DNA of 64,000 nucleotides from Planctomycetaceae bacterium (GTDB lineage: Bacteria > Planctomycetota > Planctomycetia > Planctomycetales > Planctomycetaceae), in the NCBI GenBank assembly GCA_018699955.1, contig JABISG010000075.1, forward strand, positions 1 to 64,000. The letters run 5' to 3'. The translations under genes were made by a program, and so were the position numbers. Under the pieces are notes generated by a model. The model was given only the letters and a program-made list of their open reading frames with translations. It made no database searches and was not told the origin of the DNA. Within the stretch, counting starts at the first letter, position 1. Every line of letters starts with the position of its first letter. Positions 1-64,000 of the stretch are shown piece after piece.

Positions 1-20
1 ACGCCAGTGGCACCCCAAGC
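1..20. repeat. Half copy of a GTGCCACTGGC palindromic repeat
   Basis: The window opens with GCCAGTGGCACCCCAA, identical to the right arm of the complete palindrome at 2605-2640. It is probably one arm of the same hairpin cut off by the window edge, just downstream of the mch stop codon. It could act as a transcription end signal. Confidence 0.6.
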
Positions 21-43
21 ATCAAACGAAATGTGACGCGGCA

Positions 44-1000
44 CTACAATCCAAACGACTCCCGCAAAATGTTGGGGGCCGTTTTCCCGAAGTGAAACAC
101 GCGGCCGGTATCGATATTTTGAAAGACGACTTCGGCCGGACTGAACAGGTGCGGGTCGATCGCGTAGAAGTCGCGCCCGGCTGCTTCGAAAATGTCGAGG
201 AACGGTTTGCCGTAGGACTCGGAAGCGACCGCCGGCACTTTCGGGCCGATGTCTGCAAGCGAATCGTCGTCGCCGCGCACCATCAATGTCACGCGGCCGC
301 CGTAGAGAATGGCATCGTTCGTGCGGCCGATGCTCGACAGATCGTCGGCGGCGACCGGAGACAGCGGCGCACTGCCGCAACCACTGACGATTCGTGTGAC
401 ATCAAAACCCAGCTCGAACAGTTTGTGCAAACACGTTTCGACCGACCTTGCCACCACCTGCAAGTTACCCGCCTGGCTGGATGTCGGGGCGATGGCCAAT
501 GTGGTTCGCTTGGGCGGCACTCCGGTCCTCTCAGCGATGTACTCGAACACGGCCGCGTCGGGAATCGCGCTGCCTTCCAACACGCCGAGGCACGTTTCGG
601 GTTGCTCGGAGTAAGAGAGTTTGTCGAACAGGTCTTCCTTCGCCGCTGCGGCCCGTATGGGGCCGGAACCCATTGCAAAGAACTTGTCCACGCTGATTTG
701 CCAGCCCGCGTATTGGCTGAACAGGCAGGCCGCGTGCGGATGGTCGGTTTCGACGAAGACGTGCGGCCAGCCAATGCCATCGATGTTGCCCGGCACTATC
801 GACACGTCGCCCATTCCTGACATGCAAAGTCGCGCGAGTTCCTTGCCCGCTGCCAAGCCGCCGGCTGCAGCGATTCCGAAATCGAGTACGCGGCCACCAC
901 CCGCAATCCGGCTAACATCGACACGCAATTTCGCCGCGTTCGCGATGACAGTGTCCGCGATTTCGTCCGCGGCTTGATTCAACGTCAACGTCAGTGTCAT
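44..1000 (-). CDS. mch: Methenyltetrahydromethanopterin cyclohydrolase
   Basis: This 318-residue protein matches Mch over its full length. The family hydrolyses methenyl-H4MPT to formyl-H4MPT in the tetrahydromethanopterin C1 oxidation pathway in the cytoplasm. Family-like stretches are GGGRVLDFGIAAAGG near residue 40, the PGNIDGIGWPHVFVETDHPHAA region near 70-90, and ATIGLAPTSS-like sequence (here LAIAPTSSQAGNLQVVARSVET) near 165-185. The family size is about 320 residues, so the gene is complete. H4MPT-linked C1 genes are known from planctomycetes, methylotrophs and methanogens, which supports the taxonomic placement. No other C1 gene lies in the window. Confidence 0.93.
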   Translation of the reverse strand: MTLTLTLNQAADEIADTVIANAAKLRVDVSRIAGGGRVLDFGIAAAGGLAAGKELARLCMSGMGDVSIVPGNIDGIGWPHVFVETDHPHAACLFSQYAGWQISVDKFFAMGSGPIRAAAAKEDLFDKLSYSEQPETCLGVLEGSAIPDAAVFEYIAERTGVPPKRTTLAIAPTSSQAGNLQVVARSVETCLHKLFELGFDVTRIVSGCGSAPLSPVAADDLSSIGRTNDAILYGGRVTLMVRGDDDSLADIGPKVPAVASESYGKPFLDIFEAAGRDFYAIDPHLFSPAEVVFQNIDTGRVFHFGKTAPNILRESFGL

Positions 1001-1139
1001 GTATCTGTCTTTTCAGAGGCGAGCGTTGGGCGTGAGCCCAATGATTGGGTTTGGGGTGACTTAGCGTTGGTGGGTGATCGTCAAAGACAACCGGCATAAA
1101 GCCGGCTGCTCGCCGATTTTCGCAGCGACTCGCGGAGTT

Positions 1140-2420
1140 TTACAGCGACCAGCCGTCTGCCAATGTTTTTCCTTTGGGGACGACGATCACGCCGTCGCGA
1201 ATGACGACATCGCCGTGGTCCGCATCCTGCGACGTGTCGGTATCGATTCGCACGTTCTGGCCGATGCGGCAGTTCTTGTCGATGATCGCTCCGTCGATCA
1301 CAGTACCCGCACCAATGCCGACGTTTGGCCGTCCTTGGGTACGATTCTCGGCCAATTGATCGGGCCGCTCGTAGTAGTCGTTGCCCATCAGGACCGAATT
1401 GCGAATCGTCACGTTTTCTCCGATGTGACAACGGAGTCCAATGACGCTGTTTTCGATGACCGTACCCGCGCCAATCACGCAGCCATCGGCGACCATGCTG
1501 AGAGAGACCCGCGCGTCTTCGACGCGTGTGGGCGGCAGGAATCGCGGACGGCTGTAAACTGGTGCGTCTTCAACAACAAATTCAAACGGCGGTGCCACCC
1601 CGGCCAACGCGATGTTCGCATCATAAAATGCTTTGATTGTCCCGATGTCTTCCCAGTAGCCGTCGAACAATTGCACCTGCACTTTGCGGGTATCGATTGC
1701 CATCGGAAAGATCTCGCGGCCGAAATCTTCAGCATCGTTTTCCCGCAGCATTTCGACCAGCGTATCGCGATTGAACAGGTAAATGCCCATGCTCGCCAGG
1801 CAATCGCGACCGTTGCTTTGAATGCCCTGGGCGTCGATCCAGGCAGGGTCGGTTCGCACTTCGGCGAGTTCTTCTTCCGTTTGCGGTTTTTCCTTGAAGC
1901 CGACAACGCGGCCGGTATCGTCCAACTGCATAATGCCGAACGACGAAGCCGCCTGCGAGTGCATGGGGACGCCGCCAATTGTCACGTCGGCATCCGCTTC
2001 CTGATGCGTGCGGAGCATCTCTTGAAAGTCCATCCGGTACAACTGATCGCCGGAAAGAATCAGCACGTAATCGACGCCGTACTGCTCGACGTATCGAAGT
2101 TGCTTACGGACGGCGTCGGCAGTTCCCTGATACCAGTCCGTGCTTTCTATCGTCTGTTCGGCGGCGAGAATCCCCGCGAAGCCGCCATCGAAATGGTCGA
2201 ACTGATAGGTTTGCCGAATGTGGCGATGCAAACTGACCGAGTTGAACTGCGTGAGCAGAAAGATGCGGTTGATGCCACTGTTCAGGCAGTTCGAAATCGG
2301 GATGTCGATCAACCGGTATTTGCCGGCGAGCGGAACAGCCGGTTTGGAACGGAACTGCGTCAGCGGGTTCAGTCGGGTTCCCTTGCCGCCGCCGAGAACG
2401 AAGCAGACGAGATTGCGCAT
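1140..2420 (-). CDS. glgC: Glucose-1-phosphate adenylyltransferase (ADP-glucose pyrophosphorylase)
   Basis: GlgC makes ADP-glucose from ATP and glucose-1-phosphate, the committed step of glycogen synthesis. The N-terminal nucleotidyltransferase signature FVLGGGKGTRLNPLT is followed by RSKPAVPLAGKYRLIDIPISNC and by the catalytic-domain motif SGDQLYRMD. The C-terminal third shows left-handed beta-helix hexapeptide repeats (VIGAGTVIENSVIG, IGAGTVIDGAIIDKNCRIG). The chosen ATG gives 426 residues, close to the usual 420-440. A TTG at 2465 would add 15 residues that are not typical of the family. The gene lies between mch and thrS on the same strand but is separated from thrS by a palindromic repeat, so it is probably its own transcription unit. 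Confidence 0.93.
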   Translation of the reverse strand: MRNLVCFVLGGGKGTRLNPLTQFRSKPAVPLAGKYRLIDIPISNCLNSGINRIFLLTQFNSVSLHRHIRQTYQFDHFDGGFAGILAAEQTIESTDWYQGTADAVRKQLRYVEQYGVDYVLILSGDQLYRMDFQEMLRTHQEADADVTIGGVPMHSQAASSFGIMQLDDTGRVVGFKEKPQTEEELAEVRTDPAWIDAQGIQSNGRDCLASMGIYLFNRDTLVEMLRENDAEDFGREIFPMAIDTRKVQVQLFDGYWEDIGTIKAFYDANIALAGVAPPFEFVVEDAPVYSRPRFLPPTRVEDARVSLSMVADGCVIGAGTVIENSVIGLRCHIGENVTIRNSVLMGNDYYERPDQLAENRTQGRPNVGIGAGTVIDGAIIDKNCRIGQNVRIDTDTSQDADHGDVVIRDGVIVVPKGKTLADGWSL

Positions 2421-2604
2421 GATATGCACCGAGTTGTGGTCAATCGAGTTGAGCTCGCAAAACAAACGAGCGGCCTAACGGTCAACCTACCGCGGCGATT
2501 TGCAAGGTGCAATCGTGGACTTCATGTTACTTCAGAGCTTCACAATCTGTTGGCTGCGAATTCCGAACAATCGGCACGATTCGAGCAGTTGATCGATTGA
2601 CTAG

Positions 2605-2640
2605 TTGGGTGCCACTGGCGTGTCGCCAGTGGCACCCCAA
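2605..2640. repeat. GTGCCACTGGC palindromic intergenic repeat
   Basis: A near-perfect inverted repeat, TTGGGTGCCACTGGC then GCCAGTGGCACCCCAA around a 5-nt loop, sits between thrS and glgC. The same arm occurs at position 1-20. Its place just after thrS suggests a terminator or REP-like element. Confidence 0.7.
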
Positions 2641-2674
2641 TTGGTGGAATCCGTCAACGGAAGGTCGATTGAAG

Positions 2675-4864
2675 CTAATACTCGTTGGCTCCGCCTTCTT
2701 CGCTTTCGAGGCTGTCGAAGTCGGATTTGTGAATCTTGCGGATGACGCGGTCTTCGACTTCTTTGCGCAAGCGAGCGATGGCTTCATCAACCGGCATGTG
2801 GCCGAGATCACCGTCGATGCGGTCACGCAGGGCAACGGCTTTGTTCTCCGATTCCTTCGGCCCGACGACCATCATGTAGGGAATCAGATCGAGTTGGGCG
2901 TCGCGAATCTTGGCGTTCACTTTGGCGCTTTGCACGTCGGTTGTCACACGGAAACCGGCTGCTCGCACCTGCTGTTCGACCTCAAGGGCATAATCGTTCG
3001 ATTTGTCGCTGACCGGCAGGATGCGGATTTGTTCGGGTGCGAGCCACAACGGAAACGCGGCGGCGAAATGCTCGATGAGCATGCCGATAAACCGCTCCAT
3101 CGAACCGAACGGTGCGCGGTGAATCATCACCGGGCGATGCGGTTTGTTGTCGGTGCCAATGTACTCCAACTCAAATCGCTCCGGCAGATTGTAGTCCAAC
3201 TGCACCGTACCCAATTGCCATTCGCGGCCCAGACAATCGCGGACCATGAAGTCGGCCTTCGGTCCGTAAAACGCGGCCTCACCTTCTTTCGGCGTGTAAT
3301 CGAGGCCCGATTCTTCCAGGACGCGCCGGAGTGCCGATTCGGCCTGTTGCCAGTTTTCGTCGCTGCCGACGTATTTGTCGCTGTTCGGATCGCGGAGCGA
3401 CAACTGCACGCGGTAGTCGTCCAGGCCGACGCTCTTGAGTACGAATTGCGTCAACTCCAGCGTTGCGCGGAATTCCTGTTCGACTTGATCGGGAGTGCAG
3501 AACAAGTGGGCGTCGTCTTGTGTGAGACAACGGACTCGCAGCAGGCCGTTCAGTTCGCCCGACTGTTCGTGCCGATAGACGGTGCCGAACTCCGCCAACC
3601 GCACGGGCAAATCGCGGTAACTGCGCGGGCGGGCCTTGTACATCTGCACGTGATGCGGGCAGTTCATCGGCTTGAGCAGATACCGTTCCTGCTGGTGCTC
3701 CCACTTTTTCAGCACGGCAATCCGCGTTTCCGCCGGTTCACTCGGCTTGTAACCGTCGAGATCACATCCCAGAAGCTTTGCCGTGCCGATGAGTTGCTGC
3801 TCATCGTCCGCTGACAGTTCATCCGCCTCGATGCGGCGAATCCAGGCATCGACCATTTGACCGGCGTCGTGGCCGAACAGCGGGGGGAATTGTGATTCAC
3901 GATAGTAAGGAAAGTGTCCGCTGGTCTCGTACAATTCCACCCGGCCGATATGCGGCGAATAGACCGGTTCGTAGCCGCGGTTGAGCAATTCGCGTTTGAT
4001 GAAGTCTTCCAACAGAGCGCGAACCGTCGCTCCTTTGGGCAGCCACAACACCAACCCGGAACCGACATCTGGAGTGATTTCGAACAGGTCGTGCTGTTTG
4101 CCCAGCACGCGATGATCGCGGCGCTTCGCTTCCTCAATCTGTTGCAAATACCCCTTCAAGTCTTTCTTGCTGAACCAGGCGGTGCCGTACAATCGCTGCA
4201 AACTCTTGTTGTCGGCGTTGCCCTTCCAGTACGAGCCGGCAACCGACAGTAGCTTGAAAGCCTTGATGCGACCGGCATGGGGAATGTGCGGGCCGCGACA
4301 GAGATCGACGAATTCGCCCTGCCGATAAAAGCTGACGCTCGATTCGTCGGCCAATCCGGTATCGACATGTTCGACTTTCAGTTCCTGCTGCAAATCGTCC
4401 AACATTTTGCGGGCTTCGTCGCGATCGAGCGCAAACCGCTCGAACGGTTCACCCTCTTTGATGATCTTTTTCATCTCCGCTTCGATGCGCGGAAAGTCGT
4501 CCTCGCTGATTGTCTGTTCGAGGTCGAAATCGTAATAGAAACCGTGAGACAACGTCGGCCCGAATGCCAATCCCGTGCCGGGAAACAACCGCATCACAGC
4601 CCGCGCCATCACATGCGCACAGGAATGCCGCAGCACGCCCAATGCCTCTGCATCGCGATCTGTGAGCAATCTGAGCCGGATCGGACCATCGCTACTGGAT
4701 CGGAGTTCCGTCAGGGGCCGGGCCGCATCGACGATTTGGTCATCGACATCAGCAGCGACGACGGCCATCGCCAGCCGTTCGCCAATTCCGCGGGCAACAT
4801 CGAGCGCGGTCGAGTCGTCGGGGTATTCTTTGAGGGTGCCGTCGGGGAGTTGAATTTCGATCAT
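2675..4864 (-). CDS. thrS: Threonyl-tRNA synthetase
   Basis: ThrRS charges tRNA-Thr. From the chosen ATG the protein starts [20 protein letters not shown], a TGS domain (about 1-60). The editing domain with HSCAHVMA (HxxxH) and [16 protein letters not shown] follows, then the class II catalytic core with the LKPMNCPHH motif and [24 protein letters not shown], and a C-terminal HGTP anticodon domain. At about 729 residues it is longer than the usual 640. Roughly 70 extra residues lie between the GHFPYYRES and KPMNCP motifs. The frame stays open upstream to 4948, but those residues are not conserved-looking. Confidence 0.95.
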
Positions 4865-5018
4865 CGTTGAGTCGTGTTCCATGGATTCTGCGGCTGCGCG
4901 ATTCGCCGTTACGAATGGCGAATTCGCTAAAAACAACACAGCCGCCAAGCGCCGCCGTTATATCGAAGCGCCTAGTTGCAATGCAACACATTGCCGTCTG
5001 CGACTTGTTAAGTCGCAG

Positions 5019-5855
5019 CTACGATCGCCGACGGGCGATCAAACAGCCGTATCGCATGGCTCCGCTGCGGTAGGCTTCGAGAATTGTGTTGAACCGATCG
5101 ACGAACATGGTGGTATTCACGCCAAGCAATCGGGCGATGTGCCGCATTCCGGTTTGCTCGACGCGGCGACGGCAGATTTCCCACGTCTGCGTTACGCGGT
5201 CGGTCCAGTCCTGATAGTCATCAAACTCTAGACCGGCTTGCTCCATCCAGGTTCGGTAATCCGCTGATGAACCGAGCGATGGACAGAAAAACCCCTCGCA
5301 GACATCGTACACCTGTTGTGCGGCCGGCCCATCGGTCACGTCGTCACCCGCCAACCAGGCACAAATCGCGACTCGTCCTCCCGGCCGAAGCCAACCGGCG
5401 ACCTTCTGAAAAAATGCGGGTTTGTCGAACAGGTGTTCGGTGCATTCAATGCTCCAGACTACATCGAATGCCGCTTCTTCAAACTCCGCCAGCTCGGCAT
5501 CGACGCAGCGGAACGAGGTGTTGCCCGACGTACCACGACGAAACGACGACCAGCCGGCCCAATGTCGTTGCAATCGGCTGAGAGTGATCCCCGTCACGTT
5601 GCAGTTGAGCGTCTTTGCCAAATGAATCGACGATCCGCCCATACCACAACCGACATCAAGGACGGTCGCATTCGGTTGAATGCCGGCCGCAGAGGCGAGT
5701 GCTTCGGTCAATTGCAATTGAGCGCGGGCCGGCGACTCCGAGTCGTTCCACAACCCATGATGAATGTGCCGCCCCCACAGCAGACGATAGAACAGCGTCG
5801 TCAGGTTGTAATGGTTGCGGATGACGGATTTGCGAACGTCGGGGCAGTCGATCAT
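5019..5855 (-). CDS. SAM-dependent methyltransferase (tocopherol/cyclopropane-synthase-like)
   Basis: This is a class I Rossmann methyltransferase of 278 residues. Motif I is VLDVGCGMGGSSIHLAK, followed by VTGITLSRLQ (post I) and DVVWSIECTEHLFDKPAFFQK, then a WLRPGGRVAICAW segment. The combination of NHYN near the start, VWSIE and FDKP resembles gamma-tocopherol, phosphoethanolamine and mycolic/cyclopropane methyltransferases, but the substrate cannot be assigned. An upstream start at 5897 is possible; the ATG at 5855 begins closer to the conserved region. The neighbours give no pathway context. Confidence 0.8.
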   Translation of the reverse strand: MIDCPDVRKSVIRNHYNLTTLFYRLLWGRHIHHGLWNDSESPARAQLQLTEALASAAGIQPNATVLDVGCGMGGSSIHLAKTLNCNVTGITLSRLQRHWAGWSSFRRGTSGNTSFRCVDAELAEFEEAAFDVVWSIECTEHLFDKPAFFQKVAGWLRPGGRVAICAWLAGDDVTDGPAAQQVYDVCEGFFCPSLGSSADYRTWMEQAGLEFDDYQDWTDRVTQTWEICRRRVEQTGMRHIARLLGVNTTMFVDRFNTILEAYRSGAMRYGCLIARRRS

Positions 5856-5982
5856 GTGGGAATGTTTCAACAGGATAAGGCGGGCAGCGCCGCACATGAC
5901 TATTGTCAGGGCTTCCGTTCAGTCGTGATTGTGTCGCAACGAGCCGTGTCGATCAATTCCGATCGGGAAAATGCGTGGGCGT

Positions 5983-6012
5983 CGAATTCCTTGCTTGCGC
6001 GGCGAGCTGGTT
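5983..6012 (-). repeat. Short planctomycete-type repeat (CCAGCYCGCMGCGCAAGCAAGG)
   Basis: On the minus strand this reads AAACCAGCTCGCCGCGCAAG followed by CAAGGAATTC. A close relative, ACCAGCCCGCAGCGCAAGCA followed by AGGG, lies at 7421-7444, where it sits inside a coding region. Only these two copies were seen in the window. Confidence 0.55.
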
Positions 6013-6102
6013 TGCGTAACATGTCTTGCGAAAACTGACGGGGGTTGCTGGAGTGGAACGAGGCCGGTGTGTCCGTGACTCCTTTCACCCCGCGGCGAAG
6101 CA

Positions 6103-7119
6103 ATGTCTGATTCGGCAACGACCAACACAGATGCATCTGCGAGCGATGAACGGCATGGCTGGTGGGTGACGATCCGGCCCTGGATTGTGCCGACGTTCGG
6201 TTCAACCGGTTGGAAGCAGCGTTTGCGGAAGATTGCGTTGCGTGTCGTTTTCTACTATTCGCTCATCGTCGTGGCTATGGCTGTTTTTCAGCGCGAGTTG
6301 ATTTACCGGCCGGGACGAGCCGAGCGAATTCGGGCGACTGATTCCTCGCTGCCAACTGGCACCATTCACGATGTGACGGTGACCAGCGACGACGGCGTTG
6401 TACTCAACGGTTGGCATATTGTGCCGCCCGGATTGAACTGCACAACGCGGGAAGACTGCGATCGTGAACTGGCAAAGGCGAAATGGCTGGTGCTGTTCTT
6501 TCATGGCAACGGCGGTGACCGCCGTGGACGCGATTTCGACAGTTTGAGTTTCACCGAACTCGACTCGCACGTGTTCCTGTTCGATTATCGCGGTTACGGC
6601 GACAACAGCGGTGCGCCGAGCGAAGAGGGTTTGGCCATTGATGCGCAGGCCGTCTGGAAATATGCGACCGAACAACGCGGTGTTCCTGCCGAGCGGATTG
6701 TTGTCTACGCGGAATCGCTGGGAGGCGGCGTGGCAACGCGGTTGATTGCCGACGTGTGTAAAGCCGGCACGCCGCCGGCCGGGCTGATTCTCGGCGGCAC
6801 GTTTTCGTCGATGACGGATACGGCCTCGTCACATTACCCCTGGCTGCCAGTCGGGTTGATTTTGCGCGACCGGTTTGAGTCGGACCGATGCGTCGCTTCT
6901 ATCAATTGTCCCATCCTGCAACTGCACGGCACACACGACGATATCGTCCCACTGAAAGTCGGCCGCAAACTGTTTGCTGCCATTCCCGAACAATCGGCCG
7001 ACGGAATTCCCAAACAGTTTGTCGAGTTTAAAGACGCTGCGCACAACGATTTCGATGAACAACAATTTCAATCGGCAGTTGGGAGATTCTTCGACAAAAT
7101 TGCAACGCGCGGTAGGTGA
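6103..7119 (+). CDS. Membrane-anchored alpha/beta hydrolase (copy 1)
   Basis: This 338-residue serine hydrolase has a soluble N-terminus, one transmembrane segment at about residues 45-65 (VVFYYSLIVVAMAVF), and then an alpha/beta hydrolase domain facing outward. The nucleophile elbow is YAESLGGG, the acid is in LHGTHDDIVP and the histidine in FKDAAHNDF. The fold matches the BEM46/ABHD13-like group, and its substrate is unknown. The next gene is a tandem paralogue starting at the end of this one, so the pair probably arose by duplication and is co-transcribed. Confidence 0.85.
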   Translation: MSDSATTNTDASASDERHGWWVTIRPWIVPTFGSTGWKQRLRKIALRVVFYYSLIVVAMAVFQRELIYRPGRAERIRATDSSLPTGTIHDVTVTSDDGVVLNGWHIVPPGLNCTTREDCDRELAKAKWLVLFFHGNGGDRRGRDFDSLSFTELDSHVFLFDYRGYGDNSGAPSEEGLAIDAQAVWKYATEQRGVPAERIVVYAESLGGGVATRLIADVCKAGTPPAGLILGGTFSSMTDTASSHYPWLPVGLILRDRFESDRCVASINCPILQLHGTHDDIVPLKVGRKLFAAIPEQSADGIPKQFVEFKDAAHNDFDEQQFQSAVGRFFDKIATRGR

Positions 7120-7133
7120 GGCGTCGATTGTCG

Positions 7134-8096
7134 ATGGCACGTCTCAAAGCCCTCGGGTTGCGGCCCGAGGGACCGAATAATTTCCAATTGAGCCGGGCCG
7201 CTTGCGGCACGTGTACTCCTACGCGGTACTTGTTACTGTGTGCCATGCTTGGATTCTTGCAGCGGAAGCTGATTTACCATCCCTTTAGGGCAGCGCGAAT
7301 CGCGATTGCCGACGCCGAATTGCCGGACGGGGCGATTCGCGACATTGTTGTGACGGCTGATGACGGCATCGAATTGCACGGTTGGCATTTCGTGGCGGCA
7401 ACCACTTCGTCGCAGGAGTCACCAGCCCGCAGCGCAAGCAAGGGTTCGCAACCACCACTGGTGCTCTATTTCCCTGGCAACGCAGCGCATCGAAAATGGC
7501 GAGTCGCCGAATGTGACGTGTTGACGTCTGCGGGGGCCGATGTCTTTCTGTTCGACTATCGCGGATTCGGCGACAATGCGGGCAGTCCCAGCGAAGAAGC
7601 GATTGCCGCCGATGCGCGGGCCATATGGAACGACGTGGTTGAAAAACAAGGAATTGCGCCGGAGCGAATCGTATTCTATGGCGAATCGATTGGCGGCGCA
7701 GTGGCCATTCGGCTTGCTGCCGAATTGCGCGACCAGGGAACATCGCCGGGAGCTGTGATCACGCGATCGACGTTCTCATCACTGGCCGACACCGCCGCCT
7801 GCCACTACCCGTGGCTGCCGGTGCGTTGGTTGTTGGTTGAGCACTACGCATCGATTGACCGAATCGGTGCGGTCACTTGCCCCGTATTGATGCTACACGG
7901 CGATGTTGATGAGATTGTGCCGTTGCAACAGGGGCGTGAACTCTTCGCAGCAGCTCCAAAACAATCGGCGACTGGTTTCGAGAACCGTTTCATTGAACTG
8001 GCCGGTGCAGACCACAACAACGTGCTGACAACGCACAACGCAGAGATGCACGAAGCCGTTCAGCAATTCTTCGCGACGACCGGTCTCGTGCCGTGA
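7134..8096 (+). CDS. Membrane-anchored alpha/beta hydrolase (copy 2, tandem paralogue)
   Basis: This is a paralogue of the preceding gene, with GESIGGA (nucleophile), LHGDVDEIVP (acid) and AGADHNNV (histidine). The N-terminal region before RYLLLCAMLGFLQRKLIYHP does not match copy 1. It is encoded largely by a palindromic repeat (7146-7175), so the true start is uncertain: GTG 7116 (overlapping the upstream stop), ATG 7134 or ATG 7245 are all in frame. A second repeat supplies the residues SPARSASKG at about 7421-7449, between the HGWHF and LVLYFPGN motifs. The active site is intact. Confidence 0.8.
   Translation: MARLKALGLRPEGPNNFQLSRAACGTCTPTRYLLLCAMLGFLQRKLIYHPFRAARIAIADAELPDGAIRDIVVTADDGIELHGWHFVAATTSSQESPARSASKGSQPPLVLYFPGNAAHRKWRVAECDVLTSAGADVFLFDYRGFGDNAGSPSEEAIAADARAIWNDVVEKQGIAPERIVFYGESIGGAVAIRLAAELRDQGTSPGAVITRSTFSSLADTAACHYPWLPVRWLLVEHYASIDRIGAVTCPVLMLHGDVDEIVPLQQGRELFAAAPKQSATGFENRFIELAGADHNNVLTTHNAEMHEAVQQFFATTGLVP
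7146..7175. repeat. Diverged copy of the AAAGCCC(A)CGGG palindromic repeat
   Basis: AAAGCCCTCGGGTTGCGGCC followed by CGAGGGACCG forms a hairpin of the same design as the four copies at 53318, 56169, 59001 and 62081. Here it lies within or just upstream of the start of the second hydrolase gene. Confidence 0.6.
7421..7449 (+). repeat. Repeat inserted in coding sequence
   Basis: ACCAGCCCGCAGCGCAAGCA followed by AGGG adds the in-frame peptide SPARSASKG to the second hydrolase. The paralogue lacks it at this point. A related copy lies in the intergenic region at 5983-6012. Confidence 0.55.
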
Positions 8097-8214
8097 GCGT
8101 CGAGGGTAATTGGGCGCACCTCTCTTTGTGTCTATAATACTGATGCTGGGTATGCGGTGCCGGCCATGAGACTCGATGTCGGTTCTGCATGGTGACTCAA
8201 ACGAAAGTAATCTG

Positions 8215-9438
8215 ATGTACTTCAAAGTTAGAGCCGTCGCGGCTCTTGCACTGACTCTGTCAATTGTTGCAGGCGTTTGCCAAGCCGATCCGGGAACGCC
8301 GGCGCAACAGTACTCTGCGCTTCTCAAAGAATACCGACCCGTGAGCGCCGGTATGCGGAAGGCCAAGACCGATCTGGAACGCAAGACAGCCGTCGCGCAG
8401 ATCGGTGCATATGCGCCGAGATTCTTGGAGCTGGCTAAAAAATATTCCAAAGATCCGATTGCTCTGACCGCTCTGAAACAGGCGGTCCAGGCCGTGGGGA
8501 CTGCAGATTCGGCCGCACAGATCACCTGGGAAACCAATCGCTCGGAATTCCCGGTGAGAGTTCGCGACGATGCGGCCGCAAATACGGTCGCACTTGTGCT
8601 ACGTGATCGTCTCACGAGTGACAAGATCAACCCGATTCTCGACCGGATGCGGTACGGTTACCGGATGGAATATGCAAAGTGTTTGCGCACCGTTCTGGAG
8701 AAGAACCCCCATCGGGACGTCCAGGCGATGGCCTGCCTTTCGTTGGCTCAGTTTCTCAACGACCGCTTGCGGATGCTTCGGCTCACCGAAGATCGCCCGG
8801 AATTGGCCAAACAATATGCGGCCGTCTTCGGCAAGAACTACCTGCCGCAACTCCAACGAATCGGGCAAGCCAAACTTGCCGTGCAAGTCGAAACCTTATT
8901 CGAGTGGGCCGCCGAAGATTACGGTGACGTGAAGATTCGCGTTGGTACGGTGGGCGAACGGGCCAAGTCGGAGTTGTACAACATCCGTCATCTCTCGGTC
9001 GGTAAGGTGGCACCGAATATGGCAGGCAAAGATCAGGACGGCAAGCAGTTCCAGTTGAGCGACTATCGCGGCAAGGTGGTGTTGCTCTATTTCTGGAGCG
9101 AATTCTGACTCACCTGACGGACCACATGGTCACACGGGCGGTCGCTCGTTACGAATTTGAAAGACAAGCCGTTCGCCCTCGTCGGCGTTAATTCCTGGCC
9201 CCACGAACCGGGTGAACTCAAGAAAGTGATGACCAAAGAGAAGCTCAATTGGCGATCGTTCGACGGCGACGATGCCATCAACCGCCAATGGAATTCCCTC
9301 GCCACACCGGCGTTCTACATCGTCGATCACACCGGGACGATTCGGCGCAAGTGGGTGGGAAAGCCGGGCGAGAAGCCCATCGACGCTGCCCTGGAAAAAC
9401 TGATTCGAGTGGCGGAAGAAGCGGCGTCAACCCGATAA
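8215..9438 (+). CDS. Probable thioredoxin-like (TlpA/redoxin) selenoprotein with a UxxU motif
   Basis: Read through two in-frame TGA codons (9106-9108 and 9115-9117), this gene gives a 407-residue secreted protein. It has a signal peptide (MYFKVRAVAALALTLSIVAG), a helical region to about residue 270, and a redoxin domain. The domain begins VGKVAPNMAGKDQDGKQF, continues with GKVVLLYFWSEF, then TGA-Leu-Thr-TGA, and carries on in the same frame with RTTWSHGRSLVTNLKDKPF and ALVGVNSW, then TPAFYIVDHTGTIRRKW. In TlpA-like relatives the two TGA positions are the redox cysteines of CxxC (residues 298 and 301 here). The downstream sequence is fully domain-like with no shift. Selenocysteine at both positions explains this best. 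The alternative is a pseudogene with two stop mutations at exactly those codons. Sec machinery was not found in the window. Confidence 0.75.
9106..9148 (+). promoter_or_regulatory. Possible recoding region: two TGA codons with a downstream hairpin
   Basis: TGA lies at 9106-9108 and 9115-9117. GACC-ACAT-GGTC at 9120-9131 can pair as a small hairpin, and GGUC falls 23-26 nt from the first TGA. That is close to where the loop GGUC lies in the E. coli fdhF SECIS. I could not find a long, convincing stem by eye, so the SECIS assignment is weak. Confidence 0.35.
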
Positions 9439-9752
9439 ACCGGAAACGCGTCGGCAGCGATTTCACCTTGGGGTGCGCCGTATGAGGACAAATCGTACAT
9501 CGGCTGGGAACGAGCAGGCTCGAACCCTTCGCCTACAGCCGACTCGATCTGCCACAGCGGATAGAACAGCAATCGGAGCATCCAATGTTTCCGAAACCCG
9601 GTATTGGTTCTGGGTGACACGAAGTAGTAATACGTAGTGTTGTAACTTCGGGCAGTCGATATCGCCGGTCGTGAAATCGCAATGAAAGACGTGACGTAGA
9701 CAAGTAGCACAGCAGAAAGACCGACGATCAATATCCGCTGTTTCCGCGTCAT
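9327..9752 (-). CDS. Small membrane protein ORF, uncertain 3' end
   Basis: The ATG lies 12 nt downstream of the histidine kinase stop on the same strand. The N-terminus is a clear membrane anchor (MTRKQRILIVGLSAVLLVYV), followed by an aromatic-rich stretch SYNTTYYYFVSPRTNTGFRK. The last 35 or so residues are antisense to the 3' end of the redoxin gene and look like noise, so the gene may be truncated or may have been fused onto that sequence. I do not recognise a family. Its proximity suggests co-transcription with the kinase. Confidence 0.45.
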   Translation of the reverse strand: MTRKQRILIVGLSAVLLVYVTSFIAISRPAISTARSYNTTYYYFVSPRTNTGFRKHWMLRLLFYPLWQIESAVGEGFEPARSQPMYDLSSYGAPQGEIAADAFPVYRVDAASSATRISFSRAASMGFSPGFPTHLRRIVPV

Positions 9753-9764
9753 GTGGAAGCACCC

Positions 9765-11531
9765 TCAAGCGGCGTTTTCGTCCTGCGGGTCTTCCTCAAC
9801 GGTTGTGTCGGGCAAGGGGTCGTTCAGGCCGCGTAGCGGCGCGGTGGCGTGTCCGAGGAACTCGGTGTCGAGACCGGCGGGGGGTGGATCAAATTGCATT
9901 GGCAGACGGACCCGGAAGGTGCTTCCTTTGCCGAATTCACTTTCAAGATGCAGTTCGCCGCCCAACAACTTTGTTAGCTCCTTGACGATCGATAATCCCA
10001 GCCCGGTTCCACCGTAGACGCGCGTCATGGTGTCGTGTTGGCCGGGGGCCGCTTTCCCCTGACGAAACTTCTCGAAAATCGTTGCCTGATCTTCCAACGC
10101 GATGCCGATGCCGGTGTCTTCAACAATCAGTTCAAGCAATTCGTCGTCGACTTTGTCAGCACGAACCTGAACGCGACCGCCTTCCGGGGTGAACTTGACG
10201 GCATTTGAGAGCAGGTTGTTGAGAATCTGCTGCAACTTGCCGGGGTCCTGAAAAATGGGAGGCAACTGGGAATCGATGGCGCAGGAAAGTTCAATGTTCT
10301 TCTTCAAGGCCATCGGTGTGATCGAGTCGGCCTGCCGTTGGACCAGATCGTCGAGGGAGAACTCAACAATCTGCAAAGCCATCTTACCGCTTTCGATCTT
10401 CGCCAGATCGAGCAGGTCGTTAATCAGCATCATCAATTCGCGGCCCGAGTTCTGAATGTTTTCGACGAACCGCTTTTGTTTGTCGGTCAGGTTTTCCGCA
10501 CCCGCGACGATATCGCTGAAACCAAGAATGCTGTTGAGCGGTGTCCGCAACTCGTGGCTCATGGTGGCCAGGAATTCGTCCTTCAGTTTGTTCATTTCAT
10601 AAAGGCGAAGGTTGACGTGGGCGAGTTCATCGACCTTGCCATCGAGGTCATCGTTCACTTCCCGTAGTTCATCCTGCACAGTGGTGAGGTGGCGCAGCAT
10701 GCGGTTGAACGCATGGCTTAACTCCTCAAATTCGTCGCCCGTCCGGATGTCGGCCCGCAAGTCGAGCATGCCGCGAGCGATCTTGTCGCTGACATCTTTG
10801 AGGTGCAGCACCGGCTTGACGATGACGTAGCGGACAATCGCGTAGACCGCCAGCATGGCCAGCACTGTTGTCACAATGGCCGTCGTCCACAAGACGGCGT
10901 TATTGATCGCCAGCACGCTCTGGGTCTTCTGCAAAGGCAGCGTCAGTTTCACCATGCCGATCAATTCGTCGTTTTCCAAACCGGCTTCGTCACGATGCGC
11001 GTGGCAGTTTCGGCACGACTCGACGAGGACAACCGGCGCGTAATAGTTGTATTCGTTTGCGCCGGCGACAAGGTCGATCACCTCCGGCTCTTTGTCCTTC
11101 AGACGCGCAAGAATCGACTGCTCGTGCTCGTCCAACGGATAAAGGGCGTGCTGCGTTTCGTCGTCGATCGATGCGGAATCGTTCGATGCCGGTTTGCTTT
11201 CATCGACTTTGGTCGAACGGACACGCGCGCGGTACAGAATGCCGCCGAGGTTTTTCATGTCGGCCGGCTTCAAGTCGTCGTTCAACGATTGCAGTTGCGT
11301 CTTTCGGTCTTCGTCACCTTCCAGCCACTCCCAATGTTTCCGGGCGACAACCGATGGAATCATCAGTCGAGCCATCGTCTTGTTTTGTTCTTCCACCAGT
11401 GTTGCGTTGAGTCGCGCGTAGATATAAAAACTGCCGCTGATCAACAGCATCAGCCCGCTGCCGAACAGAAAGCGGCACTTGCGCTCCAAGCTGGTTTCAC
11501 CCAACAGCTTTTTGACGGTGCGGTACGACAT
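9765..11531 (-). CDS. Sensor histidine kinase with a CxxCH-containing periplasmic domain
   Basis: This 588-residue kinase has an N-terminal transmembrane segment (about 24-42) and a periplasmic domain with VESCRNCHAHRD, a CxxCH haem c signature typical of Tll0287-like/DUF3365 sensors. A second membrane segment (ALWTTAIVTTVLAMLAVYAI) follows, then a HAMP domain, HisKA with the phospho-acceptor ATMSHELRTPLNSILG, and an ATPase domain with NLLSNAVKFTPEG (N box), VEDTGIGI (G1) and GGTGLGLSIVKEL (G2). It lacks a receiver domain and no response regulator is adjacent, so the partner is encoded elsewhere. The haem site suggests redox or gas sensing, which is an inference. Confidence 0.88.
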   Translation of the reverse strand: MSYRTVKKLLGETSLERKCRFLFGSGLMLLISGSFYIYARLNATLVEEQNKTMARLMIPSVVARKHWEWLEGDEDRKTQLQSLNDDLKPADMKNLGGILYRARVRSTKVDESKPASNDSASIDDETQHALYPLDEHEQSILARLKDKEPEVIDLVAGANEYNYYAPVVLVESCRNCHAHRDEAGLENDELIGMVKLTLPLQKTQSVLAINNAVLWTTAIVTTVLAMLAVYAIVRYVIVKPVLHLKDVSDKIARGMLDLRADIRTGDEFEELSHAFNRMLRHLTTVQDELREVNDDLDGKVDELAHVNLRLYEMNKLKDEFLATMSHELRTPLNSILGFSDIVAGAENLTDKQKRFVENIQNSGRELMMLINDLLDLAKIESGKMALQIVEFSLDDLVQRQADSITPMALKKNIELSCAIDSQLPPIFQDPGKLQQILNNLLSNAVKFTPEGGRVQVRADKVDDELLELIVEDTGIGIALEDQATIFEKFRQGKAAPGQHDTMTRVYGGTGLGLSIVKELTKLLGGELHLESEFGKGSTFRVRLPMQFDPPPAGLDTEFLGHATAPLRGLNDPLPDTTVEEDPQDENAA

Positions 11532-11623
11532 GGGGCGTTCAGAATCAAACGGTCGAGGTTTTAACGGTAGCGCAAACAGACGCTACGTGAAGCTTATGAA
11601 CTTGAGTGATTGGCCGCGATAGC

Positions 11624-11686
11624 AACCCGAAGCGTAAGCGAGGAATTCTGCGAATTGCGAATTCGTTCTCGCTTACGCTTCGGGTT
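11624..11686. repeat. 19-bp perfect inverted repeat (AACCCGAAGCGTAAGCGAG)
   Basis: Left arm AACCCGAAGCGTAAGCGAG at 11624-11642 and its exact reverse complement at 11668-11686 surround a 25-nt centre rich in GAATTC. It lies between mutM and the histidine kinase gene. A related but different palindrome (GAAGCGCAAGCGAAGG) lies at 43878-43936. Confidence 0.8.
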
Positions 11687-11706
11687 ACGATTATTCGATC
11701 CGGTCT

Positions 11707-12549
11707 CTATTTTCGTTGACACGCCGGGCAAAAGAAAGTCGATCGCTGATTCTGCACAATGCGAACGATGTGAGTCTTGCTGCAGGTCGGACAGCGTTCG
11801 TCGTCACGGGCGTAAACGCGGTGCTGATTCTGGTAGCCGCCGTCTTGATTCAAGGCATTGCGATACGTGCCGTCGCCTAATGTTGAACCTTCGGCGCGAA
11901 TCGCCTCTGTTAATACATGGCGAACCGTATCGGCCAGCCGGCGAATCTGCCGCGGCTTCAATTGATTAGCGGGACATTCCGGGTGAATTCGTGCCATGTG
12001 CAGGATTTCGCTGGCGTACAGGTTGCCAATGCCGGCGACGAGTTTCTGATCGAGCAGGGCCGGCTTGATGGCGCGACTGGTTCGCGAACACTGCTGGCGC
12101 CATTCGGCTTCGTTGATTGCAAGCGCGTCCGGTCCGAGTCGCGACGGTCCGAGTTTCTCTAACATTTCGTCTTTGGAGAGCAACCGAATCGTTCCCAACC
12201 CGCGACGGTCCCAAAACCATAGGGACGAATACTGTCCGGCTCCCGCGAGTTGCCACTCGAATCGCAAGTGACCGCGATCCGGCGGATCGGACAGCAGCGT
12301 TATGCCGGTCATCCGGGGTTCGATGACGAACGAGTCACCTGTCGATAACTCCAGCACCACCCGCTTCCCAATGCGGTGGACTTTGCTGATGACGCTTCCG
12401 ACCACACGCCGCGAGATGCTGCGGACGCCCGGCTCGATGAGCATCGGCTTGCACGAGCAACGGCAACGGCGGGTCGCTGTGATTTCGCGCCCTGCAATGT
12501 GCGGCCGGATGCCCCGGACCATCGTCTCCACCTCCGGCAATTCCGGCAC
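11707..12549 (-). CDS. mutM: Formamidopyrimidine-DNA glycosylase
   Basis: Fpg/MutM removes oxidised purines such as 8-oxoguanine and nicks the abasic site. The N-terminus MPELPEVETMVRGIRPHI carries the catalytic Pro2 and Glu3. The helix-two-turn-helix region contains LDQKLVAGIGNLYASEILH, and the C-terminal zinc finger is CPTCSKTHIVRIVQNQRST then CPACQRK, with four cysteines. The length of 280 residues is standard. Confidence 0.95.
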   Translation of the reverse strand: MPELPEVETMVRGIRPHIAGREITATRRCRCSCKPMLIEPGVRSISRRVVGSVISKVHRIGKRVVLELSTGDSFVIEPRMTGITLLSDPPDRGHLRFEWQLAGAGQYSSLWFWDRRGLGTIRLLSKDEMLEKLGPSRLGPDALAINEAEWRQQCSRTSRAIKPALLDQKLVAGIGNLYASEILHMARIHPECPANQLKPRQIRRLADTVRHVLTEAIRAEGSTLGDGTYRNALNQDGGYQNQHRVYARDDERCPTCSKTHIVRIVQNQRSTFFCPACQRK

Positions 12550-13024
12550 CGTCTCGTCCCCTCAATTAGTGGATTCCTGCAGTAAATTCGATGAATTCAA
12601 CGAAAAATCGCGATTAGGACAGTTTCGTCCGTTGAACCTCGCGACGGTCTTGCGTTTTACCCAGAAAGTGTCAGTTGTTTCGATGCTAGCCCCATCGCGG
12701 GACCGGCAGACGCATTCTACCGACTGTTTGCGTTCTGTTGACCGCACCAGTCCTGAAAACTGGGGACTTTCAGATTTCCTGAAATGTGCTTGACGTAGGC
12801 ATAATAGGGGACGATGCTAGTAAATAGCGGACGCTCTCGTCCGGCAAGCTCGGTTGCTGCCGGTTGTATGGGCAATGCAGAGCAAATCTGCCGAGTGTGC
12901 GGGTTCTAAAACCTGTGCGGTCGGTTTCAGGAAGTTCGTTCGAGATCAATCAACGTCAATTACCGACGCGGTTTTCGCGGGCCTGGATGTGCGCGATTCG
13001 CAATCACAGGCAAAGGAGACGGAT
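12550..13024. other. Intergenic region upstream of the DUF1598 gene
   Basis: This 475-nt divergent region separates mutM (minus) from the DUF1598 gene (plus). It has no convincing coding sequence. An AAAGGAG ribosome binding site lies near its end (about 13012-13019). No clear promoter pair was seen. Confidence 0.5.
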
Positions 13025-14965
13025 ATGTCGAGGCAGACCCGAGGTGTTTCCAACCAAGCCAGCCGCAGTCGGTCAAAATCGGCGTTGATGCCGGTCATGG
13101 CAGCCGTCGGCTTGTTCGCCGTCGTTCTCGGCGCGGCTTTCTATGTGGCCAGCCAGTCCAATTCCCCGGAAGCACCGGGTGAAACGGCTCTGACCCAGCC
13201 CCAAACACCAACGCCGACGCCCGCCACGGAAGCGGTCGCACCGCAGACATCGACGGCCGCAAATGAAGTACCAACACCTGAGGTCGAAGTTGCGACAGCC
13301 GCGCCGCAGTCCGAAGCGATTCAATCGCCGCGCGATCTGGTCGAAGCCCAACTCGCATCCGGCGAATTCGGCCCGGCAATGCAAACGGCAAATGCCGTCG
13401 TCGATTTGAGCGAGCAGGCCCAACTGTTCCAACTCATTTCTGACGCCCAACTGGAAGCCGGCGATTTCGACGGTTCGCTCACAGCCATCCGCCGAATTTC
13501 AATTCCGCAGGAACAGGCCAGTGCACGAAGTCGCCGAGCCACAAGCCAGGCACTCGCCGGCGGTGGTGCCCAAGCCGACTTCGATTCGCTGATCGAACTC
13601 ATTCAGCAGGAAACCAGCGGTCCGTGGATGGAAGTTGACGGAACCGGCGGAACCATCAGCGAATACGAAACGGGTGTCCGCGTCGATCCCAACGGCATGC
13701 TTCACCGGTTGACCAAAGAGGAACAGACCAACCGTCTCCAACAACTGGGAAATCTGGCACGGGTCGCCGACCTGAATGAAGACATGGCCAGCGCCAGCGG
13801 ATTGCGGCTCGTTTCGCTGACCCGCCTTGAACGCGAAGTCTCGCGACGGTTGGCAGCCGGCGAACCGGTCGTCTCCACCATGAAACATCTGGCCGGCCTC
13901 TCTTCAGTCCAATACGTCTTCGTCTATCCCGATTCGGGCGAAATCGTCATCGGCGGTCCGGCAGAAGGCTGGCAGTACGATGCACGCGGTTTGCCCCGTG
14001 GAACCGAAAGCGGCCGACCGACATTGCAACTCGACGATCTTGTAACCGTCCTGCGAACATTCGCCGGCGGCGGAGAAGGCTTCTTTAACTGCCTCATCGT
14101 TCCCCGTCAGGAGAACATGAAGGCGTTAGAAGCACATGTTGCCAAGTCGAACAAACGCGGTCCGCTACCGGCCGGTGCAGCCGTCCGAAACTGGGTTCAG
14201 CGGCTGGAAAACCTGCTGGGCGAACAGGATGTCGTCGTCAACGGCATTCCGCTCGACTCGCGAGCCGCTCGCGTCATCGTCGAAGCCGACTATCGCATGA
14301 AGCTCATCGGTATCGACCGCCTCAACGGTGGCGACATCGAAAGCTATTTCGATCTGTTGCCGAAAACCGGAGAAGCCGGTGCCAACGCGACCATTGGACT
14401 TCGCTGGTGGATGCAGATGAAATACGACGCCGTGCTGCACAGTGCGGATCGCAACGTGTTTGAAGTGCAGGGTTCGTCGGTGCAATGTCTGTCGGAAGAC
14501 GAAAAGATCACTGCCGACGGCAAACGCATTCACACCGGAAAATCCAGTCCGACAAACCGCCTGTTCGCTCAGGAGTTCACCAACAAGTACGCACAGTTGG
14601 CCCAGGGCGATGTCGCCTTCGCCGACCTTCAGAACGTGATGGACCTGTCGCTGGTGGCCGCGCTCATTAGTCACGAGCAACTGGACGACCGGGCCGATTG
14701 GAAACTCGGCGTGTTCGGCATGGGCGGCGAATACAAGACGGCCCGCTTCGAGCCGCCAAAAACCGTCCCATCGGTCGCGAAGCACCGCGTCTACAATGGC
14801 AAAGACATTGTCGTGCAGGTTGCCGGTGGTGTTCGGGCCGACCTGATGGCGGTTGTGAAGGACAACAGCATCGTCCGCATGTCACCGCGGCTCGACAGCG
14901 TTTCCGCACGCGGCAAAGCCCCGCAGTTGCCCCACGGCCGCTGGTGGTGGGACGCCGTCAAATAA
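13025..14965 (+). CDS. DUF1598 family membrane-anchored protein
   Basis: The ATG at 13025 follows an AAAGGAG ribosome binding site and is preferred to an upstream in-frame start at 12854. The protein has 646 residues, a short basic N-terminus and one membrane helix (PVMAAVGLFAVVLGAAFYVA, about 22-41). A Thr/Pro/Ala-rich linker follows, then a repeat-like helical segment and a large globular region that I assign to DUF1598, a family found mainly in planctomycetes. The function is unknown. A strong terminator follows directly. Confidence 0.75.
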   Translation: MSRQTRGVSNQASRSRSKSALMPVMAAVGLFAVVLGAAFYVASQSNSPEAPGETALTQPQTPTPTPATEAVAPQTSTAANEVPTPEVEVATAAPQSEAIQSPRDLVEAQLASGEFGPAMQTANAVVDLSEQAQLFQLISDAQLEAGDFDGSLTAIRRISIPQEQASARSRRATSQALAGGGAQADFDSLIELIQQETSGPWMEVDGTGGTISEYETGVRVDPNGMLHRLTKEEQTNRLQQLGNLARVADLNEDMASASGLRLVSLTRLEREVSRRLAAGEPVVSTMKHLAGLSSVQYVFVYPDSGEIVIGGPAEGWQYDARGLPRGTESGRPTLQLDDLVTVLRTFAGGGEGFFNCLIVPRQENMKALEAHVAKSNKRGPLPAGAAVRNWVQRLENLLGEQDVVVNGIPLDSRAARVIVEADYRMKLIGIDRLNGGDIESYFDLLPKTGEAGANATIGLRWWMQMKYDAVLHSADRNVFEVQGSSVQCLSEDEKITADGKRIHTGKSSPTNRLFAQEFTNKYAQLAQGDVAFADLQNVMDLSLVAALISHEQLDDRADWKLGVFGMGGEYKTARFEPPKTVPSVAKHRVYNGKDIVVQVAGGVRADLMAVVKDNSIVRMSPRLDSVSARGKAPQLPHGRWWWDAVK

Positions 14966-14996
14966 GCGACACGCTTTCAATATTCAATGATCAACC

Positions 14997-15032
14997 AACG
15001 GCCGCGACGATTTTCGTCGCGGCCGTTTTTTT
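14997..15032 (+). terminator. Rho-independent terminator of the DUF1598 gene
   Basis: AACGGCCGCGACGA-TTT-TCGTCGCGGCCGTT forms a perfect 14-bp stem with a small loop and is followed by a T run. It lies 32 nt after the stop codon. Confidence 0.9.
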
Positions 15033-15152
15033 GTTGATCCAGATCACAATTGTCGGTGGGCTGGGAAATTTTCCGGAAATCTCGGTATTCTGTGAAGTTA
15101 GACCGCCCACCGGACGAATTTCATCCGCCTATTAGGCTGACCGGAAAACTCG

Positions 15153-15746
15153 ATGGCCGCTGACGACTCGACTGCAGAGCTGACCGAACTCATCGAGCGA
15201 GCACGGGATGGTGACGAAGATGCGTTGGGCCGGATTCTGCAAAACCATCGCGACTGGTTGCGCGTCGCCGCCGAAAAAGAACTCGATGGGCCATTGGCAG
15301 CCAGAGTCGATGCGTCCGACGTCATTCAGCAGACGTTCCTGTCGGCCTGCAATCAAATCGGACAGTTTCAAGGCGGGACGAACGCCGAGTTCGCGGCCTG
15401 GCTCGGAAAAATCCACGAACGCAACATCCAAGATGCCGTCCGCCAACACGTGGCCGCCCAAAAACGCAGCATCGATCGGGAAGAGCCGGCAAATATTCAG
15501 CAAGCAGCTGTCGATCGTGACGCATCGACTCCCAGCCAACGTGCCATTCGAGATGAGCAGACGCTTCGTCTGTCAGAGATTCTCGACAGGCTTCCAGCTG
15601 ACCAGGCGGAAGCGGTTCGCCTGCGGCACCTCGAAGGAAGGTCGTTGGCACAAATCGCCGCGCAGATGTCGAAGTCGAACGATGCCGTCGCGTCACTGTT
15701 GAAACGCGGTGTCGCGAATCTGAGAAAACAGGCCTCGGAATTCTGA
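15153..15746 (+). CDS. ECF-type RNA polymerase sigma factor
   Basis: This 197-residue sigma-70 family protein has region 2 at about 10-95 (LIERARDGDEDALGRIL, DASDVIQQTFLSA) and region 4 at about 135-190 (LPADQAEAVRLRHLEGRS, the helix-turn-helix LAQIAAQMSKSNDAVASLLKR). It lies 53 nt upstream of the giant protein kinase gene. Adjacent ECF sigma and Ser/Thr kinase genes are a recurrent planctomycete arrangement, so the kinase may control this sigma factor. Confidence 0.88.
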   Translation: MAADDSTAELTELIERARDGDEDALGRILQNHRDWLRVAAEKELDGPLAARVDASDVIQQTFLSACNQIGQFQGGTNAEFAAWLGKIHERNIQDAVRQHVAAQKRSIDREEPANIQQAAVDRDASTPSQRAIRDEQTLRLSEILDRLPADQAEAVRLRHLEGRSLAQIAAQMSKSNDAVASLLKRGVANLRKQASEF

Positions 15747-15799
15747 CGGAACTGGATGCACATAAGGCACCAAAATTAAACCATCGCGGGCAGTTTCCT

Positions 15800-22441
<6,642 letters not shown>

Positions 22442-22628
22442 ACAGCTGACATGAGGCATCAGAAAGCAACGCCGAAGTATGCTCCACTCGGCAATTCTCG
22501 TGATTTCACCGATTGACTCACTGCAGACTGTCGATAATAATTGGGTACAGCGACATTCGCTGGAAAAGGAATGAACCACATGGGGTTCATTTGCGTTTTG
22601 TCTTTTGGCGGTGAAGACTGCCGGAAAG

Positions 22629-22982
<354 letters not shown>

Positions 22983-22985
22983 CTC

Positions 22986-23021
22986 AAAAGCCGTTTGCGA
23001 GAGATCGCAAACGGCTTTTTT
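22986..23021 (+). terminator. Rho-independent terminator of tmRNA
   Basis: AAAAGCCGTTTGCGA-GAGA-TCGCAAACGGCTTTTTT is a perfect hairpin with a T run, beginning 4 nt after the tmRNA 3' end. The following 260 nt up to the next start codon show no gene. Confidence 0.92.
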
Positions 23022-23284
23022 CATGGGCTGACGATTAAATCTTAACGTCGTTCGCCTCTCGAAATGACCGCGACTCAAGTCGATGGCCATTTCGGGCGTG
23101 GAAGATTCTTGCTGGTCGTTTGCCGGCACATTTCGGCCGCCTTATCCCATCCTTTCAGCCAGTTTTGTTTACTCAACTCGCCCGCAGCAATGTTTGCTGA
23201 ACCAAGCGGTTGAAACCAGTAGTGGGTATACTGGGAAGAGCGGCAAAGTGAATTCCGACCATGCAACCGAGAAACGAATATCTG

Positions 23285-24910
23285 ATGAAAACTGAAGAGA
23301 CGACCTCATCAATAATGCGATCACGTATGACGACTCGCTGGCTCGCGGGAGTGGTTCTTCTGCTGCAAACCACAGCCTTCGTTGGCAACTTGGCAGCAGC
23401 CGAGTCCGCACCGTTTCCTGGGAAAAAGAGCGAATGGAACGGCTACGCGCGTTACGATTTTAGCGTCGATGGCAAACCGGTACTCGTTGTCGCCCCGAAG
23501 ACTCCAGCGACAGGTCGGCCGTGGGTCTGGCATGGCGAGTTCTTTGGCCACAAGCCGGCGCCGGATATTGCGCTGCTTGGCCAGGGGTTTCACATCGTCT
23601 ACATGCGCGTTCCCAACATGCTGGGAGCTCCACGAGCGGTGAAGCATTGGGACGCTTTCTATAAGGAGTTAACAGAGAAGTACGGTTTCGCGAAGAAGGC
23701 CGCACTCGTCGGCCTCAGTCGTGGTGGGTTGTATTGTTACAACTGGGCGGCCGCCAATCCGAAAAAGGTGGCCTGCATTTACGGTGACGCACCGGTGTGC
23801 GACTTCAGAAGTTGGCCGGGCGGTATGGGAAAAGGAAAAGGCAGTCCGCGCGATTGGCAACTCGTGCTGGAGACTTACGGTTTCAAGAGCGAAGCCGAGG
23901 CGTTGGCTTACGCCAGGAATCCGGTCGATAATTTGGAGCCGTTGGCCAAGGCCGGCGTGCCGTTGCTTCATGTTTATGGCGAAGCCGACAAGGTTGTGCC
24001 GTGGGACGAAAACACGGGTGTCATCGCCGAGCGTTACCGCAAGTTGGGTGGCTCGATCAAACTGATCGCCAAACCGGGCATCGGTCATCATCCGCATGGG
24101 CTGAAAGATTCCACGCCGATTGTCGAGTTCATTGCGAAGCACGCGGCAGTGAAGCGATCTGTCCAAGCGAAGCCGGTGAAGAAACTGATTCTTCCGGGCG
24201 AGTCGTTTCTGATTAACGGTCGGCCCGCGTTCATTTTGTGGCCGCCGGAGGAAAAACGACAGAAGCCGCAGCCCTGGATTTTGTACGCCCCGACGCTGCC
24301 GGGGTTGCCCGATCGGCACGAGATATGGATGCACGAGCAGTTTCTCGCAGCCGGTGTGGCCGTTGCAGGCATCGATATTGGCGAAGCACACGGCAGCCCC
24401 GCAGGTCAGAAACATTTTACGGCTCTGTATCGCGAGTTGACCGGAGAACGCGGCTTCGCAGCCAAGCCCTGTTTGCTGGGGCGCAGTCGCGGCGGCGTCT
24501 GGGTCAGCAGTTGGGCGGTTCACAATGCGGACAAAGTGGCCGGCCTCGCAGGCATCTACCCGGTGTTCGATTTGCGAAGTTATCCCGGTGTAAAGCGAGC
24601 CGCCCCGGCTTACGGTCTGAAGCCAGCGGAGCTGGATGCCACGCTCGACCAACACAATCCCATCGCAAACATCCATGTGCTGGCCAAGGCTAAGGTGCCC
24701 GTGTTCATCATTCATGGCGATAGCGACAAGGTCGTGCCATTGAAAGACAACTCAGCCATGTTTGTCGAGCGGTACAAACAAGCAAAGGCCGGCGACATCG
24801 TAGAACTGGTCGTTGCCGAGGGCCAAGGCCACAATTATTGGCCGGGCTTCTTTCATTGCCAGAAGTTGATCGACTTTGCAATTCGGCGGGCGAAGTCCGA
24901 AAGTCATTGA
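23285..24910 (+). CDS. Secreted protein with two tandem alpha/beta hydrolase domains
   Basis: The protein has a signal peptide (TRWLAGVVLLLQTTAFVGNLAAA). Two similar hydrolase domains of about 250 residues each follow. Domain 1 has GLSRGGLY (nucleophile), YGEADKVVPWDENT (acid) and GIGHHPHG (histidine). Domain 2 has GRSRGGVWV, HGDSDKVVPLKDNS and GQGHNYWPG. Both triads are complete, so both halves could be active after an internal duplication. The likely class is esterase or dipeptidyl-peptidase-like; the substrate is unknown. ATG 23285 is preferred to 23261. Confidence 0.85.
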   Translation: MKTEETTSSIMRSRMTTRWLAGVVLLLQTTAFVGNLAAAESAPFPGKKSEWNGYARYDFSVDGKPVLVVAPKTPATGRPWVWHGEFFGHKPAPDIALLGQGFHIVYMRVPNMLGAPRAVKHWDAFYKELTEKYGFAKKAALVGLSRGGLYCYNWAAANPKKVACIYGDAPVCDFRSWPGGMGKGKGSPRDWQLVLETYGFKSEAEALAYARNPVDNLEPLAKAGVPLLHVYGEADKVVPWDENTGVIAERYRKLGGSIKLIAKPGIGHHPHGLKDSTPIVEFIAKHAAVKRSVQAKPVKKLILPGESFLINGRPAFILWPPEEKRQKPQPWILYAPTLPGLPDRHEIWMHEQFLAAGVAVAGIDIGEAHGSPAGQKHFTALYRELTGERGFAAKPCLLGRSRGGVWVSSWAVHNADKVAGLAGIYPVFDLRSYPGVKRAAPAYGLKPAELDATLDQHNPIANIHVLAKAKVPVFIIHGDSDKVVPLKDNSAMFVERYKQAKAGDIVELVVAEGQGHNYWPGFFHCQKLIDFAIRRAKSESH

Positions 24911-24979
24911 AGTGAATTTGTTATTTTTCAACCAGCACCATTGGGCAACCAAATGAACAATTCAGGAAGGCCGTTTCCG

Positions 24980-25912
24980 ATGACGCGTTTCGTTCTTCTA
25001 CTGTCGTTGGTCTTCGCCACGACATCGACCGCCCTTGCCGAGGGGACCGTTAAGGTCTTTATCCTCGCCGGCCAATCGAATATGCAAGGCCACGGCAAGG
25101 TGCAGGTGGAACAGAAAGCGAACCAGGGCAAAGGCTCGCTGGAATGGCTTGTAAAAAATCCCGGCACGACAAAGCAGTTCAAACATCTGGTGGATACCAA
25201 AGGCAAGTGGATTGCCCGCGACGATGTCCAAATCTGGTATCTCGGGCGCAAGGGAAATCTGTCGCCAAAGTACGGATTTCGTGAAGGTTTCATCGGGCCG
25301 GAATTGGGCTTTGGGCATGTCGTCGGCAATGCGCTCGATGAACCGGTGTTGCTGATCAAACTTGCCTGGGGTGGAAAGAGTCTGGCGAAGGATTTCCGTC
25401 CGCCGAGTTCCGGCGGTGAGGTCGGACCGTATTACAAGGAACTGCTGAAACTCACCCGACAAGTCATGGGCGACGCCGAAACGCTGTTCCCTCAATACGC
25501 CGATCACAAGTTGGAGTTGATTGGTCTTGGCTGGCACCAGGGCTGGAACGATCGCGTCAACCAGACTTTTAATGACGCCTACGAAGCCAACATGGCCAAC
25601 TTCATTCGTGACATCCGCAAGGATCTCGGCAGACCGAAGTTGCCGTTCGTCATCGCCGAGACCGGCATGAGCGGTCGGGCGGAAAAACATCCGCGGGCGC
25701 TCTCACTGATGAAAGCACAAGCGGCCGTGGCGAAGCACAAAGAGTTTCGCGGCAATGTGGCGTTCGTTGGCACGAAGGATTTCTTCCGACCGAAGGACCA
25801 ATCTCCAAACGGACAAGCCTACCATTGGAACAGCAACGCCGAGACTCACTACCTCATTGGTGATGGCATGGGAAAGGCTATGTTGAGTTTGTTGAACGCT
25901 GAAAAGCCGTAG
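24980..25912 (+). CDS. Secreted SGNH-type carbohydrate esterase (sialate O-acetylesterase-like)
   Basis: An AGGAAGG ribosome binding site supports the ATG at 24980. After a signal peptide (FVLLLSLVFATTSTALA) the mature protein begins with the block I motif KVFILAGQSNMQGHG, whose Ser is the nucleophile. It continues with LIKLAWGGKSL, GLGWHQGWNDR and the C-terminal block HWNSNAETHYLIGDGM, which holds the catalytic His. This is the DUF303/SASA family, which deacetylates polysaccharides. At 310 residues it is a single-domain enzyme. It follows the double hydrolase gene by 69 nt, so an operon is plausible. Confidence 0.88.
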   Translation: MTRFVLLLSLVFATTSTALAEGTVKVFILAGQSNMQGHGKVQVEQKANQGKGSLEWLVKNPGTTKQFKHLVDTKGKWIARDDVQIWYLGRKGNLSPKYGFREGFIGPELGFGHVVGNALDEPVLLIKLAWGGKSLAKDFRPPSSGGEVGPYYKELLKLTRQVMGDAETLFPQYADHKLELIGLGWHQGWNDRVNQTFNDAYEANMANFIRDIRKDLGRPKLPFVIAETGMSGRAEKHPRALSLMKAQAAVAKHKEFRGNVAFVGTKDFFRPKDQSPNGQAYHWNSNAETHYLIGDGMGKAMLSLLNAEKP

Positions 25913-25995
25913 GATGAAAACAAGTTTGAATTGCGGCTGACGCGAACCAACGGGCTGCGCTCTAATTCAGCAACACAAGAGAAACAGGAACCCCA

Positions 25996-27225
25996 ATGGC
26001 AGGAATTTCGTTTGCCGGCAACATACGGCGATTGATTCTGGCAGCAAGTGTTCTGTTAACGCCGTCAATCGTTCCTGCCGTTCACGCAGACGGTCACGCT
26101 GCGGGTACCGTTTCGATTAGCACCGCTTTCCCCGGCGGCAACGCCACAGTAACAGACAACAAGGGAGGCTCGGTGCACGTGGCGCCCGATTTGCGTGGCG
26201 GCAGACCCTGGTTCTATTGGTGTTTCGAGGCGACATCGAAACAGCCGAGACGAGTGCACTTTGTCTTTCCAGAAAAAGTGGCCGGCTTCAAGAACGGTGC
26301 CATCGGGAATCAAGGCCCGGCGATCAGCGTTGACTTGGGCAAGACCTGGAAATGGATGGGGACAGATCACGTCAACGGCAGTTCGTTCTCTTACGACTTT
26401 ACAAAGACGAATGAGCGAGTCCGTTTCGCGGTGACAATTCCCTATCTGCAAACGGATCTTCGCGTATTCCTCAAGCGGAACAGATCCAATCCGCATCTCA
26501 AGGCAAGTGTCCTGACGAAGAGCCGAAACGGGCGCGACGTTGAGTTGCTGCAGGTTGGTACGCCGGGACCTAATGTGAAAGCGATGCTGGTGACCGGAAG
26601 GCACCACGCAACTGAAACCATTGCCAGCTATGTGCTGGAAGGGTTCCTGCAAGGGGCCATATCGGAGAGTGAACTTGCCAAAGAGTTTCGCGAGAAGTAC
26701 GTACTCTATGCGGTTCCGTTTGTGGATAAGGACGGCGTCGAAGAAGGCGATCAGGGCAAGAATCGCAGGCCGCACGATCACAATCGTGATTACGGCGACA
26801 AAAGCATCTACCCTGAAATTCAGGCCATCAAGAAGTTGGACAAGGAAAGAAGCTTCCGCTTCGCCTTGGACTTTCATTGCCCAACGCTGGTGATGAATGA
26901 CCATCAGGTGATGTATTTTGTCGGGGCCAAAGATCATCCCAGGTACAATTTTCAAAACGTCTCGGAGTTTGCCGGCTGGATTAAGAAAGGTCTGCCGAAA
27001 AATGCGCCGGTCGGGCCGTACGTCTGGTTGAGATCCGCCAAGACACCGACGCCCATGAACTCCCATTACTTCGGATTCAAGAAGGGGACAATCATGGCGG
27101 CCACCTTGGAGATACCTTTTGCGCCACCGAAAAAAGCGACCGATCCCGCCAGTTGCCGCAAGTACGGGCAGGTGATACTTGGTGCCTGGGTCAACACGCA
27201 CTTCATCGCGTCGGACGACAAATAG
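25996..27225 (+). CDS. Secreted M14-family zinc carboxypeptidase-like protein
   Basis: The 409-residue protein has an N-terminal signal peptide and a beta-rich N-terminal domain (about 40-180). An M14 peptidase domain follows: zinc ligands in GRHHATE (HxxE) and DFHCP, a substrate-binding Asn-Arg in DHNRDYG, and the catalytic Glu in ATLEIPF. All expected residues are present, so it is probably active, with unknown substrate. It is the third secreted hydrolase in a row. Confidence 0.85.
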   Translation: MAGISFAGNIRRLILAASVLLTPSIVPAVHADGHAAGTVSISTAFPGGNATVTDNKGGSVHVAPDLRGGRPWFYWCFEATSKQPRRVHFVFPEKVAGFKNGAIGNQGPAISVDLGKTWKWMGTDHVNGSSFSYDFTKTNERVRFAVTIPYLQTDLRVFLKRNRSNPHLKASVLTKSRNGRDVELLQVGTPGPNVKAMLVTGRHHATETIASYVLEGFLQGAISESELAKEFREKYVLYAVPFVDKDGVEEGDQGKNRRPHDHNRDYGDKSIYPEIQAIKKLDKERSFRFALDFHCPTLVMNDHQVMYFVGAKDHPRYNFQNVSEFAGWIKKGLPKNAPVGPYVWLRSAKTPTPMNSHYFGFKKGTIMAATLEIPFAPPKKATDPASCRKYGQVILGAWVNTHFIASDDK

Positions 27226-27254
27226 CCACGGGCGATGGATGACAGGAAGCGACT

Positions 27255-27731
27255 GTGCCGGAGATCTCCGCCTACCACGAAGCCGGCCACGCTTTCATCG
27301 CGATCTACGTCGGTGCGCGCGTCCGCTCTGTCACTGTCGATCCTGATTGGGACGACGGCCCCAAGCGTCACGGTGACGCACAGATTGAGTGGCCGACTGC
27401 CCAATTCACCGATCAGGAGTTCTGTGAGAAGTCGATCCTGGTGGCGCTCGCCGGTCCCGTGGCGGAAATGATTCACAGCGGCAATCCGTTTCACCCCGCT
27501 ATGGTGGCGGAATGGGCGGCCGACTGGTCGGCAGCGTGGGAACTGGCGGCCGCTTTTCACGCCAACGAAAAGCGCCGCATGACGTACCTGGAGCAAACGA
27601 CCATCGGGCTCTACCAGACGATGCAGCGCGACGATTCTTGGGCCGCCCTGGCTGCCATTGTCGATCATCTGCTTGCCCATGAAACGTTGGAAGGCGAAGA
27701 GGTCGAAGAAATCGTGAGACAGTGGCTGTGA
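27255..27731 (+). CDS. Small HEAGH metalloprotease-like protein
   Basis: This 158-residue protein opens MPEISAYHEAGHAFIAIYVG from a GTG codon. It carries an HExxH zinc motif in the M41/FtsH-peptidase-like form HEAGH, and a helical segment VALAGPVAEMI typical of that fold. There is no ATPase domain and no membrane segment. Only 29 nt separate it from the preceding peptidase gene. The target is unknown. Confidence 0.7.
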   Translation: MPEISAYHEAGHAFIAIYVGARVRSVTVDPDWDDGPKRHGDAQIEWPTAQFTDQEFCEKSILVALAGPVAEMIHSGNPFHPAMVAEWAADWSAAWELAAAFHANEKRRMTYLEQTTIGLYQTMQRDDSWAALAAIVDHLLAHETLEGEEVEEIVRQWL

Positions 27732-28073
27732 TTGCCGGTTGTGTTTTCAACAATCTGTCCATGTCGGCGAAAATCCTGTGAACCTTTTGCCGGCTGCTGC
27801 GTCTAATGGTTCAGAACGATGACAAAACGCGGCCCGGTCTGGCCACATGATCGAGGAAACGGGAACAATGATGTCGTTACGACCGAGTCTCACCTGCGAA
27901 CCCCAAGGCACAGGGCCGTTTGCCGCCCCTCTGTTAATACAACAGAGGCAATCGGTGAATACGTCTTCCCTGCATCCTTTGCGCTTGTGACACTTGGTCG
28001 ATCCTGCCTGGAATCAACCATAACCCGGTGTCGCAAGACAGCGGGTTTTTTCGTAGGCATTGAACATCGACAT
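27732..28073. other. Non-coding leader region, possible small RNA
   Basis: These 342 nt have no credible ORF but contain a hairpin CTCTGTT-AATAC-AACAGAG (27929-27947). They also hold complementary segments (GATCGA near 27848 and TCGATC near 27998) and a strong terminator at 28022-28051. A terminator about 290 nt after the last stop codon suggests a structured RNA gene here. The family was not recognised. Confidence 0.35.
28022..28051 (+). terminator. Rho-independent terminator before the tRNA array
   Basis: AACCCG-G-TGTC-GCAA-GACA-G-CGGGTT followed by a T run makes a stem capped by a GCAA tetraloop. It isolates the tRNA array from upstream transcription. Confidence 0.85.
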
Positions 28074-28145
28074 GGGCTGGTAGCTGAGATGGTTTAGCGG
28101 CGGTTTGAAGAACCGCAGACGAGGATTCGAGCGCCTCCCGGCCCA
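28074..28145 (+). tRNA. tRNA-Phe (GAA)
   Basis: Acceptor GGGCTGG pairs with CCGGCCC; the anticodon arm is GCGGT-TTGAAGA-ACCGC with GAA at 28107-28109. The T-stem is GAGGA/GCCTC with an A-G mismatch where the conserved G53-C61 pair should be. Discriminator A, no encoded CCA. First gene of the array. Confidence 0.85.
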
Positions 28146-28216
28146 CTTGCAACGGAACCGACCGCCTTCTGCGCGCGGTTGCTTCCGGAGTTCCTTGGCA
28201 ATTTGAATGACCAATT

Positions 28217-28287
28217 GCGCCCATGATGTAGCGGCAGCCTACTGCCTTGCCATGGCGGAAGTGCGGGTTCGACTCCCGCTGGGCGCT
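28217..28287 (+). tRNA. tRNA-Gly (GCC)
   Basis: Acceptor GCGCCCA/TGGGCGC; anticodon arm CTGCC-TTGCCAT-GGCGG with GCC at 28249-28251; T-arm GCGGG-TTCGACT-CCCGC; discriminator T, as in bacterial Gly tRNAs. The D-arm is irregular (TAG-CTA only). Confidence 0.85.
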
Positions 28288-28308
28288 TCTTCTGAGAGGA
28301 AGAGACTT

Positions 28309-28367
28309 GGAGATAAGGAGAGGGGAGTGAATCAAGTTGCTCGCCCAGTCTCATCCTCTCCTTATTT
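28309..28367. repeat. Imperfect inverted repeat in the tRNA spacer
   Basis: GATAAGGAGAGG and CCTCTCCTTAT lie about 33 nt apart in the spacer between tRNA-Gly and tRNA-Asn and can form a long hairpin. A processing or structural role is possible. Confidence 0.5.
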
Positions 28368-28372
28368 CAGAA

Positions 28373-28447
28373 TGCGGTGGGTCCCGTGTTGGTACGGGAA
28401 GGCGGCTGTTAACCGTTTTGGCGCAGGTTCGATTCCTGCCACCGCAG
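28373..28447 (+). tRNA. tRNA-Asn (GTT)
   Basis: Acceptor TGCGGTG/CACCGCA; D-arm TCCC-GTGTTGGTAC-GGGA; anticodon arm GGCGG-CTGTTAA-CCGTT with GTT at 28408-28410; T-arm GCAGG-TTCGATT-CCTGC; discriminator G. Confidence 0.88.
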
Positions 28448-28459
28448 CTGTGCGATTAC

Positions 28460-28544
28460 GGAAGGGCAAGCCAACGGGCGATGGCACCCGCTTCGAAAGC
28501 GGACGAGCTTCACAGCCTTGAGGGTTCGACTCCCTCTCCTTCCG
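28460..28544 (+). tRNA. tRNA-Ser (CGA)
   Basis: A class II tRNA with a long variable arm. Acceptor GGAAGGG/TCCTTCC; anticodon loop TTCGAAA with CGA at 28494-28496; T-arm GAGGG-TTCGACT-CCCTC; discriminator G, as usual for Ser. Confidence 0.88.
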
Positions 28545-28553
28545 CTACTGAAG

Positions 28554-28653
28554 GTGTCCTTGACCGAGCGGCAAAGGTGCCGGACTTCCGGGCACCGATT
28601 GGCCGAAAGGCCAGATTGGTCCGGCGAGGCGGGTTCGACTCCCGCAGGACACT
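28554..28653 (+). tRNA. tRNA-like gene with a 28-nt insertion in the anticodon loop, probably tRNA-Gly (TCC)
   Basis: Acceptor GTGTCCT (28554-28560) pairs with AGGACAC (28646-28652). The D-arm is ACC-GAGCGGCAAA-GGT and the T-arm GCGGG-TTCGACT-CCCGC. The anticodon stem is CCGGA (28580-28584) with TCCGG (28620-28624), five perfect pairs, but they enclose 35 nt instead of 7. The 28 extra nt contain the hairpin TTGGCC-GAAA-GGCCAG. If the insert lies after position 37, the loop starts CTTCCG with anticodon TCC at 28587-28589. Discriminator T fits Gly. Removing the insert leaves a normal 72-nt tRNA. No bulge-helix-bulge was found. Reading it instead as one tRNA with a long variable arm gives no consistent anticodon stem. 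Confidence 0.7.
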
Positions 28654-28701
28654 CTTGGCCCATCGTAAAACCGTTCATCATTCCAAATTCATCATTCAAA
28701 T

Positions 28702-28776
28702 TGCGGGGTAGTTTCTGCTGGTAGAAATGTGTGGCTTTGAACCACGCGTCCGCAGGTTCGATTCCTGCCCCCGCAA
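28702..28776 (+). tRNA. tRNA-Gln (TTG)
   Basis: Acceptor TGCGGGG/CCCCGCA; anticodon arm TGTGG-CTTTGAA-CCACG with TTG at 28737-28739; T-arm GCAGG-TTCGATT-CCTGC; discriminator A. The D-stem is TTTC/GAAA. Confidence 0.88.
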
Positions 28777-28805
28777 CTGACAGAGAAAACGGCAACAACA
28801 ACTAA

Positions 28806-28880
28806 TGCGGTGGGGCCTGTGCTGGTACGGGCTGGCGGCTCTGAACCGTTGTGACGTGGGTTCGATTCCTACCACCGCAA
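28806..28880 (+). tRNA. tRNA-Gln (CTG)
   Basis: Acceptor TGCGGTG/CACCGCA; anticodon arm GGCGG-CTCTGAA-CCGTT with CTG at 28841-28843; T-arm GTGGG-TTCGATT-CCTAC; discriminator A. Its backbone is close to the tRNA-Asn in this array, which suggests duplication and anticodon change. Confidence 0.87.
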
Positions 28881-28969
28881 CTGGAAGCGACGAAGGCGGA
28901 GAGACAAGGACAGAAAAGATTCACGCGAACCATTTCTTCCGCTTTTGTCTCTCGACTCTCAACTACCAA

Positions 28970-29038
28970 CGCGGGTGGGCCAGTGCCCATCGGAGTTTCA
29001 TACGCTCTGAACGCCGGGTGCGACACCCGGACCCGCAA
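28970..29038 (+). tRNA. tRNA-Met-like (CAT), minimal D-arm
   Basis: CGCGGGT pairs with ACCCGCA except for a C1-A72 mismatch, which is an initiator-tRNA hallmark. The D-arm is only GGGC-CAGT-GCCC, without the usual GG of the D-loop. The anticodon arm is GGAGT-TTCATAC-GCTCT with CAT at 28999-29001. The T-loop TGCGACA has G at position 55. Total length is 69 nt. It lacks the three G-C pairs of initiator anticodon stems, so initiator identity is doubtful. Confidence 0.65.
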
Positions 29039-29044
29039 TTTTCC

Positions 29045-29120
29045 GGCCAGGTACGCAAACAGGCAAAGCGGTCACGTTGAGGGCGTGGCGGTTTTGTGGG
29101 TTCGACTCCCACTCTGGTCA
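29045..29120 (+). tRNA. tRNA with GAG anticodon (Leu), short variable arm
   Basis: Acceptor GGCCAGG/TCTGGTC; D-stem CGC/GCG; anticodon arm TCACG-TTGAGGG-CGTGG with GAG at 29079-29081; T-arm GTGGG-TTCGACT-CCCAC; discriminator A. The variable region is only 7 nt (CGGTTTT), whereas bacterial Leu tRNAs are class II. Confidence 0.75.
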
Positions 29121-29161
29121 ATTCAAAAGCGGAATGCGGAACGAGGAGTGCAGCGTGGAAA

Positions 29162-29208
29162 CTACCGCCCTGCGCTCGGCTGACTTGGGTCAGCCGTGCT
29201 CGGTTGCT
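29162..29208 (+). repeat. CTACCGCCCTGCGCTCGGCTGA repeat, copy 1
   Basis: This 47-nt element centres on the hairpin GGCTGAC-TTGG-GTCAGCC (29178-29195). It runs up to the first bases of the tRNA-Val gene. A second copy (30800-30847) forms the middle of a tRNA-like gene. Confidence 0.85.
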
Positions 29209-29278
29209 TCCCGTGGTCCAACGGCGACGACACCTGCGTGACATGCAGGAGACGATGGTTCGATTCCATCCGGGATCA
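29207..29278 (+). tRNA. tRNA-Val (GAC), defective acceptor
   Basis: Anticodon arm CCTGC-GTGACAT-GCAGG with GAC at 29240-29242; T-arm GATGG-TTCGATT-CCATC; discriminator A. The acceptor 5' strand CTTCCCG faces CGGGATC, leaving C1-C72 and T2-T71 mismatches. The first two bases belong to the abutting repeat, which may have replaced the original GA. Confidence 0.7.
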
Positions 29279-29311
29279 CTGAAGAGGGCTGAGAGACCAG
29301 AGACACAACAT

Positions 29312-29383
29312 GGGCCTGCATGCCGATGGTGGCGACTGATCCTTGCAAGATCGGTGCGATGGGTTCGACTCCCATCAGGTCCA
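29312..29383 (+). tRNA. tRNA-Ala (TGC)
   Basis: Acceptor GGGCCTG/CAGGTCC; D-arm TGCC-GATGGT-GGCG; anticodon arm TGATC-CTTGCAA-GATCG with TGC at 29344-29346; T-arm GATGG-GTTCGAC-style stem GATGGG/CCCATC; discriminator A. Base pair 3-70 is G-T, the classic Ala identity element. Confidence 0.88.
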
Positions 29384-29391
29384 CTCGACCC

Positions 29392-29478
29392 GGAAGGTAA
29401 CCGAATTGGCTTAGGAGACTGGTTGCTAACCAGTTGCCCTGGAAACGGGGTTGGCGGGTTCGATTCCCCCACTTTCCG
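29392..29478 (+). tRNA. tRNA-Ser (GCT)
   Basis: Class II. Acceptor GGAAGGT/ACTTTCC; anticodon arm ACTGG-TTGCTAA-CCAGT with GCT at 29425-29427; long variable arm CCCTGGAAACGGGG; T-arm with one C-C mismatch; discriminator G. Confidence 0.88.
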
Positions 29479-29484
29479 CTGACT

Positions 29485-29556
29485 GGCCTGATGGTGAAAA
29501 GGAAATCATCCCGCGCTTCTAACGCGGTGTTCCGGGTTCGAATCCTGGTCGGGCTA
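29485..29556 (+). tRNA. tRNA-Arg (TCT)
   Basis: Acceptor GGCCTGA/TCGGGCT; D-arm GTGA-AAAGGAAA-TCAT; anticodon arm CCGCG-CTTCTAA-CGCGG with TCT at 29518-29520; T-arm CCGGG-TTCGAAT-CCTGG; discriminator A. Confidence 0.9.
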
Positions 29557-29572
29557 CTGTGAAAACAAGAAC

Positions 29573-29659
29573 GGAAGGGCCACCCGATTGGCGACGGGAA
29601 CCGGTTGGAAGCCGGTCGAGTACAAGCGTGCCTTGCGGGTTCGACTCCCGCTCCTTCCG
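29573..29659 (+). tRNA. tRNA-Ser (GGA)
   Basis: Class II. Acceptor GGAAGGG/TCCTTCC; anticodon arm ACCGG-TTGGAAG-CCGGT with GGA at 29607-29609; long variable arm; T-arm GCGGG-TTCGACT-CCCGC; discriminator G. Confidence 0.9.
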
Positions 29660-29661
29660 CT

Positions 29662-29737
29662 GTGACCGGGTCCGGTGCTGGTTTCCGGAGACAGACTGTG
29701 AATCTGTTCGGCGGCGGTTCGATTCCGCTCGGTCACC
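29662..29737 (+). tRNA. tRNA-His (GTG)
   Basis: Acceptor GTGACCG/CGGTCAC with discriminator C, as expected for His; anticodon arm ACAGA-CTGTGAA-TCTGT with GTG at 29698-29700; T-arm GGCGG-TTCGATT-CCGCT. The base before position 1 is T, so the G-1 normally encoded in bacterial tRNA-His is absent. Confidence 0.87.
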
Positions 29738-29767
29738 CTGTATGGGTTTTCAAATTGGAGAAAAGTG

Positions 29768-30361
29768 ATGGTCGCTGCGGTATTGGAGCGACCCACGTTG
29801 GTGCTGAATCGCAACTGGCAGCCGGTGGGTGTTGTCCCGGTGACCAAGGCGCTGACGAAGGCGTGGAACGACACGGCTCGGATCGTCGATCCGGCCGATT
29901 ACCAGCAGCACACGTGGGACAACTGGATGCAAATTCCGGCCGAAGGCGAGCTGTTCATTCAGACGCGTTTCACCCGACTGCGGGTGCCGGAAGTGATCAC
30001 GCTGACAAATTACGACCGCCTGCCGACCAACTCGGTCACATTCAGTCGGCGGAACGTTTTCAAGCGTGACCGGTTCACGTGTCAGTATTGCGGAGTTCAA
30101 CCGGGCAGCGACGAATTGACGATCGACCACGTTGTGCCGCGTGCGCAGGGGGGAACATCAACCTGGAAGAACTGTGTGTTGGCGTGCATCGCGTGCAACG
30201 GCAGAAAGGCCGACCGGACCCCGCAGCAGGCAAAGATGCCATTGCGGTCACAGCCGGAACGACCACTCTGGCGACCGTTGTATTCGTCACGCGGAGTACG
30301 AATTGAAAGCTGGTCACGTTTCGTCAGCGAAAGCTACTGGAACGTGGAATTGAAGGAATAG
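29768..30361 (+). CDS. HNH endonuclease inside the tRNA array
   Basis: The ATG at 29768 follows GGAG and gives 197 residues. The N-terminal half (VLNRNWQPVGVVPVTKAL) is a domain commonly fused to HNH nucleases in this group. The HNH motif lies at about 100-150: CQYCGVQP, LTIDHVVPRAQGG, NCVLACIACNGRKADRTP, with two CxxC pairs for structural zinc and His/Asn catalytic residues. Sitting 31 nt after tRNA-His and about 80 nt before tRNA-Trp on the same strand, it is probably co-transcribed with the tRNAs. It may act in DNA processing, recombination of the array, or RNA cleavage. The family is also common outside such arrays, so the link is circumstantial. Confidence 0.88.
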   Translation: MVAAVLERPTLVLNRNWQPVGVVPVTKALTKAWNDTARIVDPADYQQHTWDNWMQIPAEGELFIQTRFTRLRVPEVITLTNYDRLPTNSVTFSRRNVFKRDRFTCQYCGVQPGSDELTIDHVVPRAQGGTSTWKNCVLACIACNGRKADRTPQQAKMPLRSQPERPLWRPLYSSRGVRIESWSRFVSESYWNVELKE

Positions 30362-30428
30362 CTTTCAGCAATCAGCTGTCAGCGATCAGCTCATCTGGCT
30401 GAACGCTGATGGCTGAAAGCTGATCGCG
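30362..30428. repeat. CTTTCAGC/GCTGAAAG hairpin repeat
   Basis: GCTTTCAGC at the left and GCTGAAAGC at the right bracket several TCAGC and GCTGA units, forming a long imperfect hairpin just after the HNH gene. It may terminate or stabilise the HNH transcript. Confidence 0.65.
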
Positions 30429-30441
30429 ACAACATACAAAT

Positions 30442-30512
30442 ACGTCCGTGGTGCAACAGCAGCATGACCGGTTCCAACCCGGTAGATCAGGGTGCGAATC
30501 CTTGCGGACGTG
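30442..30512 (+). tRNA. tRNA-Trp (CCA), G55 T-loop
   Basis: Acceptor ACGTCCG/CGGACGT; anticodon arm ACCGG-TTCCAAC-CCGGT with CCA at 30474-30476; T-stem CAGGG/CCTTG with loop TGCGAAT, i.e. G instead of T at position 55; discriminator G, as usual for Trp. Confidence 0.85.
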
Positions 30513-30534
30513 CTTTCTAACAATTCAACCAATT

Positions 30535-30607
30535 GCCGATGTGGCCGAAACAGAAAGGCGCCTGTCTTGTAAACAGGATCATGCTGGTGCGAATCCAGTC
30601 GTCGGCT
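30535..30607 (+). tRNA. tRNA-Thr (TGT), G55 T-loop
   Basis: Acceptor GCCGATG/CGTCGGC; anticodon arm CCTGT-CTTGTAA-ACAGG with TGT at 30568-30570; T-stem GCTGG/CCAGT with loop TGCGAAT; discriminator T. Confidence 0.87.
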
Positions 30608-30616
30608 CTTTTGATT

Positions 30617-30687
30617 GCCTTGCGGGTGTGACGGATGCATGACAGTCTTCGAAACTGTCGGACGAGGTTCGACTCCTCGGCGAGGTA
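30617..30687 (+). tRNA. tRNA-Arg (TCG)
   Basis: Acceptor GCCTTGC/GCGAGGT; anticodon arm ACAGT-CTTCGAA-ACTGT with TCG at 30649-30651; T-arm CGAGG-TTCGACT-CCTCG; discriminator A. Confidence 0.88.
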
Positions 30688-30714
30688 CTCTGAGAGTCAA
30701 GACCGATTCAACAT

Positions 30715-30786
30715 GGCCCGTGAGTGTGCTGGATCGCACGTCAGCTTGCGAAGCTGTTAGACCAGGTTCGACTCCTGGACGGGCTA
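30715..30786 (+). tRNA. tRNA-Arg (GCG)
   Basis: Acceptor GGCCCGT/ACGGGCT; anticodon arm CAGC-TTGCGAA-GCTG with GCG at 30748-30750 (outer T-T mismatch); T-arm CCAGG-TTCGACT-CCTGG; discriminator A. Bacteria normally read CGN with ACG deaminated by TadA, so a genomic GCG anticodon is unusual. Confidence 0.83.
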
Positions 30787-30792
30787 CTTGAT

Positions 30793-30869
30793 GTTCTCGC
30801 TACCGCCCTGCGCTCGGCTGATTTTGGGTCAGCCGTGCTCGGTTGCTGGTTCGATTCCTGGCGAGGACA
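30793..30869 (+). tRNA. tRNA-like chimera: acceptor and T-arm around a repeat element
   Basis: Acceptor GTTCTCG (30793-30799) pairs perfectly with CGAGGAC (30862-30868), next to a weak T-arm GCTGG-TTCGATT-CCTGG with two mismatches. Everything between 30800 and 30847 is a copy of the repeat at 29162-29208. Its hairpin GGCTGA-TTTTGGG-TCAGCC stands where the anticodon arm should be, with a 7-nt loop whose centre reads TTG (30824-30826). Overall length of 77 nt is tRNA-like. It may be a broken gene or a recruited replacement. Confidence 0.6.
30800..30847 (+). repeat. CTACCGCCCTGCGCTCGGCTGA repeat, copy 2
   Basis: This element matches copy 1 over 48 nt except for the hairpin centre. Copy 1 reads CTTGGG between the GGCTGA/TCAGCC arms and this copy reads TTTTGGG, giving a 7-nt loop. 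It forms the centre of the tRNA-like gene at 30793-30869. Confidence 0.85.
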
Positions 30870-30876
30870 TTCAAAC

Positions 30877-30948
30877 GACACCGATGTTCGATGGCCGGGC
30901 GGCTGCCTGCAAAGCAGTTCTCAGTGGGTTCGATTCCCACCGGTGTCT
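30877..30948 (+). tRNA. tRNA-Cys (GCA)
   Basis: Acceptor GACACCG/CGGTGTC; anticodon arm GCTGC-CTGCAAA-GCAGT with GCA at 30909-30911; T-arm GTGGG-TTCGATT-CCCAC; discriminator T, the main Cys identity base. Last gene of the array. The 190 nt to the convergent cytochrome gene hold no feature I recognise. Confidence 0.9.
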
Positions 30949-31138
30949 CTTTGTGAAATCAGTGACGAAAACTGAAGGAGGCGTTGATCTTGTCCGGCCA
31001 GCGGCGCACGACTGCTCACCCGGCACTCTGCAGCGACGCGTGTGGTCGGCGAGCGCATCGTCTTCCAACGTTTTTTAATGGCAATGAACTCGTCCCGAAG
31101 CTGTGGAGCTTGGGAACAAGTTGAAACACGGAAGTCAA

Positions 31139-32878
31139 TTAGTCCGCCGGGAAATTGTCTTGCTGCTGCACTTGCGAACCACTTCTGGCCGGAGCCAACT
31201 TTTTCTTCAGTGTCTCAACCTGCGCCTCTCTGACGGTGAGCGACTCGAGCGGCGAGTATTCCTCTTTCGTCAGCTGTCTACCTACGACACGCTCAACAGC
31301 AAACAATCCAAACAATCGGTTCACGGCATACTCATCCGTCAGCGCCCCCAGCAATTCGAGGATCGTGGCATTTCCCTCTGGCGCTCGTGAAATTGCATCT
31401 GCACCGACCAACCGGACTGTGGGAATGCTGTGCGTGAGCCAGACCTGCCCGACAGGCCGGTCCAAGTCCAGGTCATAGACCGACTCCCAACTCGGGTCGG
31501 TTGCGATCTTGCGTCCCCATCCGTTCTTCAACTCTGCGAGAGTCCAAGCGATCGACCGATCGGGATGACAGAGATTGCAGGCGTTCGGGCCGCCGTTCTT
31601 GAGCATCGAGATCTCGGTAGGAGAACAGATATGATGCGTTCGGACGAGCGACTCTAATCCTTGGACGATACGAGGCATGTGACAATCGAGACACGACACA
31701 CCGCTGGATGCGGGATGCCGTGTGTGTATTTCCCGTTGCTTCGGATCCTTAAACTCTGCATGACAACTGAGACATGTTGCCACATTGTCCTTCAAACTGT
31801 TGAGACCGCCTTCGGTTGTCGGACGATGCGGGTCGTGACAATCGGTGCATTTGATTTGGTTTTTGCAGGCACCGGAAATCAGATCCAATGCTTCCCGCGA
31901 GTTCCATGTCGCGGCACCGTTGGGGTACAGTCCAACATTTGCGCAATGACACTGAGCGCAGATTGAATTGATCACGTACGGACTGTCGGTCGCGAGGGAT
32001 TCTGTTGATTCTCGGTGGACTTTCAGATCCGGGCTTGTCGGAACATACCGAATTTGTCGACCTTCGAGCGCGTGTTCGCGACCTCCGAAATGGCACGATT
32101 CGCAACTGATCCCCAGAGTGGTTAACTGATCAGGAGTTACCGGCCCCCAGCCTGAAATCTTGTCGGTGCCGTTGGGAAAATGGATGTCCCGGAGCGGAAA
32201 TCCCGACGCCTCCGACATGAAGAAGATACGGTGCTGATAAGGATACGTGTTGTGGCAATAGATGCAATTCTCATTCCAAGGCAGGTCCTGCTGGCAGTTC
32301 ACGATGCTGCGGGACATTTCGATGGGATCCGTCGGCTCCTTTTTCCGGCCGGTATCGAAGTAGCTTTCGGGATACCAGCTCCCGCGGCTCTTCCAGTAGC
32401 CAAATGGAAGCTTGCCCTCGACGGAGTATACCGAGTGATCCGAAGGCTCAGGTCCTTCCGTCTGAACTCCAATGTACATCTGCGTAAACTTCGAACCGAC
32501 AGTTCTTGTCACGCGGTACTGACGACTCAGACTTTTGTCTTCGTACATCGACATGAAGAACTGCCCGTCGTGGTTGTCGAATACGACCTTCATGTTGCCG
32601 TAGTCGATTTCATGGTCGGAGAAATCTCCCTGGACCGTGCGATCGGTCGGATTGAGATTCATCTTCCCGTGCGGATGCAAGCGCCAATCGCTTGTTTGTT
32701 CTTGGTGGCATTTTGCGCACGACTCGGGGCCGACGTAGTCAGCGGGATGAATATTGCTGTAGTCGAGTTCGACCGAACCAGTCGGCTGATCGATCTCAAC
32801 CGGAGCATGCATGAACATTGCTGCGGCCGTGCCAATCAGCAGGAGCGTAAAAAAAACGACCGCCCACTTTCTGATCAT
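31139..32878 (-). CDS. Octahaem c-type cytochrome
   Basis: This 579-residue exported protein has an N-terminal membrane/signal helix (WAVVFFTLLLIGTAAAMFM) and eight CxxCH haem sites: CAKCH, CIYCH, CESCH, CAQCH, CTDCH, CLSCH, CLDCH and CNLCH. The later ones resemble the doubled-CxxCH (cytochrome c554/c7) family. The last 150 residues lack haem sites. It probably carries out periplasmic electron transfer, and the partners are unknown. Confidence 0.87.
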   Translation of the reverse strand: MIRKWAVVFFTLLLIGTAAAMFMHAPVEIDQPTGSVELDYSNIHPADYVGPESCAKCHQEQTSDWRLHPHGKMNLNPTDRTVQGDFSDHEIDYGNMKVVFDNHDGQFFMSMYEDKSLSRQYRVTRTVGSKFTQMYIGVQTEGPEPSDHSVYSVEGKLPFGYWKSRGSWYPESYFDTGRKKEPTDPIEMSRSIVNCQQDLPWNENCIYCHNTYPYQHRIFFMSEASGFPLRDIHFPNGTDKISGWGPVTPDQLTTLGISCESCHFGGREHALEGRQIRYVPTSPDLKVHRESTESLATDSPYVINSICAQCHCANVGLYPNGAATWNSREALDLISGACKNQIKCTDCHDPHRPTTEGGLNSLKDNVATCLSCHAEFKDPKQREIHTRHPASSGVSCLDCHMPRIVQGLESLVRTHHICSPTEISMLKNGGPNACNLCHPDRSIAWTLAELKNGWGRKIATDPSWESVYDLDLDRPVGQVWLTHSIPTVRLVGADAISRAPEGNATILELLGALTDEYAVNRLFGLFAVERVVGRQLTKEEYSPLESLTVREAQVETLKKKLAPARSGSQVQQQDNFPAD

Positions 32879-33044
32879 TCCAAACCCCGGAAGCGAAGCC
32901 GATATCGGCGGACCGTAAACAAACGCGGACCGTAAACAAACACTGAACAGCCATCTCGTGACGACTCCATCTTCGGTCTGCCTGGGGTGGAAGTCAATCC
33001 AGACGTCCGCTTAGCGCACGATCAAGTGATAGCAGTCAACAACG

Positions 33045-34403
<1,359 letters not shown>

Positions 34404-34415
34404 TGGATGCCAGAC

Positions 34416-35015
34416 TCAGTTACCAAGAGTGTCTTGACGGATTTTTTGCAATTGTCGGACCATGTCGGAATTTTCGGCAACGTCCAGGAGAGACTGGGCT
34501 CCACAGATGATGTCTTGCCAATCCAGTCCATCCCCTTGGCGTGTAGCGATTCCCTCGACATCACTCCAATCCTGGTGCCGTCCTGCAAACGCCTTCATAA
34601 CAACGATGTCTTCAGCCGAAGCCGTCAATAACTCAACGCCAGGAGCATACACGAACGAAGAAGCACGCTCGATCACTTTTTCCTCAAACGGAAACCCAGC
34701 CAACGCGATGTCGAGGGGAACGTCATTACTCGAACGAACCAACACCACCCGATTGGCGAGTGCAAACTCTCGCGCGTCGTCAAGACGGCCTTCAAAGACG
34801 TCGAGAATTGGATCAACATATTCAGCTTCCGATCCGAAGTCGGCAAGCAGACTGACATCAACGTCTTGTGTGGCCCGAGGCTGGCCCCACCTCACAACCG
34901 CCAATCCGCCGATTAAGCAGAATTTCCAGTCCCGTTTCACCAGGAACTGCTGAAGTTCAAGGGCGGCTGTAAACAACGCGTTCACGAGTACAATTTCCGT
35001 AACCGGCGTTGCCAT
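34416..35015 (-). CDS. Nucleotidyltransferase (AbiEii/MNT-like)
   Basis: From the ATG at 35015 the protein has 199 residues. FCLIGGLAVVRWGQPRATQD and VDVSLL match the G-G...DxD nucleotidyltransferase signature, and VPLDIALAGFPFEE adds the third acidic residue. A helical C-terminal part follows. The small gene at 34982-35203 overlaps its start by 34 nt, an arrangement typical of toxin-antitoxin pairs in which the nucleotidyltransferase is the toxin. The frame stays open upstream, but that part shadows the small gene. Confidence 0.75.
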   Translation of the reverse strand: MATPVTEIVLVNALFTAALELQQFLVKRDWKFCLIGGLAVVRWGQPRATQDVDVSLLADFGSEAEYVDPILDVFEGRLDDAREFALANRVVLVRSSNDVPLDIALAGFPFEEKVIERASSFVYAPGVELLTASAEDIVVMKAFAGRHQDWSDVEGIATRQGDGLDWQDIICGAQSLLDVAENSDMVRQLQKIRQDTLGN

Positions 35016-35203
35016 TCGACTAGCCCGCTGGTTGTTCGGGGAACGGCGTGTGCGACCGCCATCTCCAAGAGTGCGTCGATGGCGGCGCGCTCGCGTTGAT
35101 GGTCGAAGTTCCTCAATTCGTGGCGGCGAATTGCTTCCAATTTCGGCCCCACCTTTCCCCAGTGTTCCGCCCATGCTTTGGATGACGGCTCGTTCATTCC
35201 CAT
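34982..35203 (-). CDS. Small protein upstream of the nucleotidyltransferase (possible antitoxin)
   Basis: This 73-residue charged helical protein (AWAEHWGKVGPKLEAIRRHE, QRERAAIDALLEMAVAHAVP) overlaps the start of the nucleotidyltransferase, implying translational coupling. Small genes of this type commonly precede such nucleotidyltransferases and may act as antitoxins. The domain is not recognised. Confidence 0.65.
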   Translation of the reverse strand: MGMNEPSSKAWAEHWGKVGPKLEAIRRHELRNFDHQRERAAIDALLEMAVAHAVPRTTSGLVEWQRRLRKLYS

Positions 35204-35292
35204 ATTCTACACAAAGCAAGCGGTTTTGTGGATATGTCGCGCGCCAGCCGCCGGTGTATTCACCGGCGGCTACGTATCGAACGGCGGCATCG

Positions 35293-36285
35293 TCAACCGG
35301 GCAGCAGGTCTTTGACGGTGTCGCGTTCACTGAGGAGTTCGGCGATGGTGGCGTCGATTTTTTGCTGAGCGAATTCGCCGTGCTCGATTCCCTGCACGAT
35401 GCTGCACGAGTTGCCGTCGCTTGTCAGCGGGAAGCTGGAGATCAACCCTTCATCGACGCCGTAACTGCCGTCGCTGCAGACGGCGGCGCTGAAGCTTTCA
35501 CCGGCAGGTGTTTCAGTGACGAGACTCTTGACGTTCGCCAATGCGGCATTGGCTGCGGATGCGGCAGATGAGGCTCCGCGGGCTTTGATGACGGCAGCAC
35601 CGCGTTTCTGCACGGTTTCGATGAAGTCATTCTGCAGCCAATTGTCATCGCCAATGACATCGGCGGCAGGCGTTCCGCCAATGGTCGCGTGCAGATAATC
35701 GGGGAACTGGGTTGCGGAGTGATTGCCCCAGATGTTCATGTTGCTGACCTCGGCCACCGGGCGACCGGATTTTTGTGCGAGTTGCGACATGGCACGGTTC
35801 TGGTCGAGCCGCGTCATGGCGTACCAGCGATCGCGGGGAACTTTGGGCGCGTTGTGCATGGCGATGAGGCAGTTGGTATTGCAGGGGTTGCCAACGACGA
35901 GAACGCGGACGTCGCTCGCAGCGGCTGCTTCGATGGCCTTGCCGGTGCTGGTGAAGATCGGCCCGTTGACTTTGATCAAGTCGCCCCGTTCCATGCCCTT
36001 TTTGCGTGGGACGCTGCCGACACAGAGGACGAAGTTGCAGTTGGCGAAACCATCTTCGAGGTGATCGCTGTCGGCTTTCACCACGCCGGCGAGTGTGGGA
36101 AACGCGCAGTCGTCCAATTCCATTTCCACGCCGTCCAGCGCGGGAAGCACTGGCGGGATCTCGACCATGTGGATGATGACGGGTTGATCGGGTCCGAAGA
36201 CTGCGCCCGAGGCGAGCCGAAAGATGAGGGCGTATCCAATTTGACCGGCGGCACCAGTGACCGCGACACGAATGGGGCTTGCCAT
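35293..36285 (-). CDS. mdh: Malate dehydrogenase
   Basis: The enzyme oxidises malate to oxaloacetate with NAD in the TCA cycle. The NAD site is [19 protein letters not shown], substrate arginines lie in [23 protein letters not shown] follows, and the catalytic His is in [13 protein letters not shown]. At 330 residues it is of the cytosolic or group-2 bacterial type. Confidence 0.95.
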
Positions 36286-37151
36286 GTTGAGAACTCCTGT
36301 GGAACGTGCGCTCGAATTAAAAAGTTGTTTTCTAAGCGCACTTTTACCCTGTCAGGATCGCATGGGCAACCGTCAGCGGACGCGCGCTGATTTCAGCCGC
36401 GTACAAAAGGAAAGAGGCCGAGAGGAAGCGGGATTCCTCTCGGCCCTTAATGGGTGTGTTGGCAGTAGATGCCGGGGTGAGGTGGGGGTGTAGCCCGTCT
36501 CCACGGGCCGGTGGGCTAAACTCTCTCTTCCTTCAGACTTTCCGGCGAACCCTCTCACAGATCGCCGGTGATCTCCGGGTCTCTTTCACTCTCTGCGGGG
36601 AACTAAAGCATTCACCGTGCCAAACCTGTGAGAACAGTTTGAGATTTTCCCTCGCAATCGTCGTAACGTGTAACAGCATCACACATTGCGAAACCAAGCG
36701 GGGACGTCGTCACACACCGTGTGTTTTCGCGATTGCAAAATCTACATCGGAGGTTTCGCGTGAAATTGTAAGAATGACCGTCGCGACCTGAGCTGATCGG
36801 TGGATATGCGAGGGTCTCCCGACCCCACACGCAGCCCGACCATAGGTCACACTTAGGTTTGGGGAGACCTACGGTGATGGGGGTGGCACGGTCGGGAGTC
36901 TGTGCCATAACGGGTGTTTCCCGGAACATCGGACGCCCTCACCCTGCTTCAATCGCCTTCGGCTTTGGAGCTGTCCCTCGCCCGGCGGGAGACAGGATGG
37001 GTAGCCATGTGGAGCGGATTTCCTTCGCGTAGGAGCGGGGAAAGGTCGCTGGAAGGTAACGCCCGCGTTAACCGGGCGGCGGAGGTTCACGTGGAATTCG
37101 GAAACGGCGTGGACCGCCGCTCCGGTTGAACGCATTGTTATGCCCTGTTGT
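36286..37151. other. Long intergenic region with hairpins, possible ncRNA and degenerate repeats
   Basis: Some 865 nt without a credible gene. Near the mdh side is a strong hairpin at 36411-36442 followed, on the minus strand, by TCTTTCCTTTT. Further up on that strand come TAGCCC/GGGCTA (36491-36518) and CCGGCGA/TCGCCGG (36541-36570) hairpins. From about 36805 to 37090 there are tracts resembling degenerate palindromic repeats (GGGTCTCCCGACC, GGTCGGGAG, CGCCCGCGTTAACCGGGCGGCG). Confidence 0.5.
36411..36442 (-). terminator. Rho-independent terminator on the minus strand upstream of mdh
   Basis: The stem GGCCGAGAGGA/TCCTCTCGGCC has a short loop and, on the minus strand, is followed by TCTTTCCTTTT. 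No protein gene ends here, so it may end a non-coding transcript. Confidence 0.65.
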
Positions 37152-37679
37152 CTAGTTCGAATTGCCAGGCTTCAACAGTGAGTTTGGATTCTTAACCACA
37201 ATATCCACGAAACGAGCCAGTTCGTCAAAGTCGACTTGTGGCGATTGTCCCCTTACAAGTTCATGGTATTTGGACGCAAGTTGCTGCGACTCTGCTTCAC
37301 CTAAGCGACTGCGTTGTTCGAATATCCTTGGGATTGTCGCGACCCCTCCACACCCTATCGAGGTCCTGCCGAACCAGTGACTGCGATGGTATGACGTATC
37401 AAATGCCCACACATGTTCATGCTCTGTGGGGGTGAACGAGTCGATCCAATCGGAATACTCGTTGGTGACAGTGTCGTCGCGAACTTTCGATCCGCACACC
37501 CATTGTTCAACGCGGTCGCGGTAGCAAATCAGGCAATATCTTTCTTCTTGTCGCATGGGACCGAACGCCTCGGAAATCTTGCCCCACAAAACAAGCGTAA
37601 CCATTGCCGCCGCGAGAACTGTGACGCCCAGTGCCTTTTTGATCGTGGCTCGCTTCATGAGAGTTCGACTTGAGGGCAT
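37152..37679 (-). CDS. Hypothetical membrane-anchored protein
   Basis: From the ATG at 37679 the 175-residue protein has an N-terminal membrane helix (ALGVTVLAAAMVTLVLWG), then a globular part with CLICYRDRVEQWVCGSK (two cysteine pairs), HEHVWAFDTSYHRSHWFGR and a helical C-terminus. I do not recognise the family. The ATG at 37658 is an alternative. Confidence 0.6.
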   Translation of the reverse strand: MPSSRTLMKRATIKKALGVTVLAAAMVTLVLWGKISEAFGPMRQEERYCLICYRDRVEQWVCGSKVRDDTVTNEYSDWIDSFTPTEHEHVWAFDTSYHRSHWFGRTSIGCGGVATIPRIFEQRSRLGEAESQQLASKYHELVRGQSPQVDFDELARFVDIVVKNPNSLLKPGNSN

Positions 37680-37930
37680 AACTTGGTTATCTCTCAACAA
37701 TGTGCATTGAGAATACTCCTGGCAGGGATGGCGGTCAATCGCAAGCGTGGACTGGAGATGCATCAAATCGGCTGCACGAATTGACCGAGCAATTCTTGAC
37801 AAAGTCTCCGATGCCACATAGGCATCAGCTTAAGCACCCGACCTTCCATTTGCTTGAAGAAAAGACTGCTCTGGTAAGCCCTCTCCCTGGATGGGGGAAG
37901 GGTTGGGAAGCCACGACTATCGCTCGCGCC

Positions 37931-39517
37931 TCACTCAGAGTCGACGACTTTGATCTTCATCTTGCCGAGGACTTTCATCATGGGCAGGAAGGAAAGCACG
38001 GGAGCGGGGCCGTCGTCGGAGAAACTGGAGTTGGCCATTTTGATGTGCGCGCCGCCAATTCCGCCGCGGCCCAAAGTGGCATCGAGCGGGACCCATTTTC
38101 CGTCCAGCCAGGCTTCGCTCCACATGTGGCCGCCGAAATCGTGACTCCGCTCAATGTAGACCAGCCCGACGGCGATCCGCGACGGGATCTTCTTTGCGCG
38201 GAGCATCGCCGCCAACAGGACGGCATGTTCGGTGCAGTCGCCTTCCAGATTCTTGGCAACTTCAGCGGCCGAGGCCATCGCCGTCGAAAAATTCTTGTTG
38301 GTGAGCGTTGTCGAGACGTACTTTTCCATGCGACGCGCGATTTCGACCGGATCGGTTTCCTCGCCGGCCGCCTTGTCGGCATGTTCGATGACGTTTTCGT
38401 CTGTGCATTGGAGAAACGCGGAACTCTCGAGAAACTCGGGTTTGGCTTCCACAACTTTTGCGTTCTCTGGAAGCGCCGGCGGAGCGACGGTCAGTTCGAT
38501 TGTCTCATCGGAAATGCGTTTGACCGACTGAGTTTTGTCGGCCACGAGAAACTCGGCCGCGTCTTCGCCGGGAGTCGTGATTTGATAGACGACCTTTCGT
38601 GATCCGTGTCCCTTGGGTATTGGATCGACTCGGATGAGCGAACCAACGGCAATATCCAACTCACCGCCGGCAATTGCCTTGACTGCCTCTTCCTCAGAAA
38701 CTTCGTAAGTGGTCATCACCAGACCCAACAGGTCGGTTTCGGTCTTCAACGTGTTTCCCTTTTCGTCAATCCAGCTACGGGTTGATGTCGGCAGAACGGT
38801 GTTGGTCGTTTTGATTTGCATCAGGTCCTGCGACGTGCCGTCGAACAGCTTGACCGACTCCATGTTTCCGGCGGTCATGGTCACGGTGGCTTTCTTTTTC
38901 AACTCCGGCAGAAAGACATCGAACGATCGCGATTCGCCTGGCTTCAACGGATTCTCTGCGAGCGATTGCGCTTCGTAAGCGGGCGACTTCAATCCCTTTT
39001 CCCAGGGAAGTTCCTGCTCGGTTGTGCGGTCGGCAATTGTTGTTTTTAAGAGCAGTTTGTCGCCTGCAACCTGGCCGACGACGCGCGTGGAGTTGGCCGG
39101 CGGGTTCTTGGTCTCCTGCACGAACGAAACCAGTTCGCCGTCTTCGGCGGCCACGTTTTCGAGCAGAATCTGCATTTTGAGTTTCTGTCCGAACCGCTCA
39201 ATCGTCATGTGCGTTTCGGTGGAAGTCTGTTCGAGCTTCCGACCATCGCGCGTGATTTCTTCGGACGTGGAATGCACGTAGCCAATGCGTGTCTCGCCGA
39301 GATAAATGACCTGCCAACTTTCAGTTTCGGATTCTTGTGCGAGCGAAACTGGAATTGGTTCATCGGTCTTAACGGGATTCGTCTCGACCGGGGCTTCAAC
39401 CTGCTTCGGTGGCGATGGCGGGGGAACCGGTTGAGAAACGTCTCCGCAACCGGTCGCTGCCACAATCGCTACGAAGAGCAGGCAGAGACCGAGCCGGTAT
39501 TTTTTGAAGCGGTGCAT
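37931..39517 (-). CDS. Transglutaminase-like lipoprotein
   Basis: The 528-residue protein starts with a lipoprotein signal (LCLLFVAIVAATGCGD, lipobox Cys at about 23). A beta-rich middle follows, then a C-terminal transglutaminase-like domain: EGDCTEHAVLLAAMLRAKKI (catalytic Cys), FGGHMWSEAWLDGKWVPLD (His) and DATLGRGG (Asp). The triad is complete. The earlier GTG at 39775 would add 86 non-family residues. It is likely exported; the substrate is unknown. Confidence 0.85.
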   Translation of the reverse strand: MHRFKKYRLGLCLLFVAIVAATGCGDVSQPVPPPSPPKQVEAPVETNPVKTDEPIPVSLAQESETESWQVIYLGETRIGYVHSTSEEITRDGRKLEQTSTETHMTIERFGQKLKMQILLENVAAEDGELVSFVQETKNPPANSTRVVGQVAGDKLLLKTTIADRTTEQELPWEKGLKSPAYEAQSLAENPLKPGESRSFDVFLPELKKKATVTMTAGNMESVKLFDGTSQDLMQIKTTNTVLPTSTRSWIDEKGNTLKTETDLLGLVMTTYEVSEEEAVKAIAGGELDIAVGSLIRVDPIPKGHGSRKVVYQITTPGEDAAEFLVADKTQSVKRISDETIELTVAPPALPENAKVVEAKPEFLESSAFLQCTDENVIEHADKAAGEETDPVEIARRMEKYVSTTLTNKNFSTAMASAAEVAKNLEGDCTEHAVLLAAMLRAKKIPSRIAVGLVYIERSHDFGGHMWSEAWLDGKWVPLDATLGRGGIGGAHIKMANSSFSDDGPAPVLSFLPMMKVLGKMKIKVVDSE

Positions 39518-40018
39518 GGTGTTCTCCACGTGAGGTGCGACGGCGACTTCTCCAGTGGCAGGCATTATAGCGATTGTCGCGGTCGATCGGTCAAGCGGCT
39601 TGCGTGGTGGGCCGGATCGTTTGGCTGTGCGGAATCTATCGGTTCTAACTCCAGAATCTCGCAACAATTTGCACCCTGAATGGTAGAACCGGCGTGCTTC
39701 GCTTTCCAGCAATGTTAACGCAGGCGGCACGTCACGTTTCATGCTTAGGGTGACAGGCGGTTTTTGCCGGAGCACGCCAATTGCCGCCGTTCTTCACTCA
39801 ATTTGCATGCTAGAGTTGCCTGACTCCCGACTGACTGACCGCACTTGGTGTGTCGTCAACATCGTGAGTTATTTGCGGGCCAACATGAATACACCCCTCC
39901 CGCACAGATTGATCGAGTGGCAATTCACTCAACGGCTGGATTGGAACATTTCCGGCCGTTCGATTTGTGCAGACGAATACAAATTCCGGCAGCAGCTGCA
40001 GAGATAAGGGAACACGAG
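39518..40018. other. Intergenic region, 500 nt
   Basis: The divergent spacer between the transglutaminase gene (minus) and the hypothetical gene at 40019 (plus). No gene, terminator or repeat is convincing. Confidence 0.4.
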
Positions 40019-40702
40019 ATGAGCTTCCTGCAACGGTTTAAGAAAGACAGCACTCGCGATAGTCTTGCCACCAAGAATATCAGCAGCTTTGAAGATCTTT
40101 CCGAAGATCAACTTGAAGCACACCTTGGCGTGAAACGTTACGGCAGCTTTATTCTCACCGATGCTGTCCGTCCTTCGTACAACCTCGAAGTTGTTCCAAG
40201 CGCGGGCTATCGGCACGACGTGTACCGCGATCGCGAAACCGGAGTCGAAATTCCCGTCTTGATGGCGGCCGCTTCGAGAGAAGTGATTATCGACCTGTTC
40301 ATCGACCTGCTCGATCCGTTGGGTGAGAGTGTCGATGTCGTGCTCGAATCGAGTCACGACCAGACGGCAGGTCAGCATCTCGACATGGGCCGCGAACACA
40401 TCGACCTGCCCGTGCTGAAGAGTACGCTGTACGACTTCGAGGATATTCTGTTGGACGATGGCTGCACAGGATTGGCGGTACTTAATCCGCGAATTCCGTT
40501 AGAAATCCAGTTTGACGAACACAAGCTGCTCATTGTGTACGGCCAGGATTTATCGGTGTTTGAGGACACGCTGGCCGACTACGGCATCAGCCGCAGCGAC
40601 GAGATTCGGTTCATCACTGAAGCCGAACACGTCCACTCGTCCAGCGATGAGTTCGTCGATCGATTTCAGCAGTTGAAGTACCGAATGGGAATCGACGATT
40701 GA
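40019..40702 (+). CDS. Conserved hypothetical acidic protein
   Basis: ATG 40019 gives 227 residues beginning MSFLQRFKKDSTRDSLATKN. The protein is acidic, with alternating helical and strand segments (YGSFILTDAVRPSYNLEVVP, REVIIDLFIDLLDPLG, FDEHKLLIVYGQDLSVFEDT). There is no signal peptide and no known motif. I do not recognise the family. Confidence 0.7.
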   Translation: MSFLQRFKKDSTRDSLATKNISSFEDLSEDQLEAHLGVKRYGSFILTDAVRPSYNLEVVPSAGYRHDVYRDRETGVEIPVLMAAASREVIIDLFIDLLDPLGESVDVVLESSHDQTAGQHLDMGREHIDLPVLKSTLYDFEDILLDDGCTGLAVLNPRIPLEIQFDEHKLLIVYGQDLSVFEDTLADYGISRSDEIRFITEAEHVHSSSDEFVDRFQQLKYRMGIDD

Positions 40703-40735
40703 GCTTTCTCCTGCCGCTCTCCCCGGCAAGGTTCC

Positions 40736-41809
40736 ATGAAACACATCTACTCTTATCATTCCACCCGCTACCCGTGCGCGCCGTGTGGCGATGTCGGCGT
40801 GACAGCATCAAGCTGTACGCGAGCGTTGCTGTGCCTGGCTGTCGTACTGAGCGCGATGTCGGCATCGGCTGCAGAGCCGGGAAATTATCTCAGCGAGCGG
40901 TTTGAGCCACTCGCGGATGTCCCAGCGGCGAAGCAGGTCTGGCACTTCCGCTGGGAGCGTTACGCTCGCAGCACCGAGGGGCGACCGATTGAAACCTTGC
41001 AGATCGGCAAGGGTCCATTCCGTACGCTGGTGCTGGGAAGCCTGCACGGCAGTGAAACGATGGCCGTCGAGATCGTCGAGCAACTGGCAAGACATCTGGG
41101 CAAGACGTCCGATCACTGGCATGAAGTCAACGTTTTAATAGTGAGGACACCCAACCCCGACGGTTTCGCGAAGCACAACAGTTTGAATGCCAGGAAGGTC
41201 GATCTCAATCGCAACTTTCCCACTCTGACCGACCGGCAATCGAAGCGTGAGCCACGCGCGGGGACTTCGGCATTCAGCGAAGTCGAAACACGTGTGCTTC
41301 GCGATATCCTGAGAACCTATCGTCCGCACCGCGTCGTACACGTCAAATCGACTCGCAACACAAACGGCTGGGCGCTGTGCAGCCGGCGGGCAGATGCAAT
41401 GGCTGCATTTCTATGCGAGTTCCGCAACCTGCATGTCGGCCGGCTCGAAGACCATCTCGTATCCGGTTCGGTTGAACGCTACGCCATCGGCACACTCGGA
41501 CTGGAAACCGTCACGCTCGCCGTTCCCAACCGTCCCGATAAGGCCACCGTTTGGCGCGACTATCGCAGTGTCTTACTAGCCGCCGCTGCTTACGTCGATC
41601 CCGAGTGGCAAACGACCCACTACCAAACGTATGCCCCGGCGAGATCAACACCGAATGTCTCCACGCAGCAGCCCTATGGGACCTCTGGTTCCCGATCGAA
41701 CCGGCAGACTGATCGAGGCGTGCTTGCTTCGCCGTTGAGACGATCGTCGCGGAAAAAACGATCGCCGTTGGGCAAACTTTGGAAACGCCTTCCGCCTTCG
41801 ATCCGGTAA
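40736..41809 (+). CDS. Exported M14/succinylglutamate-desuccinylase-like protein, probably inactive
   Basis: The 357-residue protein has a long N-terminal signal (LLCLAVVLSAMSASAA). The core shows the HxxE zinc motif in GSLHGSETM, TPNPDGF and DLNRNFP, as in M14 peptidases. At the place of the usual catalytic Glu (TLEL/TLEIP) the sequence reads ETVTLAVPNRP, with Ala instead. The second zinc-His stretch is replaced by VVHVKSTRNTNGW. Peptidase activity is therefore doubtful. The C-terminal 50 residues are Arg/Ser-rich and of low complexity. Confidence 0.7.
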   Translation: MKHIYSYHSTRYPCAPCGDVGVTASSCTRALLCLAVVLSAMSASAAEPGNYLSERFEPLADVPAAKQVWHFRWERYARSTEGRPIETLQIGKGPFRTLVLGSLHGSETMAVEIVEQLARHLGKTSDHWHEVNVLIVRTPNPDGFAKHNSLNARKVDLNRNFPTLTDRQSKREPRAGTSAFSEVETRVLRDILRTYRPHRVVHVKSTRNTNGWALCSRRADAMAAFLCEFRNLHVGRLEDHLVSGSVERYAIGTLGLETVTLAVPNRPDKATVWRDYRSVLLAAAAYVDPEWQTTHYQTYAPARSTPNVSTQQPYGTSGSRSNRQTDRGVLASPLRRSSRKKRSPLGKLWKRLPPSIR

Positions 41810-41865
41810 AGGACTCGTAGTGACCGCATTCGTGCGGTTTGTTTGTTCTTGGCACCACCGATGGA

Positions 41866-42387
41866 TTACGCAGTTTGACGTGCCGAGATGGTCGCCAAGG
41901 CGGCTTCGGTTTGCGTTAAAGCATCGCGGGCTTCGAGAATCGTCTGCCGAAAAACCTCGGCACGCGGCACCGCTTCGAGTCGTCCCAAGACAGTGCCTCG
42001 GGAATCGAGCAGAACGAGATCGGCTGCGTGGAAGAACTGCTGGCCATCGAGTTGTTCGACTTCGATCTCGTCAATCGCCGGCAATGCGACTTCCAATACT
42101 TGCCGTGGTGTCAGGGCCGCGTTGATCGTCACCCGACGGTTGGTCAACACGTAACGGCTTCCGACGACCTTTGTTTCCGCGTACAAAGCCAAAGCCAGCG
42201 GGCTGGTGGGGAGCGTGAACAGTAGATTCGACAGCTTGACTCCACAGATTCTGACGGGAATTGCGTCGTACAACCTACCCAGCCAGCGGCCCCGGCCGGT
42301 TGCAGCGATTGACGGATAGACCGTCATTACCACGTTTTCGACTCCGGCACTCACACCGGAAATTGCCTGCACATTGCCAATGGACAT
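41866..42387 (-). CDS. PH-domain (bPH2/DUF304-like) protein
   Basis: From ATG 42387 (GGAGAG upstream) the protein has 173 residues. A hydrophobic stretch at about 38-60 (LSNLLFTLPTSPLALALY) is followed by the bacterial PH motif SRYVLTNRRVTI, IDEIEVEQL and DLVLLDSRGTVLGRLEAVP. A cytoplasmic membrane-associated role is likely; the function is unknown. Confidence 0.7.
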   Translation of the reverse strand: MSIGNVQAISGVSAGVENVVMTVYPSIAATGRGRWLGRLYDAIPVRICGVKLSNLLFTLPTSPLALALYAETKVVGSRYVLTNRRVTINAALTPRQVLEVALPAIDEIEVEQLDGQQFFHAADLVLLDSRGTVLGRLEAVPRAEVFRQTILEARDALTQTEAALATISARQTA

Positions 42388-42495
42388 CGCTTCGCGTCTC
42401 TCCAAAAACAGTCAAAACGGCCGATCAGATCAGGTATTCGACGGCGATTAAACTACCACACCACAAGCAACATTGCCAGCATCTGCTGCCGGGGA

Positions 42496-43731
42496 TCAAA
42501 ACGCCGTCTTCCTGCGACCTGTCGTTCCCTTCTTTTTCTCTTCCTCGTCCGGCTGAAGTTCGCGGAGGACACAACGAAAGCCGACGTTGGGACCCGGTGC
42601 GCGCATGGAAACGGGCGAACGATCCCACGCCATCCAATCGGGACCATTGCCCTTGACGACGCGGTGGTTTGCGACCACTGCCCGTTTTGGCCCGGCCCAT
42701 TTGCGAACCACGGTCTCGCCGTTTCTCGTCGCTTCCTGGTAGGTGGTGGGGGAATACATGTCGGCACACCATTCACGGGCGTTGCCCGCCAGATCGTATA
42801 CGCCATAGGGGCTGATGTCGGCACGGAAACTCATGACCGCATCGATCTGATTGGGCGTCCGCGCGGGAGACCAACCGGCCCGCCCATTGCCCCACGGATG
42901 CAGGAAACCATTCGGTCCGCGTGCCGCCTTCTCCCATTCCGGTTCGGTTGGCAACTGCTTCTTAACCCAGGTTGTATAGTTTCGGGCATCTGCCCAACTC
43001 ACACCCAGAGCAGGGTGATCGTCGGGCGAAGAAACGTTAATGGGCCTCTGCAGTGTTCTGTTCTTTTTCTCTTTCCACCACACACGGAAGTTCTCGTATT
43101 GTCCAAGCGTGACCTCGGCGACGTCGATATAGTACGCATCGAGGAATACGGCGATTTGCGGCATCGCGTTCTCGGGGCCGTCGTTCGTCCCCTGTTGTGA
43201 AATCGATGACGGGATAAACGCCATCAGCGAGCCATCTTCTTCGCAGCGAATTCGCAGCGGAAAACCGTCCGCGGAGAAACCGGCGTCGGGTACTGCGACA
43301 AATCCTTCCGGAAGTGGGGCTTTGGTCTTGGGACGTGTCGATGACGACTTCGTACCCCCACCCGCTGGTGGTACGGCGTTGAACTGCGAGGAATCAACTC
43401 CCTCCTCGGGAACTGTTGCGAGAAACGTGTTGGCCCCATCGTCGACAATTGCGAAGTTCCCTTCGTTGTTCGCCAATGCAAACACGTTCTTTGGGTCGGC
43501 CCCCGCTAACGCTGCATCGACCTTCGGTGCAGGTTTCGCCGCGACCGGCTTCGGCTTTTCAGCTTGACGACCCTGCGGTGCCTCAGGTGCGAAAGAACCG
43601 CCACCGCCGGCATTGCCGCTGCTGCCGACGCTGGAACTGCCATCGGCGACGTCCTCCGAATCGTCTCCACAACCGCAGATGCAGACGGCCGCGACGAGTA
43701 CCGGCAGCATCATCAACCGATAGAATTTCAT
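42496..43731 (-). CDS. FGE-sulfatase-like (SUMF1-fold) lipoprotein
   Basis: The 411-residue lipoprotein (MLPVLVAAVCICGCGDD, lipobox) has a low-complexity linker and then an FGE-like domain at about 170-400: YYIDVAEVTLGQYENFR, DDHPALGVSWADARNYTTWV, LPTEPEWEKAARGPNG, GVYDLAGNAREWCADM. The paired cysteines of active formylglycine enzymes are not seen in the RVVKGNGPDWM...GFRCVLREL end, so it is probably a binding or structural version. Confidence 0.8.
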   Translation of the reverse strand: MKFYRLMMLPVLVAAVCICGCGDDSEDVADGSSSVGSSGNAGGGGSFAPEAPQGRQAEKPKPVAAKPAPKVDAALAGADPKNVFALANNEGNFAIVDDGANTFLATVPEEGVDSSQFNAVPPAGGGTKSSSTRPKTKAPLPEGFVAVPDAGFSADGFPLRIRCEEDGSLMAFIPSSISQQGTNDGPENAMPQIAVFLDAYYIDVAEVTLGQYENFRVWWKEKKNRTLQRPINVSSPDDHPALGVSWADARNYTTWVKKQLPTEPEWEKAARGPNGFLHPWGNGRAGWSPARTPNQIDAVMSFRADISPYGVYDLAGNAREWCADMYSPTTYQEATRNGETVVRKWAGPKRAVVANHRVVKGNGPDWMAWDRSPVSMRAPGPNVGFRCVLRELQPDEEEKKKGTTGRRKTAF

Positions 43732-43877
43732 GTTTCATACCTGTATTCAATGTGACCGGTTTTCAACCGGTCGGGCAATTCGCAGCCGAACCATCGGCAA
43801 CGGTTTCCATTGTCGGCACGATCGCCCGGGGATACAACAGCAATCCAGAATTCTGAGGGGGCGAAGTCTATAAACAG

Positions 43878-43936
43878 GAGCCTGAAGCGCAAGCGAAGGG
43901 GTTGCTGGAAACATCCTTCGCTTGCGCTTCAGGCTC
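43878..43936. repeat. 22-bp perfect inverted repeat
   Basis: GAGCCTGAAGCGCAAGCGAA then GG at 43878-43899 is matched exactly by CCTTCGCTTGCGCTTCAGGC then TC at 43915-43936, around 15 nt. It lies between two minus-strand genes and is related in design to the 11624-11686 element. Confidence 0.85.
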
Positions 43937-43985
43937 TTATTTCTTTTCCTCTTTGAGATTCTCTGCGGTCTTTGCACCTTTGCGT

Positions 43986-45353
43986 TCAATCAGAATCGTC
44001 CGCTGTTTCATCGATAACTCGGTTCAGGATTTCATCGAAGTTGGACACGTCGGCGATTTTCTTCGCACAACTGGGATTCGCGAAAATTCGGACACGTTTG
44101 ACGTAATCGTCGAACTGTCGCTGCGCCAGAGCTTCGACCACTGGCGAGACTTCATGCAGCGGGCGGTACACGTCTTCCTTTGGGAAGAAGATTTCAACGT
44201 TGAATTCCACTTCCCGGTGCGGTGGCGGCGCGTCGATTAGCAAGTCGGTGGCGGCCAGCGGTTCGTTGAGTTCTGCTCCCAGCCGTTTGGCTAGCCGGTC
44301 GGCACACTCAACCAGAAACTCAAACGGTCGCCCGGCCAATCGCTGGTAGGTCTCGGGTGACTGATACAGGCTGTATTCGGTCACCCGCTTGTAGAGTAAC
44401 CGTTTGATCCCGAAGACGCCTTCGAGCAGCCGTTCGCAATCGGTGCCGACGGCTTTGGTTCGCAGTGTCTGAATGAAGTCGGGTTCGGTTTGCAGAAACA
44501 GTTGCCGCAGGTCGAGATCGCGATGCAACGAGAAGAAGGCGCGGGCGAACATGCAGGTGGCCGAACGCACGGCGTGATGCCAATAGACTTCGCTGAACAT
44601 GACATACCGGGCAAAGACCATCAATTCGGCGGCGGTCTTTCCCTTGTAGTTCAATGCGAGTCCGTCGCCTTCGCGGTTGACGACGAGCGAATGCATCAGC
44701 CGGTTCTTGTCGAAATTGCGGCCGTAGGGGACGCCGGCATGCAAACTGTCGCGGTCGAGGTAATCCATCTTGTCGATGTCGATCGGACCCGACAGGATCG
44801 ACCGCAGCAGACGCAGCGCCGGCGTGTCGCCTGTTTTTGCTGCCCCTTTCTGTTTCACCACAACGCCCAGGACTTCTTCCGGTTCGATGTGCCATTCGGA
44901 GCGCAAGACTTCGGCCAACTCGCGATGGGGTGCAAGAAATTCAGCCGCAAATTCCTCGTGCGGCGGCAGATCGGGCAGTCCCATGTCTTCAATCGGATGG
45001 CAGAACGGCCAGTGTCCCAGATCGTGAAGCAGAGCGGCGGCCAACAACACCTCGGCGTGATGCGGATCGATGATTTCGTGGAAGCGGGCGTCTTTTCCGA
45101 GTTGCCAGAGGTATCGCAGCGCATTGTGGTACACGCCCAGTGCGTGCTCGAATCGCGTGTGCTGCGCACCGGGATAGACGCGCGAAGCGACACCCAGCTG
45201 CTTGATGTGAGCGAGGCGTTGAAACTCGGCCGTATCGACAAGCGCCCGCACGCGCGACGTAAAGGGAACGTCCTGCTCCATCGGAATGCGGACGATTCCC
45301 TGTGCGTTTGCCAACTGCGTCAACTCGGGGATGTCGAATAATGAATGCGGCAT
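43986..45353 (-). CDS. HD-domain phosphohydrolase
   Basis: From the ATG at 45353 the 455-residue protein has HTRFEHALGVYHN, AALLHDLGHWPFCHP (HD motif), DKMDYLDRDSLHAGV and a long helical C-terminus. This fits the dNTPase-like HD superfamily, but the substrate is unassigned. It is followed, after the inverted repeat, by the FGE-like lipoprotein gene. Confidence 0.85.
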   Translation of the reverse strand: MPHSLFDIPELTQLANAQGIVRIPMEQDVPFTSRVRALVDTAEFQRLAHIKQLGVASRVYPGAQHTRFEHALGVYHNALRYLWQLGKDARFHEIIDPHHAEVLLAAALLHDLGHWPFCHPIEDMGLPDLPPHEEFAAEFLAPHRELAEVLRSEWHIEPEEVLGVVVKQKGAAKTGDTPALRLLRSILSGPIDIDKMDYLDRDSLHAGVPYGRNFDKNRLMHSLVVNREGDGLALNYKGKTAAELMVFARYVMFSEVYWHHAVRSATCMFARAFFSLHRDLDLRQLFLQTEPDFIQTLRTKAVGTDCERLLEGVFGIKRLLYKRVTEYSLYQSPETYQRLAGRPFEFLVECADRLAKRLGAELNEPLAATDLLIDAPPPHREVEFNVEIFFPKEDVYRPLHEVSPVVEALAQRQFDDYVKRVRIFANPSCAKKIADVSNFDEILNRVIDETADDSD

Positions 45354-45388
45354 TGATTCAACCGGACCACGACGGGCAAGCCCGCCGG

Positions 45389-46066
45389 CTAAATGGGGGA
45401 TGCGGATTTGGTATCGGTCGCTCTCGTCGGGGCAAATAGTTCTGTGACGACGTCGGCAAGAAGTTCGTCGTTCTGTTGTGCGCTGCGATTGCCAATGGCC
45501 TGCCACAGGCGGGCGCCGTCGCGAGATGCCTGTTGAAGTTTGGCGGGCATTTCGTCGATGCTGGGTGGCAGTGACTCCCCAGCGACGATCGCGGTCGAAA
45601 TCGCATCGGGAATGTCGTCGATGTTGTCAATCGTTTGAAAATCGACCAGCCCGACCAGTAATGGATTCACTCTCCCGGCGATCAGCGAGCGGACATCGTC
45701 CTGGTAGGCCACGATTGGTTTCCCCAGAGTCCAGGCGATGGCCGCCTCGGAGACGGCACCCTCATCGGGGACGCGTCCGTTGAGATTCCAAATGACCGCG
45801 TCGCATTCGACGGCCAACTGGTAGACGTCGAGCGCAAAGATCGCGGCATGCAAAAACTCGGCCGCCTGAGGAGCCTCCCAACCGCGTTCAATTAATGTGC
45901 GGTGGACGAGCCGAAACTCCATGCCGTCACGATGTGGCAGATAGACGCGATAACCGGCGTCGGTCAATGCGTCGGCAATGGCGGCCATTTCATCGCGCTC
46001 GGCTCCGTTAAACAGCGGACCGGCACAGTAAATTTGCTGCGCTGCGTCGGCAATGTTAGAGGGCAT
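45389..46066 (-). CDS. Nucleoside 2-deoxyribosyltransferase-like protein
   Basis: The 225-residue protein has the N-terminal motif IYCAGPLFNGAERDEMA, GYRVYLPHRDGMEF and the C-terminal DAVIWNLNGRVPDEGAVSEA, typical of the NDT family that swaps bases on deoxyribose. It lies 35 nt upstream of the HD-domain gene, so a nucleotide-salvage pair is plausible. Confidence 0.78.
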   Translation of the reverse strand: MPSNIADAAQQIYCAGPLFNGAERDEMAAIADALTDAGYRVYLPHRDGMEFRLVHRTLIERGWEAPQAAEFLHAAIFALDVYQLAVECDAVIWNLNGRVPDEGAVSEAAIAWTLGKPIVAYQDDVRSLIAGRVNPLLVGLVDFQTIDNIDDIPDAISTAIVAGESLPPSIDEMPAKLQQASRDGARLWQAIGNRSAQQNDELLADVVTELFAPTRATDTKSASPI

Positions 46067-46263
46067 CGTTCACATCCTTGTATTCGCAACGCATCGCGTG
46101 ATGCAGGAAGATCGTTCCACGTCGTCGGATTATAACCGCAAAGAGGGCGGGGCATAGCCAATCAGATAACAATCGAGCGACAAGCAGTCGTCGCAAGTGG
46201 GCATGTCGGATATGATGGAAAACCGTCCCGAATCACCCCATCATCCTTCATCCCACGTTTCCT

Positions 46264-48438
46264 ATGAGTTCCGTTGCTTTGAAAAGTCCGACGGATCGTG
46301 TGGATCGGCTCGGCGTCATCGCGCAGGGCGTCTTCGGCGCGTTATGCGCGGCGGGCAGTTTGCAAGTTATTCTGAACGACTACGCACTGGCCGGCACGCT
46401 GATGAGCCGGGAGCTGTGGATGTGGGTCACCGGACTGCTGGGTGGGAAAGTTTCGCCAACGGTCGATGTCCCGCTGGACGTTTTGTTTTTCGCGTTTTTG
46501 GGCGTTGCCATTGCGTGCTGGCTGGGCGGAGCTGCCGCATTGACTGCAAAGACGAAGGCTCCGTTCAGCAACATCCTGTGGGTTTGGGGGCGCGATGGAT
46601 TCCGGTGGTGGCTGATTTTCGGCGTTTGGTTGCTGTTGTGGACTGTCGCATCAATCGCCGAATGGGAAACCGCTGTGAGTCTATTGGCCGCGACTCCGCA
46701 GTTGTGGTTGGCGGTGACGATGGCCGGATTTGTGGCAACACTTTTTGCGATGTCGATTTCTCTAAGCGCCGTGGCAGTGCGATCGGTGGGCGAAACGAAT
46801 TGGTACGTGCCAAAAAGTGTCGGGCTGGGCATTGTGATATACGTCATTGTCTTCACAACAATGAATTGGCAACTGCATCGAGGTCTGTTGTTGCCGCACG
46901 GTGATTCGGCGATGTACGAAGAGCATTTGTGGAATCTGGAGTATGGCAAAGGGTTTCGCAGCTTTCTCGATCCCGGTCTGTTTCTCGGCGAGCACATTCA
47001 GGTGATTCATGTGGCGTTGTTGCCGTTGCACGTTGTTTGGCCTTCGCAGATGCTGCTGGAACTTTGCGAGTCGTTGGCGTTGGCCTCGGGGGCGATTGCC
47101 GTTTTCTGGATCGCCCGGCGACATACACGGAGCGACAAAGCGGGCGCGCTGCTGGCGTTTGCCTATCTGCTTTATTTTCCGATGCAGTTTCTGGATATCG
47201 CGATTGATTTGAAAACGTTTCGGCCGATTGCATTCGGCGTGCCGCTGTTGTTGTTCGCGCTCGATCAGATGGAACGTCGCCGATTTGTGAGTATGTCGGT
47301 GTTATTGCTGTGCGTGTTGAGTGCGAAAGAAGATTTCGCCATTGTGATTGCGCCGCTGGGGTTGTGGTTGCTGTGCCGGGGTGCGGGAGTCGATCGCAGC
47401 TTGAATCAGCCGGCTTACGCCGACCGCTCGCCTGAACGCCCTGCGCGGATGGTCGGTGGTGCGATGGCGGTCTTGAGTGTGTGTTATTTATTGCTGGTGT
47501 TGTTGGTGTTGATCCCGGCGTTTCGTGAGGGGCGCGATCCACATTACACGGGATACTTTGGTTGGTTGCATGAAGCGGCGGTCGAGGAGGGCATCTCCGA
47601 TAATGGCATGGAACCCGCCGGTCCGCTGGGAATCGCGCAAGTGCTGTTCGCGCAGCCAACGATCTGGCTGGGAAGATTGTTCAGCATGCAGTCGCTGTTC
47701 TATGCATTGGCGCTGTTGGTGCCGATTGGGTTCTTGGCGTTGTTCTCTCCCGGGCGATTGGCGGTTGCGCTGCCTTTATTTGGCGTGCTTTGTCTGATGG
47801 AAGTCTCCGGTGGCGGCTCGACCGATGCCGGCTTTCCACTGGTTCCTTTTCACCACTTCCATGCACCACTCATACCAATCGTCATCTGGGCATCGGCGGC
47901 AGGACTGTCGCACGCTGCTGGTTTCTGGCGTAGACTCTGGGGACGATTGCGTCGTACAAAGGAGTCGATCATCGCCGTTGATCCGACGCTCTGGACGCGA
48001 CATTTTGTGTGGACGTCGGCGCTTGCGGGCGGATTGTTTTTTAGTCTGGGGCCGTTGGGTGTTCCGTTCTGGGATGCCGGTTCGACGTGGACTTGGCGTA
48101 GTCTGTATGTCCCGGGAGAACGGGCCGAGGAGTTTCCCGCCGTGTTTGCAATGATTCCGGCCAGCGCGCGTGTGGCATCGACCGATTTGATTCATCCGCG
48201 ATTCACTCACCACGAGCGGTCGTACGACTACAGCGCGTATCCACGGGCCGTCAACGACAACAAACCGGGCGCGCCGCCCGATACCGACTACATTGTGATC
48301 GACAAGCAAGCGCGTTACAGCAACATTTCACAACCGGAACAGATCCGCGAATTCCGCGAACATCCTTACGATTGGAAATTGCTGTTGAACAACGACTTCT
48401 TCATCGTCCTCCAGCGCAAGAATGAGCCGTCCAAATGA
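46264..48438 (+). CDS. DUF2079 polytopic membrane protein
   Basis: This 724-residue membrane protein has about twelve hydrophobic helices. WQLHRGLLLPHGDSAMYEEH and LWNLEYGKGFRSFLDPGLFLGEHI match the conserved DUF2079 region, and VLSAKEDFAIVIAPLG another. An insertion reading QPAYADRSPERPARMV between helices resembles repeat-derived sequence. The next gene overlaps its stop by 4 nt. The function is unknown; glycosyltransferase-like folds have been suggested for the family. Confidence 0.8.
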   Translation: MSSVALKSPTDRVDRLGVIAQGVFGALCAAGSLQVILNDYALAGTLMSRELWMWVTGLLGGKVSPTVDVPLDVLFFAFLGVAIACWLGGAAALTAKTKAPFSNILWVWGRDGFRWWLIFGVWLLLWTVASIAEWETAVSLLAATPQLWLAVTMAGFVATLFAMSISLSAVAVRSVGETNWYVPKSVGLGIVIYVIVFTTMNWQLHRGLLLPHGDSAMYEEHLWNLEYGKGFRSFLDPGLFLGEHIQVIHVALLPLHVVWPSQMLLELCESLALASGAIAVFWIARRHTRSDKAGALLAFAYLLYFPMQFLDIAIDLKTFRPIAFGVPLLLFALDQMERRRFVSMSVLLLCVLSAKEDFAIVIAPLGLWLLCRGAGVDRSLNQPAYADRSPERPARMVGGAMAVLSVCYLLLVLLVLIPAFREGRDPHYTGYFGWLHEAAVEEGISDNGMEPAGPLGIAQVLFAQPTIWLGRLFSMQSLFYALALLVPIGFLALFSPGRLAVALPLFGVLCLMEVSGGGSTDAGFPLVPFHHFHAPLIPIVIWASAAGLSHAAGFWRRLWGRLRRTKESIIAVDPTLWTRHFVWTSALAGGLFFSLGPLGVPFWDAGSTWTWRSLYVPGERAEEFPAVFAMIPASARVASTDLIHPRFTHHERSYDYSAYPRAVNDNKPGAPPDTDYIVIDKQARYSNISQPEQIREFREHPYDWKLLLNNDFFIVLQRKNEPSK

Positions 48439-50585
48439 GCATCGTCAGAATTCCGAGCGACGATCGCAGCTCGGATTTGGGAAGCGTGACCTGCAGCTTA
48501 ATCGGCTCCGTCGAGGCGGGGAGTTATCAGTCGTGCGCGTTGACCTACACGGCCGGATTCTCTGGCATCGACGATACCGGGTCGCTGAAATTCGTAATGC
48601 GGTACGCGACCGATGCCGGCGTGCCACAGTTTCACGCATCTGGAGCGCCCAATTACACGACGGCGGTTGCTTCAAACGGCGCACATTTACAGGTGCGCTA
48701 CGATGTCAAAGACAATCAGCGGCCGTGGGGAAAAACGATTCACGTCAAGGTGCTGCAGGGCTACCTTCGCGCAGGCGACACGATCACGCTGACTCTGGGC
48801 GACCGTGTCGAAGGATCGCCGGGCTGGCGGATGCAGACGTTCCTCGAAGAGACACTTGAGATCCGCGTGCTGCTCGATCGGTACGCGACCTACGTTTACG
48901 AACGGCTGCCCGAATCGCCCACGTTTCGCATCGTAGCGGGTCAGCCGACGCGACTGGTTGCCGTCGCACCGACGCTGAGCGAACCGGGCAGCGACATTGT
49001 GGTTCGCACGCGTCTGGAAGACGTATGGGGGAATCCAGCGGCTGAACCGAAAACGCTGATCCATTCCGGCTTTGGCGATCCCGGTGCCTACACAATTTCG
49101 GTCACCGACGAACAAACGGAGCTGCAGACGGAAACCAATCCAATTCTCGTTGGCGTGAATGACGGCTATGGCCGTTACTGGGCCGACCTGCATGGGCAGA
49201 GCGAAGAGACCATCGGCACGAACAGCATCGACGACTACTTCCGTTTCGGCCGCGACAACGCGTTCCTTGATGCCTGTGCGCATCAGGGGAACGATTTCCA
49301 AATCACCGACGCCTTCTGGGATAAGATTCAGCAGACGACCGGCGAATTCAATCAGCCGGGAAAATTCGTGACGTTTCCCGGTTGGGAGTGGAGCGGCAAT
49401 ACGGGATTGGGGGGCGATCGCAATGTTCTGTTTCGCGAAGAAGGCGGGATCATCAGCCGTAGTAGCCGCGCGCTGGTTGCGGCTGACGAGGCGGCCAACC
49501 CCTGCAGCGAAACGGTGGAGGAACTGTTTGATCGGCTGGAGAATTGCGGTCGCGAGGTAATGATGTTCGCGCACGTTGGCGGTCGCTTCGCCGACCTGGA
49601 GCGTCACCGCGAGGGTCTGGAAACGGCCGTTGAAGTGCATTCGGCCTGGGGGACATTCGAGTGGATGCTCGAAGATGCGTTTCGTCGTGGATACCGGATG
49701 GCGATTGTCGCGAATTCCGACGGACACAAAGGACGCCCCGGTGCCAGTCATCCCGGAGCGAGTACGTTTGGCAGTTACGGCGGACTGACCTGTATTCTGG
49801 CGGAGAAGCTTGATCGAGAAAGTGTGTGGCAGGCGTACCGTTCGCGGCGAGTGTACGCCACAACCGGGGCGCGAATTCATCTCGACGTTACGGCTCAGCA
49901 GCCACAAAATGGCAGCGCGGCAGAGTTTGATATTCCAATGGGTGCGGTGATCGAAGTCGCAGACGATGCAGTCCCCGTGTTACGGGTTCAGGTGGAGGGA
50001 ACGGCGGCCATCGAGCGCGTCGAAATTCGCAACGCGATGACGGTCCTGAAAACGGTGCGCCCTTATACTACGGCTGATTTGGCCAACCGCTTGAAAATCC
50101 AATGGCAGGGGGCAACGGTTCGCGGACGAGGACGCCAGGTGGTGTGGGACGGCGGACTGCGGATTGTTGGCAACAGCATCGCAAACTTTCAACCGATTAA
50201 CTTTCTCAACCACGAAAAACAGTGCAATCAATTAACGTCCAGCCGCATCGGTTGGCAGAGTTTGACGACGGGTGGATTGGCGGGGGTGATTCTTGAACTG
50301 GAACATGCCGAGGCGGGCCAACTGATTGTCGAAACAAAGCAGACAAACTTTACGGCGACGATTGCCGGACTTGGCATTCGCGGCCGTTCGTTCGATCTGG
50401 GTGGGGTGGGCAAACAGATTTCGGCGTTTCGGCTGCCACCGGCTGGCGGAACCCGCTCGGTGGCGTTCGACTACGAACCAACTGAATCCGACCTGCAGAT
50501 TGGTGACAATCCGCTGTACGTGCACGTTGTGCAGGAAGACGGACACCGGGCCTGGTCGAGTCCGATCTATGTCGTCAGAAAATAA
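48435..50585 (+). CDS. DUF3604 (PHP-like) protein
   Basis: The ATG overlaps the preceding stop (ATGA). The 716-residue protein has an N-terminal beta domain and a central DUF3604 region with YWADLHGQSEETIGTNS, DACAHQGNDFQ, TFPGWEWSG, MMFAHVGGR and AIVANSDGHKGRPGASHPG, a metal-binding PHP-like set of His/Asp residues. There is no signal peptide. It is translationally coupled with the DUF2079 gene. Confidence 0.8.
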   Translation: MSIVRIPSDDRSSDLGSVTCSLIGSVEAGSYQSCALTYTAGFSGIDDTGSLKFVMRYATDAGVPQFHASGAPNYTTAVASNGAHLQVRYDVKDNQRPWGKTIHVKVLQGYLRAGDTITLTLGDRVEGSPGWRMQTFLEETLEIRVLLDRYATYVYERLPESPTFRIVAGQPTRLVAVAPTLSEPGSDIVVRTRLEDVWGNPAAEPKTLIHSGFGDPGAYTISVTDEQTELQTETNPILVGVNDGYGRYWADLHGQSEETIGTNSIDDYFRFGRDNAFLDACAHQGNDFQITDAFWDKIQQTTGEFNQPGKFVTFPGWEWSGNTGLGGDRNVLFREEGGIISRSSRALVAADEAANPCSETVEELFDRLENCGREVMMFAHVGGRFADLERHREGLETAVEVHSAWGTFEWMLEDAFRRGYRMAIVANSDGHKGRPGASHPGASTFGSYGGLTCILAEKLDRESVWQAYRSRRVYATTGARIHLDVTAQQPQNGSAAEFDIPMGAVIEVADDAVPVLRVQVEGTAAIERVEIRNAMTVLKTVRPYTTADLANRLKIQWQGATVRGRGRQVVWDGGLRIVGNSIANFQPINFLNHEKQCNQLTSSRIGWQSLTTGGLAGVILELEHAEAGQLIVETKQTNFTATIAGLGIRGRSFDLGGVGKQISAFRLPPAGGTRSVAFDYEPTESDLQIGDNPLYVHVVQEDGHRAWSSPIYVVRK

Positions 50586-50615
50586 CGAGACAACCGCAGA
50601 TCGGATTCTCGCTGA

Positions 50616-51698
50616 ATGCTCTTTTTTCTTCCCACAAATTACATCGTCGGCATGCTGTGCTGGCTGTTAGTTGTCGGTGTTGTGCTGCGCGTGCTGTTAT
50701 CGCAAAGACGGAGACATCGCGGCGTTGCGAGCCGTCTGCGGTGGGTCAAATTGGCCCTGTCGTTGTGGATGTTGCTGATGATGTTAACCGGCTGTGAATT
50801 GTATTTTGCGTTGTTCGTCGATGAGAGCGACGCCTTCAACATGACCAACGTTTCCAAACGATGGTTCGATCGACACATCGAGGCGCAGCGAAATTCGTTT
50901 GGTGCGCGCGACGCGGCTGAATTCCACCGCAGCCGACCAGAAGGTCGGCGCCGAATTTGTTTTGTCGGCGACAGTTTTACCATTGGTCACGGCGTGCCGA
51001 GACTCGAAGACCGATTCACCGATCAAGTCGGTGCAGCGCTCGAGCGAAGCCAACCGGGAAAGTTTCAGGTGGCGAATCTGGCCGATCCGGGACTGGAAAT
51101 CTCACAGATCGAAGCCAGGGTGCATGGCGTGTTGCGGTCCGACTACGAAGTGGACATGGTGATCTATGTCATTTGTTTGAACGATATCGAGGCGTACGAC
51201 TCACGGACAGATGCCGCAATCAAAAGTCTTCAGGTCGCCCAACCGAGTTTCTTTCTGTTTACCGAGACATACTTTTTCAACTGGTTATATTTCCGTTACG
51301 TGCAACTGTCACAACCCGGGACGCGCGACTACTTTCCGCATCTGGCCAACTCGTACGAGTCGGAAGCATGGGACGGGTTTGCAAGAAAACTGGAACAGAT
51401 CCACTCACGATGCAGCGAGCATCAGGTGGAATTGCGAGTTGTCATTTTCCCGTTTCTGACCGAACTGGGAAACGATTACCCGTTCGCGAAGGCGCATCGC
51501 AAGATTATGAGTTTCTGTGAGACAAAGGGCGTGAAATCATTGGACCTCGAACCTGCCTTTCGTCGCCACGCTGGAGAAAGCCTGACGGTCAACCGGTTCG
51601 ATTCCCACCCAAACGAGAGGGCACAACGAATTGCTGCCGACGCAATTCGCGACGGGCTGCTTTCGGATTTGATGCAAGGCAACACAGCATCCAAATAA
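50616..51698 (+). CDS. Membrane-anchored SGNH hydrolase-like protein
   Basis: The 360-residue protein has two N-terminal hydrophobic helices. ICFVGDSFTIGHGVP holds the SGNH block I GDSF and VNRFDSHPNERAQRIA the C-terminal DxxH block. It may be an acyl-transferase or esterase for envelope polysaccharide (AlgX/AlgJ-like). It lies 30 nt after the DUF3604 gene and completes a three-gene plus-strand operon. Confidence 0.78.
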   Translation: MLFFLPTNYIVGMLCWLLVVGVVLRVLLSQRRRHRGVASRLRWVKLALSLWMLLMMLTGCELYFALFVDESDAFNMTNVSKRWFDRHIEAQRNSFGARDAAEFHRSRPEGRRRICFVGDSFTIGHGVPRLEDRFTDQVGAALERSQPGKFQVANLADPGLEISQIEARVHGVLRSDYEVDMVIYVICLNDIEAYDSRTDAAIKSLQVAQPSFFLFTETYFFNWLYFRYVQLSQPGTRDYFPHLANSYESEAWDGFARKLEQIHSRCSEHQVELRVVIFPFLTELGNDYPFAKAHRKIMSFCETKGVKSLDLEPAFRRHAGESLTVNRFDSHPNERAQRIAADAIRDGLLSDLMQGNTASK

Positions 51699-51847
51699 GA
51701 TTCGATTAGAATGAGGAAACCAGGAAGGTAGGAGAAAAGGCGTTATCGAATTCCTGCCCTCCTGCATTCCTTATCAAAACTGTTTTGTTGTGGGCGTCGG
51801 CATGCCAGTGCGAGGTCTGCGATACTACTGAATACAATCGGACGGTT

Positions 51848-53287
51848 ATGACGGGTTTCTGGGAAATCGTGATACCGGCTCTATTCGTCGGATATCTGCT
51901 GACGCTGCCGTTGATTCGGTGGGTGTTGCTCTCGAAGCGACGTAGTCCGGTGTCGGCCGTTGCGTGGATCATGGCAATCTTGCTGCTGCCGTATTTCGGC
52001 GGGCTGCTGTTTGTGGTGTTTGGCATCAACCGCGTCGATCGACGACGGGCAGGCAAATTGACTTCGCTCCGCGCTGCGGGCCGCTTCCTGCCGGAGCTAT
52101 CGCAGTATCAACTCATTCCCGATGAGGTTCCGCAGGCCGAACAGGAACAGTTTCTGCGACTGACGAACGCATTCTGCCGCACGTTTCCAACCTTCGGGAA
52201 CAAGGTTGATTTGCTGACCGACACGAATCGCACGTTGGGATTGATCAAACAGGCCATTCTCTCAGCAGAACATACGCTGCACCTGGAGTATTACATCTGG
52301 CGACCGGATAAAACCGGGACGAACTTGCGCGACATGCTGATCGAAAAAGCACGGCAAGGCGTGAAGGTGCGATTTCTGTACGACGTCATCGGTTCCAACC
52401 TGCTGACGCGACGGTTCTTGAAGCCGATGCAGGATGCGGGCATTCACGTTGCCTCGTTCTTACCGGGGCGAACGTGGAGGGAACGATGGTCGGTCAATCT
52501 GCGCAGCCATCGAAAAATTGTCGTCGTCGATGGTCAGGTTGGATTCACCGGCGGCATGAACATTGGTGATGAATATCTGGGGAAGAACCCGCATCTGGGA
52601 TATTGGCGCGACACGCACTTGCGGCTGTGTGGGCCGGCGGTTCTGCAACTTCAGCAGGTTTTTGCAGAGGACTGGTTTTATGCCACTCAGGAAGAACTAA
52701 CGCAGCCCGATGTCTTCCCCAAGCCGGACGAGTGTGGAGCGGTGTCGGCCCAGGTGGTTGTCGGCGAGCCGGTGGCCGATTTGCGGGCGATGCACAGCAT
52801 CCTGTTTGCGGCCATCAACGCCGCCCGCGATCGAATCACTCTGGCCACGTCGTACTTCGTGCCGACGGAACCTTTACTAACGGCACTGGAGACGGCGGCC
52901 CGACGTGGTGTGCGGGTGCGGTTGTTATTGGCGGGGCGATCGGCCTACGTCTGGACGTTGCTGGCGGGTCGTTCCTATTACGAATCGCTGTTGCGCGCCG
53001 GCGTCGAGATCTATGAATACGAACACGGCTTGCTGCACTCAAAGACGCTGACCATCGATGGTCATTGGTCGTTGGTGGGGACTCCAAATTTCGACGCCCG
53101 CAGTTTGTTGCTGAACTTCGAGGTGGCCGTGGTGACGTACGACCGCAAGATCGCTTCGCAGTTGGAAGAGCACTTCGAGAAGGACCGGGAACGATCAAAG
53201 CCAATCGAGTTGGAACGGTGGATCGCTCGTCCGACGCGTCACATTCTGGCCGAGAGCATCTGCCGATTATTCGCGCCCGTGTTGTGA
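51848..53287 (+). CDS. cls: Cardiolipin synthase
   Basis: The 479-residue enzyme has two N-terminal membrane helices (VIPALFVGYLLTLPLIRWVL, AVAWIMAILLLPYFGGLLFVVFG) and two phospholipase D HKD motifs, RSHRKIVVVDGQVGFTGG and LLHSKTLTIDGHWSLVGTPN. It makes cardiolipin from phosphatidylglycerol. The ATG at 51848 fits the family start; an upstream in-frame start at 51785 does not. Confidence 0.93.
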   Translation: MTGFWEIVIPALFVGYLLTLPLIRWVLLSKRRSPVSAVAWIMAILLLPYFGGLLFVVFGINRVDRRRAGKLTSLRAAGRFLPELSQYQLIPDEVPQAEQEQFLRLTNAFCRTFPTFGNKVDLLTDTNRTLGLIKQAILSAEHTLHLEYYIWRPDKTGTNLRDMLIEKARQGVKVRFLYDVIGSNLLTRRFLKPMQDAGIHVASFLPGRTWRERWSVNLRSHRKIVVVDGQVGFTGGMNIGDEYLGKNPHLGYWRDTHLRLCGPAVLQLQQVFAEDWFYATQEELTQPDVFPKPDECGAVSAQVVVGEPVADLRAMHSILFAAINAARDRITLATSYFVPTEPLLTALETAARRGVRVRLLLAGRSAYVWTLLAGRSYYESLLRAGVEIYEYEHGLLHSKTLTIDGHWSLVGTPNFDARSLLLNFEVAVVTYDRKIASQLEEHFEKDRERSKPIELERWIARPTRHILAESICRLFAPVL

Positions 53288-53317
53288 TGCGACCGTTCGA
53301 GATGCATTGCAATCTGC

Positions 53318-53350
53318 AAAGCCCACGGGCAGCGCCCCGTGGGATCAACC
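53318..53350. repeat. AAAGCCCACGGG palindromic repeat, copy A
   Basis: AAAGCCCACGGGCAGCGCCC then CGTGGGATCAACC lies 31 nt after the cls stop. The 5' GCCCACGGG and 3' CCCGTGGG arms pair. The same 33-nt unit recurs at 56169, 59001 and 62081. Confidence 0.85.
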
Positions 53351-53370
53351 AACAGATTCGCAACAAAAAA

Positions 53371-53402
53371 ACGGGGGCGATTCCATCGAATCGCCCCCGT
53401 CG
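53371..53402. terminator. Bidirectional hairpin between cls and the Cys-rich gene
   Basis: ACGGGGGCGATTC-CATC-GAATCGCCCCCGT is a perfect 13-bp stem. It is preceded by an A run, so on the minus strand it is followed by T residues and probably ends the cysteine-rich gene. Confidence 0.8.
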
Positions 53403-53477
53403 GACTTCGCATCGTTCGAGAATTATCGGCGTCCCCGTTGGATTTCGGGGCTGGCCGTTCTCGCTACAGGTCGCTAA

Positions 53478-54833
53478 TCAGTTGCAGCAACCCTTCTTGG
53501 GGCAGCAACTCTTCTGCGGGCAGCAACTCTTGACGGGTACTTTACGGCAGACCGTGCGCGGGACGCATTTGGTCACCTTGTACTCGACCTGACGCGGCAC
53601 GCATCTCTTGACCGTGCGGTACTTCGTTTCACAAACTTGCTTGCAGACGCAGTACGGAACTTTCCGCGTGCAGGTTTGCTGAACTTTCTCGCAGACCCGG
53701 TAGGGGACTTTTTTGGTGTGACATTCTTCCACCCAGCTGCAGGTGGTGTAGGGAATCTTCTTGGTGAAGCATTCTTCTACATAGCTGCAGGTGGTGTAAG
53801 GAACCTTCTTCGTCTTGCATTCGCGGACGTAGGTGCACGTGGTGTAAGGCACGCGGCGGGTCTTCTGTTCGCGAATGGTGCGGCAGCAGGTGTAAGGTAC
53901 CCGTTTGTTCGTCGTGCAGGCAACCTGCTCGCAAACCGTGTACGGAACCTTGCAGTGCTTCACTTCGGTAACGTACCGCGTGCAGCATACCTGCTTCTTA
54001 ATCGTCTTCGGAACCCAGACCTTTTTGCAGCAGGTCGTGCTGGGGCACTGTACCTTAACCGTTTTGCACTTACCGGGCGTGTAGACCTGGCAACCGGTAC
54101 AAGGATCGCAGGCCCATGTCCCCGGCTCGCATTCGCATCGTTCGACGATTTCACCGGGAATCTCCTCGGTGACCGTCTTCCACTCGCCGCAGCAAACTTC
54201 AACTTCTTTGCATTCGGTGACCGGTTTGCAGGTCGTGTAGCACTTGTCGCGATAGCACGTCTTCTTGACCGTCTTGTAGGTCGTGCAGCAGACGTCGCGG
54301 TAGTGGGTTTCCTGCACGTTGCGGCAAACGGTGTAACACTCGTCGCGGTAGCAGGTCTTGTAAACCGGCTTGCACGTGGTGTAGCAAACGTCGCGGTAGC
54401 AGGTTTTGTAAACCGGACGACGCTTCTTGCAGCAGATTTCGCGGTAGCAGGTTTTGTAAACCGGCCGCCGTGTCTTGCAGCAAACGTCGCGGTAGCACGT
54501 CTTGTAGACATTCTTGCAGACGGTGTAACACTCGTCGCGGTAGTGTGTCTCGTAGACGTTCTTCGTGCATGTGTATGGCACCTTCTCGCAAACGGTGTCA
54601 TAAACCGTTTTCGTGCACGTGTATTCTTTTTGTTCGTAAATCGTTTCCTGAACCATCTTGTAGCAGGTGCTGCAGGATGATTTGGCTTCACAGTAATCGC
54701 CCGAGGCGACGCAGGCTTTTTCGGGACAACAGCTATAACTCGCTGCGCCGCAATAGCCGGCATTCGCGCTCGTACCGCCGCTGGAAACCATCAACACGAT
54801 GGCCAGGGCGAAAGTACTCGCTGCATATTTCAT
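53478..54833 (-). CDS. Cysteine-rich YTV-type repeat protein (planctomycete wall protein-like)
   Basis: From ATG 54833 (AGGA ribosome binding site) the 451-residue protein has a signal peptide (STFALAIVLMVSSGGTSA). It is then built almost entirely from short Cys-containing repeats: CYRDxCxxxxxPVYKT in the first half, KVPYTTCxYVxEC in the second, and a CC-rich tail (SCCPQKSCCPKKGCC). This matches the YTV/Cys-rich proteins reported from planctomycete cell walls. Many cysteines could form a disulphide-linked layer. Confidence 0.82.
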   Translation of the reverse strand: MKYAASTFALAIVLMVSSGGTSANAGYCGAASYSCCPEKACVASGDYCEAKSSCSTCYKMVQETIYEQKEYTCTKTVYDTVCEKVPYTCTKNVYETHYRDECYTVCKNVYKTCYRDVCCKTRRPVYKTCYREICCKKRRPVYKTCYRDVCYTTCKPVYKTCYRDECYTVCRNVQETHYRDVCCTTYKTVKKTCYRDKCYTTCKPVTECKEVEVCCGEWKTVTEEIPGEIVERCECEPGTWACDPCTGCQVYTPGKCKTVKVQCPSTTCCKKVWVPKTIKKQVCCTRYVTEVKHCKVPYTVCEQVACTTNKRVPYTCCRTIREQKTRRVPYTTCTYVRECKTKKVPYTTCSYVEECFTKKIPYTTCSWVEECHTKKVPYRVCEKVQQTCTRKVPYCVCKQVCETKYRTVKRCVPRQVEYKVTKCVPRTVCRKVPVKSCCPQKSCCPKKGCCN

Positions 54834-55209
54834 GGGTTTGATTCCTACAAGTTGCAACCGTGAGTTTCCGTACGAAGTCCAGTAGCCTTACCTCCATAAG
54901 GCAAACTCGCTTTATCTTTCCTCGTCTACTCAGGCTGCTTGTTTTCAGTATTCTTTGTACGTTTCCTATATTCTGTAGGTGGTTTTTCCATTACGTACTA
55001 CTCAGGCCGAACAATCGTTAAGATCGAAATGCTGGCACTTGGCAATGAGGCTGCGAACTGAGTGGAAATCCGCTGCCGGAAAATCACCGGCCGTACCGGA
55101 ACCTCTGTTGTTTTCCGGGGTTCAGTAATTGTGGGAAGTGATATTTGGGCGTATCATGCGGTTTGCCGTGTGTCGAATACGATTTGCTGTCTTTGCAGCC
55201 GGGAGTGAG
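54834..55209. other. Divergent promoter region
   Basis: A 376-nt AT-richer spacer between the Cys-rich wall protein (minus) and the EF-hand gene (plus). It must hold both promoters; no clear -35/-10 pair was identified. No gene seen. Confidence 0.4.
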
Positions 55210-56130
55210 ATGATGAGAAGACTTGTGGGAACCAGTGTTGTGGCCTTGGCCGTTTTGAGCGGGCTGTCCTCCTATTCTGTTGCACAAGATGGCAAGCAGG
55301 CCGAACGGGCCAAGGTGTTCACCCAGCTCGACAAGAACAACGACGGCAGCATTACGGCCGACGAAATCGGCGAGGCCCAGCAAAAAGCGTTCAAGCGGCT
55401 GTTACGCGTCGGCGACAAAGACAAGAACGGCACGCTGACCCGCGCCGAATTTGATGAAGCGCTTAAGCCGGCCCCGCCGGTTGCCGGAAATCAGCAGGGG
55501 CCGGCGGGACGCAATGGCCGTCGCCAGCAATTCGATCCCCGCGAAGTTTTCAAGCGACTCGACCGCAACAATGACGGCAAACTGACGTTAAGCGAGATCC
55601 CCGAACAGGTCCGTCCACGCTTCAAGCCGATGTTCGATCGCCTGAAAAAAGAAGAGATCACGGTCGAGGACATGATCCGCCTCAGGCGCGGCCAGGATGC
55701 CACCAACCAACGGCGATTCGCCGAACAAAACTTCAAGCGACTCGATCGCAACGGCGACGGCAAACTGGCGAAGAGCGAACTTCCCGAGGAGGTCCAACGT
55801 CGTTTCCGCTTTGTCTTCCAGCGTTTGAAGAAAGATGAGATCACGTTAGCCGAATACATGGCGGCCATCCGCCGCGCATCGGACCCGAGGGCGATCTTCA
55901 CCCGCTTCGATGCCAACAAAGACGGCAAACTGACACTGAGTGAACTGCCCCAGCAAATGCGACCGCGATTCAAACCGATCTACGAACGGCTCGGCAAGGA
56001 ATCTCTCTCGCAGCAGGAATTCGCCCGCGCCTTCGGCCGACGACCGGGACAACCACAAACGGATCGCAAACGCCCCACCGACCGCAAACGCCCGACCAAC
56101 GACAAGCCAAAGAAAAAGCCCGACGCGTAA
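55210..56130 (+). CDS. Exported EF-hand calcium-binding protein
   Basis: ATG 55210 (or 55213) lies just after GGGAG and starts a signal peptide (VGTSVVALAVLSGLSSYSVA). The 306-residue protein carries five EF-hand loops: DKNNDGSITADE, DKDKNGTLTRAE, DRNNDGKLTLSE, DRNGDGKLAKSE and DANKDGKLTLSE, in repeated units of about 45 residues. The C-terminus is Arg/Pro/Lys-rich. Confidence 0.87.
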   Translation: MMRRLVGTSVVALAVLSGLSSYSVAQDGKQAERAKVFTQLDKNNDGSITADEIGEAQQKAFKRLLRVGDKDKNGTLTRAEFDEALKPAPPVAGNQQGPAGRNGRRQQFDPREVFKRLDRNNDGKLTLSEIPEQVRPRFKPMFDRLKKEEITVEDMIRLRRGQDATNQRRFAEQNFKRLDRNGDGKLAKSELPEEVQRRFRFVFQRLKKDEITLAEYMAAIRRASDPRAIFTRFDANKDGKLTLSELPQQMRPRFKPIYERLGKESLSQQEFARAFGRRPGQPQTDRKRPTDRKRPTNDKPKKKPDA

Positions 56131-56168
56131 TTGCATTGTCGTTCACGCAACTCGAAATCCAACACCTC

Positions 56169-56201
56169 AAAGCCCACGGGCTGCGGCCCGTGGGATCAAT
56201 C
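56169..56201. repeat. AAAGCCCACGGG palindromic repeat, copy B
   Basis: AAAGCCCACGGGCTGCGGCC then CGTGGGATCAATC. It overlaps the 3' end of the methyltransferase gene, whose stop codon (56196-56198, minus strand) lies inside it. Confidence 0.85.
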
Positions 56202-56870
56202 GGCGCGGGGCGTCTCTTCCTTGCGTAAATGATGCACCCAGGCCGGCGGGATATTCACCAGCACGCCGTTTGTGCGGAAACGATGTTGCTGCAACCGGGC
56301 GCCCAGAATCTCTTCGAGTGCCGTCAACCGCGCCCGTTCGCTGCCACGCGACAACACGCGCCGAAATTTGCGGACGAACATGTACTCAAAATACGAGAGC
56401 ACGCCGTCGTCTGCGAGAAGGTTGAAACAAACCTCAAAGATTTCCCGGACGAGTTCGGCAGGAAAGTTGTTCAGCGGCAAGCCCGAGACGATGAAGTCGT
56501 ACTGGCCATCGGCTTCGAAATCCTGCACGGCACACATGTGGATTTCGGCGCGATCGGCGGCCGCCTGAAACACCGGGTCATCGCGAAACTTCTGCTGCAG
56601 AATTTCGACGAACCCGCCGTTCAACTCCACCAGATCGAGCCGGTCATCGGACCGCAGGCCTTGCACAATTTGCCGCGTCACAGCGCCCGTTCCCGGTCCA
56701 ACTTCCAGAATTCGTGCCGGCCCTTCGCGATCGGTTAGCGGTTTGGTGATGGCCCGCGCAAGAAATCGGCTGCTGGGCGCAACCGCACCGGTTGCTTCAA
56801 ATTCCCGCCGCAATTGCTGCAGGAACGCAATCTGATCGCCAAATGGCCGCTTCAAAAACCGTGTTACCAT
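56196..56870 (-). CDS. Phospholipid N-methyltransferase-like protein (PmtA-like)
   Basis: The 224-residue protein begins MVTRFLKRPFGDQIAFLQQL and has motif I ILEVGPGTGAVTRQIVQGL, VELNGGFVEILQQKF, FIVSGLPLNNFP and a FEYMFVRKFRRVLSRGSER segment, as in PmtA-type phosphatidylethanolamine methyltransferases. It may act on membrane lipid. The last residues are encoded by repeat DNA. Confidence 0.78.
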   Translation of the reverse strand: MVTRFLKRPFGDQIAFLQQLRREFEATGAVAPSSRFLARAITKPLTDREGPARILEVGPGTGAVTRQIVQGLRSDDRLDLVELNGGFVEILQQKFRDDPVFQAAADRAEIHMCAVQDFEADGQYDFIVSGLPLNNFPAELVREIFEVCFNLLADDGVLSYFEYMFVRKFRRVLSRGSERARLTALEEILGARLQQHRFRTNGVLVNIPPAWVHHLRKEETPRAD

Positions 56871-56962
56871 CGCGCCGCAAAGTTCCTTTTGTCAGGTAAA
56901 TCATGTCGCGTTCTCTTCGATCCCACCGTACGGCGGTCACTGTCAACACGCAACCGTGCAGG

Positions 56963-57910
56963 TCATGTCGCGTCGCTGCGTTCCAGCGCGCCGCGGCGGA
57001 TTTGCTCGGCGATATCAAGGCCGACCAGATCATTCCACGCCGCCAGCAGTTTCGCGAGAATCGGTCCGGGCTGTCCGTCACCAATCGGTCGGCCGTTCAC
57101 CCGCACAACCGGTAGTAGACAGTACGGTGTTGACGAAGTGAATGCTTCGTCGGCGTTCAAAACATCGTAGACCTGCAAATCGGTGGCGACACACTGAATT
57201 CCGAGCTGGCTTGCCAACTCGGTCACCACTTGTTGGCTCACTCCGCCCAATGTTGTGCGGTGGCTCGGCGTGCAGATGACGCCGTCGCGGACGATGAAGA
57301 AGTTGCCGCTGCTGGTTTCGGCGACGTTGCCGGCATGGTCGAGTACCAGCGCCCCAGCGGTCGGATCGCCAAGCTTTGCCTGTTGATCGGCGAGATACCA
57401 ATGCAGCCGGCTGCGCGATTTGATTTTGGGATCCAACGAATCGGGTGGCACGTGGCGAATACTCGGCGTAATCAGATGTTGGCCCGCATCGAGTTTTTTC
57501 GCCCACAATTCAAACGGTAACGGAAACGTATGCACGCAAACTGTCGGCTGTCGGGCCGCTTCAAGACCGGCTGCACCGACATAGGTGAGATTGAGTCCGG
57601 CCGTCACGAAGAGCGTAATTCCCAAATCGTGTCCGGCGGGAATCAGTTGTTTGTTGTGATCGACGACTTCATTCACGATGGCGGCCAGCTCGTCCCGCGA
57701 CTTGTTGGCCGAGAATCCAACGGCACGCAGCGAACGTTCGAGCCGTTCCAAATGGTCGTCGAGGCGAAACGGCCGATGCGCTATCGTACGGATCATTTCC
57801 GTCACCGATGCACCCAGCACGATGCCCATATCGAACACCGAGAGCTTCGCGGCGGATATGGGGACGGTTTCGCCGTTGAGCCAGGCGATGGGTTCGGATA
57901 TCGATGACAT
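56963..57910 (-). CDS. Class IV PLP aminotransferase (branched-chain / D-amino acid type)
   Basis: The 315-residue protein has WLNGETVPISAAKLSVFDMG, a PLP-lysine region KIKSRSRLHWYLADQQAKL, VAETSSGNFFIV and TTLGGVSQQVV, the class IV pattern. Candidates are IlvE, D-amino acid aminotransferase or aminodeoxychorismate lyase; the neighbours do not decide. Confidence 0.85.
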   Translation of the reverse strand: MSSISEPIAWLNGETVPISAAKLSVFDMGIVLGASVTEMIRTIAHRPFRLDDHLERLERSLRAVGFSANKSRDELAAIVNEVVDHNKQLIPAGHDLGITLFVTAGLNLTYVGAAGLEAARQPTVCVHTFPLPFELWAKKLDAGQHLITPSIRHVPPDSLDPKIKSRSRLHWYLADQQAKLGDPTAGALVLDHAGNVAETSSGNFFIVRDGVICTPSHRTTLGGVSQQVVTELASQLGIQCVATDLQVYDVLNADEAFTSSTPYCLLPVVRVNGRPIGDGQPGPILAKLLAAWNDLVGLDIAEQIRRGALERSDAT

Positions 57911-58048
57911 AAGGATTTCCGGCGGGACGCAGCCCGCCAGCTTTGGGTGGAATGTGCTTATGGATGAAAATGCGATTCAGACCCGATATACTGCGGGCCG
58001 TTGAGCAAAATCCAATCGTAGCGAAACAGCAACAGGAAGACGAGCATC

Positions 58049-58966
58049 ATGGCAGCGCCGACAATTGCACCCGGGCAGACGAAAATTGGCTGGATCGGCA
58101 CCGGAGTTATGGGATCGAGCATGGTCGGTCATCTGATCGACGCCGGTTTCGCAGCAACGGTTTACAGCCGCACCAAATCAAAGTCCGATGCGGCTATCGC
58201 AAAAGGAGCCGCTTGGGCCGACTCCCCTCGCGCAGTCGCTGAAGCCTCCGATGTGATCTTCACCATCGTTGGTTTCCCCAGCGACGTCCGCGAAGTAATG
58301 CTTGGGGCAGAAGGCGCGCTGGCCGGCTCGAAAGAAGGCAACGTTCTCGTCGATATGACCACCAGCGATCCGTCGCTGGCGATCGAAATCGCAGAGGCCG
58401 CCAAAGCCAAGGGCGTCGCCAGTGTCGATGCCCCGGTCTCCGGCGGCGACATCGGCGCGAAGGGCGGCACCCTGTCGATTATGATCGGCGGCGACAAAGA
58501 TGTCGTCGATGCACTGGCCCCCTGCTGGGATGCGATGGGAAAAACCGTCGTACATCAGGGAGCAGCCGGTGCCGGTCAGCATACCAAAATGGTCAACCAA
58601 ACCCTCATCGCTTCCGGCATGATTGGCGTCTGCGAAGCGCTGTTGTACGGACACAAAGCCGGTCTCGACCTGCCGACGGTATTAGAATCGGTCGGCAGCG
58701 GGGCGGCGGGAAGTTGGTCACTGTCGAATCTCGGCCCGCGAATTATGGACGGCAACTTCGATCCCGGTTTCTTTGTCGAGCATTTCATCAAAGACATGGG
58801 CATCGCATTGGCCGAGTCAAAGAAAATGGGCCTGGCATTGCCGGGGCTGGCATTGGCGCATCAACTGTACCTCGCCGTGCAGGCACAAGGACACGGTCGC
58901 GACGGCACACACGCGCTGCAACTGGCGTTGGCACAAATGTCCAACGTCGATTGGAAACGCAAGTAA
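58049..58966 (+). CDS. 3-hydroxyisobutyrate dehydrogenase / tartronate semialdehyde reductase family
   Basis: The 305-residue beta-hydroxyacid dehydrogenase has the Rossmann motif [39 protein letters not shown] and the catalytic lysine in [17 protein letters not shown]. The family oxidises 3-hydroxyisobutyrate or reduces tartronate semialdehyde. An AAGA(CG)AG-like ribosome binding site precedes the ATG. Confidence 0.9.
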
Positions 58967-59000
58967 CCGAACCTCTTCCGTTCGGCGGTGTCACCCATAA

Positions 59001-59033
59001 AAAGCCCACGGGTCGCATCCCGTGGGATCAAAC
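59001..59033. repeat. AAAGCCCACGGG palindromic repeat, copy C
   Basis: AAAGCCCACGGGTCGCATCC then CGTGGGATCAAAC lies between the dehydrogenase and dapA, ending 14 nt before the dapA start. It may affect translation or separate the two genes. Confidence 0.85.
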
Positions 59034-59047
59034 AGAGAGAAACAACC

Positions 59048-59938
59048 ATGTCCCGCAAAGGCGATTCATTCGCAGGTCTCACCGTCGCGTTAGTCACCCC
59101 GTTTCAGGATGGGGAAATCGATGAGGCCGCTCTTCGCAAACTCGTCGATTTTCAAGTCGAGGCGGGAACCGATTGCGTTAGCCCGGTCGGCACCACCGGC
59201 GAAAGTCCCACGTTGACGCACGACGAACACGAGCGCGTCATCAGCATTGTCTGCGAGCAGGCAGCCGGGCGTATCAAGGTGATGGCGGGCACCGGATCGA
59301 ACAGCACAGCCGAAGCCACCCGCCTCACCAAGTTCGCCAAAGCGGCAGGAGCCGACTCCGCGCTGCTCGTCGCCCCGTATTACAACAAGCCGACGCAGGA
59401 AGGGTTCTTCCAACACTACACGGCGATTGCCGATGCGGTCGAGTTGCCGATTGTGGTCTATAACATTCCGGGCCGCACGGCGAAGAATATCGAGCCGGAT
59501 ACAATTGTCCGCATCGGTGCGCATCCGAACGTGGTGGCGGTGAAGGAGTCGACGGGATCGATGGATCAGGCCTCGCAGATTCTGGCGACGAGCGAGCTGA
59601 CGGTTCTTTCGGGTGATGACAGTTTGACGCTGCCGCTGCTGTCGATGGGCGGCGGCGGTGTTGTTTCGGTCGTTGGCAACATCGTGCCGAAAGATGTCAA
59701 AGCGTTGCTGGCTGCCTTTGGTGCCGGCGATTTGGCCGAAGCACAACGCTGGCATCACAAGCTGTTTCCACTTTGCCGCGACCTGTTGGGGTTGGCGACG
59801 AATCCAATTCCCATTAAGGCAGCCATGCAGGCGCTGGGCCGCGACACGGGCGAAGTCCGGCTGCCAATGACGCCGCTCAGCGAAGCCGAGAACGCGCGTC
59901 TGGTCGAGACGTTGAAGACCTACGGGCTTGAAGCGTAA
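59048..59938 (+). CDS. dapA: 4-hydroxy-tetrahydrodipicolinate synthase
   Basis: DapA condenses pyruvate and aspartate semialdehyde in lysine and diaminopimelate synthesis. It has 296 residues, with [45 protein letters not shown] (Tyr) and [13 protein letters not shown] (Schiff-base Lys). Its presence fits a planctomycete that makes peptidoglycan precursors. The upstream in-frame ATG at 58988 would translate the repeat. Confidence 0.93.
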
Positions 59939-59957
59939 TCACGATCATTGACCCAAC

Positions 59958-59992
59958 CAGCCCGTCGCGCTACCAGCCCGGCGGGCTGGTAT
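59958..59992. repeat. Hairpin after dapA
   Basis: ACCAGCCCG and CGGGCTGGT bracket a short core, with a further ACCAGCCCG half copy just upstream. It is probably a terminator or REP element. Confidence 0.6.
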
Positions 59993-60094
59993 TGATTGCC
60001 CGATCGTTCGCGGTGGGCGAATTGGTCGGGTATGCTGAATGTCGCACCACCGTCGTCTCGTATTCGATGTTCCCCGGTTTGAAAGAACACCACC

Positions 60095-62077
60095 ATGAGC
60101 AAATTCAGCTCGATACTTTGCGTCGCCGTCGTCGGGTTGTCCGCCTCCTATGGCTTTGCACAAACGCCCTACCCGGTTGCCAACTCGGTGCCGGTCAGTC
60201 AGATCGACCGCGCCAAAATGGAAACCGAACTGGCACATCTGAAGAAACTCGTGGCTGACCTGAAGGCGGCCGACGGTGACCAACGGCTGGTGGCCGACGT
60301 GGAAGTCTTCGCGAAGGCAGCCGAATGGATTCTGCGGCACGGCGAATTCTACAAAGCGAATTATATCGCGCAAACGCAGGCGGCGATTAGAACCGGATTG
60401 GCACGCGCCAAAGAATTACGGCGGGAGAAATCACCGTGGATTCGCCGGACCGGAACGACCGTTCGTGGATATTACTCCCGCGTCGATGGCTCGGTGCAGC
60501 CTTACGCATTAACGCTGCCTGAAGGAATCAATCCCCGCTCGGGCGATCGCTGGCCGCTGCACGTCAAATTGCACGGGCGGGCGGGAACGATGAACGAAGT
60601 GAATTTCATCTCGCGGCACGAGGGCAAAGCACTGCCGAAGGAACAGACGTGGGTGCAACTCGACGTCTTCGGCCGCACGAACAACGCCTACCGCTGGGCG
60701 GGCGAGACCGACGTTTTCGAGGCGATGGCCGACCTGAATCGAACGGTCCGCATCGACAGCCAGCGGATTACGCTCTGGGGCTTTTCGATGGGCGGCGCGG
60801 GCGCGTGGCATCTCGGCCTGCATCATCCGTCGAAATGGTCGTCCGTCGGCCCGGGAGCCGGCTTCGTCGATTTCTACAGATACCAGAAACAAACCGAACG
60901 GCGGCCGGCGCATCAACATCTCGCGTTGCGGATTTACGACGCAGTCGATTACACACAAAACGCGTTCAATGTTCCTGTTTGCACCTACGGTGGCGAGAAC
61001 GATGCCCAACTGGTCGCCAGCACGGAAATTGTTGACGCTGCAAAGAAATTGGACATCGACATCAAAATGGTCATCGGCAAAGGGGTCGGTCACAAGTTCA
61101 CGCCCGAAGGCTTCCGCGAGTTCATGGACTTTCATCTCGCAGAGTCAAAAACTGGCCGACCACGGTTTCCCGGCCGCCGCAACATCGACTTCTTCACACA
61201 GACGTTGAAATACAACCGCTGCGAATGGCTGACCATTGAAGAGATGGAACGCATGTACGAGCCGGCGCGAGTGCAGGGGCGTGTCGATAAAGACGGACTG
61301 CTGCATTTGAAAACTCAAAACGTGGCGGCGTTACAGTTGGCTCGTGACGTGGCGGACTCGGTGGTGATTGACGGTGCGAAACTGAAACTCAATTCAGCCG
61401 CCCGGGGATTGTTGCCTGGCGTTTATTACGTCAAAGGCAACAAGGAATGGTACGGACTGACCTATGACGAATCGCGCGAGTTTCCCAACAATCGCGACCT
61501 GCGAAAGCGGCACAACATGCAGGGGCCAATTGACGACGCGTTCATGGAAGCGTTCGTCTGTGTGAGGGGAACGGGCAAGCCGTGGTCGCAGAATCAACAA
61601 GCCTGGGCCAACTGGACGCTGGAACGCTTCGGCCGCGAGTACGACAAATGGCTCCGCGGTCGCGTGCCGGTGGCCGACGATGTCGATGTCGATCCGTTCA
61701 AGCTCAACAAGAACCTCATCCTGTTCGGCGATCCGGGATCGAACAAGGTGCTGGCGAAAATCATCGACAAGCTGCCGATCAAATGGACCAAAGAGGGAAT
61801 CGAAGTGAACGGGAAAACGTACGATCCCGACACGCACGGGCTGTCGATGATTTACCCCAACCCGCTGAACCCCTCGCGGTACGTGGTGATCAACTCGGGC
61901 CACACGTTTCATGCGAAGGATTTCATTGCGTCGAACTCGTGGTTGTTCCCGCGACTGGGCGACATCGCCGTGCAGAAGTTCGAGCGCAGCGAAACGGGTG
62001 ATTACAAAGAAACAGTCGCCTGGGCAACGCTGTTCGACATGAACTGGCAACTGCCCCGCGCAGAGAAATCCAAGTAA
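60095..62077 (+). CDS. Large secreted alpha/beta hydrolase (prolyl-oligopeptidase / esterase-like)
   Basis: The 660-residue protein has a signal peptide (SSILCVAVVGLSASYGFA). The hydrolase domain at about 150-350 contains WGFSMGGAGAWHLGLHHPSK (nucleophile elbow), a TYGGENDAQLVAS acid region and GKGVGHKF (His). A further C-terminal region of about 250 residues with FGDPGSNKVLAKIIDKLPI follows. Esterase or polyhydroxybutyrate-depolymerase-like activity is likely; the substrate is unknown. Confidence 0.82.
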   Translation: MSKFSSILCVAVVGLSASYGFAQTPYPVANSVPVSQIDRAKMETELAHLKKLVADLKAADGDQRLVADVEVFAKAAEWILRHGEFYKANYIAQTQAAIRTGLARAKELRREKSPWIRRTGTTVRGYYSRVDGSVQPYALTLPEGINPRSGDRWPLHVKLHGRAGTMNEVNFISRHEGKALPKEQTWVQLDVFGRTNNAYRWAGETDVFEAMADLNRTVRIDSQRITLWGFSMGGAGAWHLGLHHPSKWSSVGPGAGFVDFYRYQKQTERRPAHQHLALRIYDAVDYTQNAFNVPVCTYGGENDAQLVASTEIVDAAKKLDIDIKMVIGKGVGHKFTPEGFREFMDFHLAESKTGRPRFPGRRNIDFFTQTLKYNRCEWLTIEEMERMYEPARVQGRVDKDGLLHLKTQNVAALQLARDVADSVVIDGAKLKLNSAARGLLPGVYYVKGNKEWYGLTYDESREFPNNRDLRKRHNMQGPIDDAFMEAFVCVRGTGKPWSQNQQAWANWTLERFGREYDKWLRGRVPVADDVDVDPFKLNKNLILFGDPGSNKVLAKIIDKLPIKWTKEGIEVNGKTYDPDTHGLSMIYPNPLNPSRYVVINSGHTFHAKDFIASNSWLFPRLGDIAVQKFERSETGDYKETVAWATLFDMNWQLPRAEKSK

Positions 62078-62080
62078 CCC

Positions 62081-62113
62081 AAAGCCCACGGGCAGCGCCC
62101 CGTGGGATCAACC
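62081..62113. repeat. AAAGCCCACGGG palindromic repeat, copy D
   Basis: AAAGCCCACGGGCAGCGCCC then CGTGGGATCAACC starts 3 nt after the stop of the large hydrolase gene and matches copy A exactly. Confidence 0.88.
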
Positions 62114-62172
62114 GTCGCGCGACCGTCATCTGCGAAACCGCAAGCGAACGTCGTCAATCGGAGTAATTCTAC

Positions 62173-63234
62173 GTGAACATTGCGCCGGAAACTTTGAAAC
62201 ACTTCGTCGCGGCGATTTTTGAAGGCGCGAATGTTCCCGCAAATGAAGCCGAGCGCGTCGCCCGCAGTCTGGTCGATTCCAATCTGCGCGGTCACGATTC
62301 GCACGGCGTGGTCCGCGTTCGCGATTACGTCAAACAGTTAAGAATGGGCGACCTGAAAGCGGGCGTCGACCTTGAAGTTCTCAACGAAACCGATGCCGCA
62401 CTTGCCGCCGATGCGAAACTCGGGTTCGGCATGGTGCAATGCGACCGACTGATCGAACGGTTGATTCCCAAAGCACGCAAACAGGGCATCGCCTGCGGCA
62501 CAATGCTGAATGCCGGCCACGTCGGTCGTTTAGGAGAATGGGCCGAGGTGATTGCCGCCGAAGGACTCGCCGGTTTGATCACCGTGAACGATAACGGCGT
62601 GTTGCAGTGCGTCGCACCACCCGGCGGAACCGCACCGCGCATCAGCACCAACCCGCTCGCCATCGGCGTGCCGACCGCCAACGGACCGGCCGTGCTGGAC
62701 ATCTCGACGTCGTCGGTCGCCAATGGCAAAGTGAAAGTCGCATTAGTCGCCGGCCAACAATGTCCACCCGGCTGGCTGCAGGATGCCGACGGCAACCCGA
62801 CAACCGACCCCGCAGTCCGGTTTTCCGATCCGCGCGGCACACTGCTCCCAATGGGGGGCGAGCAGGGTTACAAAGGCTTCGGCCTCGGCCTGTTTCTCGA
62901 CCTACTCGTCGGCGGCCTGACCGGCGGCTTCTGCCCACCCGCACCCGAAAATGCCCCCGGAACAAACAACGTGCTGCTTCTAATTTGGGACGCCAAACGA
63001 TTCAGCGGCCACGCCCACTTTCAAACCGAGGTGGACAAGCTACTGGAACACGTTCGCGAGACACCACGCAAACCGGGCGTTGAAGAAATTCGTCTGCCCG
63101 GTGATCGTTCCGAAACCGTAAGAGTCGATCGCAGCGAAAACGGAATCCCACTCGACGACGGCACGTGGGATCGATTAGTGCGCACGGCCGAAGAGTTGGA
63201 CGTCGCAGTACCGTCAGGCGAGCGGGGGGTGTAA
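62173..63234 (+). CDS. Malate/L-lactate dehydrogenase (Ldh/YbiC family)
   Basis: The 353-residue NAD(P)-dependent oxidoreductase starts with GTG. It shows NLRGHDSHGVVRVRDYVKQ (the family catalytic His-Asp), GMVQCDRLIERLIP and LAGLITVNDNGV. The last residues (SGERGV and stop) are encoded by the left inverted repeat that flanks the next ORF. The substrate may be malate, lactate or another 2-hydroxy acid. Confidence 0.88.
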   Translation: MNIAPETLKHFVAAIFEGANVPANEAERVARSLVDSNLRGHDSHGVVRVRDYVKQLRMGDLKAGVDLEVLNETDAALAADAKLGFGMVQCDRLIERLIPKARKQGIACGTMLNAGHVGRLGEWAEVIAAEGLAGLITVNDNGVLQCVAPPGGTAPRISTNPLAIGVPTANGPAVLDISTSSVANGKVKVALVAGQQCPPGWLQDADGNPTTDPAVRFSDPRGTLLPMGGEQGYKGFGLGLFLDLLVGGLTGGFCPPAPENAPGTNNVLLLIWDAKRFSGHAHFQTEVDKLLEHVRETPRKPGVEEIRLPGDRSETVRVDRSENGIPLDDGTWDRLVRTAEELDVAVPSGERGV

Positions 63235-63246
63235 ACCCCCCTGGTG
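63216..63246. repeat. Left inverted repeat flanking the 63.3-kb ORF
   Basis: AGGCGAGCGGGGGGTGTAAA then CCCCCCTGGTG is the reverse complement of 63894-63923, except for one C. It contains the Ldh stop codon. Each arm also forms its own hairpin, GGGGGTGTAAACCCCC. Confidence 0.85.
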
Positions 63247-63345
63247 GGTGTAGCGCAAACCGATACACGACGTATTCCATTACGAATCTCCACAATTCGG
63301 CAGAAACATATAAATAAAATTGCCCCTTTAGACCTGAATCAACTG

Positions 63346-63864
63346 ATGAGATACGGTTTTGCTGGTGGTAACTTCGTACTCTTGTTTTGTGTCTCATTCC
63401 CTGACGCTGTCTCCAATCGTCTCAAGTATATCGGGGCTATTGGCGGTGCCAGTGGGGTCTTGACAACCGCAGCACTTTTGGCAGCAACCCTCTTGATTGG
63501 TTCAGTGGTCTATGTGGTTCACCGTGCGCTTCCCTTTCAACTCGCCACCAAGATATTGGCCATACTGACACGCGACGGCACCAATGTAGTCGACCTTGAT
63601 ATTGACCGTTGGAAAAACACAAAGGAGAAGAAGTCCCTGCAACGTGACATGAAGGAATGGGCGGCCCAAGTTCATTTTCTTTATTGTCTTACATGGTCAA
63701 CTGCGTTGGTTCTTCTTGTGGGGTGGTGGGGATCTCTGACTTCGTCTAGATGGCAACCGATTTGTTGGTGGTTATTCCACCTGTATCTTTTTTCTGCCAT
63801 CGTTCATCACTGCCGATATCACGTATGGGAGAGACGTGTTTTCGATGAAGATAACGGGGCATGA
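63346..63864 (+). CDS. Hypothetical membrane protein between inverted repeats
   Basis: The 172-residue protein (ATG 63346; in-frame GTG 63244 would extend it) has about four hydrophobic helices (NFVLLFCVSF, GVLTTAALLAATLLIGSVVYVV, LTWSTALVLLVGWW, WWLFHLYLFSAIV) and a charged loop with EKKSLQRDMKEW. Its base composition is visibly AT-richer than its neighbours. Inverted repeats of about 30 nt lie on both sides. I do not recognise a family; it may be a transferred cassette. Confidence 0.6.
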   Translation: MRYGFAGGNFVLLFCVSFPDAVSNRLKYIGAIGGASGVLTTAALLAATLLIGSVVYVVHRALPFQLATKILAILTRDGTNVVDLDIDRWKNTKEKKSLQRDMKEWAAQVHFLYCLTWSTALVLLVGWWGSLTSSRWQPICWWLFHLYLFSAIVHHCRYHVWERRVFDEDNGA

Positions 63865-63893
63865 AACGCGTTTTCTCGCCGATCCGCCAAACT

Positions 63894-63923
63894 CACCAGG
63901 GGGTTTACACCCCCCGCTCGCCT
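63894..63923. repeat. Right inverted repeat flanking the 63.3-kb ORF
   Basis: CACCAGGGGGTTTACACCCC then CCGCTCGCCT mirrors the left repeat at 63216-63246. It touches the stop codon of the convergent ketoacyl-synthase-like gene. Confidence 0.85.
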
Positions 63924-64000
63924 TAATCACGCGATTCCCACTCGATGCCGAGCAGGATTGCGTTCAGGCCGCTGCCGATGCCTAACAGGGCGACCTGGTC
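63923..64000 (-). CDS. 3' end of a 3-oxoacyl-ACP synthase III-like gene (FabH/OleA type), partial
   Basis: Reading from the window edge on the minus strand, 25 codons give QVALLGIGSGLNAILLGIEW then ESRD and a stop. The GIGSGLN element near the C-terminus is typical of thiolase-fold condensing enzymes of the FabH/OleA group, which extend acyl chains. The rest lies outside the window. Confidence 0.7.
   Translation of the reverse strand, partial: DQVALLGIGSGLNAILLGIEWESRD

Follow-up and report, generated by a model that had tools for sequence, protein, structure and literature searches.

Among the described systems closest to the locus analysed here is the SelL family, reportedly that of Shchedrina et al. 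(PNAS, 2007). SelL is reported to occur in fish, invertebrates and marine bacteria (PMC2397514, PMC3541580); two Sec residues are present together with one SECIS, the case described being that of a eukaryotic element (PMC3541580), and a diselenide has been reported (PMC2397514), in agreement with the preliminary description of our locus, which had named SelL as a UxxU family able to form this bond. In prokaryotes, UxxU has been catalogued for Prx-like thiol:disulfide oxidoreductases of pfam00578 (PMC9312934, PMC13188914) and, in the GOS survey, for Prx-like 2 (PMC2398784). Selenoproteins have also been reported in planctomycetes, without a UxxU motif in the part of that report considered here (PMC4807772). 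A literature search conducted mostly outside subscription journals returned no account of the clade presented below or of two close Sec codons sharing one bacterial SECIS.

The window, that is the whole stretch of 64,000 nucleotides of planctomycete DNA that was analysed, encodes what is on sequence grounds very probably a secreted thioredoxin-like protein with Sec at both catalytic positions, found mostly in planctomycete genomes. Its likeness to SelL, by description, lies in the motif alone: two Sec residues in the redox motif of a Prx- or thioredoxin-like protein, here ULTU. With the catalogued pfam00578 proteins it has in common the Pfam family, the two motif forms, the presence of one or two Sec and the prediction of a redox selenoprotein; the present clade differs, again compared by description, in having a TlpA/ResA-like domain and, N-terminal to it, an additional helical domain, and planctomycetes are mentioned in neither of the two reviews holding that catalogue (PMC9312934, PMC13188914). 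Prx-like 2 is likewise a bacterial Prx-like protein with UxxU but differs in its domain, which has weak pfam04592 similarity, and no pfam04592 match was found in the window protein. The ResA/TlpA/CcmG thiol-disulfide oxidoreductases are alike in fold and exported type; they differ by a Cys-Cys active site and show about 22% identity. UxxU as such is already known, and what appears to be new is a mainly planctomycete clade, with its N-terminal helical domain and the apparent use of one SECIS for two Sec codons.

On the forward strand, the frame running from the ATG at 8215 to the TAA at 9436-9438 contains two internal stops, TGA at codon 298 and TGA at codon 301 (Table 1). The pair is spaced by CTC ACC (Leu-Thr) and immediately preceded by GKVVLLYFWSEF; with UGA read as Sec, the translation around the motif is ...DYRGKVVLLYFWSEF-U-L-T-U-RTTWSHGRSLVTNLKDKPFALVGVNS... 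No internal TAA or TAG and no frameshift was found within the frame 8215-9438. The chance that two random stops would hit both catalytic positions among 407 codons is about 1 in 83,000. The preliminary description had placed the gene correctly, with an unshifted frame, only two TGA codons and the Leu-Thr spacer, and its claim of some 100 redoxin-like codons downstream is borne out by 106 open codons 3' of the pair and by one AhpC-TSA domain that spans both TGA codons. An alternative in-frame ATG is present at 8176; the start at 8215 is favoured because the probable signal peptide begins there and because homologues start at about this position.

Table 1. Positions in the window of the predicted selenoprotein gene and of its features.
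Feature	Position	Strand	Remarks
Predicted selenoprotein gene	8215..9438	+	Ends in TAA; 407 aa if both UGA are read as Sec; two TGA also in the best relatives
UGA codon 1 (UGA1), predicted Sec298	9106..9108	+	First CxxC-like position; U throughout the UxxU and UxxC homologues
UGA codon 2 (UGA2), predicted Sec301	9115..9117	+	Second motif position; TGA in 10/10 members of the UxxU clade
Putative bacterial SECIS	9133..9150	+	Stem 9134-9139/9144-9149, apical loop GGUC 9140-9143
Proximal hairpin GACC-ACAT-GGTC	9120..9131	+	Between UGA2 and the putative SECIS; role uncertain
Probable signal peptide (Sec-type) MYFKVRAVAALALTLSIVAGVCQA	8215..8286	+	Visual assignment from the charged start, the hydrophobic core and the small residues where cleavage would occur
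All-helical N-terminal domain, residues 25-259	8287..8991	+	AlphaFold2 model; no Pfam match for residues 1-255
AhpC-TSA / thioredoxin-fold domain, residues 262-378	8998..9348	+	PF00578, Foldseek
Pro365 (ATPAF), place of the thioredoxin-fold cis-proline	9307..9309	+	Invariant in 24 homologues

Both TGA codons are located inside the regions matched by PF00578 (AhpC-TSA; 69.8 bits for a threshold of 26, E 2.6e-19) and by PF08534 (Redoxin; 52 bits for a threshold of 26.6, E 8.6e-14). The AlphaFold2 model (mean pLDDT 88.8, pTM 0.85) opens with a helix typical of a signal peptide, followed by a helical domain of ~235 residues and then by the C-terminal thioredoxin domain; homologues likewise begin with hydrophobic leaders. 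The top Foldseek matches were Bacillus ResA structures (4nmu/1st9, TM 0.83-0.91 by target length, rmsd 1.5-1.9), and in the predicted model both TGA positions are found at the start of the helix following the central strand, in a thioredoxin-like manner. No NCBIfam family was reached at its cut-off (ResA NF002854, 52.3 of 170 bits; TlpA, 38.5 of 230 bits). In TlpA/ResA-like homologues, each of the two TGA codons is matched exactly by a Cys, as had been proposed from the sequence of the window. A cis-proline has an established role in the thioredoxin fold, and the window protein has Pro at this place. The model confidently predicts a ResA/TlpA-like thioredoxin fold; by this fold and by analogy with SelL, the protein is likely an exported thiol/disulfide or peroxide-reducing enzyme that would act via a diselenide.

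Within the same family, of which 170 genomes were searched, the best full-length relatives, G084 (65% identity) and G056 (49%), both carry ULTU. A wider scan, covering the genomes of about 85,000 species, revealed ULTU at four further loci (CALBIE010000538.1, JAQBVH010000310.1, JAJFFB010000018.1 and JACQFD010000023.1), the variants UPTU (JAKEEH010000213.1) and ULGU (JAKEET010000084.1), and a close relative from NIOZ-UU7 (L089, JACNKX010000074.1; 75% in the best segment) in which both TGA codons are kept and at least two frameshifts are present, which may result from sequencing error or from recent decay. Five of these seven records bear a Planctomycetota or Gemmataceae label and the other two that of Verrucomicrobiota groups; as all seven are MAGs, horizontal transfer and misbinning are both possible. 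Altogether ten UxxU loci were found, and no intact frame among them lacks just one of the two TGA codons; the same TGA pair, for which a search in related planctomycetes had been advised, is thus present in independent genomes at nine loci other than that of the window. In G048, a decayed UxxU remnant (L062, C173, about 1500-1870, minus strand) has lost its upstream part, carries frameshifts and is left with the second TGA alone; this remnant is an example of a true pseudogene in the UxxU family. No conserved gene neighbour was found across the UxxU loci, and neighbours gave no hint at a substrate or reductant.

UGPC or UPPC between the same flanks is found in a much larger set of homologues, and others carry CGPC, CPHC and similar motifs. 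The UGPC/UPPC redoxins, from Planctomycetota, Verrucomicrobiota and others, have in common with UxxU proteins the thioredoxin domain, the putative SECIS hairpin and its place, and the PHERSLV peptide. They differ by carrying one Sec, by a Trp before the motif (Phe, Tyr or Val in UxxU) and by Gly-Pro or Pro-Pro between the redox residues (Leu-Thr, Pro-Thr or Leu-Gly in UxxU); they possibly correspond to the catalogued 'Redoxin family protein, PF08534, UxxC'. The thioredoxin domain was used to build an IQ-TREE phylogeny, with the catalytic columns masked and with 45 UxxC and 27 CxxC rows beside the UxxU rows. The UxxU rows formed one clade with support of 100/100, and the UxxC and CxxC rows were mixed around it; the tree, in which most deep branches had weak support, fits a single origin of UxxU, which would have been from UxxC. 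Among the planctomycete sequences, the U-type genes L084, L086, L091, L094, L115 and L126 are labelled Verrucomicrobiota, Pseudomonadota or Myxococcota, and horizontal transfer or misbinning may account for these stray labels. The UxxC sister group, the monophyly of UxxU and the SECIS hairpin are additions to the preliminary description.

The putative SECIS of the window has the sequence CACGGGC-GGUC-GCUCGUU (consensus CACGAGC-GGUC-GCUCGUG) and a stem of 6 bp. Its GGUC loop is 31 nt from UGA1 and 22 nt from UGA2, so that a single hairpin is in range of both codons, and the segment 9133-9150 conforms for both to the published bSECIS rules, which set an energy threshold of -7.5 kcal/mol (PMC13188914). 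The folding energy is -7.6 kcal/mol for 9133-9150, -7.0 for the bare 16-mer and -12.8 when the proximal hairpin is included; the window copy lacks the outermost pair and retains 6/7 pairs, and the energy of the bare stem is at the edge of the threshold. No Rfam entry matched this hairpin. The core CGGTCGCT was in register in 57/62 distinct U-containing homologues (10/10 for UxxU) vs 0/44 CxxC homologues (Fisher p 1.4e-24, ignoring relatedness), part of the set having been fetched with degenerate peptide patterns that cover the hairpin segment and favour the RSLV peptide but not specific codons. The codons CGG TCG CTC (Arg-Ser-Leu) are invariant in all 10 UxxU members, whereas variation is seen in the codons of conserved Val, Leu and Pro residues nearby, and the sole Cys homologue that keeps Arg-Ser-Leu encodes it otherwise, as CGT TCC CTG. 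Stem pairing reached 93%, compared to 43% at most in controls slid by 1-3 columns; two pairs had changed on both sides, stem covariation being limited because the core hardly varies. The proximal hairpin is less consistent: over 10 members, 77.5% of cells are paired and a single pair has changed on both sides.

The window was also scanned for TGA triplets followed by a hairpin with a GGUC loop and a stem of at least 6 bp located 16-37 nt downstream. Only the two TGA codons of the pair, out of 1853 triplets on both strands and in all frames, had such a hairpin in range. When a strict filter of -7.5 kcal/mol was applied to the bare hairpin, the scan missed the target (bare stem -7.0) and gave two unconvincing candidates. 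Three UGPC members (L123, L142 and L150) are devoid of the CGGTCGCT core, and their downstream region may fold into another hairpin.

The genes for Sec incorporation were searched for in the source genome, a 7.1-Mb draft of 173 contigs (95% complete, 0.8% contamination). SelA (507.7 bits, curated cut-off 267.9) and the adjoining SelB (323.7 bits, curated cut-off 242.25) are encoded on contig C139 and SelD (264.4 bits, curated cut-off 125) on contig C107, all without internal stops; the proposed check for selA, selB and selD thus found each gene present, intact and above its curated cut-off. In contrast, selC (tRNA-Sec) was not found in the draft assembly with Rfam RF01852, a pattern, the lineage covariance model R1 or the tRNA-Sec DNA of a relative; the best candidate, a 46-bit Rfam match, was rejected as a tRNA-Ser. 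The neighbour of selC in G084, secA, is located at C17:97842 of the window's genome and no tRNA is present beside it, so that synteny brings no confirmation to the idea of an assembly gap. Among 12 relatives of the same family that were searched, 8 have a tRNA-Sec (seven of them confirmed by ARAGORN), and all 8 carry a related U-type gene or remnant. It was not found in G056, G168, G111 and G105; genus-mates of the latter two (G109, G110 and G112) do carry it. The tRNA-Sec abuts a phage-type integrase gene (Pfam PF00589) in G084 (L067) and G109 (L072), it has an integrase-like frame as neighbour in G048 (L073), and it is cut by a contig end in G110. These observations suggest that selC is an integration site in this planctomycete family, and the integrase flanks, the contig-end cut and the genus-mates with selC make its loss from the draft assembly plausible. 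The missing selC is the weakest link of the Sec reading, which is otherwise supported, as the preliminary description had it, by selA/selB/selD, by the Cys positions of homologues and by the TGA pair elsewhere.

Two other redoxin-like genes of the same genome each contain one in-frame TGA, which occupies the first catalytic position, and probably encode further selenoproteins: G000:C9:6583-6795 (L027), with UPRC and a CTGGC-GGTC-GCCAG element about 35 nt past the TGA, and G000:C49:23673-24014 (L028), with UINC and a hairpin with a GUA loop 26 nt past the TGA. In the window itself, 19 tRNA genes, including many isoacceptors, are clustered on one strand within 2.9 kb (28074-30949). Degenerate tRNA gene clusters are reported from planctomycetes (PMC4807772). 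The window also contains a tmRNA (22629-22983) and, at 15800-22441, a frame of 2213 residues in which a protein kinase domain is accompanied by three stretches of the FGE-sulfatase (formylglycine-generating enzyme-like) type.

Selection was estimated on either side of the TGA pair by the Nei-Gojobori method, which gave rough dS values. Between UxxU members, dN was 0.2-0.5 upstream and 0.2-0.4 downstream of the pair, with synonymous sites near or beyond saturation; for the window and G084, the values were dN 0.23 and dS 1.96 upstream, and dN 0.22 and dS 0.90 downstream. Purifying selection is alike 5' and 3' of the pair, and the low dN relative to dS after the stops indicates that the downstream part is selected as protein.

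These data bear on other readings of the locus. Firstly, UGA1 alone could be decoded as Sec via the hairpin, UGA2 being inefficient or decoded in a near-cognate manner so that most of the product would stop at codon 300 or have a different residue at the UGA2 position. The hairpin presumably is shaped for UGA1, since the spacing of 31 nt is the same in UxxC relatives. However, UGA2 is held in 10/10 members at dS near or above 1 with zero reversions to Cys, its spacing of 22 nt is well within the published range, and selection continues for ~100 codons past it; we consider this reading unlikely. Secondly, the UGA pair could mainly be a selenium-dependent switch, the regulated output without selenium being a product of 297 residues comprising the helical domain and an unfinished thioredoxin domain. 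The long upstream frame and its normal start make a truncated product possible, but selection is equally strong on the downstream part, and truncation inside the thioredoxin fold, just after a core beta strand, makes it unlikely that such a product would be stable; as an account of the pair, the switch is very improbable. Thirdly, decayed relatives such as the G048 remnant and the frameshifted NIOZ-UU7 copy do exist, and the window gene could be a pseudogene with two nonsense mutations. This was rejected on the integrity of its frame, which is otherwise undamaged, on the same two stops at nine further loci and on the low downstream dN/dS, the conserved SECIS and selA/B/D also standing against it, and we give it hardly any credence. 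Lastly, a UGA read as sense throughout the genome or by a suppressor tRNA, which nothing beyond the two in-frame TGA codons favours, was dismissed on stop usage as next to negligible: long ORFs of the window end in TGA more often than in any other stop (20/39, one being the split ORF 8215-9438 itself) and frames stay open past a TGA no more than past a TAA or TAG, which together argue against general recoding, several UxxU homologues themselves terminate in TGA, and none of the 19 window tRNAs has a TCA anticodon.

The explanation that we strongly favour is that of an exported ResA/TlpA-like oxidoreductase with a Sec298-Leu-Thr-Sec301 motif, a single SECIS for both UGA codons and UxxC ancestry. 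The single in-frame hairpin 9133-9150 would recruit a SelB-GTP-Sec-tRNA complex, which would insert Sec at each UGA. The UxxU clade would have arisen from a hairpin-bearing UxxC selenoprotein in which the second Cys codon was changed to UGA. In the periplasm, the two Sec residues would alternate between a diselenide and a pair of selenols, the protein acting as a thiol/disulfide reductase or as a peroxide-reducing enzyme. That one coding-region SECIS serves two Sec insertions 9 nt apart to yield an exported diselenide oxidoreductase, with no second SECIS having been built, seems to us reasonably probable.

Gene callers that treat TGA solely as a stop would split these mostly planctomycete genes in two. 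The bacterial SECIS is located in the coding sequence at a set distance after the UGA, which raises the question of whether one hairpin suffices for two UGA codons. UxxU proteins and their UxxC sisters with the same hairpin constitute a matched pair in which this question is directly testable, and the same pair allows one to ask what is gained by a diselenide over a selenenylsulfide.
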